64,000 nucleotides of DNA from Leucobacter aridicollis. Its GTDB lineage: Bacteria > Actinomycetota > Actinomycetes > Actinomycetales > Microbacteriaceae. The position numbers were made by a program, and so were the translations under genes. The notes beneath the pieces are model-generated. The model saw nothing but the letters and a program-made list of their open reading frames with translations. It was not told the origin of the DNA and made no database searches. The stretch spans positions 3,472,001-3,536,000 of the forward strand of contig NZ_CP075339.1 of NCBI RefSeq assembly GCF_024399335.1, in the 5' to 3' direction. The stretch's first letter is position 1. Every line of letters starts with the position of its first letter. Shown here piece by piece: positions 1 to 64,000 of this stretch.

Positions 1-3000
1 CGCCAGCAGCAATCGACCCCGAAATCGGGAACAACCCAGTCGCCTCATCAATCACACCAACAAGCGCGCCAGCAGGATCAACAACCGGCCCGGCCACAAG
101 CTCAGCATCATCAAGCACGTCACTGAGATCATCGACATGGTTCACCGCTGCAGGCGCCTTCCCAGTCGAATTATCAAACGTCAACGTGTACGTCACTTCT
201 TGACCAGCGATCACAGACTCACCAGAAGCGGGGCCCGCTGATTTCGAAACCTTCAGGTCGGGCTTCTCGACGGGGTGCGTCGTGCACGTGTCGTCGCCAG
301 GCTCACACGTGGTCGGCGGCTCGCTACCCTCCTCGAACACGAAGTTCGCGAGCTGCTCGTTGCCGCGCTCATCCTCGGCCTTCACCTCGGCGGAATACGT
401 CACAGTGATTGTCTCGCCCGCCGGCACAGCACCTGTCACACTCAGAGTTGCCCCTGTTCGCACAGGAACGAGCCCAGGCGCCGACGCCACCGGCTCAACC
501 GAAATATCGGCATCGTCGATCACGTCACTGAGATCATCGACGTGGTTCACTGCCGCTGGGGCGCTGCCCGTCGAGTTGTCGAACGTGAGTGTGTACTTCA
601 CCACATCTCCCGCAATGACTGCCTGCCCTGATTCGGGGGCGGCAGCCTTCGACACGCGAAGCTCGGGCTTCTCGACAGGGTGAGTCGTACACGTGTCGTC
701 ACCAGGCTCACACGTCGTCGGCGGTTCAGCGCCCTCCTCGAACACGAAGTTCGCGAGCTGCTCGTCCCCTCGCTCGCCGTCGTTGTTCACTGTGACGCCG
801 TAGCTCACCGTGATGCGCTCTCCCGCAGGGACTTTGCCCGCGATTGTCAGCGTCTCACCGTCACGTGCGGGCGTGAGACCTGCAGCCGATGCTGTCGGCT
901 CGGTGGTGACTGTCGCGTCATCGAGTACGCCAGTGAGATCATCGACATGGTTGACAGTGGCGGGCGCTCCGCCGTCGGTGTTGTCGAAGGCCAGCGTGTA
1001 CTTCACTTCCTGGCCAGCGACAACGGCCGAACCAGAGGTCGGATCTGCCGACTTACTCACGACGAGCTTCGGCAGCTCGACAGGGTGCGTGGTGCAGAGC
1101 TCATCTCCCGGCTCACAGACCTCGGGCGGTGTCGTGCTGCCCTCGGTAACAACGTTCACAAGCGCCGGCGTTCCTGCTTCCGGGGGCGTTATCGGGTCGT
1201 GCACGCGCACCACATACTCGACGCGGCCGCCGTTCTTCGGGTGCATCTGCCCGGTCACGCGAATGCTCTGCGTAGCGTCGTCGTATGCCGCTTCGATTGA
1301 ATACTCTTCTGGCGCGGGTGGGGGCGGGCTCCCCGGGACGAACGCGCCGTAAATCTTGATGCTTGCTGGGTCGAGGTCAGCGTACTTCAGCACCTCCGTG
1401 AGGTGGTCCGTGTAGTCCACGGGCGCGATCGCGGTGCCGTTGTTCTCCAGATCAATCCGGTACGTGATCGTCTGGCCGGGCCGCACTACCTGTCCATCGC
1501 CCGGAAGCGAGCCTTTCTTCACCTCAAGGTCGGCGCCGAGTACCTCGTGCGTCGTGCAGCGTGGGTTGCTAGCGAGGCACTCGTCGGTCTCCTCATCGGG
1601 AAAGGGCTCTCCATCGTCGTCAACGTGCAGCAGGTAGTTCTCTAGGACGTCGCCAGCAGCGGCGGCGGCCTTGACCGTCACCTTGTAGGTGATGTTGACG
1701 ATCTGCCCGGGTTGAAGAGCTCCAGTGATGTCGAGGCGCGCCGGGCTTCCAGTTGGGCCGTCACCGACGACTTGGATGCCGTGCGGATCTGGCCCATCGA
1801 GTGATTCAATTGAAATCGAGCCGGGCACGAAGTCGGCCTTATCAAGCACACCGCCGATGAAATCGTCGTACACAATGTTGCCCGGAACCTCGCCGATGTT
1901 CCGAAGGGTCAGGGTGTAGGTGATCTCTTCTCCGGGCAGCACTGGCGAGCCCGAGAGCGGATCCGATTCTTTGAACGCTTCGATCAGTGGGACGCCGAGC
2001 GCGTAGTCCTCGACTTCGCCCGCCGAACCAATGCCTGTTGGCACGAGCACGCCGGTGGGGTTCAGGCCGTCGACCGATGCCGCGATTCGCAGGCGGAGGT
2101 ACACGACGGGCGAATAGGCGCCTTCAGCGGGCCCAAGTTCCGCGAGGTCAGGCCATTCGAGCGTCGCTGACCCTCCGGCGCACTCCGCAATGGTCGACCG
2201 TTCGGTGTCAGGGTCGAAGGCCCCGTCGCGGTTCCAGTCGAGCCAGCCAGCCACGTAGCCGTCTCCGCGGCACTCAACGATGAGGGGATCACCGTCGTTG
2301 AACAGCTGCCCCTCTTCCGCGCGCGGGAGCGCGTCGAGCGGAATTGCGTCCTCGTCACTTCCGGGGAAGGTCCCGTCATCCAGATCCCTTCCAGTCTCGT
2401 CATCGAGCAGGGCATCCCAGCTGTGAAGGTGATGGGTTTCGGCGTCGATCCGCTCGCCAAGCGTCAGCGGAGATTCCCCCGGCGCTCCAAGTTCGAAGTC
2501 GTCGGCGAACACGTCACGCGGAGCATCGCCCCTGTGAATCTCGGTGCCGGTCCACTCGGGCTGGAAGATCGCTCCTGCCGCGCCGAAGGAAGCAGGAGCA
2601 TCGCCGAAGTCGACGCTCATCACCATTCCGAGCGCGACGGCGCTGTGCCCTCCGCCATTCATCGACACATGCGCGGAGGTCGCGCCCTCCATGAAGCCGA
2701 CAGCCATCGGCCCAAAACCTTCGCTCGCCCACCCGATGCACTCGTAGCGGGCGGGGTCGAACCGCAGCCCGCCCTCGGCGGTGGGCGTTGCCATCGTGGT
2801 GTCTTCAGCGGGGCAGCTCGCGTTCTTCGCGCGATCGATAATTCGCCAGGTCACGTCGGTGCCGACCGGGCGCGGATCGACCTGGATCCACTCGTCCGTC
2901 GCATTGCTCGAGGATTCGGCGTCGGCAACAACAAGCCCCTGCAGCGGAATCTCTGTCGTCACTCCCGCTGAGGTGACGTATGTCGCGGAACAGTCGAAGA

Positions 3001-3424
3001 GGAAGTCTGCAGCAGCACCAAACTGCGTGTTGGTGATGCCATTCACCATCGTGTTCGCGGTTCCGGGGCCGCCCTGGTAGTAGAGCCGCGAGAGCCCGTC
3101 GCCAGCGAACTCGCCTGAGCGGTAGGTGCTGACCTCGCCGTGAATCCCCGAGATCGTGCACGTCGAAACGATTGTGTCGTCGCCGATCTCGCGTTCATTG
3201 GTGTACGTCTGCCCTTCGGCAATCGGCATGCCCGGTTCCCCGAACGTGAACCAGTCGATCGATGCGCGGTGGTCGCCGGTGCCACCCGATGCAAATTCAG
3301 CCTGCGCTGCCACAGGTGGTACTACGAGCGAGCCGACGACAACCACGGCGCCGACCAGGGCTGACAGCACCGGCCTCAGTCTCAACCTGCGCTTTCGGCT
3401 GGCGCGTTTGGTTCCCTCAGTCAT
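1..3424 (-). CDS. Giant repetitive surface adhesin, 3' end beyond window
   Basis: The reading frame opens at ATG 3424 and is still open at the left edge (at least 1,141 residues). The start is followed by a basic stretch and a hydrophobic core ending near residue 43 (PPVAAQA), a typical Sec signal peptide. Residues about 45-300 look like an adhesin head. A GEVED-type domain follows (DGYVAGWLDWNRDGAFD, ending VEDYAL near residue 480). The rest is DUF11/DUF7927-like repeats with the recurring signature VNHVDDL and linkers containing CEPGDDTC. At least three copies recur every 135 residues. The C-terminal anchor (LPxTG or other) lies outside the window. The product is probably exported and wall-bound or secreted, acting in adhesion. 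It is divergent from the LuxR-type gene at 3758, which could be its regulator (inference). Confidence 0.85.
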   Translation of the reverse strand, partial: MTEGTKRASRKRRLRLRPVLSALVGAVVVVGSLVVPPVAAQAEFASGGTGDHRASIDWFTFGEPGMPIAEGQTYTNEREIGDDTIVSTCTISGIHGEVSTYRSGEFAGDGLSRLYYQGGPGTANTMVNGITNTQFGAAADFLFDCSATYVTSAGVTTEIPLQGLVVADAESSSNATDEWIQVDPRPVGTDVTWRIIDRAKNASCPAEDTTMATPTAEGGLRFDPARYECIGWASEGFGPMAVGFMEGATSAHVSMNGGGHSAVALGMVMSVDFGDAPASFGAAGAIFQPEWTGTEIHRGDAPRDVFADDFELGAPGESPLTLGERIDAETHHLHSWDALLDDETGRDLDDGTFPGSDEDAIPLDALPRAEEGQLFNDGDPLIVECRGDGYVAGWLDWNRDGAFDPDTERSTIAECAGGSATLEWPDLAELGPAEGAYSPVVYLRLRIAASVDGLNPTGVLVPTGIGSAGEVEDYALGVPLIEAFKESDPLSGSPVLPGEEITYTLTLRNIGEVPGNIVYDDFIGGVLDKADFVPGSISIESLDGPDPHGIQVVGDGPTGSPARLDITGALQPGQIVNITYKVTVKAAAAAGDVLENYLLHVDDDGEPFPDEETDECLASNPRCTTHEVLGADLEVKKGSLPGDGQVVRPGQTITYRIDLENNGTAIAPVDYTDHLTEVLKYADLDPASIKIYGAFVPGSPPPPAPEEYSIEAAYDDATQSIRVTGQMHPKNGGRVEYVVRVHDPITPPEAGTPALVNVVTEGSTTPPEVCEPGDELCTTHPVELPKLVVSKSADPTSGSAVVAGQEVKYTLAFDNTDGGAPATVNHVDDLTGVLDDATVTTEPTASAAGLTPARDGETLTIAGKVPAGERITVSYGVTVNNDGERGDEQLANFVFEEGAEPPTTCEPGDDTCTTHPVEKPELRVSKAAAPESGQAVIAGDVVKYTLTFDNSTGSAPAAVNHVDDLSDVIDDADISVEPVASAPGLVPVRTGATLSVTGAVPAGETITVTYSAEVKAEDERGNEQLANFVFEEGSEPPTTCEPGDDTCTTHPVEKPDLKVSKSAGPASGESVIAGQEVTYTLTFDNSTGKAPAAVNHVDDLSDVLDDAELVAGPVVDPAGALVGVIDEATGLFPISGSIAAG
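275..1085. repeat. 405-bp in-frame tandem repeats inside adhesin gene
   Basis: The stretch starting near 276 (cacgtgtcgtcgccaggctc, then ctcctcgaacacgaagttcg) recurs 405 bp later from about 680 with few changes, and a more diverged copy follows around 1085. Each unit encodes a 135-residue DUF11-like domain. The near-identity at DNA level suggests recent unequal crossing-over. Confidence 0.8.
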
Positions 3425-3757
3425 GCGTCCCCCCAACCCCTGCGACATCCCGAATGTGCCGCGTTCGCCCGCAATGTCGGTGCGTGAACAGTTCGACCGA
3501 CTCCGTGTCAATGACCGTTCACTTCTTTTACGGGCTGCCTGCAAATATACACAGCCAATCGGCTTCTGCATATGGGCAGGTCGCCGGTGCCGCCGCAGAA
3601 ACTTGCGGCACAACGTTCGCAGCATCTTGCCACGACGTAGCGGATGCAATAGCGCCCAACTTCCGTATAACATTCAAGAACACGGTGCACCCGCAGTGGC
3701 TGCACAGCAACCCCGGTCGGACACAGCGATGTCGACGGCGCAGAAGGAAGCGGTGGC
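3425..3757. promoter_or_regulatory. Divergent intergenic region, adhesin / LuxR regulator
   Basis: No gene is visible in these 333 bases. A relatively AT-rich centre (about 3525-3560, with atatacaca) lies between the two divergent starts and probably holds both promoters. A good ribosome binding site (agaaggaag) sits just before ATG 3758. No clear operator was found. Confidence 0.5.
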
Positions 3758-6355
3758 ATGCGCGCAAAGGAACTGAGCAAGCTACTCCATCACGCGCGTC
3801 GTCACGAGAGCGTACGCCTTGTATCAAGCAAAGAGTTCGGCCGAACGACGCTCCTTGCAGAGCTCGAATCGGCGTTGAATGCGCAGGGATTCACCGTTAT
3901 CAGGATCGCCGGCGAACCGACCCTTGCCACGACGCGCTACGGCGCTTTGCGGCAAGCATTGTCTTCCGGGGACCGCCTCGCGCCGCAGATCACCCCCAGC
4001 GAAGCACGCGATATCATCGCGATCGAACTCAGCCGCTCTCCCAGCCCCGTGATCCTCATCGACGATGCCGAGTGGCTCGATCTGCACTCGGCTGAGGCCA
4101 TCGCCCCGCTGTTTGAGCGTGATGGCGTGTCGGGAGTGTTTGTCACCCCGCCGTTCCAGAACCTGTCCGCTGAGCAACGAGTCATTGCCCACATGCTGCG
4201 CGCTGAAGCTCGTGTAGAGCTTTCCGCGCTCAGTTTTGAGCAGGTCGGCGTGCTCTCCCAACGCTTTTTGCAGGGCAACGTCAGTCCGGAAATTGCCTCG
4301 GAGATCTTCTCGATGTCGTCGGGCATCACTGGCGTCGCAGCCGACATTCTCCGCACAACCCAGGCCGCCGGCCAGCTCATCCAGCATCCCGATCGCTGGA
4401 TCTCAACAGAGCGCAGCCTGTGGAACGAAGGCCTCGAGGAGATCATCGAACGCCTCCTGGCGCCTCTCGACGACACCTCGATTCGGCTCCTGCACGCGCT
4501 GTCACTCGTCGGGGATCTCGCGGCCGACGAGTTTCAGAACTTTGATCCGGTCTCCGCTGACAGACTGTCACGCAGCGGTCTCGTAACGGTGTTTCGCGAC
4601 CCGCATGGGCGCTCACGCGTCTCACCACGCCCCGCGCTCGTTGCCGACTACTTCCGGCAACGTCCCATCGACTTGCAGCACATCGCGGCACGCGAGTTGC
4701 TGAGCCGGTATGCGGCGGTACACAAGGAGCAGGTTGACTCAGGCGTCGAGCTCACGGCCCTGCGCGCGGACTTCTACTCGATGCATTCTGATACGGAAGA
4801 GACCCACAATGCAGGCTTGGCTCGCTTCTTGCGGGAGCAGACCGAGCATAGGCTGGTTGTATCTGGGCGCGAGTGGCGACGCAATCAGGATCCGGCTCGG
4901 GCCCTTGCGTACCTCGACACTCTCCTGCAGTCAGGCACCTACGTCGCGACGGCTGTCGAGGTTCTTGAACGAACCTCGCCAGATGCAGCATCGGATTCCG
5001 AGCTGCTGCAGCTCGCCTTGCATGAGCAAATACTTCGGCAACAAGACATCGCGCTGCCACTTCGACACTCGGAGGCGCTCCGGAAGCTGCACCCGAGCTT
5101 CGCGCCAGCCCTCGATGCTTACGACATGTACCTGCTGTTTGGGCGTGAAGGCCTGAGGCCCGAGGTCAAACGCTGGCTGAAGCGTTCCGACACGGATCCC
5201 GTCGGGTTCACTCGGACCATTGCCGCCTACATCCGAACGACCTCGGGCGAGGTGCTCTCTGAAGCAGAAATCGCTGAGCCGGCAGGCTCCCTGCCGATTC
5301 AGCGAGTGATCTCGGAGCAGAGCCGCCTCGTGACGCTCGCCCGCCGGGCAGTCGCGATGGACGCGGTTGAGGAGTTCCTGACGGACCCCCTGAGCCTCGG
5401 TCCTGGCGATGATCCGGTTCCGTTCCTGGTCAACTCCTACGTTCGAGCACAGCTTCTGCTCGGTATCGGTCGAGTGACTGCGGCCCGTCAGATCCTCAGT
5501 CAGGCCCTTTCGATCGGCGATCTGGATCTGCGCTACGGCGCACTGTACGCTGCAATGCTGCGGTGGTCAGCGTTTCTCCATTTCCGCGACGGACGCGCCG
5601 ACATCGCAACCGCGCTGCTCAGCGAGAGTAGGGGCTACTCTGCGCTGCGGGGCCCGCTCCCTGCGATGCGGCCGGAGTTTGGTGATGCGCTCGAGGTTCT
5701 TCTCACTGGCGACCGGCAAGCTGCAGGTCGGATCTTCTATGGCGAGGCTCTTGAGTGCTACGAGCATTCTTTCTTTGACGCCGCTTGGTCCTCGGCACGC
5801 TTCGCCTTTCAACTCGCTCCCTCGGAGGAAACGCTTGAGGTTCTCGAGCGAATCAGTGCGAAGGACCCGTTTGTCTGGACAAGGCCGTTGATCAAGTTCG
5901 CGCGCGCTGCGCTGCGTCAGGATCCGAAACTGATGGTGCATCTTGGGGAGCTCGTCACCCAGTCTGAGCTCACGACGGCGGCTGATTTCCTCGAGGACGT
6001 CGAATATGCGCAGCAGGAAGCAGGTATTGTCCCCTCGGCAGACTATGCGCGTGCAGTCTCCGAAGCCCACCAGTCCTTCCAGATCTACCGGGAGCCACTG
6101 AGCCACGTCGTTGTCCGAGAACCAGTGCGATGGGTCGAGACGCTGACGCCACGCGAGCGCGAGATCGCCCCGTTGACAGCAACGCTCAGCAATCGTGAGA
6201 TTGCTGAGCGGCTGACGCTGAGCGTCCGAACCGTTGAAAATCACATCGCCAGGTCCATGAAGAAGCTCGGCATCTCGTCTCGCGGCGAGCTGAGCGCGGC
6301 GGTGTCTAACGCGCCCAAGAGTGGCAGCGCAACGGGAACAGGCGACGTCGCTTAG
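3758..6355 (+). CDS. LuxR-family regulator with degenerate N-terminal ATPase (LAL-like)
   Basis: This 865-residue protein has the layout of large ATP-binding LuxR (LAL/STAND-like) regulators. The N-terminal ATPase-like region has a P-loop position reading SSKEFGRTTLL (residues about 23-33), without the usual glycine start and with Arg for the invariant Lys. A Walker-B-like VILIDDAEWLD follows near residue 100. A long helical middle region is TPR-like in character. The C-terminal LuxR helix-turn-helix is at about 785-845 (LTPREREI, SNREIAERL, SVRTVENHI). The start is backed by a strong ribosome binding site. It probably controls transcription of the divergent adhesin gene or of unlinked surface genes. 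Whether it binds ATP is doubtful. Confidence 0.85.
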   Translation: MRAKELSKLLHHARRHESVRLVSSKEFGRTTLLAELESALNAQGFTVIRIAGEPTLATTRYGALRQALSSGDRLAPQITPSEARDIIAIELSRSPSPVILIDDAEWLDLHSAEAIAPLFERDGVSGVFVTPPFQNLSAEQRVIAHMLRAEARVELSALSFEQVGVLSQRFLQGNVSPEIASEIFSMSSGITGVAADILRTTQAAGQLIQHPDRWISTERSLWNEGLEEIIERLLAPLDDTSIRLLHALSLVGDLAADEFQNFDPVSADRLSRSGLVTVFRDPHGRSRVSPRPALVADYFRQRPIDLQHIAARELLSRYAAVHKEQVDSGVELTALRADFYSMHSDTEETHNAGLARFLREQTEHRLVVSGREWRRNQDPARALAYLDTLLQSGTYVATAVEVLERTSPDAASDSELLQLALHEQILRQQDIALPLRHSEALRKLHPSFAPALDAYDMYLLFGREGLRPEVKRWLKRSDTDPVGFTRTIAAYIRTTSGEVLSEAEIAEPAGSLPIQRVISEQSRLVTLARRAVAMDAVEEFLTDPLSLGPGDDPVPFLVNSYVRAQLLLGIGRVTAARQILSQALSIGDLDLRYGALYAAMLRWSAFLHFRDGRADIATALLSESRGYSALRGPLPAMRPEFGDALEVLLTGDRQAAGRIFYGEALECYEHSFFDAAWSSARFAFQLAPSEETLEVLERISAKDPFVWTRPLIKFARAALRQDPKLMVHLGELVTQSELTTAADFLEDVEYAQQEAGIVPSADYARAVSEAHQSFQIYREPLSHVVVREPVRWVETLTPREREIAPLTATLSNREIAERLTLSVRTVENHIARSMKKLGISSRGELSAAVSNAPKSGSATGTGDVA

Positions 6356-6566
6356 TTTCGGCGACCCCACGGCGGGCCACGGTCTCCCGTTCCGCCAAGT
6401 GGCATCCCCAGTCGTATTCGTCCCCTAGTTCACAGGACACTCTCGAACGATACCCACACGATGTGGAGGCTTTCGCTGCTACGGTCGTAGACACCCAACA
6501 GACCTAACGTTCCGTTCTGGGGAGTGCTGACAAGTACATCCCGGATCGGAGGACGGGAGAGGCAAG

Positions 6567-6746
6567 ATGCGAGACTCAACGCGCCCCAGGCCCGGCGGTG
6601 CGACCGGCCCTGACGAAAGCACAGAACTCGACGACCACGAGGGCGCCGATGCGTTCGAAACCCGCGATGCTGCTCAGAGTGAGCCGAGGAAGGGTTCAAC
6701 TGAGCGCCAGGACGAGGAGATCATCACGCTCGATACGCCTGACTAA
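6567..6746 (+). CDS. Small acidic hypothetical protein (59 aa)
   Basis: ATG 6567 is preceded by ggagg and gggagagg and opens a 59-codon frame ending TAA. The product is strongly charged, low in complexity, rich in Asp/Glu/Thr (DESTELDDHEG) and probably disordered. No family was recognised. It lies 44 bases before the next small gene on the same strand, so the two may be co-transcribed. The ribosome binding site and spacing support translation; function is unknown. Confidence 0.5.
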   Translation: MRDSTRPRPGGATGPDESTELDDHEGADAFETRDAAQSEPRKGSTERQDEEIITLDTPD

Positions 6747-6790
6747 GGGGCGAACGCCACATCAGCAAGCGAAGGGGAAGGAAGCTGGAG

Positions 6791-7057
6791 ATGCCACAAC
6801 AGCAGACGCCACAGTTGAAGGACCCAGAACTTTACGACCGGCTACGTGCCGAGGGAAACTCTGAAGAGAAGGCCGCAAGGATCTCCAATGCCGCCGCGCG
6901 GGAGGGGCGGCAGGCGCTCGGCCGACGAGGCGGTGAGGCGAAAGACTACGAGGATCGCACCGTGCAAGAACTGCGCGAGCGTGCGAAGGAGCTCGGCCTC
7001 ACTGGCTACTCGCGCAAACGCAAGGCCGAACTCATTCGAATGCTGCGCGAGCACTAA
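6791..7057 (+). CDS. Rho-N/SAP-like small DNA-binding protein (DUF7218-like)
   Basis: The 88-residue product begins with a short polar segment and a conserved-looking block (EGNSEEKAARISNAAAREG), which resembles small actinobacterial proteins annotated DUF7218. It ends with a Rho-N/SAP-like helix-extended-helix (about residues 55-88: TVQELRERAKELGLTGYSRK then KAELIRMLREH). Such domains bind nucleic acid. The ribosome binding site ggaaggaag precedes ATG. Its end overlaps the convergent mug-like gene by four bases. The role is probably nucleoid or RNA binding; this is family-level inference. Confidence 0.75.
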   Translation: MPQQQTPQLKDPELYDRLRAEGNSEEKAARISNAAAREGRQALGRRGGEAKDYEDRTVQELRERAKELGLTGYSRKRKAELIRMLREH

Positions 7058-7677
7058 CCGGAGAACACCGCCCGCCACTTCTCGGCAAGTGTGTCCACGT
7101 TCTCGTGCGCGTTGAGACCACTGGGCTGCGGCACTACCCACAGCTCGACACCGCGTGGCCAACCCTCGATGCGTGAGGAATCCTGCTTGCCGAGTACTGC
7201 CTTGGGCTGACCAAAGGCGATCCTGAACGCGGTGATTCCCGCGACGGCGACCCGCTCCGGCTGGAGCTCCGTGACAACGCCTAACAACCTGTCTGCGCCG
7301 GAGATCAGCTCGGCTCGGCTGAGCTCGTCGGCTCGCGCAGTGGCGCGGCCGACAAGATTTGTAATGCCGATACCAGCGCCAATCAGCGCCCGCTCGTCAG
7401 CCTCGCTGAGACCGCGCGAGGCATCGACGAGGGTGTCGGTGAGGCCCGCGCGATACAACGCGGGCCAGAAGCGGTTTCCCGGTCGCGCGAAGGGCGCGTT
7501 TACTGCGGCGGTCCACAGGCCCGGATTCACTCCGACGATGAGCAGTCGGAGACGCTTACCTCCGGCCTTCGGAAGCACGTCGTCGAGCGCGTTCGCGTCG
7601 AGACCCGCGAACCTGGCCAGGTCCGCTGTCGTGGGCTTGCGCCCACCCATTGGCGAGGGTCGTCGATCCATGCTCAA
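7054..7677 (-). CDS. mug: G/U mismatch-specific uracil/thymine DNA glycosylase
   Basis: This is a Mug/TDG-family base-excision glycosylase (207 aa). The active-site motif GVNPGLW is at about residues 49-55, followed by FARPGNRFWPALYRAG, and the C-terminal DNA-intercalation loop reads QPSGLNAH (compare NPSGLS in E. coli Mug). The family removes uracil or thymine opposite guanine and ethenocytosine. Two in-frame ATGs lie at 7677 and 7671; the first is kept. Its neighbour on the same strand (7681) ends just before it, so the two may form a short operon. Confidence 0.9.
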   Translation of the reverse strand: MSMDRRPSPMGGRKPTTADLARFAGLDANALDDVLPKAGGKRLRLLIVGVNPGLWTAAVNAPFARPGNRFWPALYRAGLTDTLVDASRGLSEADERALIGAGIGITNLVGRATARADELSRAELISGADRLLGVVTELQPERVAVAGITAFRIAFGQPKAVLGKQDSSRIEGWPRGVELWVVPQPSGLNAHENVDTLAEKWRAVFSG

Positions 7678-7680
7678 ATC

Positions 7681-8355
7681 CTACGACGTGGACTTCAAGA
7701 CTTCCGCCCGGGCCGCTGGGTCGCCGAGTACACGAAAGTGCCCGCCGGTTGGCAACTTGACGTTCTTCGCACCGGCGAGAAAGCTTCCCTCTGGGATGTG
7801 CGGGTCGAAGCTCGGGAAGATCGACACGATCTTGGCGTTCGCCTCAACGGCGCGGGCCAGCGAGACCATCGTCTCGCTCGTGGGGGCGAGCGCACGAAGC
7901 GATCGATTCAACAAGTACGTCGCGTAGCGAGAGCCGCCGAATGGCGTCGAGATGGTGATGACGATGCGCACCCGCGCCGCTGCGTCGCCAAAGGCGAGCA
8001 GGTGTTTCGCGATGAGGCCGCCCTTGCTATGCGCAACAAGTGCGACGTTGGTCAGGTTCTCCCGTTGGAGATATGAACCGAGCATGTTCGCCCCTTCGAT
8101 GACCGGAACCCGATTTCGGCCGAGGCCGGGAACGATGTGGACTGGATGACCGTTCGCATGAAGCTCGCGGACGAGCGGAAGCATGAACTTCCAAGACTCG
8201 TAGACCCCGGGCAAGATGACCACAGGAGCTTGTTCACCGTCGAGAAATTCTTCGGGCTTGGGCCCGGGGAGTAAGGAACGAACCTGCCAAGCAGCTGCGT
8301 ACCCATAGTCGAGCGCCCACCAGTACGCCTTACGCAACCGGCCAACGCCTGTCAT
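7681..8355 (-). CDS. Small alpha/beta-hydrolase, lipase-like
   Basis: The 224-residue product has a lipase-type nucleophile elbow (VALVAHSKGGLIAK) and an oxyanion-side strand (PVVILPGVYESWKFM), with the candidate catalytic His in GGHFRVL near the C-terminus. It resembles triacylglycerol-lipase/PGAP1-like hydrolases. The frame is open upstream to 8472, but that part runs into the rRNA terminator, so ATG 8355 with gggg just upstream is preferred. There is no convincing signal peptide, suggesting a cytoplasmic esterase/lipase. The substrate is unknown. It may be co-transcribed with mug. Confidence 0.75.
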   Translation of the reverse strand: MTGVGRLRKAYWWALDYGYAAAWQVRSLLPGPKPEEFLDGEQAPVVILPGVYESWKFMLPLVRELHANGHPVHIVPGLGRNRVPVIEGANMLGSYLQRENLTNVALVAHSKGGLIAKHLLAFGDAAARVRIVITISTPFGGSRYATYLLNRSLRALAPTSETMVSLARAVEANAKIVSIFPSFDPHIPEGSFLAGAKNVKLPTGGHFRVLGDPAARAEVLKSTS

Positions 8356-8454
8356 GCAGCCCCCAAAACCCTCGGGCGGCGCACCCATTCCGTGCCCCAC
8401 ACTGGCTATCGTAGCTTCACTGCGGTGCGGGTGGACAAAGGTCCCTGAAATGAC

Positions 8455-8488
8455 GAAAGCCCCGGAGCGCAATTGCTCCGGGGCTTTC
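8455..8488 (-). terminator. rRNA operon intrinsic terminator
   Basis: Perfect 14-bp inverted repeat (gaaagccccggagc / gctccggggctttc) with a six-base loop. It lies directly downstream of 5S on the minus strand and ends in a short T/A-rich edge. Confidence 0.9.
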
Positions 8489-8499
8489 CCAACAAAATG

Positions 8500-8617
8500 T
8501 TCGGCGGTGTCCTACTCTCCCACGAGGTCCCCCTCGCAGTACCATCGGCGCTGTCAGCCTTAGCTTCCGGGTTCGGAATGTGACCGGGCGTTTCCCTGAC
8601 GCTATAACCACCGAAAC
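8500..8617 (-). rRNA. rrf: 5S ribosomal RNA
   Basis: On the minus strand the segment begins near GTTTCGGTGGTTATAGCG and ends near AGGACACCGCCG, with the usual conserved 5S core (ATTCCGAACCCGGAAG). Its length of about 117 nt is normal. Ends are estimated by eye to within a few bases. It lies about 130 bases after 23S. Confidence 0.95.
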
Positions 8618-8749
8618 TCTATTGACATGAAACCAACCCCGACCAGGCACGTAACGTGCTGGGGTTGTGGCCATACGTCAAGAACCACAAAGTAGACGCG
8701 AACATCGTTACAACACTTTACTCATGCCCCAAAACACTATTTGGGATGA

Positions 8750-13826
<5,077 letters not shown>

Positions 13827-14402
13827 ATTACATGCCCACACACACAGCGGAATAAGCCATGCAAGCGAGCGAGTTTAACCTGACAACAGAAACTCATCAA
13901 TACTGACGAAATTTCTTTGTTATCCAAAAAAGGAATCTCCAACACCAAACCAGAAAGCTTGATGCCGGGGATAATAAATTGGCATTTGACAATTTAAGTG
14001 CACACTATTGAGTTCTCAAGATCCAGACACTCACCGTACTCACCCTGAGGCTTTCCGAAGAGCAACTTTTCTATCTTAGACCACCCAGACGCTTTCCCGC
14101 AAATCCGTGCCGGCAGCATTCCTGCTACCACCCGAACCCGCCCGGACACATTCCGAAGAACAGTCACATCGAGGTGAAGATGAATCCCATTTTCCCTACC
14201 CGCTTTACAAACCAAACTGCGGTTCAAGTGGGGGTGTTGTGTGAGAGATCCTTGCAGCCAGTCGCGATTTCCGCGCCGGCCAACAGATGAATACATTACG
14301 CGGGAAACACGCAACACACAAATCGGCGTTCGTTCGACTCTCAAGAACCCAATGAACACAACGAAGTGCCCTCATTGTCGGGCGTGGCGGATCTCTCCTT
14401 GG
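13827..14402 (-). promoter_or_regulatory. rRNA operon leader and promoter region
   Basis: No coding gene is visible here. On the minus strand a good promoter is present: TTGCGG (14097-14102) and TAAGAT (14073-14078), spacing 18. Downstream lies TTGAGAACTCAATAG (about 14005-14019), resembling the element in the 16S-23S spacer and probably part of rRNA antitermination/processing signals. The leader just upstream of 16S is AT-rich. A further related CTTGAGAGT element occurs near 14335, so an upstream second promoter is possible but unproven. Confidence 0.75.
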
Positions 14403-15347
14403 TCACCGCTTCGGCCTGGGTGTATCTGGCCGGGTCGTCCAGCGAACATACATGGCGCCAACCGCTATAGCTCCGACGAATCCAGCGGCCCACCACGGGA
14501 ACCCAGGAAGGCCCGACGGGGTACCCGCCGCCGCAATGTCTTTCACTGGTGTGGGAGTAATGCGCTCGCCCGTCACGAGAATGCGGTGACTGTTCACCCC
14601 GAGTGGGGTGCAGGTAATAAGCGTGACAAGGTCGCGGCCGGCGACTTGGTGGAGCGTCTCGGTCTGATCGGGCTCCACAACGAGTATCTCCGTGACCCTG
14701 TACGTCAGCACCTCACCGAACGTCTCTAGCGTGAAGGTGTCACCGTTCTTCACCCGGTCAAGGTCGGTGAACATCCGTGAGCTCGCGAGCCCCCGGTGAC
14801 CTGTGATGACTGAACGGGTGCTCCGCCCCCCGACAGGAAGCGACGTGCCCTCAAGGTGCCCTAAGCCACGCAGCAATGTGTCATCATCAGTGCCGTGGGC
14901 GATCGGCAGATCTACGTTGATCGTCGGTATTCGCAATCGTGACATCACGCCACTCGGAGTTTTGAGCTGCGCACGGTAGTCCTGCGGCAGCCCACTCATT
15001 TCGCCGTTGCCCACCGCCACATTCACACCAGCGGCAAGCAGTGCGCCCGCTGACAGCGCCTCGTTGTATGCCCGAGCAGCGGTGAGCTGAGTCGCGACAT
15101 CGGGTTTGACCTCGTCTATCTCCGCGTCATATAGGCCGACCAGCGAGGACTGGTTCACCTGCGAGAACCAGGACGCTGTGGTTGGGTACAGCAGCACACT
15201 CACCCCGAGAAGCCAGCAGGTCAGCGTTAACCAAGCGCTCACGCTGACACGTCGTCGTGCCAGCCTCGAGCCGCGCGTACGGTCGCGGCGCAGCGCTTCG
15301 GGCCCCCGTGCAGTTTCATCGTCAGAGTGATCGGCTGGCTGGGTCAC
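14403..15347 (-). CDS. srtC: Class C (pilus) sortase
   Basis: The 314-residue transpeptidase has an N-terminal membrane helix (about 34-54), a sortase barrel with catalytic His184 (VITGHRG), Cys246 (TLITCTPLG) and Arg255 (NSHRILVTG), and a C-terminal membrane helix (about 283-300) with a basic tail. Two helices around the barrel are typical of class C pilin polymerases. No clear DPF/DPW lid motif is seen before the barrel. The start chosen is GTG 15347, preceded by ggaagggaag; longer readings run into the hairpin after the pilin gene. It lies last in the pilus locus and should cross-link the LPLTG pilins encoded upstream. Confidence 0.92.
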   Translation of the reverse strand: MTQPADHSDDETARGPEALRRDRTRGSRLARRRVSVSAWLTLTCWLLGVSVLLYPTTASWFSQVNQSSLVGLYDAEIDEVKPDVATQLTAARAYNEALSAGALLAAGVNVAVGNGEMSGLPQDYRAQLKTPSGVMSRLRIPTINVDLPIAHGTDDDTLLRGLGHLEGTSLPVGGRSTRSVITGHRGLASSRMFTDLDRVKNGDTFTLETFGEVLTYRVTEILVVEPDQTETLHQVAGRDLVTLITCTPLGVNSHRILVTGERITPTPVKDIAAAGTPSGLPGFPWWAAGFVGAIAVGAMYVRWTTRPDTPRPKR

Positions 15348-15432
15348 GCAGCTTCCCTTCCATGGGGTAAGACAGGGTATCGCCGGCTCGGCGCGAGGGG
15401 TGGGGGCGCACCGAACCGGCGAGTCTAGGGGC

Positions 15433-15459
15433 GGATGGGCGACACTCGGCCGCCCACCC
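15433..15459 (-). terminator. Hairpin between pilin and sortase genes
   Basis: Nine-base-pair stem with one wobble (gggtgggcg / cgcccatcc on the minus strand) and a nine-base loop. No T-tract follows. It could be a partial terminator or mRNA-stability hairpin that keeps sortase expression below pilin expression. Confidence 0.4.
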
Positions 15460-15477
15460 GGGAGGCTACGCCTGGCT

Positions 15478-17010
15478 CTACTGGCGGCGGCGTGCGACGA
15501 GCACGGATCCTGCCGCAACCGAGACGAGCGCGAGGCCACCGATGACCATCAGGATCTGGCCTGCGCCACCGGTGAGGGGCAGCTCAGGGACTTCCTGCTG
15601 CTTGTTGGCAATCTCCTTCGAGACCACAGTAACCTCGCCGGCCTTCACAATGACCTCGGACTTGGCGGCGTCACCCGTAGGCAGAACGAACCCATTCGGG
15701 GCCTTCGTCTCAACGAGCACGTAGCAACGCTCCTGAAGACCGTTGGTCATGGTGCCGCCGTTGAGCTCATCGTCGCCGATCCAGAGACCGGGGATGGAGA
15801 TCTCGCCGTTGGCTGCCGACGTAACGGTGTAAGCGCTTCCGTCTGCCTTGGTCACCGGAACGAGGTCAGCGTCTGCGAGGCAGTCAGCTGCCTTGTTGCT
15901 CATGAGTACGGTGAACTCGGCCCCCTGCAGGCCCTTGCCGCTCTTGTCGGCGTCGACTTTCTTGAGGAGCGCGCCGCCCCAGCGCGTCCACACCTCGTTG
16001 GTCGGGGTGCCCGGGTTTCCGTCGCCATCCACGTCGAGGTCGTTAACGTTAACGCCCGCCTGGTTGGCGATCTCGCCGTTTCCCAGTGACTCTACGGTTG
16101 CAACGAAGTCAACCTTGACGACTTCACCGGCCTTCAGCGTTGCCTTCGCCCCGGTGAGGGTTACGGTCAGCGTGTGCTGAACGGGCGTGCCGCCGGTCGT
16201 CCACGCAGCGGTGTAGTCGGTTCCTTCAACCAGGGGCCGACCGTCGATCGATACGACCGGCGCCACGCTGCCCGACAGGCGGGGATCAAGCGTGTCGGTG
16301 ATGATGAACTTCGTGTAGACGTCGCCGTCGACGGCCGGTGCCTTCTGAGAGATCGAGTAGTTCACGTCTGCGCCGAGTACAAATCCATTGTTCGGCTGGT
16401 TCTGGATCGTCTTCGTGGGCAGATCACCAACGTCGTTCTTCGGGTACAGGTTCACGTCGTAAACCCAGGTGCCATCGCCCTCGCCCGTGTTGATGCCAGG
16501 GGTCGGCAGGGTCACGATGAACGGCTCAGAAAGCTTGGTGACGGTTGCCGGAGCAGACTTCTCGCGAACGAGGTATGCGCCGAGCGGCAGGTCGCCGCTC
16601 TTCGCGATGCCGCCAACCGTTGCGGGCAGCTCAGTGCAGCCGGTGAGCGAGAGCGAGCCAAGCGCAGCGCCGGATCGCGCCGCGACGAGGTCCGCGCTCG
16701 ATACGGCCTTCAACGTGTCCCAGCCAGCGTTGGTGCCGCTGAGCAGGTCAACACCGTTGATCGAGCAGTACTCGAACACGACGCCGTCGATCGGCTTCGA
16801 CGTCGGGTTCGTTCCGGTACCGCCAGGGTTCTGGGCCCCGCCACCGGGGTTCTCAAACTTGTGGACAGTCAGCGACCCGAGGCGCTCGGCGTCAATGTTG
16901 TCCGCCTGAGCGGCGGAGCCACCGACGAGAATCCCGAGGACCCCGACGGCGAGCGCCGCGGAGGCCGCAATGCCGCGGCGCAACGCGCGCGGGGCAGTGT
17001 TCTGAGACAT
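15478..17010 (-). CDS. spaA: Shaft (backbone) pilin, SpaA-type, LPLTG
   Basis: The 510-residue sortase substrate has a signal peptide cleaved near residue 36 (SAAQA). The pilin motif WVYDVNLYPKN (182-192) supplies the linking lysine K191. A D2-type isopeptide domain spans about 195-315. A Ca-loop-like segment (DLDVDGDGNPG) follows, then a C-terminal Cna-B domain with E-box (YVLVETKAPNG, 430-440). The sorting signal is LPLTG (477-481), then hydrophobic helix and RRR tail. ATG 17010 has a strong ribosome binding site (agaaagga). The pilin motif plus sorting signal identify it as the polymerising subunit, while the upstream gene is the tip adhesin. Its residues 320-346 match a segment of the sigma-factor fusion at 21118-22851 at 23 of 27 positions. 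Confidence 0.95.
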   Translation of the reverse strand: MSQNTAPRALRRGIAASAALAVGVLGILVGGSAAQADNIDAERLGSLTVHKFENPGGGAQNPGGTGTNPTSKPIDGVVFEYCSINGVDLLSGTNAGWDTLKAVSSADLVAARSGAALGSLSLTGCTELPATVGGIAKSGDLPLGAYLVREKSAPATVTKLSEPFIVTLPTPGINTGEGDGTWVYDVNLYPKNDVGDLPTKTIQNQPNNGFVLGADVNYSISQKAPAVDGDVYTKFIITDTLDPRLSGSVAPVVSIDGRPLVEGTDYTAAWTTGGTPVQHTLTVTLTGAKATLKAGEVVKVDFVATVESLGNGEIANQAGVNVNDLDVDGDGNPGTPTNEVWTRWGGALLKKVDADKSGKGLQGAEFTVLMSNKAADCLADADLVPVTKADGSAYTVTSAANGEISIPGLWIGDDELNGGTMTNGLQERCYVLVETKAPNGFVLPTGDAAKSEVIVKAGEVTVVSKEIANKQQEVPELPLTGGAGQILMVIGGLALVSVAAGSVLVARRRQ

Positions 17011-17087
17011 GGGTATTCCTTTCTGAACTACCGTTGTTCGGCAGGTTGGCACCGGGGGCGGCGTCTCCGCCCCCGGAAGTGAGTTGG

Positions 17088-20000
17088 TTAGATAAGTCGA
17101 CGTGCTCTGACCGAGCGCACTGCAAATACGCACATCAGTACGAGGAATGCTCCGCCGCCAAGCATGAAAAGGAAGGTCCCTACACCGCCGGTGAGCGGGA
17201 GTTCAGGTACCTCGACCTGGTGATTCACGATGCCCTCCAGATCCACCGCGGTATCCCCCACGACGGTGACTTCAATTGGCGTATCGAGCTTCACGAACCC
17301 AGCCGGAGCCTGCGTCTCCACGAGGTGGTAGGTGCCTGGCGGTACATTCGTGAGCCTGAACTTTCCGGCGAGCGGGTCAGTGTCGTGACCGGCACATTCC
17401 TCAGCAGAGTCGGCGACACAGTCGCTCAGTGACATCACGGATCCGCCGGGAACTGGCTTCCCTGCTGAGTCGACCGGCACAAGATCCCAGTTGGAGCCCG
17501 CGAGACGCGTTCCAGCTGTATCCACCTTCTCCCAGGACAGATCTACTCCGGGTTTGAAGTTCGCAATCGTGCCGAGCTCGTACGTCCAACTGTCTCGGTC
17601 CAGATTGCCCTCACCAAGCGTGAACCTGATGGGCTGGCTGGCGAGCACGAAGCCCGAGGGGGCTTTGGTCTCAACAAGCTCGTACGTGCCCCACGGAATA
17701 GCGCTGAGAGTGAACTTGCCAGCGGCCGGATCGCGATCTTCACCACAAGTTCCTCCAGTGCAGTCAACGATCGTGCGCGGCCACTCACCAGGGGGCATTA
17801 TGCCCCCCTGCGGAACAACAGGCGTAAGGGTCCACTCCGAACCGGCGAGGAGCGTCGTGGCATTCGCGCCATCTACCTTTTTCCATGCGAGGTCGGGCGT
17901 GAGCTGCAGTCCAACCCGCTGTGCCTCACTCGGAAGCATGGGAACGCCGTTCGAAGTACGCTTCGCGGCAATGGCGACGTTGTTCCATGCGGTGCCAGTC
18001 AGGTCGCCGCCAGAAGCAACGGCTGGGAAGGTGCCCGTGTAGGTGTCGCCGGGCGACCAGACCATGGCGTCAAAGTCGAGGCGGATCGCGGTGACGGATG
18101 CCCAGTCTCCCGCAACGTCAGTTGCCCAATCATTCGTGCAGTTCGCAGGCGCACTGGTGAGTGTGCCCGTGCCCTTGCCAGCGAGTTCGCCTCGGCAGGG
18201 TTCGGTGGCTTTCGAGTACTGCACCGTGGCGCCTGCAGGCAGCCCGGTAACGGGGCCAGTCATCCGGACGTTGAACTCTGAACCTCGCGCGTCTGCGCCG
18301 GGCTTCGCGCCGTGGTCACCCACGCGCGGCAGCATGTCGTAGACCACCACGTCACGCATATCAACGTTGCCGGTGTTCCTCACCGGAATGCGGTAGGTAG
18401 CCTCGCCATCGCGGTCTGTCGAACCGATACCGGGGGCGGGGATGAACTCGTTGTCGCGGGTGCCGCGCACCTCCTTTACGGAATTCATTCCTGGCCCTTC
18501 GACCACGGTGTACGGTTTCTTACCGCGACAGCCGGTGTCGGCGTCGGGGCCCTGCACGGCGTTATTGAAGCTCAGGTCGGCCCAGCTCTTCTGGGGGTCA
18601 AGTATCTTCGGGTCGGCATAGCTCCCCGGGCTTTCGCACACCAGGTACCCGGTCGCCGCTTCCTTCGCCTGCACAAGCATGTAGTTCTCGTAGGTATTGA
18701 CTGGGGTGTTGTCGCGCACTCGCGCATCAAAGCCGATCTCGACCTGGTCGTTCAGCGCGAGCCCGCCGCCCTCCGGCACATTCGGGAAGTCGATAACCAC
18801 CTGGGTACGGGTCACTCCGCCAACCACCACGTCCCTCAAGGTGAGACGAGGCTCGCCGAGCTTCGCGAGGACCGCCTCGGCGGCGGCGCCGCTCTTGCCC
18901 GACACGTTGAGGTACACAGGATTACTCGGGTCCTTCGGCGAATACACGAGGTTCGCTGGAAGGATCTCGGTGATGGTGGGGGTAAAGGTATATGGCCTGC
19001 CGGTAGACACCTGCCCGTACCAGTTATCGCGCTGCGTGACGACCTCGACGCGCACGGGGTCTCCGGGTTCGAGCGAAGGCTGGTTCCCCTTCATGCCGTC
19101 GTCCGTCACGACGTCGGGGTTATACATGCGCTTCTCGGCGTAGACGTTCACCGGGTCGCGTGCCACCCGCGTGTACCCGCAGCGTCCCTCCTTATTCGAA
19201 TCGACGACGGAACCATTTCTCGTCATCGAACCGCCGTTCCAGCGCACGGTATTGTCCGCCGTGCAGTTCTCGATGGTCACCCAGAGCGGGTGCTGCGAAG
19301 CGGGTGTGACGCCGGCCTGCGGGGTCTGCCCTACAGTCTCCACTTCCCCACTAGTCATGAAGTGTGGCTGGTAGACACCATCGCGCACCGCATCCGAATT
19401 ATCGAGCGGAATGTCATTGCTCACGCTACCGAAGAGGAAAAGGCTTCCCTTCGTTCCGCCCTTCACCGGGTTCTCGTCAAGCCAGAACTTGGTGATCCAC
19501 TCTCCGGCGCCCATAGAAATCGGCTGCCCTGCATCCAGACCATCGCAGAACCGCATCGAGCTATCGCCCGCAACCATGCCCTCTGCGATTGTGCAGACTC
19601 CGACCCTGCCTTGGTTCGTCTGCCAGTTCACCTTCAGCTCAGACATGCTGCCGTTTGAGCCGAAGGAGACATCACGATACGCCGGGGTGGCACACGAGAT
19701 ATCGTTTGTATCGGTCGGCGAAGTCCACCCACAGGGCAGCATGTCGACGAGCGACCAGGTTCCTCGTGCGTTGCCCGTTCCCGCGATCGAGTAGTCGTGA
19801 AGGTAGCCGCGAACGTAGTCTCCCCCGGCAAAGGTTCCACCGCGCCATAGCTGCCGCGAGGCCTTGTTCGACTGCGCATAGGAGATGCCCTTCTGCACCG
19901 TGAACTCGCCGTCTGCACCGATCTGCAGGTAGTGCGTCACGCTTGTCTCGTCTGAGAGGGGCGCGCCCGTTGCCCAAGTCTTCGCAGTGACCGCGACCTC

Positions 20001-20954
20001 GTTGGTCTGCGGGAGCTGCTGGTTTGCATCGTTGGTGAAACGATCCTCAGGGAAGTTCACCGTCACGAGAAGCGTCTTCCCGAAGGTGGACGGGTCACAT
20101 TTGGCTTGACCGTTCTCGACCTTGGCGGTCTTCCCGAGATCCCAGGTAACGGTGTGGGTAGCTGCATCGTAGACGCCACCTGCCGAAGCAGACTGAAACA
20201 CCGTGCGTGGCGGAAGTGTATCGGTCACCTTCACGTCTTCCATGGCCCAGAGGCCAAGGGTGTTGCACATGTTCGAGTAGGGTGTGAACCCTCCGCTTGC
20301 GTTCCACTGCTGCGGGTAGCCAACCTTGACCTCGTAGGTGGCATCGCTGCCGACGTAGGGGTCTTCCTGAGGGGCGAACTTCGTCTTCACAACCTGAATA
20401 TCGGCAGCCGAACGCACGACAGCCGGTTCAGAAGTCTCCTCAACTGACTGCGAGTTCGCGGAGAAGGTGGCCGTCGGAGTCATCGCCGTGCCGTCTGGAG
20501 TGACCCAGTTCTCCGTCTGCAGCGTAAACGTCACCGTGCCGGTGTTGGCGCCTGCCATCGTGGCGGGGAAGTGCCACACGATCTTGCGGTCAGCGCCCGT
20601 ACCGACGACCCCAACTGGAAAGGTCTGGGCTGGGGTACCGAACCGAACGGGCGTAAAGCTCGTCACGGCGAACTGCATGTTGCCTGGCTGACCGAGCGGC
20701 ACCGGCACCTCAAGTGAGGCACCGGAGCAGCCGTTCGAGACACCGCCGCACTGCCACTGCACCTCGAAAGTCACAGTCTCGCCAGCTGTCACCTCCACGT
20801 CAGTGGGTGCCGGATGGATATCCACGGTCAGGTCGTTGCCTGCGGCGAGCGCCGGCCCCCCAACGCCCGTGAGCACCACGAGTGCGCTCAGCACCGCGCC
20901 AATAATGCCGGCAGTCCACTTCGACCGTCGTCCCTTTCGACGTGCAGCAGTCAC
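17088..20954 (-). CDS. Large pilus tip adhesin with LPLTG anchor
   Basis: This 1,288-residue exported protein has a basic N-terminus and signal sequence (cleavage near GGPALAAG, residue 38). A long beta-rich DUF11-like region (about 40-1020) resembles surface adhesins. Two C-terminal SpaA/Cna-B domains carry E-boxes (YELVETKAPSGF; YHLVETQAPAGF). The sorting signal LPLTG (about 1252-1256) is followed by a hydrophobic helix and an RARR tail. No YPK-type pilin motif was noticed, so it probably caps the pilus or sits directly on the wall. The start is GTG 20954, preceded by agggggaagca. It lies 77 bases before the shaft pilin gene and 163 bases after the sigma-fusion gene, on the same strand. Confidence 0.9.
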   Translation of the reverse strand: MTAARRKGRRSKWTAGIIGAVLSALVVLTGVGGPALAAGNDLTVDIHPAPTDVEVTAGETVTFEVQWQCGGVSNGCSGASLEVPVPLGQPGNMQFAVTSFTPVRFGTPAQTFPVGVVGTGADRKIVWHFPATMAGANTGTVTFTLQTENWVTPDGTAMTPTATFSANSQSVEETSEPAVVRSAADIQVVKTKFAPQEDPYVGSDATYEVKVGYPQQWNASGGFTPYSNMCNTLGLWAMEDVKVTDTLPPRTVFQSASAGGVYDAATHTVTWDLGKTAKVENGQAKCDPSTFGKTLLVTVNFPEDRFTNDANQQLPQTNEVAVTAKTWATGAPLSDETSVTHYLQIGADGEFTVQKGISYAQSNKASRQLWRGGTFAGGDYVRGYLHDYSIAGTGNARGTWSLVDMLPCGWTSPTDTNDISCATPAYRDVSFGSNGSMSELKVNWQTNQGRVGVCTIAEGMVAGDSSMRFCDGLDAGQPISMGAGEWITKFWLDENPVKGGTKGSLFLFGSVSNDIPLDNSDAVRDGVYQPHFMTSGEVETVGQTPQAGVTPASQHPLWVTIENCTADNTVRWNGGSMTRNGSVVDSNKEGRCGYTRVARDPVNVYAEKRMYNPDVVTDDGMKGNQPSLEPGDPVRVEVVTQRDNWYGQVSTGRPYTFTPTITEILPANLVYSPKDPSNPVYLNVSGKSGAAAEAVLAKLGEPRLTLRDVVVGGVTRTQVVIDFPNVPEGGGLALNDQVEIGFDARVRDNTPVNTYENYMLVQAKEAATGYLVCESPGSYADPKILDPQKSWADLSFNNAVQGPDADTGCRGKKPYTVVEGPGMNSVKEVRGTRDNEFIPAPGIGSTDRDGEATYRIPVRNTGNVDMRDVVVYDMLPRVGDHGAKPGADARGSEFNVRMTGPVTGLPAGATVQYSKATEPCRGELAGKGTGTLTSAPANCTNDWATDVAGDWASVTAIRLDFDAMVWSPGDTYTGTFPAVASGGDLTGTAWNNVAIAAKRTSNGVPMLPSEAQRVGLQLTPDLAWKKVDGANATTLLAGSEWTLTPVVPQGGIMPPGEWPRTIVDCTGGTCGEDRDPAAGKFTLSAIPWGTYELVETKAPSGFVLASQPIRFTLGEGNLDRDSWTYELGTIANFKPGVDLSWEKVDTAGTRLAGSNWDLVPVDSAGKPVPGGSVMSLSDCVADSAEECAGHDTDPLAGKFRLTNVPPGTYHLVETQAPAGFVKLDTPIEVTVVGDTAVDLEGIVNHQVEVPELPLTGGVGTFLFMLGGGAFLVLMCVFAVRSVRARRLI

Positions 20955-21117
20955 TGCTTCCCCCTTGAGTCTTCATCTTTGAAACCAAACATGGCCCCAA
21001 CGTAATTAAAGAGCTCCCGGAGGAAATAATGTGACGCAGTTTGTGAAAAGTTTTTCAGAAGTTTTTGGAGAGCTTTCTGCTTCCATATTTTTGCGGATGT
21101 TCCCGCCGATGGCCTGC
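20955..21117 (-). promoter_or_regulatory. Probable promoter region of pilin genes
   Basis: This 163-base AT-richer gap separates the sigma-fusion gene from the tip adhesin gene. It contains aaaaacttttcacaaactgc followed by gtcac on the minus strand, which could include an ECF-type promoter (AAC / CGTC elements), but the spacing of 13 is short, so this is only a candidate. Confidence 0.3.
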
Positions 21118-22851
21118 CTACCCTCGCCGCGGTCTCGCGGCGACCACGAGGCCACCCGCAACGAGCAGCAGCGCCCCGCCGCCGGCGATCAGCAGCTGGC
21201 CACTTTGGCCGGTTCTCGCCAGCCACGATCCGGGCTCCGCGGTGTTCGGTATGGTGACGCTCTCCACTGCCTCAGCCGTGTCCCAGCCGCGAACGATGAT
21301 CTCGCTGCGGGCCGCCTGACCGATGGGGAGCAGATAGCCAGTAGGGGCCACAATTTCCTCAAGTACATAGCAGCGGGCCGACAGCCCGCTCGAGAACTTG
21401 CCGCCATCGATCTCGTCGTCCCCGACCCACAGAGGCGGAATTTCGAGCACTCCGTTCTTGCCACTCTCAATGACCATCGCCTCACCGTCGTCGCCCACGA
21501 CCGGTGTCAGTTGCTGCGCAGTTCGACAGCCCTCGGGCTGCTCGCTCGCCCAGAGCAAAAACTTCGCCCCCGGCAGCCCGATCGCCGCGTCGCGCGCGTC
21601 AACTTTCACCACCGCTGCGGTACCCCACCTCGTCCATACGGTGTTCGTTGGCGTACCGGGCACACCGTCACCATCGAGGTCCAGGTCATTCACGTTGACA
21701 TGCCCCGTGTTCGGGATCTCGGCGGACTCCGTGGGCATCGACTCGAAACCGGCTGGGACCCCCTCGCCGGGGAGCATGTCTTCGCCCTCGGAGGCAGCGT
21801 CGCCGCGAGTTGACCCGACGTAGCCTTCAGCCACTGTGCCACCCGGCCCAGCTGCTGTGGTCTCCGAGCTTCCACCACCCGCTGAACCAGCCACATCGCG
21901 GTCGACGTCGCCAGCTCCGTCGCCTGGCTCCGTCGGACCCTGCAAGGGACTAGTCGGCAGTTCAGAGACGTCAGTCGTGCCCTGCAATGCCGGAATCGCT
22001 ACTCCAGCAGCCACAACCAATGCTCCCGCAGAAGCGCACGCGGCGGCCGTCAGAAGCGCTTTGCGCTTCCACCCGCGCTCCATCGCAATCACACCGGTAC
22101 TTACCATGCCAATGACGCTCGCTTGCTCAGCAAAGCGGCGCCACCGAGCTTTGCACTGCGGGCAGCCTTCGACGTGAGCAGAGGCCCGAGCGGCCTTCCG
22201 GCTCCCCTTACGCCCCCAGCGCATCTCGCTGAAGTCACTCACGCAGGCGGCGCAATCAGCCGCGAGCCCCCTCGGTGGGTGCATCTGTTTCAGCCAAGAG
22301 CGCTTCAGCCCTTCGCGTGCGCGCTTCAACAGAACCGAAGTCGAGTTCGGGGTGAGCTCAAGGTCAGCTGCAACTTCTTGGACTGGCTTTCCGGCGACAT
22401 CGACCGCCAGAATCACATGCTTCCAACGCAGCGGCAAATCGTCGAGCGCCGCTGCCGCAGCGTCTTGCTCTTCGAGGTCGGCAAGGTGGTCGTCACTCGC
22501 TCCGCTCTCAAGCTTTTCGGCGTCGAAATCGTCGAGCGATATCTCTCGGTTATCGGCACGCCAGTGTTTCGAGAGCTGCGATGTAATTGTGCGAAACAGG
22601 TAACTGGTGAACGACTCAGTAGGGCCGCCTCCATCGAGCAATGCGCGGTAGATCGAGTCAAACGCGTCAGATACCGCATCCTCGGCGTACGTCACGTCTT
22701 TGCGCTTCGCCCACCCCACAGCAACCGCGTGGTACCGCTCCCAGAGAGTCGCGAGCGGCCACGCCTCACCGCTACGGATCAGGTCGCACAACTCACTGTC
22801 CGTAATCGACTCGGCCCCGCTCGGCCCTCGCTCGTCAATCACGTGGGTCAT
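21118..22851 (-). CDS. ECF-like sigma factor fused to zinc finger, TM, pilin-like ectodomain, sorting-like tail
   Basis: The 577-residue product (ATG 22851) contains, in order: sigma-70 region 2 (about 30-100; YAEDAVSDAFDSIYRAL); region 4 helix-turn-helix (about 130-190; PVQEVAADLELTPNSTSVLLKRA); an anti-sigma-type zinc finger (C200xxC203, H226xxxC230xxC233); a membrane helix (264-288); a Gly/Thr/Glu-rich linker (290-380); a Ca-loop-like plus Cna-B/SpaA-like ectodomain (385-525, with E-box-like YVLEEIVAPTGY); LARTG (544-548); a second hydrophobic helix (550-571); and RPRRG. The sigma part is predicted inside and the pilin-like domain outside the membrane. It is first in the pilus locus. An upstream in-frame TTG at 22911 is possible but less likely. 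It probably regulates the downstream pilus genes (inference). Confidence 0.88.
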   Translation of the reverse strand: MTHVIDERGPSGAESITDSELCDLIRSGEAWPLATLWERYHAVAVGWAKRKDVTYAEDAVSDAFDSIYRALLDGGGPTESFTSYLFRTITSQLSKHWRADNREISLDDFDAEKLESGASDDHLADLEEQDAAAAALDDLPLRWKHVILAVDVAGKPVQEVAADLELTPNSTSVLLKRAREGLKRSWLKQMHPPRGLAADCAACVSDFSEMRWGRKGSRKAARASAHVEGCPQCKARWRRFAEQASVIGMVSTGVIAMERGWKRKALLTAAACASAGALVVAAGVAIPALQGTTDVSELPTSPLQGPTEPGDGAGDVDRDVAGSAGGGSSETTAAGPGGTVAEGYVGSTRGDAASEGEDMLPGEGVPAGFESMPTESAEIPNTGHVNVNDLDLDGDGVPGTPTNTVWTRWGTAAVVKVDARDAAIGLPGAKFLLWASEQPEGCRTAQQLTPVVGDDGEAMVIESGKNGVLEIPPLWVGDDEIDGGKFSSGLSARCYVLEEIVAPTGYLLPIGQAARSEIIVRGWDTAEAVESVTIPNTAEPGSWLARTGQSGQLLIAGGGALLLVAGGLVVAARPRRG

Positions 22852-22951
22852 GCTACCAAGCGCGCAAAACAGCGCAACTCCGTGTCCTCGAACACGGCGC
22901 GCGCATGACAACGAGCACGAACACAGCCAAGAAACTCAGGATGCTGCGCCT

Positions 22952-22980
22952 ATGACATCTGTCATGGGAGCAGATGACAT
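22952..22980. promoter_or_regulatory. Candidate operator, divergent sigma-fusion / hydrolase
   Basis: An inverted repeat ATGACA-TC-TGTCAT spans 22952-22965, and a further atgacat half-site lies at 22974-22980, 22 bases (about two helical turns) from the first. It lies between the divergent starts at 22851 and 23069. The binding protein is unknown. Confidence 0.4.
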
Positions 22981-23068
22981 TGAGACACTTCTCCGCACTT
23001 GAAAAGTGTTGTGGACTTGGAACACATCACAGCGTGTGCCTGGCACAAGCGTTTCGAACCGAGGACCA

Positions 23069-24013
23069 ATGCGCAAACCACTCAAGATCATCCTGCCCAC
23101 CGTCGCCGTGCTGGCTGCGGTGCCAGTTCTCGCCGTCGCAACGAGCGCGATCTTCAACGCCATCGCGACGAAGTCAGACCTCGCCGCGATCACCCCGTAC
23201 GGTGAATTCGTGCAGGTCGCGGGCAAGCGTATGAACGTTGTTGATACGGGTACCGGCGATGAGACCATCGTGCTGCTTCCCGGCCTCGGTACCGCCGCCC
23301 CCGCGCTCGACTTCGAGCCTCTCGTAGCAGAGCTTCGGGCCACGCATCGTGTCATCGCCATCGAGCCGTTGGGGACTGGACTCAGCGACCAGGCAGACAC
23401 TCCCCGCACCGCCGCGCACATCGTCGAGGAGGTGCACGAGGCGCTGCAGCAGCTCGGCGTCGAGAAGTACGTGCTGATGGGGCACTCGATCGCAGGCATC
23501 TACGCGCTCGAGTACAGCGCACGGTATGCAGATGAGCTCGTCGCGTTCGTTGGAATCGACAGCAGCGTCCCGGGCCAGCCCGGCTCAACTGACGAAGTGG
23601 CAACCGATGGCCTCGCGGCGCTGAACCACCTCGGCATCATCCGCGTCCTCTCCGCGATATCGGGTGACCCGTACGCGGGCATGCAGTTTGACGACGAGAC
23701 AAAGCGGCAGATGCGACTGCTGTCGACGAAGAACTCAATGGGTCCAGCGATCCTCGACGAGATGCGGCTCGCTCCCGAGAACTTCGCCGCGCTGCGTGAC
23801 GCGCGGTTCCCCGAGTCGCTCCCCGTGCTCTTGCTTGTCGCGACAGAAGACACCGAAGTCGCCGGGTGGGTCGATCTGCACGAGCAGCAGGCCGAGACGG
23901 TCGCACATGGCGAGATGAAACTCTTCGCGGGCGGGCACTACCTGCACCACACTCACTCGCCAGAGATCGCCGCCGAGACGACTGCGTTCCTTGCGGATCT
24001 CACCGCAGGTTGA
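23069..24013 (+). CDS. Membrane-anchored alpha/beta hydrolase
   Basis: The 314-residue product begins with a basic N-terminus and hydrophobic segment (KIILPTVAVLAAVPVLAVATS) that is either a signal anchor or an uncleaved signal. An alpha/beta-hydrolase fold follows with the oxyanion segment LLPGLGTAAP, nucleophile elbow MGHSIAGIYALE, acid in ATEDTEVAG and catalytic His near GGHYLHHTHS. It most resembles proline-iminopeptidase/haloperoxidase-like hydrolases. ATG 23069 is preferred (gagga upstream); a longer frame from 23006 lacks such a site. The substrate is unknown. It is divergent from the pilus locus. Confidence 0.8.
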   Translation: MRKPLKIILPTVAVLAAVPVLAVATSAIFNAIATKSDLAAITPYGEFVQVAGKRMNVVDTGTGDETIVLLPGLGTAAPALDFEPLVAELRATHRVIAIEPLGTGLSDQADTPRTAAHIVEEVHEALQQLGVEKYVLMGHSIAGIYALEYSARYADELVAFVGIDSSVPGQPGSTDEVATDGLAALNHLGIIRVLSAISGDPYAGMQFDDETKRQMRLLSTKNSMGPAILDEMRLAPENFAALRDARFPESLPVLLLVATEDTEVAGWVDLHEQQAETVAHGEMKLFAGGHYLHHTHSPEIAAETTAFLADLTAG

Positions 24014-24068
24014 CTCGGGGCCGCGGCACCTAACCCCTTGCGGGCGTCGCCGCGTGGAGCCCGCGTGC

Positions 24069-25127
24069 CTAGGCCGAATCGCGCACGATGAGACGCGCGC
24101 CAATCAGGGGGGCTGCCGCGGGCGCAGCGGTGGGCGGGCTGGGCTCGTGATCCTGATCGTCGCCCTCGGCGCGCTGTGCCATAAGCGCGCGCACCGCGCC
24201 GCGACCGAGAGCTTCGCCTGGCAGCTCGACCGTCGTGAGCGCCGGCGAAACGATCGCTGAGGCTGGCAGGTTGTCGAATCCGCTGACCGCGAGGGTGCCT
24301 GGCACGCTGATTCCGAGCTCGCGGGCAGCGCCAAGCACGCCATAGGCGTGCGAATCGGTTGCGCACACGAGCGCCGTCACGCCCGCGTCGCGCCACCGCG
24401 GCCAGTGCTCCGCGAACACCGTGGCGGCGCCATCAGGATCGATGAGGCTTGCCGCCTCGGGAATCGCGACGTACTCCATACCGTGTTCGGCTGCCCCGCG
24501 TTCGACAAGCGAGCGGCGCAGTTCGAAGGTCTCGGTTCGCGTGAGGCTGTCGAGGTAGCCGATGCGGGTGTGTCCGCGGTCGGCGAGGTGCGCGAGCAGT
24601 GCGCCGATACCGCCTGTCAGGTCGAAGTTCACGGTCGGCGCCTGCGTCTCGCGGCCCGGCGCATCGAGCAGTACGAGCGGTGCACCGGCAGGCAGGTCGC
24701 GAAGAAACTCGTCGTCTGGCGCCTCGACAAGCAAGCCGGCTGGGCGGAGTGCAACGAGCCGGTGCACGTCTGCGGCGCTCGGGTTGCGCCCCTCCCCCGT
24801 GACCGAGAGCAGCAGCTGGTACTCATTGCCAAGCTCTGCTTTGATTCCCGAGATGACTCGACCGTAGAACGGGTTCGAGAGGTCGGGGGCGACGAGGATC
24901 ACGATGTTCGAGGTGCCTTTTGCAAGCGATGAGGCGGTGTGGTCAACAACGTAGCCGAGCTCTCGCACCGCTGAGAGCACCCGTTCGATGTTCGTCTGCG
25001 AAACACGACCGGCGGTTTTGCCGTTCACAACGAGCGACACCGTGGCTGTCGACGTACCAGCCAGCTCGGCCACCTCAGCGGCCGTCACTCGTGCCGGCCG
25101 TGGCGAGATAGCTTCGGGTCGAGACAT
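24069..25127 (-). CDS. LacI-family repressor of nucleoside/ribose cluster
   Basis: The 352-residue protein has an N-terminal LacI helix-turn-helix (about residues 14-40; VTAAEVAELAGTSTATVSLVVNGK), a hinge region (SSLAKGTSNIVILVAPDLSNPFYGRVI) and a periplasmic-binding-type effector domain. The divergent partner is a nucleoside hydrolase, MFS transporter and ribokinase cluster, so the effector is probably ribose or a nucleoside. A perfect double operator lies in the shared intergenic region at 25168-25207. Confidence 0.92.
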   Translation of the reverse strand: MSRPEAISPRPARVTAAEVAELAGTSTATVSLVVNGKTAGRVSQTNIERVLSAVRELGYVVDHTASSLAKGTSNIVILVAPDLSNPFYGRVISGIKAELGNEYQLLLSVTGEGRNPSAADVHRLVALRPAGLLVEAPDDEFLRDLPAGAPLVLLDAPGRETQAPTVNFDLTGGIGALLAHLADRGHTRIGYLDSLTRTETFELRRSLVERGAAEHGMEYVAIPEAASLIDPDGAATVFAEHWPRWRDAGVTALVCATDSHAYGVLGAARELGISVPGTLAVSGFDNLPASAIVSPALTTVELPGEALGRGAVRALMAQRAEGDDQDHEPSPPTAAPAAAPLIGARLIVRDSA

Positions 25128-25162
25128 CCTTTCATTCTAGCCGCGGGTGGCCGCGCACCGGG

Positions 25163-25207
25163 TTGCAACGTCAAGCGCTTTGCGTGTTATCGTAAAGCGC
25201 TTGACGT
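25163..25207 (+). promoter_or_regulatory. Double LacI operator overlapping promoter
   Basis: A perfect 14-bp inverted repeat (acgtcaagcgcttt 25168-25181; aaagcgcttgacgt 25194-25207) has a 12-base spacer. Each arm contains the self-palindrome aagcgctt, typical of LacI-family sites, so it may be two operators. A plausible promoter overlaps it: TTGCAA (25163-25168) and TGTTAT (25185-25190), spacing 16. This arrangement would let the divergent LacI protein repress the plus-strand cluster. Confidence 0.8.
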
Positions 25208-25259
25208 ACCTAACCCGCCCGCCCGCGCCCGCGCGAGCAACGGCCCCAAGGATGTGGAA

Positions 25260-26207
25260 TTGACTAAGAAGATCATTCTCGACTGTGACCCCGGACACGA
25301 CGATGCCGTAGCCCTGCTGCTTGCGCACGGCAACCCAGAGATCGAGCTGCTTGCCGTGACAACCGTTGTCGGTAACCAGACACTTCCGAAGGTGACGCGC
25401 AATGCGCTCTCAGTCGCCCGCGTCGCAGGCATCACCGGCGTTCCATTCGCAGCAGGAGCCGCGCGTCCGCTCGTGCGAAACATCGAAGTCGCCCCCGACA
25501 TCCACGGCGAATCGGGCCTCGACGGGCCAGTGCTCCCCGAGCCCGAGATCGAGCTCGACCCACGCCACGCGATCGACCTCATCATCGACACTGTCATGGC
25601 CCACGAGCCCGGCACCGTCACCCTCGTACCCACCGGCGGCCTCACAAACATCGCAATGGCGGTGCGCAAGGAGCCCCGTATTGCCGAGCGCGTGAAGGAG
25701 GTCGTGCTCATGGGTGGCGGCTACCACGTCGGCAACTGGTCGGCCGTCGCCGAATTCAACATCAAGATTGACCCCGAGGCCGCACACATCGTCTTTAACG
25801 AGCAGTGGCCCGTTGTTATGGTCGGCCTCGATCTCACCCACCAGGCGCTCGCGACTGACAAGGTCGCAGCCCAGATCGCGGCCGTCGGCACGAAGCCCGC
25901 GAAGTTCGTCGGCGAACTGCTCGACTTCTTCGCGCTCGCGTACAAAGACGCCCAGGGCTTCGACGCTCCCCCAGTACACGACCCCTGCGCGGTCGCCTAC
26001 GTCATCGACCCGACGATCGTGAAGACCGTGAAGGTGCCAATCGACATCGAGCTCACCGGCACACACACGCTCGGCATGACCGTCGCCGACTTCCGCGCCG
26101 AGGCCCCCGAGGACTGCACCACCTGGGCCGCGACCGAGCTCGACGCTCCCCGATTCTGGAACCTCGTCACCGAGGCGCTCGAAAACATTGGCGAGGTCGA
26201 CTTCTAA
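25260..26207 (+). CDS. Inosine/uridine-preferring nucleoside hydrolase
   Basis: The Ca-dependent nucleoside N-ribohydrolase has the family signature DCDPGHDD at the N-terminus (Asp cluster that binds Ca and ribose) and the downstream GGLTNIAMA and GGGYHVGNWS segments. TTG 25260 is preferred because aagga lies seven bases upstream; the GTG at 25254 would leave almost no spacing. That gives 315 residues, normal for the family. It splits nucleosides to base and ribose; the ribokinase at 27752 can phosphorylate the ribose. The MFS gene starts at the base after its stop codon (TAA-ATG), indicating coupled translation. Confidence 0.92.
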   Translation: MTKKIILDCDPGHDDAVALLLAHGNPEIELLAVTTVVGNQTLPKVTRNALSVARVAGITGVPFAAGAARPLVRNIEVAPDIHGESGLDGPVLPEPEIELDPRHAIDLIIDTVMAHEPGTVTLVPTGGLTNIAMAVRKEPRIAERVKEVVLMGGGYHVGNWSAVAEFNIKIDPEAAHIVFNEQWPVVMVGLDLTHQALATDKVAAQIAAVGTKPAKFVGELLDFFALAYKDAQGFDAPPVHDPCAVAYVIDPTIVKTVKVPIDIELTGTHTLGMTVADFRAEAPEDCTTWAATELDAPRFWNLVTEALENIGEVDF

Positions 26208-27635
26208 ATGACAACCATCACTCACAAGCCAGCAGTGCGCGTTGGCTCGCTCATGGTCGCGCTGCTGGCAGCGTGCGTCGCGTTCCAGCTCAACGCCTCC
26301 ATGCTCAGCCCTGCGCTCGTCACCATGGCGAAAGAGCTGAACACCGACGACGCGACGATCGGCCTGTCTCAGACGATGTTCTTCACCGCAGCGGCGCTCT
26401 TCTCGTTGTTCCTCCCCCGTCTGTCGGACATCTTGGGTCGCAAGCGCGTGCTCGTCGGCATGCTCGCGATCATGGCTGTCGGAACCGTCATCGCCGCGCT
26501 CGCAGTAAACGTCGAGATGCTCTTCGTCGGCCGCATCATCCAGGGCGTCACCGGCCCCGTGGTTCCGGTAACGCTGCTCATGCTGCGACACGAGATTCAA
26601 GATCCGAAGCGCTACGGCACAATGATGGGTGTCATCACCGCTGTCAACGGTGGCATCGCCGGCATCGACGCGCTCGCTGGCGGCTGGCTCGTCGCGAACC
26701 ACGGCTTCCGATCAGTCTTCTGGACGATGACCGCCGTCGCCGTGATCGCGATCGTCTTCGTGCTCGTGTGGGCCCCCGAAAGCCGCCCCTCGAAGGACAC
26801 GAAGATGGACTGGCTCGGCGTCGTTCCCCTCGTCGTGTCGATCGGCTCGTTCCTCACCTTCCTGAACTTCCTCGGGGCTGTGAACGACAGCAACTGGTTC
26901 ATCATCTGGGCGCTGCCTCTCATCGGCCTCGCATCCTTCTGGGCATTCTGGGCGCTCGAGTCAAAGATCGCCGCACCGCTCATCCCGCCGCACTACCTGA
27001 AGCAGCGGTCGAGCTGGGCGCTGCTCGTCACAACGCTGCTCACCATGACCGGCGTCTTCGCGGTTGTGAACGGCCTCGTCGCCTCGATCGCGCAGAACTC
27101 AGAAGCCGGGTTCGGGCTCGGCGCCGATCTCACATCGCTCTGGTTCCTCATGCCGTACGCTGTCGCGGGCTGGATCGTCGGCCCGTTCGCCGGACGCCTC
27201 GCGCCGACGTTCGGATACCTGAACGTCATGCGTGTCGGCATGCTCGGCACCATCGTCGGCACCATCGTGATGGCGTTCGTCGGCGTCCATTCGCTGCCCG
27301 TGCTCATCGTCACCACGATCCTGCTCGGCATTACCTACGCAGGCATCGGCAACATCATGCTCAACGGCCTCGGCATCGTGCTGTCACCGAAGGACAACCC
27401 CGGCTTCCTCCCCGGCCTGAACGCTGGCGCGTTCAACCTCGGCGCCGGGGTCAGCTTCGCGATCCTGCCCGCCGTGCAGCTACTGTTCACCTCGGCCGAC
27501 GACCCGACGTCGACAACCGGATACAGCGCCGGCATGCTCGCGGGCGCCGCAATCTCGATCCTCGGCTTCGCGATGAGCTTCCTCATCCCGGCACCGACGG
27601 ACGCCGAGGTCGCGGCACCAACAGCCGGGAAGTAA
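26208..27635 (+). CDS. MFS transporter, probable nucleoside/sugar permease
   Basis: The 475-residue major facilitator protein has 12-14 predicted membrane helices. The motif-A-like loop between helices 2 and 3 reads LSDILGRKRVLVG, and the second half repeats the pattern (FAGRLAPTFGYLNVMRVG). It starts at the base after the nucleoside hydrolase stop and is followed by ribokinase, so the operon context suggests import of nucleosides or ribose. By sequence alone it resembles 14-helix drug-exporter-type members, so substrate and direction are uncertain. Confidence 0.85.
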   Translation: MTTITHKPAVRVGSLMVALLAACVAFQLNASMLSPALVTMAKELNTDDATIGLSQTMFFTAAALFSLFLPRLSDILGRKRVLVGMLAIMAVGTVIAALAVNVEMLFVGRIIQGVTGPVVPVTLLMLRHEIQDPKRYGTMMGVITAVNGGIAGIDALAGGWLVANHGFRSVFWTMTAVAVIAIVFVLVWAPESRPSKDTKMDWLGVVPLVVSIGSFLTFLNFLGAVNDSNWFIIWALPLIGLASFWAFWALESKIAAPLIPPHYLKQRSSWALLVTTLLTMTGVFAVVNGLVASIAQNSEAGFGLGADLTSLWFLMPYAVAGWIVGPFAGRLAPTFGYLNVMRVGMLGTIVGTIVMAFVGVHSLPVLIVTTILLGITYAGIGNIMLNGLGIVLSPKDNPGFLPGLNAGAFNLGAGVSFAILPAVQLLFTSADDPTSTTGYSAGMLAGAAISILGFAMSFLIPAPTDAEVAAPTAGK

Positions 27636-27657
27636 CACCAACCCACGTATTCTAGGA

Positions 27658-27694
27658 GCGGGTTCCCGCCGGCCTCGGCCGGTCGGGGACCCGC
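27658..27694 (+). other. Intercistronic GC-rich hairpin
   Basis: Long stem-loop gcgggttcccg-ccggcc-tc-ggccgg-tcggggacccgc with one bulge, between the MFS and ribokinase genes. No T-tract follows. It may attenuate or stabilise the upstream part of the message rather than end it. Confidence 0.5.
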
Positions 27695-27751
27695 CCGCTG
27701 CATCACCCGCCCGCGCGAGAGCACCCGTGCGGGCCGAGAAAGGACCTCACC

Positions 27752-28699
27752 ATGACCGACGGCCTCATTCTTGTGGTTGGTTCGCTGAACGCAGACCTGG
27801 TGGTGCAGACCGCACGCTTCCCGCAACCGGGCGAGACGCTCACTGGCTCCGAGCTACGTGTCATTCCCGGCGGCAAGGGCGCGAACCAGGCCGTCGCGGC
27901 CGGCCGCCTCGGGGGCAACGTGGCGATGGTTGGTGCGCTCGGCGCCGACGCGAACGGCACGCTGCTGCGCGAGTCCGTCGAAGCGTCGGGAGTCAATACG
28001 TCTCACGTCGCCTCGCTCGACGGCGTCGCCACTGGCACCGCAGTGATCACCGTCGACGGGGCCGGCGAGAACACGATCATTGTCTCGCCGGGAGCAAACG
28101 GCAAGCTCGGGATCACCGAACTCGACAATGCGGCCGAACTCTTCGAGCGCGCCGCGATCCTCTGCCTGAGCCTCGAAGTTGGCCTCGACGTCGTGCTCGA
28201 GGCTGCCCGCCGCGCCCGCGCTGCCGGCGCCCGCGTGCTCCTGAACCTCTCCCCATACGGCCCCGTACCCGACGAACTGCTCAGCCTCACGAACATCCTG
28301 CTCATCAACGAGCACGAGGCCGCCGATCTGCTCGGCCTCACCCCCGAGCAGGTGCTCGCCGAGGGCGGCAAGCACACGCGTGCTGCGCTCACCGAGCGCG
28401 GGATCCCGCGCGCCGTCGTGACCGCGGGCGCCGCAGGCAGCATCGTGTTTGATGGCGCGACGCGTGACGGCGCAGACGCGGTTCCGGTCCCATCACCGAA
28501 GGTTACCGCCGTCGACACGACGGGCTGCGGTGATGCATTCATGGGTTCGCTCGCGCTCCGCCTCGCGGCCGGCGACCACCTCGCCGTCGCAGCGGGCTAC
28601 GCGGCGACCGTCGGCAGCTTCGCCGCGACCCGGGCTGGCGCGCAAGCTTCCTACCCGACGCCCGAGGAGCTCGCTGAGTTCTTGGCTGCGCGCGGGTAG
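27752..28699 (+). CDS. rbsK: Ribokinase
   Basis: PfkB-family sugar kinase of 315 residues. The N-terminal substrate motif is GGKGANQAVAAGRLGG (about 37-52), and the C-terminal ATP/anion-hole signature is DTTGCGDAFMGSLALRLAAG (about 252-271), with the catalytic Asp in GCGD. It phosphorylates ribose to ribose-5-phosphate. The ribosome binding site gaaagga precedes the ATG. It is the third gene of the LacI-controlled salvage cluster and uses ribose released by the nucleoside hydrolase. Confidence 0.93.
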   Translation: MTDGLILVVGSLNADLVVQTARFPQPGETLTGSELRVIPGGKGANQAVAAGRLGGNVAMVGALGADANGTLLRESVEASGVNTSHVASLDGVATGTAVITVDGAGENTIIVSPGANGKLGITELDNAAELFERAAILCLSLEVGLDVVLEAARRARAAGARVLLNLSPYGPVPDELLSLTNILLINEHEAADLLGLTPEQVLAEGGKHTRAALTERGIPRAVVTAGAAGSIVFDGATRDGADAVPVPSPKVTAVDTTGCGDAFMGSLALRLAAGDHLAVAAGYAATVGSFAATRAGAQASYPTPEELAEFLAARG

Positions 28700-28749
28700 T
28701 GGCGCTTTAGGTATCTATGTGGTGCCGGTCGACAGCACCCCCACGATAG

Positions 28750-29370
28750 CTATTGGTTTTTCTTGCGGTCGGCTTCTTCTGCGAGCCTGCGGTGTTCGTC
28801 GAATTTCTCGCCGATCTCTGATTCGGGGACCATGACATCGTCGCCGGGGAGCACCTCGCCCCGGTCACGCGCGGCACTATCCTCACGGTTAAACTCCACA
28901 TACAGCCCTGGCGAGCACGGCGCAATCGCACCGATCCGGTAGGAGCGCTCTACTGCACTCGTGTTAAAGCTCGCACGCAGTACCGGTCCGCCGGAGCCGT
29001 ATACGACAGGCCAGTCAGTGTCTTCGCCAGTCATGAACACTGTCATCCCGAGAGACTCCCAGTACGCTGCCATCTTTTTCGCGTCGGCGCGATGATCGTC
29101 TCCCTCCGGGGCCCAATAAGCGTACTGATACTGGCTCGCGTTGTCGGGATCACCCTCACACGGGGCCGCGTATGCAGTACCGCGTGCCCACCATCCGGTC
29201 ACGTCGAGCTGTTGTGCTGAGTCTTGCACCAACTGAACGACCTTGTCACGGCCCTCTCGTGCAGTCATTACTGGTTCCTCCTCCTGTGTGCCACATCCAG
29301 CCAGCAGGACTGATGCGAGTAGTACCGTCATGATTGCCGCGCCGATACGCGCCCCAGTTCTACCAGCCAT
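28750..29370 (-). CDS. Lipoprotein, second copy of duplicated pair
   Basis: The 206-residue lipoprotein has signal and lipobox LLAGC (lipidated Cys26), so it is anchored on the outer face of the membrane. It is a paralogue of the neighbouring gene at 29456. The first about 65 residues and the last about 50 (SPGLYVEFNRED to the end) are nearly identical between copies, while the middle (about 67-145) is diverged. Its upstream flank carries a leftover of the hydrolase 3' end. The domain family is unknown. Location next to a large unsecreted-looking hydrolase suggests an immunity or partner role (inference). Confidence 0.85.
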   Translation of the reverse strand: MAGRTGARIGAAIMTVLLASVLLAGCGTQEEEPVMTAREGRDKVVQLVQDSAQQLDVTGWWARGTAYAAPCEGDPDNASQYQYAYWAPEGDDHRADAKKMAAYWESLGMTVFMTGEDTDWPVVYGSGGPVLRASFNTSAVERSYRIGAIAPCSPGLYVEFNREDSAARDRGEVLPGDDVMVPESEIGEKFDEHRRLAEEADRKKNQ

Positions 29371-29410
29371 GCGTTCCGAGTCCCATCTGTGCTTCCTGCA
29401 TCTGAGTCGG
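29360..29410 (-). pseudogene. Remnant of hydrolase 3' end (16 codons plus stop)
   Basis: The minus strand reads PTQMQEAQMGLGTHGW-stop, matching the last 16 residues of the DUF1023-like hydrolase at 30066 with one change. It overlaps the start of the second lipoprotein gene in the same way as the intact pair. It is a footprint of tandem duplication of the hydrolase end plus lipoprotein gene. Confidence 0.85.
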
Positions 29411-29455
29411 CCTGGGCGCCACAGGCACCGCCAAGACCGACTCCCCCGACGACAG

Positions 29456-30076
29456 CTATTCGCTCTTCTTGCGGTCAGCTTCTTCTGCGAGCCTGCGGTG
29501 TTCGTCGAACTTCTCGCCGATCTCTGATTCGGGGACCTTCACGTCGTCACCGGGGAGCACCTCGCCCCGGTCACGCACGGCACTATCCTCACGGTTAAAC
29601 TCCACATACAGCCCTGGCGAGCACGGCGCAATCGCGTCGATATGGTACGAACGATCCGCGCCCAGCGTGTCGAAGCTCGCACGCAGCACCGGCCCCCCTC
29701 TGCCGAACACCATCGGAGCGCTGCCGTCTTGCCCAGTGGTGTACACCGTCATCCCCAAGGATTCCCAATACTCAGCCATTCGCTTCGCGTCCGCTTGCGG
29801 GTCGTCTCCTTCGGGAGCCCAATAGTGATAGACATACTGGCTTGCGTTGTCAGGGTCGCCTTCGCACGGGATCGCAGACGCGGTTCCGCGTGCCCACCAT
29901 CCGGTCACGTCGAGCTGTTGTGCTGAGTCTTTCACCAACTGAACGACCTTGTCACGGCCCTCTCGTGCAGTCATTACTGGTTCCTCCTCCTGTGTGCCAC
30001 ATCCAGCCAGCAGGACCGATGCGAGTAGTACCGTGACGATTCCCGCGCCGATACGCGCCCCAGTTCTACCAACCAT
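29456..30076 (-). CDS. Lipoprotein, first copy of duplicated pair
   Basis: The 206-residue lipoprotein has lipobox LLAGC (Cys26). ATG 30076 lies inside the last codons of the upstream hydrolase gene (11-base overlap), so it is translationally coupled to it. It is a paralogue of the 28750 gene: identical-looking ends, variable middle, two conserved Cys (in PCEGDP and PCSPGLY) that could form a disulfide outside the membrane. No known family was recognised. Tight coupling to the hydrolase implies the two act together, plausibly as effector and immunity protein or as enzyme and chaperone. Confidence 0.87.
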   Translation of the reverse strand: MVGRTGARIGAGIVTVLLASVLLAGCGTQEEEPVMTAREGRDKVVQLVKDSAQQLDVTGWWARGTASAIPCEGDPDNASQYVYHYWAPEGDDPQADAKRMAEYWESLGMTVYTTGQDGSAPMVFGRGGPVLRASFDTLGADRSYHIDAIAPCSPGLYVEFNREDSAVRDRGEVLPGDDVKVPESEIGEKFDEHRRLAEEADRKKSE

Positions 30077-32069
30077 GCTGTCCGAGTCCCATCTGTGCCT
30101 CCTGCATTTGAGTCGGCCCCAACGGCACATAGTCGGTAATATCGTCTGTCTCGCCCTTGATTGCTCGCGCGGTGTTCTTGAGGGATTCGGTGCCGGGGCT
30201 GAAGTATCCGCCGCCGCCCTTGATGAGTGGGTCATGGCCGACGACCGGGTCGCCGGCGTCGCCCCCGGTGTCCACACCGAACGCCTGCCCGCCGAACTCT
30301 GGTTTCATAGGGTCAACCTTGTGATCGCGGCTGAAGTCGCGCCCGGCCCACGCCCACTCGTCTCCCGTGTCGGGGTCGATCACCATCCTGTCTCTCGCGT
30401 TCCCGGAATACACTTTGTCGGCGTTGAGCTGCGACGCGCTCGTGACCGTGTCGGGGAGACCTGCGGAGCCGAGCATGATGAAGTTGTTCACCTTTACGCC
30501 CGGCATTGTGAGCGCAACCGCGGCCGTGGTGGTGCCGTACGAGTGCGCGACAATATCCAGTTGCGGCATCGACCCGCCCCGCACCGCCGCCAGCCCCCGA
30601 AGCGCGGCCGCGAGACTGTTGCCGCCCGCGACCGCCCGTTTCGAGTCGAGCACCCCAAGATCAGGGTCGTCCCAGCTCGGGCTCGGTGGTGTCTCGTAAC
30701 CGATCCACGCAACCACAGCGCTCCCCTCAGGGAGTTCCCAGTGGAGGTTTTGGGCCGCGTTTGTCCAACCGGTCATCCTGGTCGTGTCGCTTCCCATGCC
30801 CGGGATCGCGTACGCGACACTCGTGGCGGTATCGAGGTTCCCGATCGAAACAGCCGCAAGTGGTGGCTGGTCCTGAGTCAACGCAATCAGGAACCTGGCA
30901 GCGCCATCGTCAGCCGGCTCGAGCGCGAGGCTAATGTTCTCAAGGGCCGCGAGCTGCGTTTGAAGCACCGACACATCCACGCCGGCAGCCTGAAGCTTCT
31001 CGATCTCCAATTGAACGTCCTCGATCGCTGCAGTCAGCGCGACCTTGTTCGCGTAGTCGCGTGCGCCATACGGGATCCCCTCAAGGTTCCCAAAGAGCAC
31101 GGCAAACCCGTCAAGCAGCAGCTTCTGCTGCTCTGAGAACGGGTCCTCGGAGCCAGCTGGCGGGTTCATTCCCTGCCACCAGGAATTGATCTCCACCGGG
31201 TCCATGAACTCCAAGCGACGCATCAACCCGGGGGAAGCTTGGAAGAGTATCGCAATCTCTTCAGCCGTGAGGGCCGACAGCGCCGCAAGCAGATCGGCGT
31301 CACTCATCGGATGCACTGCAGTCACCGAGAGATCAATCACCGCGTTTGAGAGTATCCCGCCACCGGCGGCTTCGAACGCGGCAGCGACACCATCAATCCA
31401 GTCAACATCCCGCCGGTTCTCGTTCAGGAACTGTTGGAAGCCTGCCAGAAATGTCGTCGACTCGACCCGCGCCCATGAACACGACGCACCAAACGCGGAC
31501 CACGCTCGACGCACCAACGACAGTTGGGACTCGAGGTCAATGTTGCTCGTGCCGCTCTGCGACACAAACGTGCGCAACTTCGCCGGGTCCGCAGAAGACT
31601 TCCCGGGCCCCGCCCCAGTAGCCCGCCGGGTTCGTTGCTGCGCGGTGAAGGAAGCCGAAATGGTTGGCGGTTGGATCGGGATCTCGGACGGGCGCGGATC
31701 GAAGAACGAATCTACGCCGGCGGTGAAGCTGTCGCCGAACGCGTCGGTCTGACGTCGCTGTTCCCGTTCTGCCTCACGCATCCGCCAATCAGCGACCTCC
31801 TTGAGCCGCTCGCGTTCTTCGCGCGCCTTTACCACCGTCTGCTTGACGGCCTCGGCAAGCTCATAGAGCACGCGGGCAAGTCTCACGCGGTCACGCTTCT
31901 CTGTTGCGACTGCGAGCCGAAACAGCGTTCCGTACGCACCCACGAAGTCCTCCATCGCGCGCTCGGCGGCTCCGTTACGAAAGAGGCTCTGGTCACGTAA
32001 GGCATCGTCTGCGGTTTCGAGCGTACGAATCAGCTCGTTGGCAGTAGCGGTGTCGAATTGGATCGACAT
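30066..32069 (-). CDS. Large DUF1023-like alpha/beta hydrolase, possible secreted effector
   Basis: The 667-residue protein has no signal peptide. The N-terminal about 105 residues form charged helices (coiled-coil-like ERERLKEVADWRMREAEREQRR), then a linker rich in Pro/Ser/Thr, a helical middle (WWQGMNP, GNLEGIPYGARDYAN) and a C-terminal hydrolase domain with nucleophile elbow IVAHSYGTT (Ser510) and a candidate catalytic His near 611 (VGHDPLIKGGGG). The GNLxGIPxxARDxAN block resembles DUF1023 proteins of actinobacteria. ATG 32069 is chosen because a helical N-terminal domain starts there. The N-terminus recalls helical targeting domains of type VII effectors, but no WXG partner is encoded nearby. 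It heads a cassette with two lipoprotein genes. Confidence 0.82.
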   Translation of the reverse strand: MSIQFDTATANELIRTLETADDALRDQSLFRNGAAERAMEDFVGAYGTLFRLAVATEKRDRVRLARVLYELAEAVKQTVVKAREERERLKEVADWRMREAEREQRRQTDAFGDSFTAGVDSFFDPRPSEIPIQPPTISASFTAQQRTRRATGAGPGKSSADPAKLRTFVSQSGTSNIDLESQLSLVRRAWSAFGASCSWARVESTTFLAGFQQFLNENRRDVDWIDGVAAAFEAAGGGILSNAVIDLSVTAVHPMSDADLLAALSALTAEEIAILFQASPGLMRRLEFMDPVEINSWWQGMNPPAGSEDPFSEQQKLLLDGFAVLFGNLEGIPYGARDYANKVALTAAIEDVQLEIEKLQAAGVDVSVLQTQLAALENISLALEPADDGAARFLIALTQDQPPLAAVSIGNLDTATSVAYAIPGMGSDTTRMTGWTNAAQNLHWELPEGSAVVAWIGYETPPSPSWDDPDLGVLDSKRAVAGGNSLAAALRGLAAVRGGSMPQLDIVAHSYGTTTAAVALTMPGVKVNNFIMLGSAGLPDTVTSASQLNADKVYSGNARDRMVIDPDTGDEWAWAGRDFSRDHKVDPMKPEFGGQAFGVDTGGDAGDPVVGHDPLIKGGGGYFSPGTESLKNTARAIKGETDDITDYVPLGPTQMQEAQMGLGQHGW

Positions 32070-32284
32070 GGGATCACACCCTTCGGGTCTTCGGCGCACA
32101 AGAGGCTGGAGCTTCTTCGCATCAAAAGAAAAGGGAGAAACCATTTCTGGTTCCTCCCCCACGTTTACCTTACGACACGACGACGAATGTGGCGCAATTC
32201 TGCACACCTCGGATGCGCAACCCGCCAGCTCAACCGAGAAGCAGGGCTTCCCGGCGAGCCCGCCACCAGCACACGCAGAACAAC
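32070..32284. promoter_or_regulatory. Upstream region of hydrolase-lipoprotein cassette
   Basis: The 215 bases between the cassette start and the tRNA terminator hold no recognisable gene. On the minus strand a small frame begins further upstream (near 32207) but overlaps AT-rich promoter-like sequence and looks untranslated. Confidence 0.4.
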
Positions 32285-32311
32285 AAAACCCCCGGCAGAA
32301 CCGGGGGTTTT
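32285..32311 (-). terminator. tRNA-Met/Thr intrinsic terminator
   Basis: Inverted repeat aaaacccccgg / ccgggggtttt with a five-base loop and a T-run on both strands. It lies 15 bases after the tRNA-Met 3' end. Confidence 0.9.
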
Positions 32312-32325
32312 ACTGTGACTCTCTG

Positions 32326-32399
32326 TAGCTGAGGCGGGGCTCGATCCCGCGACCTCACGATTATGAGTCGTGCGCTCTAACCAGCTGAGCTACTCAGCC
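32326..32399 (-). tRNA. tRNA-Met (CAT), elongator type
   Basis: Cloverleaf on the minus strand: acceptor GGCTGAG / CTCAGCT, D-arm AGCTCAGCTGGTTAGAGC, anticodon loop CTCATAA, T-arm GCGGGATCGAGCCCCGC. CCA is not encoded. An Ile tRNA with modified CAT cannot be excluded, but the body resembles actinobacterial elongator Met. Confidence 0.93.
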
Positions 32400-32434
32400 A
32401 AACTGGCCCGCACGGATGCGAGCCAGAGAGTCAG

Positions 32435-32506
<72 letters not shown>

Positions 32507-32714
32507 GTAGCCGCGCGAACGCGACAACCGTTAGAGCGTACCACCTCGCGAGGGCGAATGCGAATTCGCGTACCATCGCCCGGGCGTGCCGCACGAGGGC
32601 GGCACAGATCGGGGCGATCTCCACGGTTTCGCGACGCCCAGCTTGGTAAAGTTACGGCGAACTGCGGTCGCATTCGCGGGCCCGCACAGAGCGCGTGTTT
32701 CGATGGGAGTCAGC

Positions 32715-33242
32715 GTGAAGAGTGTGTTCGTCGCCGTCATGGGTGTGGTGCTCGCGGCGTGGATGTCTGCAGGCCGCTGGCTGTTCGGAATCGGCGGCAG
32801 CCTCACCTGGTGGTACGTGCCGGCGATCGGTCTCACCTATGCGATCCTGCTCATCTGTGTCGGCCACCGCATGGCTGTCACCGAGCGGCGCGGGCGGCGC
32901 CTAAGCCGCTCGGTGTGGGTCACACTGATCCTGTCATGGGTCTGCGCGATCGGCTTCGGGTTTACCGTACCCGACAACGTTGGCGGCGAACTCGTCTCCA
33001 TCATCAGCCACGCTGCCGGTTCGCAGTTCTCGGCGGAGATGTCGATCGCACTGTGCAACCCGCTCGGGATCATCGCATTCGCATTGGCGTTCTTCACGCT
33101 GGGCATTGCGATCGCCAACGGCAAGGACCCGCGCCCCGAAGAGGACGAGCTGCTCGACGCGGCATACGGCGAGGACGGCATGGTGCCGCACCCGCTCGCA
33201 GAAACCGCGCATGCGGGCGACGAACCGCCCGCACGCGGCTAG
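32715..33242 (+). CDS. Small multi-pass membrane protein, unknown function
   Basis: The 175-residue product has about four predicted membrane helices (residues about 3-20, 29-48, 62-80 and 105-130) and an acidic C-terminal tail (PEEDELLDAAYGEDG). No family was recognised. GTG 32715 is preferred because gggag lies five bases upstream; an in-frame ATG at 32703 adds four residues. It is convergent with the YhgE-like gene, with the stop codons adjacent. Confidence 0.7.
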   Translation: MKSVFVAVMGVVLAAWMSAGRWLFGIGGSLTWWYVPAIGLTYAILLICVGHRMAVTERRGRRLSRSVWVTLILSWVCAIGFGFTVPDNVGGELVSIISHAAGSQFSAEMSIALCNPLGIIAFALAFFTLGIAIANGKDPRPEEDELLDAAYGEDGMVPHPLAETAHAGDEPPARG

Positions 33243-35303
33243 TTAGGCTCGCCGCTCTCGCGCCACAGCCCAGGCCGTGAGCGCGACGCCCGCCGCGCCC
33301 CACAGCGCGAGCAGCGCCGCCGCTGCCCCGGCCCCGCTCACCCCTGCGGCGAGCGCCTGGAAGCCGGTGAAGGCCGCACCGATCGGGCTCGCGTCGCCGA
33401 CGGCTGAGAGCAGCCCCGGCACGGTTGAGACGATCCCGACGGTGAATGCGACGACGAGCAGCGCGAACGCGAGGAACCGGCCAAACCCGCCGAACCTGGC
33501 GGAGAGGCCCTGCACGATGAGCGCGAACGCGACCCCTGCGAGCACGGCGAGGCCGAAGAAACCAGCGCCCTGCCCAAAGTCGTATCGCAGCGCGAGCGGG
33601 AGCACGATGCCGGCGATCGCTCCCTGGGCCGCGCCGAGCAGCACCGCAGGCAGTGCGCTTCGCAGCGTGATCGCGAATACTCCCTTGGCGGCGTCACGGG
33701 TGCGCGACCAGAGCGGTGCGAGCACGAGGAACGCCGCGAGCGCGCCAGCCCAGAGGGCGATCCCCGCGAAAAGCGGCACACCCGAGGAGTTGAACAGCTC
33801 GTCGCTTCCACCCTCCTGCTTCACCGATTCGACGGCGGTCTCAGCCATCACCTGACGCTCAGCCTCTGTGTAGTTCGGGATCTGGGAGGCCGCCTCCCCG
33901 AGGCCCGACGCGAGCGTCTTCGTGCCCTTGGCCGCGGCGTCAGCGCCCTCCGCGAGCTTCCCCGCACCATCGGCGAGTTCGCCGGCGCCCGTCGCGACCT
34001 GCGAGACGCCTCCGGCGAGCTGGTTCGCGCCATCCGCCAGCGCTGGCGCCTGGCCCGCGAGCTGCGAGACGCCCCCGGAGAATGCCGACATCCCACCGGC
34101 AAACTCGCCGACGCCCGCGGCGAAGTTCTCGGCACCCGTCGCGAGCTCGGCCTGCCCGTTCGCCGAAGCCCGGGCGCCGCTCGCGAGGTCGGCTCCCGCG
34201 TTTCGCAGTTGCACGAGCTGTGACTCGGTGCTGCCGCTTGCGGCAGCGGTCACCTCGGCGATTGCCTGGTCGACAGTCGCGAGCAGCGTCGCCTTCGGGT
34301 ACTCGGGCGGGAACAGCTCGTCGGGGAGTGCTTCGATGCCTGCCCGCAGTTGCTGCAGCGGCTCGAGCGCCTGGCCTGCACCGGCGATGATGGGCTCGAG
34401 CACGCTGTTCACAAGCCCCGTGTACTGCTCGACACCCGAGGCCAGCTGGGCGCCGCCGTTCGCAGAGTCGCGCGTGCCCTGGGCCAGTTCGGCGGCCCCG
34501 CCTGCGAGCCCGGCTGCGGCCCCTTCGAGCCCGGTCGCGCCGGCGGCGAGTTCCTGGGTGCCTGCTGCGAGCTGCGATGCGCCGCCTGCGAGCTGTTGGG
34601 CACCTCCCGAGAGTTCCTGCACGCCTGCGGCGAGGCCGGTGGTGCCCTCCGCGAGATCGCTCGTGCCGTCTGCGAGTTGCGTGCCGCCGTCGGCGAGCTT
34701 GGTCGCGCCGTCGGCTGCCTCGCTGACCCCATCGTGGAGGGAGCTCATTCCAACGAACACGTTGCCGACGAACTGCTCGCCGAGCTGCTGGTTGAGCACC
34801 CGGGTCGCGGTTTGGGTGACGATGCCTGAGAGCGCTGAGTCGAGGAGTCTGCCCTGCGTACTCTCGGCGATCTCAATCGTCGCTGTCCGCGCTCCGTTAG
34901 GGCCGTCTGCGAGCGACGTCGCCGCCGCCGAGAAGTCCTTCGGGATGGTGATGCTCGTCGCGAAACGGCCGTCTTTCAGGCCAGCCGCAGCGTCTTCCGC
35001 GTCGGTGAGCACCCAGGTGAAGTTGTGGCGCGATTCCTCCGCGCTTGCAGCGGTGTCGTCGCTATCCGAGCCGCCTGCGATGAGCTCGGCTGCGAGTACG
35101 CGGCCGAGTGGCACAAGCTGCCCCTCGACTTCAACGGGCTCGTCGGCGTTCACAACAGCTGCGGTGACTGTCTCGAGGCGTTCACTCGGGTTCCAGAGCC
35201 CCCAGACGAACAGACCAGCGACAGTGAGAGGCACCAAGAGCAAACCAAGCAGTGTCGTCCAGCTGATGCGCTTGCCGCGCAGCGGGGTGAGTGCGGGGGT
35301 CAT
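33243..35303 (-). CDS. YhgE/Pip-family membrane protein
   Basis: The 686-residue protein has an N-terminal membrane helix (about 13-33), a long extracellular region and about six C-terminal helices (from about 500), the layout of YhgE/Pip and ESX-linked phage-infection proteins. The extracellular part (about 190-460) is built of short heptad-like repeats rich in LADG, LAEG, LAAG and SQLAGG, which probably form a long coiled coil. The start overlaps the MMPL stop by four bases (ATGA), so the two are one operon. Family members are linked to envelope transport; the exact role is unknown. Confidence 0.88.
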   Translation of the reverse strand: MTPALTPLRGKRISWTTLLGLLLVPLTVAGLFVWGLWNPSERLETVTAAVVNADEPVEVEGQLVPLGRVLAAELIAGGSDSDDTAASAEESRHNFTWVLTDAEDAAAGLKDGRFATSITIPKDFSAAATSLADGPNGARTATIEIAESTQGRLLDSALSGIVTQTATRVLNQQLGEQFVGNVFVGMSSLHDGVSEAADGATKLADGGTQLADGTSDLAEGTTGLAAGVQELSGGAQQLAGGASQLAAGTQELAAGATGLEGAAAGLAGGAAELAQGTRDSANGGAQLASGVEQYTGLVNSVLEPIIAGAGQALEPLQQLRAGIEALPDELFPPEYPKATLLATVDQAIAEVTAAASGSTESQLVQLRNAGADLASGARASANGQAELATGAENFAAGVGEFAGGMSAFSGGVSQLAGQAPALADGANQLAGGVSQVATGAGELADGAGKLAEGADAAAKGTKTLASGLGEAASQIPNYTEAERQVMAETAVESVKQEGGSDELFNSSGVPLFAGIALWAGALAAFLVLAPLWSRTRDAAKGVFAITLRSALPAVLLGAAQGAIAGIVLPLALRYDFGQGAGFFGLAVLAGVAFALIVQGLSARFGGFGRFLAFALLVVAFTVGIVSTVPGLLSAVGDASPIGAAFTGFQALAAGVSGAGAAAALLALWGAAGVALTAWAVARERRA

Positions 35304-38068
35304 CGTGCGCCCTCCATTTCGAGGCGTTCGGCGTGCGGTGAAGTGAGTGAGACAGCGGCGTGACCGTCGGGCAGCAGGCGCTCGGCGAGGGCCTGGCTGC
35401 CAAGCACAACGAGGATAGGCGGAGCACTGTCCCTGCCACGGTCGACGTGCCATGCGGCGAGCGCGGAACGCGCGTCGGTGATGGCGGTGGGCGACGGCGG
35501 CGCGAGCTCGGCGTCGCGAAGGTCGAGGACCAGTACCGTCGGGGAATCACGGAGCGCCTGTCTGAGCGTGGCGGCGTCTGCCCATGCCGTACGCGCGCGC
35601 AGCGAGCTCGCGCGCTCGGGAAGCAACAGACCGTCGACCTTCAGCGTGCCGGCGACGATCCTTCCCCTGCCGCTGAGCGCCTGCGCGAGCGGGAAGCTCG
35701 CCGGATCTCTCGGGTCAAGCACGAGCGCTTCTCCGTCGCCTACCCGAAGGTCGCGCGCGGTGACGTTTGCGTCGCGACCACGCAACGTGAGCCGCTCCGA
35801 CGCGACCCGCGCTGCAGGCATATCGGCTGGCCAGTCTGCGTGCTCGATCTCGCGGGCAAGACCCTCACCCTCGACGTCGAATGACGGGAGCACCTTCGCG
35901 AGCCAGCGCGGCATCTTCCAGGCGCGCTCGCCCAGGAGCGCGAGCACGGCTGGTACGAGCGTCATGCGCACAATGAACGCGTCGACGAACACGCCGACTG
36001 CGAGGCCGAGCGCGATGACCTTGATGCTCGGGTCACCCGCGGGCACAAAGGCGGCGAACACGGCGATCATGATGAGAGCGGCCGCGGTCACGACCTTCGC
36101 GGACCCCACGAACCCGCGGCGGATCGCGCGCTGGGCGTCGCCCCCGTGCACATACTCCTCCCGCATGCGGGCGACGAGGAAGACCTCGTAGTCCATCGCA
36201 AGCCCAAAGAGCACCCCCATGAGGATGATCGGCATGAAGCTGAGCACAGGCCCCGTCGAACTGACGTTCAGGATCTCGGAGAGCCAGCCCCACTGGAACA
36301 CCGCGACGACCGCGCCGAACGCGACGCCGACTGAAAGCAGGTACCCGAGTGTCGCCTTGATTGGCACCCACACCGACCTGAACACCATCGCGAGCAGCAC
36401 GAGCGAGAGCCCGACGACGAAGATGCCGAATGGTAGGAGCGCTGTCATGAGCTGGGCGGAGACGTCGATGCCGACCGCGGTGAAGCCAGTGACGGCGAGG
36501 CTCACGCCGTACTTCTTCTCCCATTCGTCGTGGTGGCTGCGGAGCTCGTTAACGAGTTCGGTTGTGCTCGCGGCGTGCGCCCCCTCTTCTGGGATGACCT
36601 GGATGATGCCGGTGTCGGCTCCAGGGTTCGGGGTCGCAAGCGGCACGTCGGCGACGCCTGGCACACGCTCGACCTCCCGCTTCAGGTCATCCATGAGGCC
36701 GAGCGGGTCGGTGCTCGAAATGATCGAGCCTGTGAGGAGCAGCGGGGCGTTGAACCCCTCGCCGAAGTGCTCGCCGGTGAGCTCGTGGGTCACACGTGCC
36801 GGGTCGTCGGCCTCGAGCGACGTCGCGTCGGGCAGCGCGAGGCGCAGCTGGAGGGCGGGGATCGAGCCGACGCCGAGCGCGATAAGCACTGCGAGAATCG
36901 TGACGACAGGACGTTTCGTGGCGCCACGCACCCAGCCAGCGAAGAACCTGTCGGCGCGAGTCTGTTCGGGGACAATCGGCTCGGATCCGGGCCCCTCGGC
37001 GCCTTCCCCCGTCACCGTCTTGGGGCGGTGCTTGCGGGGCAGGATCCTGATTCCCGCCATCGACAGCACCGCGGGCGTGAGGGTGATCGCGATGAGCACA
37101 GCGACCGCCACCGCAGCCGCGGCCGCGACACCGAGCGCCGTGAGGAACGGGATCCGCGCGACGGCGAGGCCGACGAGCGCGATGATGACAGTGAGACCAG
37201 CGAACACGACGGCCGAACCCGACGTGGCCGTCGCCCGCGCGATCGACTCACGAACGCTGAGACCAGCGCGCAACTGCTCCTGGTGCCGGCTCACGATGAA
37301 GAGGGTGTAGTCGATGCCGACCGCGAGCCCAAGCATGAGCGCGAGCATCGGCGTCGTCGAAGTGAGATCGACGAACGCAGTCACGAAGAACAGTCCCGCG
37401 ATTGAGACGCCGACGCCGATCATCGCGATGAGGAGCGGCATCCCTGCCGCGATGAGCGAGCCCAGCGTGAGGATCAGCACGACAAAGGCGACAACCACCC
37501 CGATCGCCTCGGTGGGGCTCAAGCCGGGAACCGCGGCCGAGAACATCTCGCCGCCGTACGCAACCTCGGCGTCGGCGGGGAGCCGCTCTCTGAGGTCGTC
37601 GGTCACGGCGGCGATCCCGTCGACTGTCGCGTCTGCAACGGCAGTCATCTCGCCCTCGACCTGCACGCGCATGAGAAGCGCGCGGCCGTCTGGAGAGATT
37701 TCAGTGTTCGCAGCGGCTGCCTCGCCCGTGCCGAACGGGGTGAGGACACCGGTGACGCCAGGCAGGGGCTCGAGCTCATCGGCCGCGCCAATGACGGCCT
37801 CGCGGTACGTGTCAGTCTCGAGGTCCCCGCTTTCGGGGGCGACGACGATGATCGTGGCGCTCGTCCCGCTCACCTCGGGAAATGTGTGCGACAGCGACGT
37901 GATCGCGTCTTGCGCCTCGGTGCCGGGGATCGTGATCGGCGCGTCTGCGCCCTTGCCGAGCGTGAGCGCCCCGGTCGCGAGGAGGGCGAGTAGGACGAGC
38001 CATATCGTCAGCACGAACCACTTCGCCTGAGCGGCCCAGCGCCCGAGGGCATAGAGTGCGGAAGACAT
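35300..38068 (-). CDS. MMPL/RND-family transporter
   Basis: The 922-residue protein has 12 membrane helices in two halves, each with an extracytoplasmic loop. Family signatures include GLAVGIDYTLFIVSRHQEQL in the first half and GLAMDYEVFLVARMREE in the second, the latter with the Asp-Tyr pair seen in MmpL proton relays. A cytoplasmic C-terminal extension (about 750-922) has predicted nucleotide-independent folds. ATG 38068 is preceded by caagggga. It probably exports lipids or hydrophobic compounds. The downstream YhgE/Pip gene is coupled, and a TetR gene is divergent with palindromes in the shared promoter. Confidence 0.92.
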   Translation of the reverse strand: MSSALYALGRWAAQAKWFVLTIWLVLLALLATGALTLGKGADAPITIPGTEAQDAITSLSHTFPEVSGTSATIIVVAPESGDLETDTYREAVIGAADELEPLPGVTGVLTPFGTGEAAAANTEISPDGRALLMRVQVEGEMTAVADATVDGIAAVTDDLRERLPADAEVAYGGEMFSAAVPGLSPTEAIGVVVAFVVLILTLGSLIAAGMPLLIAMIGVGVSIAGLFFVTAFVDLTSTTPMLALMLGLAVGIDYTLFIVSRHQEQLRAGLSVRESIARATATSGSAVVFAGLTVIIALVGLAVARIPFLTALGVAAAAAVAVAVLIAITLTPAVLSMAGIRILPRKHRPKTVTGEGAEGPGSEPIVPEQTRADRFFAGWVRGATKRPVVTILAVLIALGVGSIPALQLRLALPDATSLEADDPARVTHELTGEHFGEGFNAPLLLTGSIISSTDPLGLMDDLKREVERVPGVADVPLATPNPGADTGIIQVIPEEGAHAASTTELVNELRSHHDEWEKKYGVSLAVTGFTAVGIDVSAQLMTALLPFGIFVVGLSLVLLAMVFRSVWVPIKATLGYLLSVGVAFGAVVAVFQWGWLSEILNVSSTGPVLSFMPIILMGVLFGLAMDYEVFLVARMREEYVHGGDAQRAIRRGFVGSAKVVTAAALIMIAVFAAFVPAGDPSIKVIALGLAVGVFVDAFIVRMTLVPAVLALLGERAWKMPRWLAKVLPSFDVEGEGLAREIEHADWPADMPAARVASERLTLRGRDANVTARDLRVGDGEALVLDPRDPASFPLAQALSGRGRIVAGTLKVDGLLLPERASSLRARTAWADAATLRQALRDSPTVLVLDLRDAELAPPSPTAITDARSALAAWHVDRGRDSAPPILVVLGSQALAERLLPDGHAAVSLTSPHAERLEMEGAR

Positions 38069-38090
38069 GCGTTCCCCTTGGTCGAGCTTC

Positions 38091-38128
38091 GGATACAGGA
38101 GTGTATCCATTTCGATACAGTACTGTAT
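38091..38128. promoter_or_regulatory. Two TetR-type operators
   Basis: Two related palindromes, GGATACA-GGAG-TGTATCC (38091-38108) and ATACAGTACTGTAT (38115-38128, perfect), lie side by side between the divergent MMPL and TetR genes. They share GATACAG half-sites. This fits a repressor that controls both directions. Confidence 0.8.
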
Positions 38129-38163
38129 TCGTTGAGCCTGTCGAAAAACTGTGAGGAGGCAAC

Positions 38164-38826
38164 ATGTCTGATCCGCAATCTGCGCCGGACGCCGACCACG
38201 TGAGCGCCCGCCGCCGCGAGACCCGCAGCAGACTTCTCGACGCCGCGGCCGAGGTGTTCGCCGAGTTCGGTATCCAGGGAGCCTCAGTCGAACGCATCTG
38301 CGCTCGCGCCGACTTCACCCGCGGCGCGTTCTACTCGAACTTCTCGTCCAAGGAAGAACTCTTCCTTGCGCTGCTCGGGCGCGAGTACGAACAGCGCGCC
38401 GAGCAGATTCGCATCCGCGCCGCCGAGCTCACCGAGTGCTTGCAGCTAAGCCCCGAGCCGCCCACCAGAGAAGACGCAGCCGGCTACGTGACGACGTTCC
38501 TCTCCCCCAGCGGCAACGAGACGAGCTGGTTCACCCTCGAGACAGAGTTTCTGCTGCTCGCCCTGCGCCACCCAGAGGGCGAGGTGCAGCACGTCGACTT
38601 CAACCTCCAGTTCCGCTCCGAGCTCAGCAACGTCGTCGAAAGCATCGTGCACGCCGCCGGCCGTCGCTTCATCATCCCCGTCGATCGGGCGCTCACGATC
38701 CTCGCCGGCGGCTACGAGCGGGCAGTGCGCGTGAGCGCTCTCAGTGGGTTTGATGCGCCCGAAGGGGTCAACGAACTCGGCGACAGGTTCGCAGAACTGC
38801 TCTTCACGATCACCGAGCCGGTCTAG
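38164..38826 (+). CDS. TetR-family repressor
   Basis: The 220-residue protein has an N-terminal TetR helix-turn-helix (about residues 18-64; RSRLLDAAAEVFAEFGIQGASVERIC, then FTRGAFYSNFSSKEELFLALL) and a helical ligand-binding C-terminal domain. Divergent position and twin palindromes at 38091-38128 suggest it represses the MMPL-YhgE operon and its own gene, with release by a lipophilic ligand (inference). The ATG is preceded by tgaggaggc, a strong ribosome binding site. Confidence 0.93.
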   Translation: MSDPQSAPDADHVSARRRETRSRLLDAAAEVFAEFGIQGASVERICARADFTRGAFYSNFSSKEELFLALLGREYEQRAEQIRIRAAELTECLQLSPEPPTREDAAGYVTTFLSPSGNETSWFTLETEFLLLALRHPEGEVQHVDFNLQFRSELSNVVESIVHAAGRRFIIPVDRALTILAGGYERAVRVSALSGFDAPEGVNELGDRFAELLFTITEPV

Positions 38827-38895
38827 ACGCCCCTTGCCGCCAGTGCCCGCGTGACCTCCGGGGCAACTGGTGGGTGCTGCGGGTAAGATGAATCC

Positions 38896-39501
38896 GTGCT
38901 GCTTTCAGACCGCGATATCAATGCCGAGCTCGGCGCAGGCCGCATCAAGCTCTCTCCGAGCGAACCCTCGATGGTCCAGCCGTCGAGCGTCGACGTACGG
39001 TTCGACCGCTTCGTGCGCCTCTTCGACAACCACAAGTACGCGCTCATCGACCCCGCAGAAGACCAGCCCGAGCTGACCCGAATGGTCGAGGTGGATCCCG
39101 AAGAGGGCTTCATCCTGCACCCCGGAGAGTTCGTGCTCGGTTCGACCTATGAACTCGTCGGCCTCCCTGACGATATCGCAGCACGCCTGGAGGGAAAGAG
39201 CTCGCTCGGCCGGCTCGGCCTCCTCACCCACTCGACCGCGGGCTTCATCGACCCCGGGTTCGAGGGGCACATCACGCTTGAGCTCTCGAACGTCTCGACG
39301 CTGCCGATTCGCCTCTGGCCCGGCATGAAGATCGGCCAGCTGTGCTTCTTCAGGCTGTCGTCACCCGCAGAGCGCCCATACGGGGCGGGCGCGACCTTCT
39401 CACGTTACCTCGGCCAGCGCGGCCCGACAGCTTCACGCTCGCACATGAACTTCCACCGCGCCGACGTGACAGGCACTGACGAGGGCGCCCGGGGGGCATA
39501 G
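38896..39501 (+). CDS. dcd: dCTP deaminase (probably dUMP-forming)
   Basis: The 201-residue trimeric dUTPase-fold enzyme has motifs [26 protein letters not shown] (about 104-129, including the catalytic Glu) and a C-terminal nucleotide-covering region ([21 protein letters not shown]). In actinobacteria such proteins often convert dCTP to dUMP directly; this single-frame call cannot distinguish the bifunctional type. Start is GTG 38896, where the frame begins MLLSDRDI as in homologues. It stands alone, followed by a repeat-rich gap. Confidence 0.93.
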
Positions 39502-39857
39502 TTCCTGCGCGGCCACACCGTACCAATGGGATCGGCCCGGCCGGGCCCACCGTGCCCACCGTACCAATGGGATCGGCGCTAGACATGCCACTCCGCCGAG
39601 GCTGGGGCATACGAACTGCAGATCCCATGTCTAAGAGCTGAGTGCTGCCAAGAACCCTGAGCCCCAACAGTCGAACCGGCCCCACCGTACCAATGGGATC
39701 GACACTAGACATGCCACTCCGCCGAGGCTGAGGCATACGAACTGCAGATCCCATGCCTAAGAGCTGAGGTCATTAAACGCCAAGGTCCCGAAGTGCCGAG
39801 GCATGCCAGGAACCCTGAGCCCGAAACCTCACGGGGCTCAGCATGTAGCGACCAGGC
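39502..39857. repeat. Repeat-rich intergenic region with 88-bp direct repeat pair
   Basis: Two 88-bp direct copies (39555-39642 and 39681-39768) differ at four positions. Each begins cccaccgtaccaatgggatc and ends aagagctgag. Inside each are inverted motifs atgggatc / gatcccat and agacatg / catgtct (the second diverged in copy two), giving cruciform or hairpin potential. A third partial match (gtaccaatgggatcgg) lies near 39521, and aaccctgagccc recurs after both copies. A frame on the minus strand across the region merely translates the repeats. No gene was recognised. Confidence 0.85.
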
Positions 39858-40364
39858 CTACTCGGCCCCGCCGGGTTGCTCGGATTGTTCGCCCTCACCG
39901 GCCTGCGCGCCAGTTTCCCCCTCCGCGATTCGCAATACCTCGTCGAGGAAGACCTGCCACCCCTCGAGCGTCGCCGCCTTCTGCTCGTGCGGGAAGTCAG
40001 GCGTTTCCTGGGTCATTTGCAGCGCAGCGCCACCGTCGGCCGAGACCACGGTAACGGTAACGAGTACCTCCGGTGCGTCCTCGCCTGGCACGTCGGTGAG
40101 TGTGAAGTCAAAGTGCATCGGTGGCTGCACCTTGACGAACCCGCCCTGCCAGTCGATCGTGTTGCCGTCGGGCAGCACCATCGTCGCACGCCACCTGCCA
40201 CCTTCGACCGCGTTGAATTCGAGCCGGTCCGCAGGCACCTCGACGTCAGTCCCGCCGAACCAGCTCGCGAACGACTCTGCCTCACTCAGCGCGGCAAACA
40301 CGGCCTCGGGGGAGGCCGAAGTTGCCCGATCGATGACGATGCCAGTCTGTGTAACGCCGGTCAT
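39858..40364 (-). CDS. SRPBCC / AHSA1-domain protein
   Basis: The 168-residue START-like small protein has an opening TGIVIDRATSASPEAVFAALSEAESFASWFGG and downstream GGRWRATMVLPDG, DWQGGFVKVQPP and DFTLTDV, as in Aha1/SRPBCC proteins. The C-terminal about 20 residues are Glu/Gly-rich. The family binds hydrophobic ligands; no specific function can be assigned. It lies downstream of the RidA gene after a 143-base gap and may or may not belong to that operon. Confidence 0.85.
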   Translation of the reverse strand: MTGVTQTGIVIDRATSASPEAVFAALSEAESFASWFGGTDVEVPADRLEFNAVEGGRWRATMVLPDGNTIDWQGGFVKVQPPMHFDFTLTDVPGEDAPEVLVTVTVVSADGGAALQMTQETPDFPHEQKAATLEGWQVFLDEVLRIAEGETGAQAGEGEQSEQPGGAE

Positions 40365-40507
40365 GATGGCCCCTCTCCGAGAAGTCAGGCTTACGCCCCT
40401 GGGTTACGACACTACTGCCGCCGCCACTTCCGCGACTACCCCTGAAGCGAAGGTCCTCTCCCTCATTCTGCGGCGCAGGCCTCTAGCGTATGGCCGCGGC
40501 CGTAGTA

Positions 40508-40888
40508 TCAGACCGCCGCGATAGCCGTGAGCTCAACGAGCATCCCCGGCCGAGCGAGCGCGGCGATACCAACGGCGCAGCGCACAGGCCGCGGTCCAGA
40601 GAAGTGCTTTGCATAGACTTCGTTGAAGCCTGCGCGATCGCGCGCGATGTCAGTGAGGTAGATCGTGAGGTGCAGCACCCGATCGAGCGAGGATCCAGCG
40701 TCGCTGAGCACTCTCGCCAGTTCAACGAGCGCGGCCTCGGACTGCTCCTCAATCGCCGTCCCAGCGAGCTCGCCCTCAGCGTTCAGCGGGATCACGGTCG
40801 CGAAGGCCTGTCCACCGTGAACTGTCACGTCACTCGAAAGGGCACCGTCGGCTTCGCTTGGGTCTGGCAACCGCACGATGTCGCTCAT
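40508..40888 (-). CDS. RidA-family enamine/imine deaminase
   Basis: The 126-residue YjgF/YER057c/UK114 protein has the C-terminal signature RPVRCAVGIAALARPGMLVELTAIA (family RxxCVxVxxLPxGxxVEIE), where Arg binds the carboxylate of 2-iminoacids. It hydrolyses reactive enamines/imines from amino-acid breakdown. Its ATG overlaps the end of the FMN oxidase gene by four bases (ATGA), so the two are co-translated; an oxidase yielding imine or oxo acids next to RidA makes chemical sense. Confidence 0.9.
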   Translation of the reverse strand: MSDIVRLPDPSEADGALSSDVTVHGGQAFATVIPLNAEGELAGTAIEEQSEAALVELARVLSDAGSSLDRVLHLTIYLTDIARDRAGFNEVYAKHFSGPRPVRCAVGIAALARPGMLVELTAIAAV

Positions 40889-42054
40889 CGCGCGCCTCCA
40901 CGCCAGGTGTTGCGACGAATCTCGGGCCCAGCGAGCGCAGGGTCGGCAACACCGCAGAAACCCATTGCCTGCTCAAACTCAGATGTGAGCTGAGCAATCA
41001 GTTTCGCGACGGCAGCCTCACCGCCGGCAGCAAGCGCATACGCGACTGAGCGACCCAGGCCAACGGCCGTGGCGCCCGCGCTCATCATCGCGAGCGCGTC
41101 GTGGCCCCGCGTCACACCGCCGTCAGCGTAGACTTCGGCGCGCCCATCGACGGCCTCGACAACTTCCTCGATGACGCTCACAGTAGACGGCTGGCGATCG
41201 AACTGGCGCCCGCCGTGATTTGAGACGAAGATCGCGTCTACGCCGAGGTCGAGGGCACGTTTTGCGTCTTCGGCGCACATGACACCCTTGAGCACGATCT
41301 TGCCCTGCCAGTTCTCACGCGTCTTCGCCAGGTCCCGCCACGAGACCGTGACGTCCTCGTTCTCCGCCATCCACGGCTTCATCTGCGACATCTTGAGCGG
41401 TCTACCGTTGATGGTGTAGTTCCCGTAGGTGACCTTGCGCCCGAACAGAATGTTCGCGACCCAAGCGGGACGGAGGGCGCAGGAGATCATGTCTGGGATC
41501 GACAGCCGGGGCGGTAGGTTGTTCAACCCGTGGTGCAGGTCGCGCTCACGCTTGTCGCCAAACACGCAGTCGCCGGGAAGCACAAGCACGTCGATGGCGT
41601 GCTTCCGCAGGTTCTCGAGGTGGCGCTCGGTGTGCTCGCGGTTCTTCCAGTAGTTCACCTGTCCCCATACCCGCCCGGGCTCTGCCGCAGCGACGACCTC
41701 GTCGAGGGTGACTCCGGACCACGCCGAGTGGATAAAGGTTCCCCCAGCCCGAGTAATCGCGCGGGCGACCCCGACATCCGCGTGGGGATGCATCATGCCG
41801 AGCATCCCCATCGGTGACACAAAGAACGGAATCTCAGATTGCCGTCCCAGCATGGAAACCGCCGTGTGCGAGCCCTCAAGTTCGGCAAGCGTGCGCTGTT
41901 TGAATTCGACGGCGCGAAGGTCGGCCGTGTTTCTTGCGACGGTGATCTCGTCAAGCACACCGCCCTCGAGAAAGTCGAACACCATCTTGGGGAGTCGGCG
42001 CTTAGCGGCGCCCTTCATGTCTTCTGCGCTGACAACGCGTGAGGAGGTGGTCAT
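40885..42054 (-). CDS. FMN-dependent alpha-hydroxy-acid oxidase-family protein
   Basis: The 389-residue TIM-barrel flavoenzyme has the catalytic His motif SNHGGRQFD (about 279-287), the FMN phosphate site YADGGVTRGHDAL and GLGRSVAYAL, and the conserved Lys in IVLKGVM. By eye two tyrosines important in glycolate oxidase seem changed: VFDFLEGG (Phe at Tyr24 position) and QVNYWKNR (Asn at Tyr129 position of QLY). Substrate is therefore uncertain; it might be an amino-acid or hydroxy-acid derivative. It sits between an amino-acid-type ABC transporter and RidA in one operon. Confidence 0.85.
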   Translation of the reverse strand: MTTSSRVVSAEDMKGAAKRRLPKMVFDFLEGGVLDEITVARNTADLRAVEFKQRTLAELEGSHTAVSMLGRQSEIPFFVSPMGMLGMMHPHADVGVARAITRAGGTFIHSAWSGVTLDEVVAAAEPGRVWGQVNYWKNREHTERHLENLRKHAIDVLVLPGDCVFGDKRERDLHHGLNNLPPRLSIPDMISCALRPAWVANILFGRKVTYGNYTINGRPLKMSQMKPWMAENEDVTVSWRDLAKTRENWQGKIVLKGVMCAEDAKRALDLGVDAIFVSNHGGRQFDRQPSTVSVIEEVVEAVDGRAEVYADGGVTRGHDALAMMSAGATAVGLGRSVAYALAAGGEAAVAKLIAQLTSEFEQAMGFCGVADPALAGPEIRRNTWRGGAR

Positions 42055-42141
42055 TGAGCTTCTTTCAGTGTGATGGTTGGGAGCGCGGGCGCGCCGAATA
42101 CACCCCAGGGCCGCGACCCGTGGGGGAAACGAGGAGCTCAG

Positions 42142-42927
42142 CTACAGGACTTTGCCGAGGAAGGCCTTCGTGCGCGGGTGTTGAGGGTTGCCAAGCACCT
42201 CGTGTGGATCGCCCGCTTCGACAACGACGCCACCGTCCATAAAGACGAGCGTGTCGGCGACTTCGCGGGCGAAGCCCATCTCGTGCGTCACTACGACCAT
42301 GGTCATCCCGCTCGCCGCGAGCTCCTTCATGACCTCAAGCACCTCACCGACTAGCTCGGGATCGAGCGCGCTCGTCGGCTCGTCAAACAGCATGAGCTTT
42401 GGCTCCATCGCGAGCGCGCGGGCAATTGCGACACGCTGTTGCTGCCCGCCAGACAGCTGCGACGGGTAAAAGTCGGCCCTGTCGGCAAGGCCGACCCGAG
42501 CGAGAAGTTCGTGCGCCCGTGCACGTGCCTGTGCTTTTGAGATCCGGGTAACGAGGACCGGCGCCTCCATGACGTTCTCGAGCGCGGTCATATGCGGAAA
42601 AAGATTGAACCTCTGAAACACCATGCCGATGCTCCGTCGTTGCTTCGCCGCTTCCCGCGGGTGCAGCTCGTAGAGCTTGCCGCCATGTTCGCGGTACCCG
42701 ACCATCTGCCCGTCGACGAGCAGCCTGCCTGCGTTCACTTTCTCGAGGTGGTTAATGCACCGGAGAAAGGTGGACTTGCCCGAGCCGGAGGGGCCAACGA
42801 GACAGAGCACCTCGCCTGGCAACACCGTCAGCGAAATATCTTTCAACACTTCGTTCGAGCCGTAGCTCTTCGAGACTCCGTCGGCGACAACCATCGGGAT
42901 CTGTTCAGTTGCGGTCGCCTGACTCAC
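42142..42927 (-). CDS. Polar amino acid ABC transporter ATP-binding protein
   Basis: The 261-residue ABC ATPase of the GlnQ/HisP class has Walker [10 protein letters not shown] (about 39-47), Q-loop [11 protein letters not shown], signature LSGGQQQR, Walker [15 protein letters not shown] and switch His [12 protein letters not shown]. The ATGA overlap with the permease gene shows coupled translation. It energises uptake by the permease and binding protein encoded upstream. Confidence 0.95.
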
Positions 42928-43889
42928 CGGTCACGCTCCTCTGCACTCATGAGGGTCACTGCCTCTGTGATCGGGCCGGGGTTTGGCGGCAGCCGCTTCG
43001 TCCGGCGAGAGTTCGGGGCGCCGTGCACGCCTCGAGCGAAGTGACGCTCGAGGAAGTGCTGGCCAACACTCAGCACCGAGACGACGACAAGGTACCAGAA
43101 GCAGGCAACAACGAGCAGCGGGATTTGCTGGAAGTTCTGGGAGTAGATCGCCTGCACCGAAGTGAGTAGCTCGGGGACAGCGATAACTGAGACGAGTGAG
43201 GTCGCCTTGAGCATGTTGATCACCTCATTGCCAGTCGGCGGAATAATGACCCGCAGGGCTTGCGGGAGCACGATTCGCCGGAGCGTCTGCTGGTTCGTCA
43301 GCCCAAGCGCGTGGGCGGCCTCTGCCTGGCCCCGGTCAACCGAAGACATTCCTGCCCGAACAATCTCAGCCATGTACGCAGCCTCCGACAATCCAAGCGC
43401 CAGGAGCGCCGCGGTGGTCTGGGTGATGAGTGCGTTCGTGTCGAACGCGAACAGCTCCGGCCCCCAGGGCACACCGATGATGATCTGCGGCACGATCGCC
43501 GCGAGAAAGTACCAGACGAGGATCTGCACAAGCAGCGGGACGCCGCGAAACAGCCAGATGAAGAACCAGCTGATCGTTGCGAGAATTGGGTTGTCGGACT
43601 GACGCATGACGGCGATCAGAATTCCGCCAACGATTCCAATTGCCATCGCCACGACGGTGAGCCAGATCGTCGTGAAGAGCCCCTCGAGCACCGTGGGCGC
43701 AAAGAGGTACTTTCCGACCGTCGGCCACTGCATCCGCTCGTTCGTGATCCATGCCTGCATGAGGAAGAACACGACAAATGCGAGGATGCCCGCGGTCACC
43801 CATCGGCCGGGGCGACGCAGCGGGATCGCCTGGATCGCGCCGCTGCCGCCGCCCACTGCTGAGGAAGAAAGAGTCGTCTGGTGGGACAT
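42924..43889 (-). CDS. Polar amino acid ABC transporter permease
   Basis: The 321-residue HisM/GlnP-type permease has about five membrane helices, an EAA-like loop ([33 protein letters not shown]) that contacts the ATPase, and an N-terminal TM extension (about 30-50). A single permease gene implies a homodimer. Its start overlaps the binding-protein stop (TAATG). Confidence 0.95.
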
Positions 43890-44809
43890 TACTTGCCGCC
43901 GTTGATGGTGGCCTCGGAGATCGAACCGTCCTGGAGGCCGTACTTCGCGAGGATCTCGTCGTATGTGCCGTCGTCCATGAGCTTCTGGAGCGCGCCCTGT
44001 ACTGCCTCGGCAAGCTTGTCGTCGTCCTTCGGAATGAGGATCCCGTAGGGCTTGAGGTTCATCGGCGTTCCGGTGGCGACCAGGGCTCCGTCAGACTTGT
44101 CGGCTTGGAAGGCGATGGTCGGGGTGCCACCAAGGAAGGCCTGCGTTCGGCCCGTAACGACGGACTGCAAGCACGCTACAGTATCGGGGAACTCGAGGAC
44201 ACTGATCGCTGCCTCGCCCGAGTCAACGCATGTCTGCGACTGTTCCGCGGCGATGTCGACCTGACCGGTGCCGGACTCAACCGCGATCGCCTGACCGCAG
44301 AGCGCGTCGAGCTCGGTGAACTTCTTCGCGTTCTCCGACTTCACGAGCATGGTTGTGCTCGTGTTGAAGTAGTCGACGAAGGTCACCTGTTCCTGACGCT
44401 CAGCGGTATCGAGCATCGCCTGGATCGCGATGTCGAAGCGGTCTGCCTGAATGCCGCTGATGAGGCTGTCAAACGCGACCTTCGTGAGCTCGGCCTTCAC
44501 TCCGAGCACCTCACCGATGGCGGTGATGAGCTCCGGCTCCGCACCGGTGATCGTCTTGTTATCTTCCGCCAGCATCTCCAGCGGCGGATAGTCGTCGCTC
44601 GTCGCAACACGGAGCGTTCCCGCGTCTTGAATGTCCGCGGGAAGAAGCGCGGCAAGCGCATCGTCCCGAACGATGCTCGAGGCATCCTCGGGCTTGGGCT
44701 CAGGTGAGTTGCTGCACGCGGCAAGGCCAGCAGCGAGCATCGCAGCTGCTGTAGCCGCCGCTGCGATGCGGCGGAGTGCAAGCTTCGGTGAGTGTGTCGT
44801 GAGTGTCAT
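43889..44809 (-). CDS. ABC transporter substrate-binding lipoprotein
   Basis: The 306-residue family 3 solute-binding protein has signal and lipobox LAAC (Cys32), then the typical opening TLRVATSDDYPPLEML and the binding-cleft segment GAEPELITAIGEVLG, FDSLISGIQADRFDIA and VESGTGQ. It captures a polar amino acid or related acid at the outer membrane face. ATG 44809 is chosen as the start of a proper lipoprotein signal; the longer frame from 44896 starts in the promoter region. It is first gene of the operon continuing through the permease, ATPase, FMN oxidase and RidA. Confidence 0.94.
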   Translation of the reverse strand: MTLTTHSPKLALRRIAAAATAAAMLAAGLAACSNSPEPKPEDASSIVRDDALAALLPADIQDAGTLRVATSDDYPPLEMLAEDNKTITGAEPELITAIGEVLGVKAELTKVAFDSLISGIQADRFDIAIQAMLDTAERQEQVTFVDYFNTSTTMLVKSENAKKFTELDALCGQAIAVESGTGQVDIAAEQSQTCVDSGEAAISVLEFPDTVACLQSVVTGRTQAFLGGTPTIAFQADKSDGALVATGTPMNLKPYGILIPKDDDKLAEAVQGALQKLMDDGTYDEILAKYGLQDGSISEATINGGK

Positions 44810-45054
44810 GAAGCTGGATTCCCTTCGTTGGTATTCGCCTCTGCAGATAAGTGTGAGGGAGAGATCGCGAGATTCAAAGTTAGCCAGAATGCGCATTTAT
44901 GCACACTTGAAACACATTTTCTGATGCTCATCCCAACGCGCCTCTAGACACCAGCTGCTCCTGCCAGGCAAACCTTCCTATACGACTCTCCGGGGGAGTC
45001 GGGGCGAGATATTCGCCATTGTGATGCTCTACGTGCGATAGCTAAGCTGAGGCG
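44810..45054. promoter_or_regulatory. Divergent LysR / transporter operon control region
   Basis: This 245-base region separates the divergent starts. It contains an imperfect inverted repeat TGCGCA-ttta-TGCACA (44890-44905), a candidate LysR box, and CGACTC-N7-GAGTCG (44983-45001). No gene is visible. Confidence 0.5.
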
Positions 45055-45993
45055 ATGCTCACCCCAACGCAGCTCAAGGCAATTCGAGAAGTCGTGAACA
45101 CCGGCTCACTGCGGGCCGCCGCGGCTCGGCTCGGCTACAGCCCCTCCGCAGTGTCGCAGCAGATCTCGTCAATCGAACGGCTCTGGGATGTACCCCTCCT
45201 TGAACGCACGGCGCGAAGCATCCGACCAACGGCAGCGGGCGCCCAACTCGCGAGGCAGGCGACGCGCATTCTCGCCGACCTCGACGCCGTCGAGGACGAG
45301 ATGCGCTCATACGCTTCCGCCGATCTCGGGCGCCTGCACGTTGGTAGCTTCTGGTCGGCCGGCTTCCGACTCGTACCAGCCGTGCTGCTTGAGCTCCTGC
45401 AGGGCCGACCCGACGTCGACATTAGATACGAAGAGGGTGACTGGCAGACCACACTGCCCGCTGTGGAAGAGGGAGAGTTGGACCTCGCCGTCGTCGCGCA
45501 GTACGGCACGGTGCCGCGCACCTACTCGCCAGACCTCTCTGCTGAACTGATCATGGAAGAGCCCCTGTTTGTTCTGCTGCCCGATGGCCACCGGCTCGCC
45601 CGCCGAAACGAGATCAGGGTAAGTGACCTCGCCGACGAGCGGTGGATCTGCGCCGGTGAAGACACAGATGCGGCTGGCTCATTGCACCACATCTGCGCCG
45701 CCGCGGGTTTCCGCCCCGAGATCATCTTCCGCACCGACGACTACAACCTTCCGATTGAGCTCGTTCGCAATGGCCTCGGAGTAGCCATCGTGCCTCAGCT
45801 CGCAACGGTTGATTCAATGCAGGTGCGGCGTATCCAGCTCGCGAATCCCGCGTACGTCCGCAAGGTCTACGCGGTGCACCGCGCGGTCGACAGCAACCCC
45901 CTGATCGATTCGGCGGTCACGGCACTTCGACACGCCGCCGCTGACATCGAGCAGCGGCTCGAGACAGAGCCGGTCACTGCGTTCGCAATGTGA
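45055..45993 (+). CDS. LysR-family regulator of transporter/oxidase operon
   Basis: The 312-residue protein has an N-terminal winged helix-turn-helix (about 4-62; LKAIREVVNTGSLRAAAARLGYSPSAVSQQISSIE) and a LysR effector domain (GRLHVGSFWSAGFRLVPAVL, LDLAVVAQYG, DDYNLPIELVRNGLGVAIVP). Divergent position suggests it activates the ABC transporter-oxidase-RidA operon in response to the transported compound. Its end overlaps the convergent decarboxylase gene by 20 bases. Confidence 0.93.
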   Translation: MLTPTQLKAIREVVNTGSLRAAAARLGYSPSAVSQQISSIERLWDVPLLERTARSIRPTAAGAQLARQATRILADLDAVEDEMRSYASADLGRLHVGSFWSAGFRLVPAVLLELLQGRPDVDIRYEEGDWQTTLPAVEEGELDLAVVAQYGTVPRTYSPDLSAELIMEEPLFVLLPDGHRLARRNEIRVSDLADERWICAGEDTDAAGSLHHICAAAGFRPEIIFRTDDYNLPIELVRNGLGVAIVPQLATVDSMQVRRIQLANPAYVRKVYAVHRAVDSNPLIDSAVTALRHAAADIEQRLETEPVTAFAM

Positions 45994-47581
45994 CCCCCGG
46001 CGAACCTGGCTCCAAGACGACTCGCACTGCGTCGACGTTTGAGTCAACCGCGCCCCGCACATACCCGATTGGCGACGCCGCCACGGCCCGCAGAAACTCG
46101 AGCGCCTCTCGCGTAATGCGCTCGCCTGGCACAATGTTCGGAACGCCGGGCGGGTACGCAGCGAGCGCGTCCGCGGACACGCGACCAACCGCCGCCGACC
46201 AGTCCACGACCTCGGTGCCCGCGAAGTAGGCGGCGCGGGGCGTCATCACCCGCGTGCCCGGGGCTGGGAGCGCGGGCACCGCCGGCGGTACGCCGTCTGG
46301 GGTCGCCGCGTCCCGTCCCTCGCCGGCTTCCGCAACCGCACGGTCGAGCACGGCGACCATCGCCCGGAAGAGCCTGTCGACGTCGAGTTCCTTGCCTGGG
46401 CCGAAGAATGCGACGACGGCTGCCGATGTCGCGATCTCAAGCAGAATCCCGTGGTCGCGTGCGAGGGCTGCTCGCATCTCGTAGCCCGAGACCCCACTGC
46501 GCGACAGCCCAATTGAGACGCGCAGCGGGTCAGCACGCAGCACGCTCGGGTACTCGCCGAACTCGTCGCTCACAAGGGTGAAGCGTTCGTCAGCGCGAAG
46601 GAGCGAGCGGAGCCGCTCCGCGAGCGCGACACTCTCGCCGATGCGCCGTGTCTCGCGCACGAGGCTCCGTCTCGCGATGTCGAGGGATCCGAGCAGCAGC
46701 GAGCTCGCGCTCGTCGTCTGCGTGAGGGTGAAGGCCCGCTCAAGTGCGGGCTCGAGCGCGTCGGCGAACTGCCCATCTGCGAGCAGTAGCATCGCAGACT
46801 GGCCGAGGCTGCCGCCCATTTTGTGGGTGCTCGTCACCGCGATGTCTGCTCCGAGCGTCGTTGGAAAGTCGGGGAGTTCGGGGTGGAAGCCGAAGTGGGC
46901 GCCCCATGCTGCGTCGACGATGAGCGGCACCCCGTTGGCGTGCGCGACGGCAGCGAGTCCGGCGATGTCCGAGACCGCGCCAAAATAGCTCGGTGAGATC
47001 ACGTACGCGGCTTGGGGCCGGTCTCCCCGTTCGGCGGCTCGGCCGAACGCCTCTTCGAGCAGAGCGGGGGTGAGACCGTGGTTGATGCCGTGCGTGGCAT
47101 CAAACTCTGGAAATACCCATTCGGGCGCGAGGCCGGTGACGACGAGTCCGTCGAGAAAGCTCGAGTGGGCGCTGCGCTGCGCGACGACGACGTCTGGGCC
47201 ACGCTCTATCGACGGCGCGGGCGCGTCAGCGCTGCCCCCGGCGCCGGCTGCACCGACTCCGATGACAGCCATCCGGTTGCCCTGCGACGACCCGTTGGCG
47301 AGAAACCATGCCCGCCGCGCACCCCAGGCGTCGGCCGCGAGGTCGAGCGCTTGAGCGAGCGGACTATTCTCGCCCGAGTCGATGCCGTCGACGAGCTGCG
47401 GAATGTCGTGCCGAAGCGCCAACTCACCGGCGAACTCGGCGAGGTCGCCCGACATCCCAGCGGCTGTTGCCGCGTGGCCGGGCACCATGAACATCAGCGG
47501 ATCCTGATCAGCATGACGCTGCAGCGCCTCCGCGTATGGCGCGCGATCGTGGTCGCGCCGTGGATCCTGCGCCTGCTTCAT
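45974..47581 (-). CDS. Orn/Lys/Arg decarboxylase-family PLP enzyme
   Basis: The 535-residue fold-type I PLP enzyme has STHKMGGSLGQSAML (about 250-264; Schiff-base Lys in the HK pair), the cofactor Asp region VPLIVDAAWGAHFGF, and an N-terminal MFMVPGHAATAAGMS block. It resembles the short actinobacterial/bacillus type (SpeA/Cad/YaaO-like) of amino-acid decarboxylase. Substrate (arginine, lysine or ornithine) cannot be set from sequence. It makes a polyamine or its precursor. Confidence 0.9.
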   Translation of the reverse strand: MKQAQDPRRDHDRAPYAEALQRHADQDPLMFMVPGHAATAAGMSGDLAEFAGELALRHDIPQLVDGIDSGENSPLAQALDLAADAWGARRAWFLANGSSQGNRMAVIGVGAAGAGGSADAPAPSIERGPDVVVAQRSAHSSFLDGLVVTGLAPEWVFPEFDATHGINHGLTPALLEEAFGRAAERGDRPQAAYVISPSYFGAVSDIAGLAAVAHANGVPLIVDAAWGAHFGFHPELPDFPTTLGADIAVTSTHKMGGSLGQSAMLLLADGQFADALEPALERAFTLTQTTSASSLLLGSLDIARRSLVRETRRIGESVALAERLRSLLRADERFTLVSDEFGEYPSVLRADPLRVSIGLSRSGVSGYEMRAALARDHGILLEIATSAAVVAFFGPGKELDVDRLFRAMVAVLDRAVAEAGEGRDAATPDGVPPAVPALPAPGTRVMTPRAAYFAGTEVVDWSAAVGRVSADALAAYPPGVPNIVPGERITREALEFLRAVAASPIGYVRGAVDSNVDAVRVVLEPGSPGVTLRTQ

Positions 47582-47608
47582 TGCTTGCCCTACCCCGTTC
47601 GGTTATGG

Positions 47609-49615
47609 TTATCGCCGCGTTTCGCTTCGCGCCTCGCGGGCGGTGTCGCGCGCAGCCTGGGCTGCGAGCATCGCGTTGTACGCCTCAAGTTCAGAGTCAC
47701 CGGAGCGTTCTTCTGCCCGATCCTTGCGCTTCTGTTCCTTCGTATCGCTGCGAGACCATTGCACGGCGACAACGAGCGCGAGCGCGAGCGTCGGTAGCTC
47801 GCCGATGCCCCACGCGATGCCGCCGCCAGTCGCCTGGTCCTCGAGCGGAGTCGCACCCCAGGTGCGGCCCATCGATCCGAACCAGTCGGCAACGAAGAGG
47901 GAGTCGCCAGTCATCATCGTGACGCCGAAGAACGCGTGCGACGCCATCGTTGCGAACAGAATCACGAGCCGGATCGGGTACGGTGCACGGTTCGGGATCG
48001 GGTCGACACCAATCATCGTCAGGCTGAAAAGGTAGCCGGAGATGAGGAAGTGGATGATCATCCACTGGTGTCCGAGGTGCTCGGCCATCGCCCACCTGAG
48101 GATCGGCGAGAAGTAGAACACCCACAGTGACCCGACGAAGATCGCGGCGGCAACAACCGGGTTCGTCACAAACTTTGACCACGGCGTCTGCAGCCCCCAC
48201 ATGATCCATTCGCGGGTGCCCCAGGAGCCGTCGGTGCGCTTGTCGGTCGCGCGCAGCGCGAGCGTCACCGGTGCGCCAAGCACGAGCACGAGCGGGATGA
48301 GCATCGTGAACATCATGTGCCCGAGCATGTGCACGCTGAAGAGGTACTGCTCGTATGCGTTGAAGGCGCCGTTTGTCGCGTAGAAGAGGAAGAGCATGCC
48401 GCTGACCCAGGCGATGGTGCGGCCGATGGGCCAGCTGTCACCGCGGCGGCGCAGTCGCAGCACACCGGCGATGTAAAACGCGATGCCGAAGAATGCGACG
48501 AGCCCCCAAGCGAGGTCGAACTTCCACTCGGTGAGGTAGCTCATCGGAGTGAGCTCGGGGGGCAGCGGGTCGCCGGTCAGGATCTCGGCAGGCGACGCCC
48601 CCACAGCCTCGCCGGCGGGTTCGAGCGGCACCGGGGTGGCGGTGCGGCCGAGCGCGCCGGCGATGCCGCTCGCGAGGCCCATGACCGCGAGCTCGGCGAC
48701 GACGAACCAGGCGAACACCCGCATTCCGCGGTCGCTCTTTTCAATGCGCGGGATGAGGCGCTGGCGGTGCAGCGCACCGAACGCGCCGAGCGCAACGAGC
48801 GACACTGTCTTCAGGATGATGAGCTGACCGTACCCCGTGCCGAAGAGGGCATCGAGGTCGCCGATGCGGAGCCAGGCGCTCACCACGCCAGACGCGCTCA
48901 CCGCGATAAACGCGAGCAGCGCGATCGAGGAGTAGCGGGAGACGAGGATCGCGAGGCGCTCGCGAGTCACTGACTTCGCAACGAAGATGAGCACGAGGAG
49001 CCCGCCGAGCCAGACCGCAGCGCCGACGAGGTGGACGAGGAGCGAGTTCACCGCCTGGCTGTGACCAGAAGCTCCCGCAGCGTGACCCTGCTGAGCGAGC
49101 GGCAGCGTGGTGAGCAGGCCGAGCACGAGCACGAGCAGGGTCATGCGCCGACCGCGCACAGCGAAGGCAAACACTGTCACGAGCGCCGCGATGAGCAGTT
49201 CCCAGAGCCACAGCTGGCCAATCTCAACTTCGGTGACGAACTGCGCGAGGCCCGCGCCGAACGCTGCGGAGCCCGAGAACGGCATCGTCGTGATGTCTGA
49301 GTAGGTGAGAATGAGCGTCGCGCCGGAGGCGACGGTAAGCACAGCTGCCGAGCCCGCCGCGACATCCATCGCAATACGGTACTCGGGGCGGTCAACCGCG
49401 AATGCCCACACAGCCATCACCAGCGAACCGACGAGGCCGGCGACTGAGACGTTGACGAGGGTACGCAGCAGCGGCACGCCGTAACGCACGAGGGCGCCAG
49501 GGTCGGCGAGGTCTCGCTCGTTCGCAGCCCCACCAATCGACAGCCCCCAAAAGAGGGCGGCGAACGTCGCCGCCAGGAGCACGGCAGGGGCAATCACGCG
49601 AATCAAACGGGGCAC
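47609..49615 (-). CDS. CopD-CtaG fusion: copper import / cytochrome oxidase assembly
   Basis: The 668-residue membrane protein joins two domains. The N-terminal half (about 1-330, about eight helices) is CopD-like, with His-rich helices (GHAAGASGHSQAVNSLLVHLVGAAVW). The C-terminal half (about 360-640) is CtaG/Caa3-type assembly factor, with FSVHMLGHMMFTMLIPLVLVLGAPVTLALR and LSGYLFSLTMIGVDPIP. The fusion, common in actinobacteria, handles copper for cytochrome c oxidase. It is divergent from the DUF1361 gene. The last about 30 residues are a charged tail. Confidence 0.92.
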   Translation of the reverse strand: MPRLIRVIAPAVLLAATFAALFWGLSIGGAANERDLADPGALVRYGVPLLRTLVNVSVAGLVGSLVMAVWAFAVDRPEYRIAMDVAAGSAAVLTVASGATLILTYSDITTMPFSGSAAFGAGLAQFVTEVEIGQLWLWELLIAALVTVFAFAVRGRRMTLLVLVLGLLTTLPLAQQGHAAGASGHSQAVNSLLVHLVGAAVWLGGLLVLIFVAKSVTRERLAILVSRYSSIALLAFIAVSASGVVSAWLRIGDLDALFGTGYGQLIILKTVSLVALGAFGALHRQRLIPRIEKSDRGMRVFAWFVVAELAVMGLASGIAGALGRTATPVPLEPAGEAVGASPAEILTGDPLPPELTPMSYLTEWKFDLAWGLVAFFGIAFYIAGVLRLRRRGDSWPIGRTIAWVSGMLFLFYATNGAFNAYEQYLFSVHMLGHMMFTMLIPLVLVLGAPVTLALRATDKRTDGSWGTREWIMWGLQTPWSKFVTNPVVAAAIFVGSLWVFYFSPILRWAMAEHLGHQWMIIHFLISGYLFSLTMIGVDPIPNRAPYPIRLVILFATMASHAFFGVTMMTGDSLFVADWFGSMGRTWGATPLEDQATGGGIAWGIGELPTLALALVVAVQWSRSDTKEQKRKDRAEERSGDSELEAYNAMLAAQAARDTAREARSETRR

Positions 49616-49665
49616 CCCCCTAGCCTACGCGGGCGCGCCTGACTGCCCGCACCTAAGCTGAATGC

Positions 49666-50373
49666 ATGCTGTTCCTTTTCATCGGCGCCGCGATCCTGAA
49701 CGTCTACGCCGCGACTCTCGTGATCCTGCGCGCCGCCGTCTACCGAACCAGACTGTACCGGCCAATGCTCTGGAACATCATGCTCTCGGTGCTGCCGATC
49801 CTGCTCCTCGCCCTCGCGTTTATCGCGCTCGTCGGGCTGTTGCCCGTCAACAGGGTGCTCGCCTTTGCGAGCGTGACCGTGCTCGGCGTGGTGTGGCTGC
49901 TCATGCTGCCGAACACGAGCTACCTCATCACCGAATTGAACCAGTCTCATCGCGCCGACGACGACCCGGTTCCGCTGTGGTACGACATCATCCTCGTGAT
50001 CTCGCTCGCGATGAGTGGGGTGATCAACACGATCGTCAACGTGTTCGTCGCGCAACTGCTGTACTCGGTCGTGATGTTCGACGACCGCGCCGTCTCCTTT
50101 TTCAGGCCGCGCGCGATGATCGCGCTCGCTGTCGTGCTGCTGCTCGTCGGCCTCGGCATGTACCTCGGGCGCTATCTGCGTCTGAACAGTTGGGATGTGC
50201 GTCACCCGAGCGCGCTTATCGAGAAGGTCGTCGCTCATTTCAAGGTGCGCGGCAACGCGCTCGCCTGCTTCGGGTTCACTCTCACGTACGCACTTTTCAT
50301 CGGGATTCTCTATCTCACGATTGTGACGCCAATTGTTGTCGGCTTGTACGAGCTCGAGCTCGCCCGCCAATAG
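49666..50373 (+). CDS. DUF1361 membrane protein
   Basis: The 235-residue protein has about six or seven membrane helices. The segment WLLMLPNTSYLITELNQSHRADDDPVPLWYDIILVISLAMSGVI fits DUF1361, where an LPN-aligned loop and Trp-Tyr-Asp motif are conserved. The function of the family is unknown. It is divergent from copD-ctaG by 50 bases and convergent with the APC permease. Confidence 0.85.
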   Translation: MLFLFIGAAILNVYAATLVILRAAVYRTRLYRPMLWNIMLSVLPILLLALAFIALVGLLPVNRVLAFASVTVLGVVWLLMLPNTSYLITELNQSHRADDDPVPLWYDIILVISLAMSGVINTIVNVFVAQLLYSVVMFDDRAVSFFRPRAMIALAVVLLLVGLGMYLGRYLRLNSWDVRHPSALIEKVVAHFKVRGNALACFGFTLTYALFIGILYLTIVTPIVVGLYELELARQ

Positions 50374-50412
50374 ATCAGGCGAGCGAGCTCGAGAGGGCGT
50401 ACACGGGGAAGA

Positions 50413-51933
50413 CTAGCCGCGTGGCGCCTGCACCTCAACGCGGCCTGTGCGCCGACGAATCTCGGCCGCGACCTCTCGCGCGTCACCCTCGGGCGCTGTC
50501 GACTGCTTGTCGGGGCGTGCGAGGAACAGATACAGCAGGCCAGAGACGAGCACGACGGCGAGGCCGATGAGCACGACGTAGTTCTGGAAGAACGTGCCGC
50601 CCTCGCCAGGCTTCGCGAGCAGGATGATCGCGAACACCCCGTAGGCGAGCGCTGCAATGTTCACGACCATGCCGAGGCGTCCGAGCGTGAACGGCCCCGC
50701 AGGCTTCCATCCCTTGAACCGCTGACGCAGCGCGGCGAGCACAACCATCTGGAACGCGACGTAGATGCCGAGGATCGCGAACGAGGTGACAGGCACGAGC
50801 AGGCCGTCGTTGAAGTAGATGAGCACGCAGATGAGCGCCGGCACCGTGCACGCGACGATGAGCGCGTTCGTTGGAACCTTGCTGCGCTCAGAGACTTTCG
50901 ACAGCCAGGTGTGGCCGGGAAGCATGCCGTCGCGGGCGAACGAGTACAGCAGTCGCGAAGCCGCAGCTTGCAGGCTGAGCACGCACGAAACAAACGCGAG
51001 CACAGTCACGACGAGGAACACCTTCGCCCCGACGGTGCCGAGCGTCGATTCGAGGATCGCGGGGATCGGGTCGGTGATCTCACCCGAGACGATGCCCTCG
51101 AGATCCGGGGCTGCGAGCACGTATCCGGCGAACGAGAAGAGAGCGGAGACCGCGCCGACGAGGATCGTCATCATCATCGCCCGGGGAATACGCCTCGCGG
51201 GGTCGGCGACCTCTTCTGCGACGTCACCGCAGGCCTCGAAGCCGTAGAACAGGAAGAGGCCCGCGAGCGCTGAGGCGAGAAAGACTGGCACGTACGAGCC
51301 GTCGCCTTCGGTTCCCATCGTGTCGAAGAACACCGAGAACTCGTGCTTGCGCTGGAAGAGCAGCAGGTAGAGACCGAGCCCAATCACGCCGACGAGTTCG
51401 GCAGCAAGACCGATTCTGGCGATGCGCGCGAGCCACTTTGTGCCAGAGAAGTTGATCGCGAGCGCGAACAGCAGGAGGCCAAGCCCCGTGAAGAGCGTCG
51501 TCTCAGCGTTCAGTTCGATGCCGAACAGGCTCGTGATGAACCCTGCCCCAAACTCGGCGACCGAGGTGATCGTCACGATCATCGCCCAGATGTAGACCCA
51601 GGCAGCCATCCACGCGTAGCGCCTCCCCCAGAGGCGGCGCGCCCACGGGTAGACGCCACCGTGAATCGGGTACTGCGAGACGACCTCGCCGAACACAAGC
51701 GAGACGAGGAGCTGGCCGCACGCAACGATGACGATCCACCAAATCGAGGGCGGTCCGCCCGTCGAGAGGGCCATCGCGAGCAGCGAGTAGACGCCGACGA
51801 GCGGCGAGAGGTACGTGAACCCGAGGGCAAAGTTTGCCCACAGGCTCATGGAGCGGTCGAACTTGCCCTCGTAGCCGAGCACTGAGAGGTGCTCGTCGTC
51901 GGCGAGCCGCGCCTCCGGTGGGGTTGCAGACAT
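50413..51933 (-). CDS. APC-family amino acid permease
   Basis: The 506-residue amino acid-polyamine-organocation transporter has about 12 helices. The first helix contains the discontinuous substrate loop (FALGFTYLSPLVGVYSL) and helix 6 GFEACGDVAEEV; it resembles GABA/choline permease-type members. ATG 51933 (agaaaggcaagg upstream) starts a short polar N-terminus (YEGKFDRSMSLWANFALGF) typical of that subgroup. Substrate is unknown; it could supply amines or GABA. Confidence 0.92.
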   Translation of the reverse strand: MSATPPEARLADDEHLSVLGYEGKFDRSMSLWANFALGFTYLSPLVGVYSLLAMALSTGGPPSIWWIVIVACGQLLVSLVFGEVVSQYPIHGGVYPWARRLWGRRYAWMAAWVYIWAMIVTITSVAEFGAGFITSLFGIELNAETTLFTGLGLLLFALAINFSGTKWLARIARIGLAAELVGVIGLGLYLLLFQRKHEFSVFFDTMGTEGDGSYVPVFLASALAGLFLFYGFEACGDVAEEVADPARRIPRAMMMTILVGAVSALFSFAGYVLAAPDLEGIVSGEITDPIPAILESTLGTVGAKVFLVVTVLAFVSCVLSLQAAASRLLYSFARDGMLPGHTWLSKVSERSKVPTNALIVACTVPALICVLIYFNDGLLVPVTSFAILGIYVAFQMVVLAALRQRFKGWKPAGPFTLGRLGMVVNIAALAYGVFAIILLAKPGEGGTFFQNYVVLIGLAVVLVSGLLYLFLARPDKQSTAPEGDAREVAAEIRRRTGRVEVQAPRG

Positions 51934-52105
51934 AACGATGCCTTGCCTTTCTGATCTTCGTTGATCTGGGCTCTCCCGAGCCCTGAGAGCATCGTAGGGC
52001 TCAGGCCCCCACGGCGCTTCCGTGACTTCGCCCGGCCAATCGTGCGCAGGGTGTGCAAAGAAGGCGCTGCGGAATTCGGGAAAGTGTGTTTCACCCCCGG
52101 AATTG

Positions 52106-53119
52106 CTACCAGCGGTTGCGCACGTCCTCGGCCCAGCCGGTGATCCCCTCAAAACAGATCTCTTCGCCCGCCGCGGTTCTGAACGTGCCCGCCCACTCGC
52201 CAAAGCACTGGTCAGTTCGCCCTGCGAGCACTCCGAAGTTCGTCTGGCTATGTTTCACGTGAAAAGGGGTGAAGACAGCGTTAAACCCGCCGCCGTGCAC
52301 ACGCCAGGGGCGCCGCCAATTGTGCGAGTCGTACTCCCAGACAGTCTCGCCGTGAATCTTGTGCATCACGCCATCGACGAAGAACGCGTTCTCCGAGACG
52401 CCGGTTCCCGCTGTCCATCGCGCGCCGACCTGCACGCCGATGACCCTGCCGCACGCCCTGCCAGATCCGGCTCCCCAGTTCCAGGCGATGCTGTACGGCC
52501 AGCGGCCACGGCCGTGGTCGAGCACCGCCCAGCTCTCGCCCGTGGGCAGGCGAAACTCGTCAGCGCCGATCCGCAGAGTACCCGTCGCGGGCCTGGCGAC
52601 GTCCTTCACCGTGTACTGAAAGCGCGTCTCGCTCCAGGGAACGACAAGGGCAAGCCGCTCATGGCCCTCCGGCAGCTCCGCGACGACGTCGAACGAGGCG
52701 CCGTCGATCTCGGCACGAATACGCGTGCCGCCAGGCACCTCGTCGATGTCAATCGAGAGACCGTCAGAGCGCATACTCGACGAGCCTTCCTCGAGACTCG
52801 CAGCGAGCACAGCACCACGCGGGGGGATCACGGCCCCAGCTTTGCCCCACTCCTTACCGGTCTCACGGTCGAGCACCCACACTTCGGGAACGCAGGCATA
52901 GTCGATTGCCGACACTGTCGCCGCGAGAATGTGGGTTGGAGTGACGACGTTCCAGTACTCCCACCGCTTGTTCCTCCCGCGACCAGCACCAAGCCCGCTC
53001 GTGTCAATGATCGGCTGTGTCGCCCAGCCGACAGCCTGGCGGTTCAGCTTGCCGTCGGCCGCGACGAGCGCCGTCGGCGCCTGAATCGCGGGCTCAGTGA
53101 TCGCCCCGTGCTCGTGCAT
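52106..53119 (-). CDS. DUF2804 protein
   Basis: The 337-residue protein fits DUF2804: opening HGAITEPAIQAP...GKLNRQAVGWATQPIIDTS, KRWEYWNVVTP, and the later GESWAVLDHGRGRWPYSIAWNWGAGSG. Family function is unknown; the fold recalls lipocalin/CrtC-like beta barrels. No signal peptide. The coding stretch for FTPFHVKH contains the parS-like site at 52251. Confidence 0.85.
   Translation of the reverse strand: MHEHGAITEPAIQAPTALVAADGKLNRQAVGWATQPIIDTSGLGAGRGRNKRWEYWNVVTPTHILAATVSAIDYACVPEVWVLDRETGKEWGKAGAVIPPRGAVLAASLEEGSSSMRSDGLSIDIDEVPGGTRIRAEIDGASFDVVAELPEGHERLALVVPWSETRFQYTVKDVARPATGTLRIGADEFRLPTGESWAVLDHGRGRWPYSIAWNWGAGSGRACGRVIGVQVGARWTAGTGVSENAFFVDGVMHKIHGETVWEYDSHNWRRPWRVHGGGFNAVFTPFHVKHSQTNFGVLAGRTDQCFGEWAGTFRTAAGEEICFEGITGWAEDVRNRW
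52251..52266. other. parS-like ParB site inside DUF2804 gene
   Basis: TGTTTCACGTGAAAAG matches the consensus TGTTTCACGTGAAACA at 14 of 16 positions, with an intact GTTTCACGTGAAA core. parS sites often lie within genes and near the replication origin. No parA or parB gene is in the window. Confidence 0.55.
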
Positions 53120-53342
53120 TCAGTGTGTCTCCCGCGCCTCAGACGCCGCTGCCAGCTCGCCCCCGCGAGGCAAGGCTTCGTCGTCGTTCATGGAGCGAGT
53201 CTAGTCCTGCATACTCGCGTCGTTGCCCCTGTAATGAGGGAGTCGGGCGCTATTTGTGAACCCCCGCAGCCGGATCCGAAATACTTGACAGCGCGGTCAA
53301 GTCACGGGCGGCGAGCGCGAGACGCTCTCGGGGAGGAGCAAC

Positions 53343-54296
53343 ATGAGACGCACGAAGGCACACGCGCGGGCAACGGCGCGGGTGAATGCCGCCACTCATG
53401 TGCCCCGAATCCCTCCGGCCGCCTTAGCCCCAGGGGCGCGGCTTGTCGCCGTCGGCGCGATTGCGGTGGCGGTAAGCCTCGCGGGCTGCACGGCACCGGG
53501 CGAGGATCCGAGGGTGACATCTGGCGACCCCGCTCCGACGCGAAAAGCTGCCATCGCCCTCCCGCCCGAGGGCGCGTCCCCCGACTACCAGCTCGGCGGG
53601 GCGTACGACCCTGCGCCCAGTGTCGGGATCGTTGCCCGCGACCGGAGCGCTGAGCCGGTTCCCGGCGTCTACTCCATCTGCTACGTCAACGGGTTCCAGA
53701 CGCAGCCAGACGAGCTTGCGCTGTGGCCGGCCGACACGCTGTTGCGGGATGCCGGGGGTGAGCTCTTCATCGATCCTGACTGGCCCGATGAGGTGCTGCT
53801 CGACACGTCGACAAGCCAGGCGCGCGCTGAGATCCACACGCTCGTGAGCGACTGGATTGCGGGCTGCGCGAGCGCCGGCTACGACGCCGTCGAGTTCGAC
53901 AACCTCGACACGTATACGCGCTCAGACGGTGCGCTCACGTTCGAGGACAACCTCGCGCTCGCTGCGGCGCTCGTCGAGACCGCCCACGAGCACGGCCTCG
54001 CCGCAGGCCAGAAGAACTCACCCGCCGACGCCGCCACGCTGCGGGAACGAGCGGGATTCGATTTCGCCGTCACCGAGGAGTGCAGCTTCTTCGACGAGTG
54101 TGGCGCGTACACAAGCGTCTACGGCACGCGGGTCATCGATATCGAGTACACCGACGCGCTGCCACGCCCCTTCAGCGAGATGTGCGCCCACCCCGACGCC
54201 CCCGCATCGATGGTGTTGCGCGACAAGCAGCTCAGCACCCCGGGCAGCGCCAGCTATGCATTCGAGCTGTGCCCGCACGGGGCGCCTGCACGCTAG
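53343..54296 (+). CDS. Secreted lipoprotein, GH114 / endo-alpha-1,4-polygalactosaminidase-like
   Basis: The 317-residue protein has a long basic N-terminus, a hydrophobic segment and lipobox SLAGC (Cys49), so it should be a lipoprotein. The mature part is a TIM-barrel-like GH114 domain: VPGVYSICYVNGFQT, FIDPDWPDEVLLDT, GYDAVEFDNLDTYT (acidic pair typical of the active site) and GLAAGQKN, ending FAVTEECSFFDECGAY. Such enzymes cut galactosamine-rich exopolysaccharide. Strong ribosome binding site (ggggaggagcaac). Four Cys in the last third may form disulfides. Confidence 0.87.
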   Translation: MRRTKAHARATARVNAATHVPRIPPAALAPGARLVAVGAIAVAVSLAGCTAPGEDPRVTSGDPAPTRKAAIALPPEGASPDYQLGGAYDPAPSVGIVARDRSAEPVPGVYSICYVNGFQTQPDELALWPADTLLRDAGGELFIDPDWPDEVLLDTSTSQARAEIHTLVSDWIAGCASAGYDAVEFDNLDTYTRSDGALTFEDNLALAAALVETAHEHGLAAGQKNSPADAATLRERAGFDFAVTEECSFFDECGAYTSVYGTRVIDIEYTDALPRPFSEMCAHPDAPASMVLRDKQLSTPGSASYAFELCPHGAPAR

Positions 54297-55222
54297 TTCT
54301 GGCTCAGAAGATCGTCGGCGCTCGCCCCCGGCAGCGCGAGAGTCACCTGTGTTCCCCACGGGTCGGCGACAACGACTGCCCTGCCGGTGTCCTTGAACGC
54401 AAGCCCTCGGCCACGCAAGCGCGCCGCGAGCGCGTCGAGATCCTCCCTGCCAGGCAGCGTAATCGCGACGTCCGCGAGCCCGAGACGCGCAGCGCGAGGC
54501 CCCACCCCCTGACTGTTCCAGATATTCATCGCGACGTGATGATGGTACCCGCCCGCAGAGGCGAACAGCGCCGTCGGGATGCCAGTTGCTGTGGCCTCAA
54601 AGCCGAGCGCGTCGACGTAGAACTCCCGCGCACGCGCGACATTTCCGACCTGCAGGTGCACGTGACCCACGCTCCCAGCCTGCAGCGCCGCGTCAACGAG
54701 CACGCTCTCATCGAGGTGCGCTTGCAGGTACGCATTAGGGTCGAGAAACAGGGTGTCCATGCGTATCTCGTCGCCGTCGTAGCGCCACGTGTCGCGGGGC
54801 CTGTCGACGTAGAGCTCGATGCCGTTGCCCTCTGGGTCGGTGAAGTAGAAGGCCTCGCTCACGAGGTGGTCACTTGAACCAGCGAAGCGGCTCCGCGGAT
54901 CCTGCGCCGCGCGGTAGACGGTCGCGGCGAGACTTGCCGCGTCCGCGAACAGAAAGGCTGTGTGAAAAAGACCAGCGTCGCGCGGGTTGAGCTCTGGCAG
55001 ATCTGGCGTGTGAACCAGCCGGACGAGCGGGGCGCCGCCACGTCCGAGCACGCGGTGCACATGCCCGCCGAGAACCCGCTCCTCGATCGGTACGAGGGCG
55101 AGCGCCTGCTCGTAGTAGTCGCTCATGAGTTCGAGGTTGCCGACGCGAAGCGTCACCGCGTCCATCGCGAGGCCCGCCGAGAGCGTGCGCTCTGGCACCT
55201 GGGGTGTCTGCTGCTGTTCCAC
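54293..55222 (-). CDS. VOC/glyoxalase family, CatE-like two-domain protein
   Basis: The 309-residue tandem vicinal-oxygen-chelate protein resembles Bacillus CatE-type ring-cleavage dioxygenases. The first domain is at about 20-140 (MDAVTLRVGNLELMSDYYEQAL; FYFTDPEGNGIELYVDRP) and the second at about 165-295 (VGHVHLQVGNVARAREFY; GYHHHVAMNIWNSQG). The metal-ligand His residues of the second domain are present; the final Glu position reads Thr (WGTQVTLAL), so activity is uncertain. Its end overlaps the convergent GH114 gene by four bases. Confidence 0.85.
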   Translation of the reverse strand: MEQQQTPQVPERTLSAGLAMDAVTLRVGNLELMSDYYEQALALVPIEERVLGGHVHRVLGRGGAPLVRLVHTPDLPELNPRDAGLFHTAFLFADAASLAATVYRAAQDPRSRFAGSSDHLVSEAFYFTDPEGNGIELYVDRPRDTWRYDGDEIRMDTLFLDPNAYLQAHLDESVLVDAALQAGSVGHVHLQVGNVARAREFYVDALGFEATATGIPTALFASAGGYHHHVAMNIWNSQGVGPRAARLGLADVAITLPGREDLDALAARLRGRGLAFKDTGRAVVVADPWGTQVTLALPGASADDLLSQN

Positions 55223-55299
55223 GATTGCCTTTCATATGGCGGGGCGGCGGCTCTCCCGCCGGCCCGCCCTCGCCCGGGATTGCTCCGGGGTGTCAGTAG

Positions 55300-55875
55300 T
55301 TAGTTATTGACGGCGAAGCCGCCGGCCCACGAGATCTTCTCGGCTGCGGCGAGCGTGAGCTGCAGGAAGCCGATCGCTTCAAGCTCGTGCGCCCGCTGCA
55401 GCGAGCCTGCATCGATTGCCGCGAGGCCTCCCGCGGTGACCGCGGCCACGAGCGTGCTCTTTGCCTCGGTGTCGTCGCCCGCAACGAGAACGGTTGTCTG
55501 CGTTTCGCCGACCTTGCCCGACGTGAGTGTCGCAGCGAAGTTCGTGTTGAACGCCTTCAGAACCTTGGCAGCGGGAAGCGCGCGCTGCAGTTCAGCAGCG
55601 GCCGAGCTGCCGGTTGGCACGACGAGCTCGTCGAAGGTCTCGAAATTCAACGGGTTCGAAATATCGACGACGACCTTGCCGGCGAGCTTGTCACCGTGGC
55701 TCGCGACGATGTCGGCAATTGCCGGGTACGGGACGGCGAGGATCACGACGTCGCCCTGCACATCGGCTCCCGTGTCCGCACTTCCGATGTGCGCGACTGT
55801 CGCGCCGCCCGCGGTAAGCACGCCCGCGATTGCGGTTGCCATGTTGCCTGTGCCGAAGATTGTGAAGTTGGTCAT
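55300..55875 (-). CDS. NADP-oxidoreductase, F420-type (NADPH-dependent) family
   Basis: The 191-residue Rossmann protein has FTIFGTGNMATAIAGVLTAGG at its start (GxGxxG, residues about 6-11), VILAVPYPAI, VVVDISNPLNFE and LKAFNTNFA, as in the YMN/F420-dependent NADP reductase-like family. It is smaller than true F420 reductases. ATG 55875 has aagggaga upstream and starts the Rossmann strand at once. Divergent MarR gene and operator suggest induction by a toxic ligand such as quinone or electrophile. Confidence 0.85.
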   Translation of the reverse strand: MTNFTIFGTGNMATAIAGVLTAGGATVAHIGSADTGADVQGDVVILAVPYPAIADIVASHGDKLAGKVVVDISNPLNFETFDELVVPTGSSAAAELQRALPAAKVLKAFNTNFAATLTSGKVGETQTTVLVAGDDTEAKSTLVAAVTAGGLAAIDAGSLQRAHELEAIGFLQLTLAAAEKISWAGGFAVNN

Positions 55876-55932
55876 GTGCATCTCCCTTGTCGTGAGGTGT
55901 CTCGTTACGGACGAGGCGGTGACCACACCCCG

Positions 55933-55988
55933 TTTAGTTGTAGGTACAACCATATGATAAACGTGTTTTACTTGCAAGTGCAACTAAA
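55933..55988. promoter_or_regulatory. MarR-type operators
   Basis: Palindromes GTTGTA-GG-TACAAC (55937-55950) and ACTTGCAAGT (55970-55979) lie between the divergent genes. Outer arms TTTAGTTG (55933-55940) and CAACTAAA (55981-55988) also pair. These are TTAGTTG-type half-sites as seen for MarR regulators. Confidence 0.75.
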
Positions 55989-56004
55989 TTGCTAGAATGG
56001 GCGC

Positions 56005-56574
56005 ATGAGCCCCTCTCTATCGCACCCAGAACGCGTGGCGATCGCTCGGCTGCACGCGATACTCGAACTGCTGCCAACAGCGCTCGACAAGCGACTGGGC
56101 GACGCGGGCGTGACCGCGTTCGAGCACACGCTGCTCAGCGCCCTGGCCGAACACGAGGCGCGGCGCATGCGACTCAGCGAACTGGCCCGCAAGACAAACG
56201 CAACACTCCCGCGCATCTCGCGAGTGGCGACGTCGCTCGAGAAGCGGGGCCTCATCGAGCGGACGCCCTGCCCCGAAGACGGCCGCGCAACAAACGCAGT
56301 ACTCACCGATGCCGGGGCGAACGCGCACGAGCGCTCCCGTGGGCTCTACGACGACGCGGTGCGTGAACTCGTGCTTTCGGGCCTCACTCAGCTCCCGGGC
56401 GACGGGGTGACGCAGCTGAGCGACCTGACACTCGCCGTGCTCACAAGCCTTGATCCTGACCACCCGCGCGCCACCGACGCGCCTGGAGAACCGGCATGCG
56501 CGGCCGACCCGGCAGACAAGATCGACCAGACCACCTGTGCAGCCGACCCTGCACCAGAAAGCTTAAGCGCATGA
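56005..56574 (+). CDS. MarR-family regulator
   Basis: The 189-residue protein has a winged helix core: FEHTLLSALAEHEARRMRLSELARKTNATLPRISRVATSLEKRGLIERTPCPEDGRATNAVLTDAG (about residues 38-105). The last about 35 residues form an Ala/Asp/Pro-rich tail. It is divergent from the reductase gene with MarR-type palindromes between, and its stop overlaps the methyltransferase start (ATGA), giving a two-gene unit. Confidence 0.92.
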   Translation: MSPSLSHPERVAIARLHAILELLPTALDKRLGDAGVTAFEHTLLSALAEHEARRMRLSELARKTNATLPRISRVATSLEKRGLIERTPCPEDGRATNAVLTDAGANAHERSRGLYDDAVRELVLSGLTQLPGDGVTQLSDLTLAVLTSLDPDHPRATDAPGEPACAADPADKIDQTTCAADPAPESLSA

Positions 56575-57407
56575 ACACATCTGACTACCTCGCCGCGAAC
56601 GAAGCAAATTGGGACAACCGGGCGCCGCTTCACGCCGCTCGAGACGGCTCAGGATACGGCGTCGACACGTACATCGACGACCAGGCCGCCCTCTCTGACG
56701 TCGTCACCTTCGATCGCCCGCTGCTTGGCGATATTCGGGGACTCACAGCCGTGCATCTCCAGTGCCACATTGGCACCGACACGATCTCGCTCGCCCGACT
56801 CGGCGCCACCGTCACAGGACTCGACTTTTCTGGCGAATCAGTCGCCGAAGCTCGCAAGCTCGCCGCCGAAGCCGGCGACGCGGTTGAGTTCGTACAGTCC
56901 GACGTGCACCGCGCCCTCGACGTGCTGCCGGCAGGCGCGTTCGACCTCGTCTACACGGGCGTCGGCGCGCTCTGCTGGCTCCCACGCGTCCAGGACTGGG
57001 CCAGGGTCGTCGCCGGGCTTCTCGCCCCGGGGGGAACGCTCCACCTGCGCGAAGCACACCCGACCCTCTGGGCAATGGACGAGTCAGTCACCACCGATCT
57101 CACCCTGCGCTACCCGTACTTCGAACACGTCGAGCCCCTCGAATGGGACGACACCGAGACATACGTAGAGACATCCACGGCACTGACCTCGACAAAGACC
57201 TACGAGTGGAACCACTCGCTCGGCGAGATCATCACCGCGCTCATCGACAATGGGCTGCGCATCGAAACACTCGTCGAGCACCAGAGCGTCCCCTGGGAAG
57301 CGCTACCAGGGCAGATGACCCTCGGCGAGGACGGCGAGTGGCGCCTCACGACCCGCGCTGGCGTCGCACCCCTGAGCTACACGCTGCGCGCGGTAAAACC
57401 GGCGTAG
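56571..57407 (+). CDS. Class I SAM-dependent methyltransferase
   Basis: The 278-residue protein has motif I reading VHLQCHIGTDTISLARLGATVTGLDFSGESV (about 57-88; GxGxG-like replaced by HIGTD), motif II FDLVYTGVGALCWLP and motif III LAPGGTLHLREAHP. ATG 56571 overlaps the MarR stop codon. The substrate is unknown. Co-transcription with MarR and the divergent reductase suggest detoxification or quinone modification. Confidence 0.88.
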   Translation: MNTSDYLAANEANWDNRAPLHAARDGSGYGVDTYIDDQAALSDVVTFDRPLLGDIRGLTAVHLQCHIGTDTISLARLGATVTGLDFSGESVAEARKLAAEAGDAVEFVQSDVHRALDVLPAGAFDLVYTGVGALCWLPRVQDWARVVAGLLAPGGTLHLREAHPTLWAMDESVTTDLTLRYPYFEHVEPLEWDDTETYVETSTALTSTKTYEWNHSLGEIITALIDNGLRIETLVEHQSVPWEALPGQMTLGEDGEWRLTTRAGVAPLSYTLRAVKPA

Positions 57408-57555
57408 GCCGCGTCGTCGCGGTGGGTGCCGCGGTGGGCGTCACGGTGAGGTCGCGATCGACGCCGCGGCCGGCGTCGCTCGGCATCACGGTCGGCGCCG
57501 CGAGAGGGCTCGGGCCGGGCGCCGCGGTCGGGTTCCCCGCCCGGCTCGCCATTAC

Positions 57556-58134
57556 TCAGTCCCAGCTCGCGCCCGCCGCAGTGCGCTCGCGCTGGTGGCA
57601 GGCGGCACACACCGACTCGTACTCGACAGAGCCGTCGTCGATCGCAACCTGGTCGCCGTCGAACACAGGAGTGCCTGACACCTTGCGCAGGTTCATCGTC
57701 GCCTTCGAACCGCACCGGCAGAGGGTACGGATCTCTTCGATCTCGTGCGCCACACTCAGCAGTCGTGCGGCGCCTGGGAAGTTATCGCCGCGAAAGTCTG
57801 TGCGCAGACCGTAAGCGATAACGGTGATGCCCACGCGAACGGCGACGTCGAGTAGTTCGTTGACCTGGCGGCTCGACAGGAACTGTGCCTCGTCGACGAG
57901 AATCACGTCGTGCCGCGCCTTCACGGCAGGCAGCGACTCCCCGTCGACCCAGAGGAAGTCGACAGCACGCTCGACGCCCAACCGCGAGATGACACGGTCT
58001 CCGCCTTTCGAGTCGACAGCTGGCTTCACGATCAGAATCTGCTTTCCAAGCGATTCGTAATTGTGCCCCACCTGCAGGAGGGCGACGCTCTTCCCAGCGT
58101 TCATCGCCGCGTAGCGGAAATGCAGTTTTGCCAT
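57556..58134 (-). CDS. tdk: Thymidine kinase
   Basis: The 192-residue type II thymidine kinase has Walker A AAMNAGKS (about 9-16), Walker B/lid VILVDEAQFLS, the substrate region RTDFRGDNFPGA, and zinc-finger cysteines (CRCGS and CAAC, about 141-143 and 176-179). It phosphorylates thymidine for salvage. It lies beside the DnaA-box region on its upstream side. ATG 58134 starts the conserved MAKLHFRYAAMNAGKS. Confidence 0.95.
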   Translation of the reverse strand: MAKLHFRYAAMNAGKSVALLQVGHNYESLGKQILIVKPAVDSKGGDRVISRLGVERAVDFLWVDGESLPAVKARHDVILVDEAQFLSSRQVNELLDVAVRVGITVIAYGLRTDFRGDNFPGAARLLSVAHEIEEIRTLCRCGSKATMNLRKVSGTPVFDGDQVAIDDGSVEYESVCAACHQRERTAAGASWD

Positions 58135-58328
58135 GCAGCGACTTTACCGCGTCGCCGTGACTCGACGCCGCGCGGTGCTCGTCTGCGGCCCAGTCCGGCT
58201 CTCCGCGAACCGGCGGTTTCGGCTACCTATGGGTGAGTAAAGCGAGGCGAACACCTGTTTCGAATTACAAAAATGTAATTTACGAATCCCTGTTCTAACG
58301 GTTTTGAAAGATCCTGCTCATCGGCGAC

Positions 58329-58410
58329 TTTTCCACAGGCCCGTGTGGACAAGTTGTGGACATTCCTCGAAATTAAGCTATGAGTTATCCACATTGTTGG
58401 GGATAAGTTG
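58329..58410. other. Cluster of DnaA boxes
   Basis: TTTTCCACA (58329-58337, plus), TTGTCCACA (58344-58352, minus), ATGTCCACA (58355-58363, minus, one mismatch), TTATCCACA (58385-58393, plus, perfect), and TTATCCCCA (58398-58406, minus, one mismatch). Adjacent left-hand DNA is AT-rich, as in unwinding elements. No dnaA, dnaN or other origin gene is nearby. Confidence 0.75.
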
Positions 58411-58446
58411 TGGAATCTTGGCCTGCGACTGGCCATCGAAGCTCTA

Positions 58447-58590
58447 GGGGCCTGGGGGTCTGGGGTCTGGGGTCTGGGGTCTGGGGTCTGGGGCCTGGGG
58501 GCCTGAGGGCCTGAGGGCCTGAGTCTCTGTGGCTCCGGGGGCCTGAGGGCCTGGGGGCCTGAGTCTCTGTGGCTCCGGGGGCACTGGGGC
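58447..58590 (+). repeat. G-rich tandem repeats (7-bp and 40-bp units)
   Basis: About five copies of a 7-bp unit (tggggtc) at about 58461-58498 are followed by a 40-bp unit repeated twice, 58501-58540 and 58541-58580, with a single difference (gcctgagggcctg, then tctctgtggctccgggg). The G4 runs could form a quadruplex on the plus strand. Confidence 0.85.
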
Positions 58591-58880
58591 TCCGGCCCTT
58601 CAGGGTTCAGGCACTCCAGCTCTCCGGCCCCGCACCCGCGCGCCCTTTCTGCACCGACGACCCTCGCCACTGCATACGTTTCTTGCAGCGGTACACGTTA
58701 ATTTGCGTTGGGAAGGTGTGTTCTCGCGGAAAACATATGCATCGGCGCGAAGTGATGGCCGGGTCGGGACCGGAGAGGGTTGAGCAGGAAGAGGCCGGGA
58801 CCGTGCGGAGCGGGCTGGGATCAGTGCACACCGCGGCGATCGGGGTATGTCGCTCCCCAAATAGCCATCAATCCCAAACG

Positions 58881-58916
58881 CAAAAAACCCGGCCAGACTT
58901 TCGTCTGACCGGGCAT
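58881..58916 (-). terminator. tRNA-Tyr intrinsic terminator
   Basis: Stem cccggccagac / gtctgaccggg with a tttc loop; the minus strand continues into a T-run (aaaaaa at 58882-58887 on the plus strand). Confidence 0.85.
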
Positions 58917-58923
58917 TTTCAGG

Positions 58924-59007
58924 TGGTGGCGGGTGCGTGATTCGAACACGCGAAGCTTACGCGTCTGATTTACAGTCAGATCCCTTTGGCCGCTCGGGCA
59001 ACCCGCC
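58924..59007 (-). tRNA. tRNA-Tyr (GTA)
   Basis: Minus-strand class II tRNA: acceptor GGCGGGT / ACCCGCC, anticodon stem TCTGA / TCAGA with loop CTGTAAA, long variable arm (GCGTAAGCTTCGC), T-arm with TTCGAATC. CCA is encoded. Confidence 0.95.
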
Positions 59008-59100
59008 TTGGTCGCGTTACCACGACCAGGGAATAACATTACCGGCTAGACGGCCCGAACGGAAATCGAAACGTATCCCGGGGCGTGCGAAGATCATTCC

Positions 59101-59613
59101 ATGCCTACTCTTGCCCCCGAGTACACAGTCCATTGGGTCCGCGGTCTCGACGCACTACCGGTTCGCACCTTCCACAACATTGCCAGACTTCGGCAAGAGG
59201 TCTTCGTCGTCGAGCAGGACTGCGTCTACCTCGACCTCGATGGCCGCGATATGGAGCCAGCGACCGAGCAGTTCTGGGTGAGCTGGGATGCCACGCTCAG
59301 CACGGCGCCGGGTTCAGCGGTCGCCGCGGACAGCAGCGCTCCCGTCGTGGCTGCGACCCTCCGGGTGCTCGACGAAGGCGAGCGCGAGCCTGGGTTGCGA
59401 GCGATCGGTCGAGTCGTGACGAGCCCCGACCACCGCGGAAAGGCGCTCGCAGCTGCGCTCATGGAGGCAGTGCTCGCGGCGCACGGCGACGAGCCCCTTG
59501 TGCTTGAGGCCCAGTCTCACCTCACCGGATGGTACGGCAAGTTTGGGTTCGAGATCGCGGGCGATGAATACCTCGAGGACGGCATCCCCCATACGCCGAT
59601 GCGCCGGGCCTAG
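59101..59613 (+). CDS. GNAT acetyltransferase, ElaA-type
   Basis: The 170-residue protein fits the ElaA subgroup: VHWVRGLDALPVRTFHNIARLRQEVFVVEQDCVYLDLDGRDMEPATEQFW (about 10-58), acetyl-CoA motif GRVVTSPDHRGKALAAALMEAVL, and LEAQSHLTGWYGKFGFEIAGDEYLEDGIPHTPM. Substrate is unknown. It begins downstream of tRNA-Tyr on the opposite strand; its stop codon lies inside the first copy of a 24-bp repeat. Confidence 0.9.
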   Translation: MPTLAPEYTVHWVRGLDALPVRTFHNIARLRQEVFVVEQDCVYLDLDGRDMEPATEQFWVSWDATLSTAPGSAVAADSSAPVVAATLRVLDEGEREPGLRAIGRVVTSPDHRGKALAAALMEAVLAAHGDEPLVLEAQSHLTGWYGKFGFEIAGDEYLEDGIPHTPMRRA

Positions 59614-59694
59614 GGGGCGGAAGCCGCAAGCCAGACGGGCTAGCCCCGCGGTCCTCGCAGGCTGGTGCCACGGGCCTAGCGGGCGGAAGCCGCA
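59605..59694. repeat. 24-bp direct repeat pair after GNAT gene
   Basis: cgggcctag, then gggcggaagccgca, at 59605-59628 recurs at 59671-59694 with one difference. The rest of the gap to 59784 is G/C-rich and without a gene. Confidence 0.7.
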
Positions 59695-59784
59695 GGAGGC
59701 ACGGGCAGGATCCGCAGACGAGGCAGGCGGGCCCTGCAAGCGAGACGGCCGGACCACGGCACGCAAGCCCTGCGGCCGCGGACA

Positions 59785-60375
59785 CTACCGTTCGAGGCCG
59801 TACCCCTCGAGCGCGTCGAGCCAGGCATCCGCTGTCGCATCGTCAAACGGCGCTACCTGCTCCCGCACCCGCATCTCGAGAACGAGCGCGAGCTGCTCGA
59901 GCCGATCCATCACGTCGCGCGGGTAGCCATATAGCTTCGAGTGTTCAGCCCACTCGTCGCGGTCGTCGACCCAGGTGCCGCGTTCACCTTCAACCCGCAC
60001 CACGTCAAGGTCGATGTCGATGCCGGTGACAAGCTCTGGATTGTCGCTCCACCTAACCTCCCAACCGAGGTCAATGTAGATGCGCATGCCTTTGTGATGA
60101 TTTCGGTTCACGGTCAACGCAAAGTCGGGGTGCGCGATTCCTGCGCCCGCAAAGGCAGAACCAGGGCCGGCCGCCGGCACGAGCGTGACGCAGGCGCCGC
60201 CGACAGCGTACGCTCGGCCCGGCCGCTCACTCCACCAGCCCGTCGGCTGCCCGACCCAGTCACCCCACTTGTCTGACCCGAGGTAGACGCAATCATGTCG
60301 CCAGTGCGGAGAGCCGTCCCACTTTCGCCACTGGAAGACCATTGGGGTACCTGGTGTTGGTCGCGACGTGTGCAC
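59785..60375 (-). CDS. DUF402 protein
   Basis: The 196-residue protein fits DUF402 (FAU-1/nucleoside diphosphatase-like fold): WVGQPTGWWSERPGRAYAVGGACVTLVPAAG, HKGMRIYIDLGWEVRWSDNPELVTGIDIDLDVVRVEG, then an Asp-rich stretch. The WYxxINxxxP-type region is replaced by the Arg/Tyr segment RIYIDLGWEV. Possible phosphohydrolase activity. An inner ATG exists about 12 codons in (MVFQWRK), but the ATG at 60375 is kept. Confidence 0.83.
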   Translation of the reverse strand: MHTSRPTPGTPMVFQWRKWDGSPHWRHDCVYLGSDKWGDWVGQPTGWWSERPGRAYAVGGACVTLVPAAGPGSAFAGAGIAHPDFALTVNRNHHKGMRIYIDLGWEVRWSDNPELVTGIDIDLDVVRVEGERGTWVDDRDEWAEHSKLYGYPRDVMDRLEQLALVLEMRVREQVAPFDDATADAWLDALEGYGLER

Positions 60376-60425
60376 AGGCCGAGTCTAACGAGGGGCGTTG
60401 GGTCCGTGCGCGGGCAGGGGCAACG

Positions 60426-63400
60426 CTAGTCGAGCAGCGCGTCGAGCCCCGGCGCCCGCTCGGCGAGTCCGTGTCGCTCGGCGCGAGCGGAGATTGATTG
60501 CTCCCGCAGCAGGGTCAGCAGTTCGACAGGGCCTGCCATGGTCACGGGCTCAGCCCAGAGTGCGGCGCGGTCGAGCCCTCCCATCCACTCTGCGACCCGT
60601 ACCCGGTCGCCGCCGATGAGTCGCACGCGAGCCGCGTCTGACCCACCTGGGCCGCGCGGCCCCTCCGCGGCGAGTCGCTCAAGCCAGGCCTCGTCGCGTT
60701 CGAGTGACACGTCGATGCCCTGCGAGTCGAGGAGGTCGCTGACTGCCTGCGGGAGCACTGCGCCAGTTGAGACGGCGACGGGTGCGCGCACGAGAAGCGC
60801 TGCCGCGAGCACTCTGATAAGCCCTGAGAGCGCCCCATCTTCAGCGAGCCTCACCTGCACAACGACGGGCGCTGTTCGCAGGGCATTGCGTTCGATCCCG
60901 AGCCCGATCCCGTCGGCGATGGCGCCGAGATCGGTCTGCCACGTCAGCTGGTCAGAGAGCGCGGCCCTGCGGAGCTCGTCGAACTCTTCATATGCGAGAG
61001 CCGGCTGCGCGGCCTCGATGAGCAGCGCAACCTCGGGGGCGAGCCCGCGGAGGTGGAGGGTATCGCTTCGCTGGCCAGGGCGCCGCTCCCAGGATCCCTG
61101 CGCGACAAGCCAGTGAGGGCCGCCGCCGAGCGCTGGAAGCCCCATGACGGCGTCGTTCCAGCCGCCGAACGGCTGCCGTTCCACACGCGCTGCGCTGCTT
61201 GAGCGGTTGATCGACACCGAAGCCGCCTCGATTCCGGCGAGCCAGGAGCGAACCTCTCCGTCGTCCCACGACTGGATCGCGGCGACGGCGCCGCTTCCTG
61301 CTGCGTTCTGCTGCGACACGGCCTCACCGAGCAGCTGAGCGCTGCTGATGCCGATGACGGGAAGTCCGCGGGCGTCGTCCCAGAACGGGGATCCAGGCGA
61401 GACGCCGATGCGCACACCGGGCCGCCAGAGCAGGCCCTCGTCGTCCAGCTGCTCTGGCTCGACAAGCCACTCCTCGCCCGGGCCGAGCTCGGTCAGCGCA
61501 GCGAGGCCGGCTGCACTCGGAACCGTTGGGAGTGGGCCGATGTCGAAGGCGAGCGGATCGTCGCCGAGTGGCCTCGCCGAGTCACCGACACGGAGTCGTC
61601 GCACCGCATCAGCGAGCCCGGCCCGGAAGCCGCGCGAGCGGGAGACGCTCGCAAGCAAGACGACCATGTTTGTGCTGCCGAGCGACGTCTGCGTGCCGCG
61701 GAAGGCCGAGTCGATAATGTCGGGAATTGCCCGCTCCCGCTCTGCCGAGGGGGTGACGAGCACCGAGCCGCGGGAAGTGAAGTGGCCCTCGACGCGAAGA
61801 TCTGGCCGGTGCCTGGCGAGTGATCTCCCGAGCTCACGCCCTCCCAGTACGACAGCGCGGTCGACGTGGGGGCTCGCGCCGAGCGCGGCGAACGCCTCCT
61901 CGTCGGCGACGCTCACGGTTTCGACAGCGCCGGGGGTGAGACCGCCCACCTCCCACTCCTCAACGCATGAGGTGGCGGCGGCGTGCATGTCTGGTGAGAC
62001 CGCCCAGAGCGCGCCCGCGCCACTTCCGAGCACGGCGAGCACCGCTGCGGCCTGCGTAGCGAGCGGGGCCGTGACGTCGCCGACAACGAGCACAAGCTTG
62101 TCTGGCACGAACGTCGCCCCGCGCACAACGCGGAGCCCGTCGGCGAGCTGCGCCGCGTAGCGGGCTGAGTCGATGATGTGGTTCACGGCGGCGTCGAGCT
62201 CGCGCATGGGGGCGCCGGTGCACGCGGCGAGGTCGGTGATGAGGCGGTCACGGGCAGCGGCGGTCGCGAGTGCGACGCGTCGCAGGCGAACCGCGCGGCC
62301 TTCATGTCGGAGCTCCGACCACCGCGTCGCTGCCTGCCGCGCGAGCGTCGCGGCGGCATCAGGATCCAGATCTGCCTGCGTCAACGCGACTGTCTCGTCG
62401 AGCCGTTCGCCGCGCAGCACGATCTCTCCCGCCTGGCGAAGCAGCCCGCGGGCCCATTCGCGGTTTGCGGCAAGGCTCCCGTCAGTCGGCGGCTCATTTG
62501 CGAAACCTGTGCGTGAGACGACGGGGATCGCGTGCTGTGGAGCGACGGCCTCAAGAATCACCTCTCCCGTGGCGTTCCGCGCAAGGCCGAGAACAGCGGC
62601 TGTCAGGCCGCCGGTGTCGTGGGTCGCCGGCTCGTCGGGGGCGCGGTAGAAGAGTGCACTGTCGCGCTCCGTCGGGTCCCACTCGCGGGCGCGCTGCTGC
62701 GTTCGATGGCTTGCCGCCGGCGGCTCTGCAGCGAGCGCGGCAGCCTTCCGAAAGACCTCGTCCGTCAGGTGAGTTGGGTCAGGATCGGCGGCCTCCGCGA
62801 GAAGTCCAACCAAATAGCCGAGCAGTTCGGCATACTCCCCCTTCGGGGTCACGGGAAGGCGCAGCCGCACATCTGGCACGGCGTTCTCGTCGTTCACGAG
62901 CGCGGCAGCGAGGCCGGGGGCGAGGCCGCACCGCAATTGAAGCGCGTACAGCTTGTCGGAGCCGAGCCTCGTCGCGGCCGCAATGGTCGCCGCGGCGATG
63001 CGCGGATCCTCAGTCGCGACAATGGGCCGCAGCACCGATGCCCGGCTCGGCTGCAGGGCGACCTCGATGAGACGCAACAACTGGGCGGCACGCTCAACCG
63101 GCTCCTCGATCACGGCGACAGGCAGACCGCTCTGGATCGATGCGACCCGCTCAGCCGCCGCAACGTCGCCGAGCCCAATCACAACATCGACGGGTGCGCC
63201 GCCGTCTGCAACACGTCGGCGCGCGAATCGATGGATCGCTGCGTAGGTCTCCCAGGAGTCTGGTAGCTCAGCGAACAGCCGCACACCAACCTCGAGCCTG
63301 TCGAGCTCGGAACAGCCAAACGCTCTGGTGAGGAACTCGGTCAGCCGCTTCGCCCAGACCGTGTCTCGTGGCTCAACGAGGAGACGTACGCCGTGCTCAC

Positions 63401-64000
63401 GCGCCGCCTCAAGCACTGGCCGTACTCGCTCAACTGCAAGCGCGAGGTCTGCCTCTATGCTCCACTCGTCGGCACCAGGCACGAGTCGCGCAGGATCAAA
63501 CGCGAGCTCCCGAACCGCCGGCTGTGCTGCGAGCGTGAGGAGGCGCTCAACTTCCCGCTTGCCGCCTTCGTCACCGAACACCTCGGCGCCAGTCAGCGAC
63601 ACGAGTACCGAGTGCCCCCGCTCTTTGTGCACCCGAACAGCGTCGGAGAGCGCCGACATGCGACCCGAGAACTTGAGCTGGAGCAGCACGTCTGGAAGCC
63701 GGGCGAGCAGGTTCTTGCGCGCGGCCGGACGCACGACCCACGGCAGCCCGAGCGACGCGACACCGCCAGCGCGAAGCAGCAGTCTGTCGCGAGTCGGCAT
63801 GCTCTCAGGCAGCTCACCTTTCGAGACCCCACGCAGGCCGACTGCCGCGGTAAACGCGTCAGATGTGCCGAAGAGCGAATCAATGAGGCGCCGGGTAAAG
63901 TCGAGGCTCTCAGGGCTCGTCGCGAGCTCTCCGAGCAGGCCTGTGCGGGGCGAGTGATGACGCCCGTCGACGTCAGGCAGCGCACTCTCCCAGGCGCTCA
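60426..64000 (-). CDS. PutA-family protein with degenerate active sites, 5' end beyond window
   Basis: The frame is open from the right edge to the stop at 60426, giving at least 1,190 visible residues; the ATG at 63800 is internal. It matches bifunctional PutA layout: PRODH half with HGVRLLVEPRDTVWAKRL, LGDVAAAERVASIQSGLPVA, and YAELLGYLVGLLAEAADP, then ALDH half with ERQPFGGWNDAVMG (family RQPFGGW). However, the PRODH RLVKGAxW-type motif reads DVVIGLGD, and the ALDH SAGQRCSALR catalytic motif reads RGTQTSLGSTNM (about 61665-61712), so the catalytic Cys appears absent. Either a pseudoenzyme or a diverged paralogue. It may also be an orphan copy where a true putA exists elsewhere. Confidence 0.8.
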   Translation of the reverse strand, partial: SAWESALPDVDGRHHSPRTGLLGELATSPESLDFTRRLIDSLFGTSDAFTAAVGLRGVSKGELPESMPTRDRLLLRAGGVASLGLPWVVRPAARKNLLARLPDVLLQLKFSGRMSALSDAVRVHKERGHSVLVSLTGAEVFGDEGGKREVERLLTLAAQPAVRELAFDPARLVPGADEWSIEADLALAVERVRPVLEAAREHGVRLLVEPRDTVWAKRLTEFLTRAFGCSELDRLEVGVRLFAELPDSWETYAAIHRFARRRVADGGAPVDVVIGLGDVAAAERVASIQSGLPVAVIEEPVERAAQLLRLIEVALQPSRASVLRPIVATEDPRIAAATIAAATRLGSDKLYALQLRCGLAPGLAAALVNDENAVPDVRLRLPVTPKGEYAELLGYLVGLLAEAADPDPTHLTDEVFRKAAALAAEPPAASHRTQQRAREWDPTERDSALFYRAPDEPATHDTGGLTAAVLGLARNATGEVILEAVAPQHAIPVVSRTGFANEPPTDGSLAANREWARGLLRQAGEIVLRGERLDETVALTQADLDPDAAATLARQAATRWSELRHEGRAVRLRRVALATAAARDRLITDLAACTGAPMRELDAAVNHIIDSARYAAQLADGLRVVRGATFVPDKLVLVVGDVTAPLATQAAAVLAVLGSGAGALWAVSPDMHAAATSCVEEWEVGGLTPGAVETVSVADEEAFAALGASPHVDRAVVLGGRELGRSLARHRPDLRVEGHFTSRGSVLVTPSAERERAIPDIIDSAFRGTQTSLGSTNMVVLLASVSRSRGFRAGLADAVRRLRVGDSARPLGDDPLAFDIGPLPTVPSAAGLAALTELGPGEEWLVEPEQLDDEGLLWRPGVRIGVSPGSPFWDDARGLPVIGISSAQLLGEAVSQQNAAGSGAVAAIQSWDDGEVRSWLAGIEAASVSINRSSSAARVERQPFGGWNDAVMGLPALGGGPHWLVAQGSWERRPGQRSDTLHLRGLAPEVALLIEAAQPALAYEEFDELRRAALSDQLTWQTDLGAIADGIGLGIERNALRTAPVVVQVRLAEDGALSGLIRVLAAALLVRAPVAVSTGAVLPQAVSDLLDSQGIDVSLERDEAWLERLAAEGPRGPGGSDAARVRLIGGDRVRVAEWMGGLDRAALWAEPVTMAGPVELLTLLREQSISARAERHGLAERAPGLDALLD

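Follow-up and report, generated by a model that had tools for sequence, protein, structure and literature searches.

How might a Gram-positive bacterium tell its transcription machinery about a pilus on its surface? Little is known about how these organisms sense covalent pilus assembly by sortases, and a locus in Leucobacter aridicollis puts the question in concrete form, with a single gene beside a pilus operon that encodes both a predicted sigma factor and a piece of pilin. In what follows, I consider what this protein is, how old the fusion may be, which genes it is likely to control and what its outer part might sense, all within a 64,000-nucleotide stretch of the chromosome (the window) and in comparison with related genomes.

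A sigma factor and a pilin end in one chain

On the minus strand a single open reading frame of 577 aa runs from an ATG at 22851 to a stop at 21118, and the plus-strand reading of this interval is interrupted by stops; the unbroken frame that an earlier note reported here is real and belongs to the minus strand. Its parts are as follows.

21118..22851, minus strand: entire gene for the 577-aa transmembrane ECF sigma factor, whose ectodomain derives from a pilin (open reading frame and conservation)
22282..22809, minus strand: ECF sigma regions 2 and 4, residues 15-190 (TIGR02937, conservation and dN/dS)
22132..22260, minus strand: Cys/His cluster of anti-sigma type, residues 198-240 (conservation; zf-HC2 in paralogues)
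21982..22062, minus strand: predicted transmembrane helix 1, residues 264-290 (hydropathy)
21730..21981, minus strand: linker rich in Gly, Ser and Pro, residues 291-374 (column conservation)
21619..21729, minus strand: final two strands of pilin D2, carrying the orphan isopeptide Asn381 and an acidic DLDLDGDG loop, residues 375-411
21241..21618, minus strand: pilin domain D3, CnaB/SpaA fold, residues 412-537, with K416/E499/N536 and C442/C494
21208..21222, minus strand: sorting-like motif LARTG (alignment of 14 fusions)
21121..21201, minus strand: second hydrophobic helix (helix 2), followed by the basic RPRRG tail, residues 551-577 (hydropathy)

The NCBIfam model TIGR02937 (sigma70-ECF) matches residues 34-184 above its cut-off (E=1e-15, 57.8 bits vs 42.9), which bears out the assignment of sigma-70 regions 2 and 4 in that note and identifies them as ECF type, and the predicted structure gives fold matches to sigma chains. 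At the other end, residues 375-571 match the SpaH/EbpB major pilin model NF033902 with E=3.1e-19, a score below that model's full-length cut-off, and only over model positions 340-537 of 540, and the protein lacks D1 and most of D2 of a pilin; the external Cna-B/SpaA-like domain proposed earlier is thereby supported. All of the Pfam matches are under the gathering score (Sigma70_r4_2 1.2e-4, Sigma70_r2 5.6e-4, SpaA 0.015) and zf-HC2 gives none in the 577-aa protein, so the domain case rests on NCBIfam, homologues and fold. The proposed zinc finger of anti-sigma type is a candidate: the cluster C200xxC203 / H226xxxC230xxC233, with five candidate ligands, is invariant in the alignment of 14 fusions, but the zf-HC2 match is found in three Leucobacter paralogues aligning through the Cys/His stretch (one over the cut-off, two just under) and not in the protein itself. 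Hydropathy marks two hydrophobic stretches, at about 264-290 and 551-573, the first of them a predicted transmembrane helix following the cluster, and with the NCBIfam models, the conserved cluster and the homologues the predicted domain order and topology hold.

Conservation and a probable single ancient origin

A protein search returned 24 matches, and an alignment-based search the same 24 sequences: 14 full-length fusions (the window's own included, with 48-82% identity for the 13 others), a fragment of 366 aa, four pilins, three distant sigma fusions and two sister sigma factors that lack the pilin domain. Among the matches listed, the full fusion occurs in 7 and the sister gene in 9 more of 54 Leucobacter genomes, and a set of 100 mixed genomes holds at least seven full-length fusions, the seven listed being all in the genus Leucobacter. 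In 398 genomes drawn from the family, the fusion was found only in G000, G142 and G211 (E limit 1e-45), a scan of genome contigs gave eight loci, all Leucobacter (six fusions and two sister genes), and none of the 16 records from the plasmid collection covered 80% of the query. For these counts, L108 and L117 are one contig of length 76343, counted once, and the other L106-L113 loci duplicate G genomes, judged by the length of their contigs. With 14 distinct fusions and nine genomic loci read, a frameshift, chimera or assembly error was rejected as an explanation; independent genomes keep intact the two halves whose splitting the earlier note had named as evidence against itself.

Conservation across the 14 fusions, together with a whole-gene dN/dS of 0.11 and 0.09 in two genome pairs (window/G019 and G012/G011), excludes a chance frame. 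The dN/dS values are rough because dS is 0.56-1.51 and partly near saturation, and by region, in the same order of pairs, they are 0.04/0.02 for sigma, 0.01/0.03 for the cluster region, 0.21/0.29 for helix plus linker, 0.15/0.01 for the D2 strands, 0.23/0.13 for D3 and 0.07/0.27 for the end. Invariant columns in the alignment number 65/176 in sigma, 26/72 in the cluster region, 2/28 in helix 1, 0/84 in the linker, 17/37 in the D2 strands, 31/126 in D3 and 0/29 in helix 2 and the tail.

One branch of the sigma tree separates the fusions from all other sequences (support 1.000), and in the D3 tree all 14 fusions fall into a single clade apart from 18 pilins (0.978), making one ancient fusion the simplest history. 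Recent gene conversion from the neighbouring pilin was considered and rejected, since the D3s form that one clade and the own pilin is no closer than others: the window ectodomain has 49% identity to its own pilin vs 48-50% to others, and across fusions the mean D3 identity is 0.456 to the own pilin and 0.462 to other pilins. Seven sister proteins (P0017, P0018, L022, L024, L026, L027 and L028) end in a conserved LYFGDW..W motif and have no pilin domain. The sister sigma genes of L026 and L028 adjoin large genes whose encoded proteins terminate in an LVNTG signal.

The pilus operon and a promoter-like element

Downstream of the fusion gene, on the same strand, lie a promoter-like element and three pilus genes.

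21010..21037, minus strand: promoter-like core GCGTCACAT-N15-CTCT, with TTTTC and an A-tract conserved just upstream, to ~21060
17088..20954, minus strand: adhesin of 1288 aa with SpaA and DUF11 matches (Pfam/NCBIfam), ending in LPLTG
15478..17010, minus strand: SpaH/EbpB-type major pilin of 510 aa (start ATG selected by the analyst), with a YPKN motif and LPLTG
14403..15539, minus strand: class C (pilus) sortase (NF033745, E=3.1e-71)

At 7 of 7 Leucobacter loci, the window and six others, the sigma fusion gene stands ahead of those for adhesin, pilin and class C sortase, in that order and on the same strand; in G211 and G142 the sigma gene is followed by pilin and sortase, with the G211 adhesin gene elsewhere, and in G017 and G020 a sister sigma gene without the pilin domain is divergent from the same adhesin, pilin and sortase genes. 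Beside the operon, positions 8001-14000 of the window have a G+C of 0.54-0.56 compared with 0.62-0.70 in the remaining window. Elsewhere in the window, at 28750-30277 on the minus strand, two similar adjacent genes for small lipoprotein-like products are probably a tandem duplication.

Comparison of the intergenic regions revealed an A-tract, TTTTC and AAC(C/T)GCGTCACAT-N15-CTCT directly 3' of the sigma gene, an element found there at all nine fusion loci examined and overlapping the stop codon of that gene in G011 and G012. At L020 (9580) and L021 (9655) the element and the 3' end of the sigma gene share sequence, and this DNA therefore also encodes the last residues of the protein. The element may be read in two ways, either with CGTC as an ECF-type -10 and the A-tract as the -35, or with CGTCAC as the -35 and CTCT as the -10. 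The core GCGTCACAT-N15-CTCT has 12 matches in the 54 Leucobacter genomes (one for a reversed control), 11 of them no more than 10 kb from a member of the sigma clade, with seven of the 12 being the fusion loci from which the pattern was derived; a longer version has a single match in the own genome and none in the control. Outside the derivation set, the element is present at the sigma loci of G142 (one match, 0.05 expected) and G211. Each of these genomes carries exactly two copies, one between sigma and pilin and the other unlinked. In G211 the unlinked copy is ~1 Mb away and stands 85 bases ahead of an adhesin match of 60% identity; in G142 it precedes a stretch with likeness to the start of the adhesin and the end of a pilin.

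Such copies at a distance point to regulation in trans, and that this sigma factor reads the element is the natural inference. The presence of the element at all nine fusion loci and of a second copy before a relative's unlinked adhesin gene makes the pilus genes the likely target, and the link to the pilus operon suggested in the earlier note is thus supported by synteny and by the conserved element with its unlinked copy. No [CT]GCGTCACA was found upstream of the sigma gene in seven loci, which argues against autoregulation via that element.

The element also occurs at the sister loci of G031 and G010, preceding in G010 a gene for a protein that ends in LVNTG. In G017 and G020 an exact match lies inside the 3' end of the sortase gene, while in the intergenic copy the spacer is shorter by one base, and the exact element is missing in five of the nine Leucobacter genomes with a sister sigma gene (G021, G029, G049, G028 and G025). 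The G031 sister gene has a stop codon with the promoter-like element present (L024, 8543 on the minus strand and 8723-9481 on the plus strand), no pilus gene was seen in the 18 kb read around it, and the locus is possibly a relic of a lost operon. The match in G005 was rejected as a functional element and ascribed to chance, having no A-tract and, by tblastn, no pilus gene in the surrounding 10 kb. Motif extraction over the 23 Gram_pos_anchor loci of the own genome found a motif in only part of them, and its result carries no weight here.

The pilin-derived ectodomain and its sorting-like signal

The predicted CnaB isopeptide triad of D3 (K416/E499/N536) and the two cysteines C442 and C494 are invariant in all 14 fusions. 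The isopeptide Asn381 of D2 is invariant too, and its partner lysine and catalytic acid are absent, so by analogy this orphan D2 strand, a feature absent from the earlier note, resembles a natural isopeptide tag. The adjoining DLDLDGDG loop could possibly sense Ca2+. The idea that the fusion is itself a basal pilin was judged unlikely, as YPKN is absent from 14/14 fusions and 8/14 lack any lysine between residues 291 and 375 of their own numbering. With a mean pairwise identity of 0.546 in fusions vs 0.728 in pilins, D3 has diverged faster in the fusions; for the D2 strands the values are 0.782 and 0.868, relaxation relative to pilins is about equal in the two parts, and extra constraint on the fusion D2 strands is not supported. 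As to packing of these strands on D3, the fusion model shows no strand there (blocks with pLDDT 32-55) and the pilin model does assign D2 strands at 313-322 and 337-353 (blocks 48-74), a weak result given that both structure models are shallow (mean pLDDT 55.3 for the fusion and 67.6 for the pilin).

Downstream of D3, L544, T547 and G548 are invariant in the 14 fusions (LxxTG), position 2 of the signal being Ala in five, Ser in seven, Val in two and Pro in none, whereas the pilin signals are LPLTG in 13/13 and the adhesin signals have Pro in 9/9 examined. The motif, LARTG in the window, is not an LPXTG signal. Class E sortases, of which the own genome has one above the cut-off, use LAXTG, and SrtE1 also accepts Pro (PMC5148588, in excerpt). 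The Pro-less signal suggests wall anchoring by class E, and anchoring of the ectodomain to the wall is plausible, although loss of Pro is no proof of sortase specificity when SrtE1 takes Pro too.

What might the protein sense?

I would put at roughly 60% the reading that the protein is a one-piece sigma factor spanning the membrane and dedicated to the sortase-assembled pilus of the adjacent operon. Its fused anti-sigma-type domain would keep the sigma domain tethered at the membrane, with the pilin C-terminus (D3 with its isopeptide triad and the last two D2 strands) in the wall zone, probably fixed to the wall by the class E sortase through the LAxTG-like signal. There it would report pilus assembly or the state of the wall, be it free pilin, sortase or pulling force, and the signal would let regulated proteolysis free the sigma domain to transcribe the pilus genes from the element directly 3' of its own gene. 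The wall anchoring, the sensed signal and the proteolytic release, and with them the surface-to-transcription signalling that the earlier note read from the topology, are what I infer from sequence. The single Peptidase_M50 (site-2 type) over the cut-off in the genome and the low dN/dS in sigma, cluster and ectodomain count in favour of this pilus-sigma explanation. Counting against it are the absence of the element at some sister loci, an ectodomain no closer to its own pilin, the faster divergence of D3 and the sister sigma genes of G017 and G020, whose products have no pilin domain and which stand beside the same operon. A more specific and rather improbable version has the orphan D2 strand with Asn381 slot into the D2 of a pilin still nascent or stalled, ahead of that pilin's own last strands and perhaps with a covalent bond. 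This would tie the sigma factor to its own cargo until the sortase pulls on or incorporates the pilin and the sigma domain is released; if true, split-domain complementation with a subunit of the polymer itself would gate transcription of the genes for that polymer.

The protein might instead sense wall tension or the envelope, as an isopeptide-locked spacer held on peptidoglycan by the class E sortase, so that strain between wall and membrane and not the state of the pilus triggers release. The long variable linker would suit such a device, as would the single class E sortase and the likeness of the Pro-less LxxTG in 14/14 fusions to LAXTG (PMC5148588, in excerpt), but the pilin origin and the place at the head of the operon would then be incidental, position 2 is Ser (7/14) or Val (2/14) more often than the studied Ala, and SrtE1's acceptance of Pro weakens the specificity argument; I consider this unlikely, if worth keeping in mind. 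More doubtful still is a sensor of sortase occupancy, or decoy, whose signal the class C sortase would accept poorly and which would read whether that enzyme is busy with pilin: D3 and the signal are pilin-derived, and pilins and adhesins keep Pro (13/13 and 9/9 examined), but its loss in the fusions argues against class C recognition. I find it similarly hard to credit that the pilin part is a passive duplication relic joined to a sigma gene, with any sensing left to helix 1 or the anti-sigma-type domain. The faster divergence of D3 and the existence of sister proteins without a pilin domain would fit, but K416, E499, N536, C442, C494, L544, T547 and G548 are invariant in 14/14 fusions at ~50% identity, dN/dS stays low in D3 (0.23 and 0.13) and the D2 strands (0.15 and 0.01), and the fusion traces to one ancient origin.

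Beyond one locus and comparison with known systems

The arrangement may extend beyond the fusion, for 23 of 112 sigma matches (among the matches listed) have a class C sortase no more than 12 kb away, with ~2 expected. These comprise nine fusion and G017/G020 loci plus 14 others, and the three of the 14 that were scanned have sigma and zf-HC2-type matches, one of them with Big_13 under the cut-off. One-piece membrane sigma factors near pilus sortases in many Leucobacter loci suggest a more general wiring of surface structures to transcription. Other Leucobacter pilus clusters (L091 10399-12223, L097, L098, L099, L101, L102 and others of L096-L104) also hold one-piece sigma/zinc-finger-type/membrane proteins, with ectodomains of other kinds, partly Ig-like. 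A sigma factor with a piece of pilin outside, and an element present once or twice per genome, makes a small and directly testable system for the sensing of pilus assembly.

PilS, a sensor from a quite different pilus, reads the level of pilin. Like the Leucobacter protein, PilS-PilR of type IV pili places a membrane protein in charge of pilin gene transcription (PMC6058289, in excerpt), but it is a Gram-negative two-component system of unrelated proteins. Closer in build are ECF52, ECF53 and ECF48 (SCO4117), in which a sigma factor, a zinc finger, a membrane-spanning helix and an extracellular portion form one chain and for which activation by proteolysis has been proposed (excerpts of PMC8999054 and PMC5826349). 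The earlier note set a fusion of sigma, anti-sigma and extracellular sensor apart from the usual pairing, but sigma, anti-sigma and membrane part in a single protein make up a class already described. The likeness lies in sigma, helix and outer part, with the Cys/His cluster as a candidate zinc finger; the ECF52 ectodomain is, in those excerpts, proline-rich with a carbohydrate-binding domain, whereas the Leucobacter protein has D2 strands, D3 and a sorting-like signal and, unlike ECF52, sits in a pilus operon. IutY (ECF243) of Pseudomonas putida likewise fuses sigma to a membrane-bound anti-sigma and is activated by regulated intramembrane proteolysis, but it serves iron-starvation signalling for a xenosiderophore and no pilin domain is mentioned in the section consulted (PMC8999054, section 3.5.3). 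An excerpt of PMC8103513 mentions no pilin or LPXTG, and the open-licence PMC literature searched, which gives no proof of absence, yielded no paper on a sigma-pilin fusion.

Measured against SpaD, FimA and other SpaH/EbpB-type pilins, the fusion has no D1, no YPKN lysine, little of D2 and a Pro-less signal. Its unusual features are an ectodomain derived from a pilin, a sorting-like signal that lacks Pro and the orphan strand of D2. Isopeptag and SpyTag each consist of an isolated strand carrying a reactive Asn or Asp. Both are engineered split-domain tags (excerpts of PMC5487036 and PMC4748275) and man-made, whereas the D2 strand of Leucobacter is natural and putatively reactive and would, if it does react, be a natural counterpart of these engineered protein tags.
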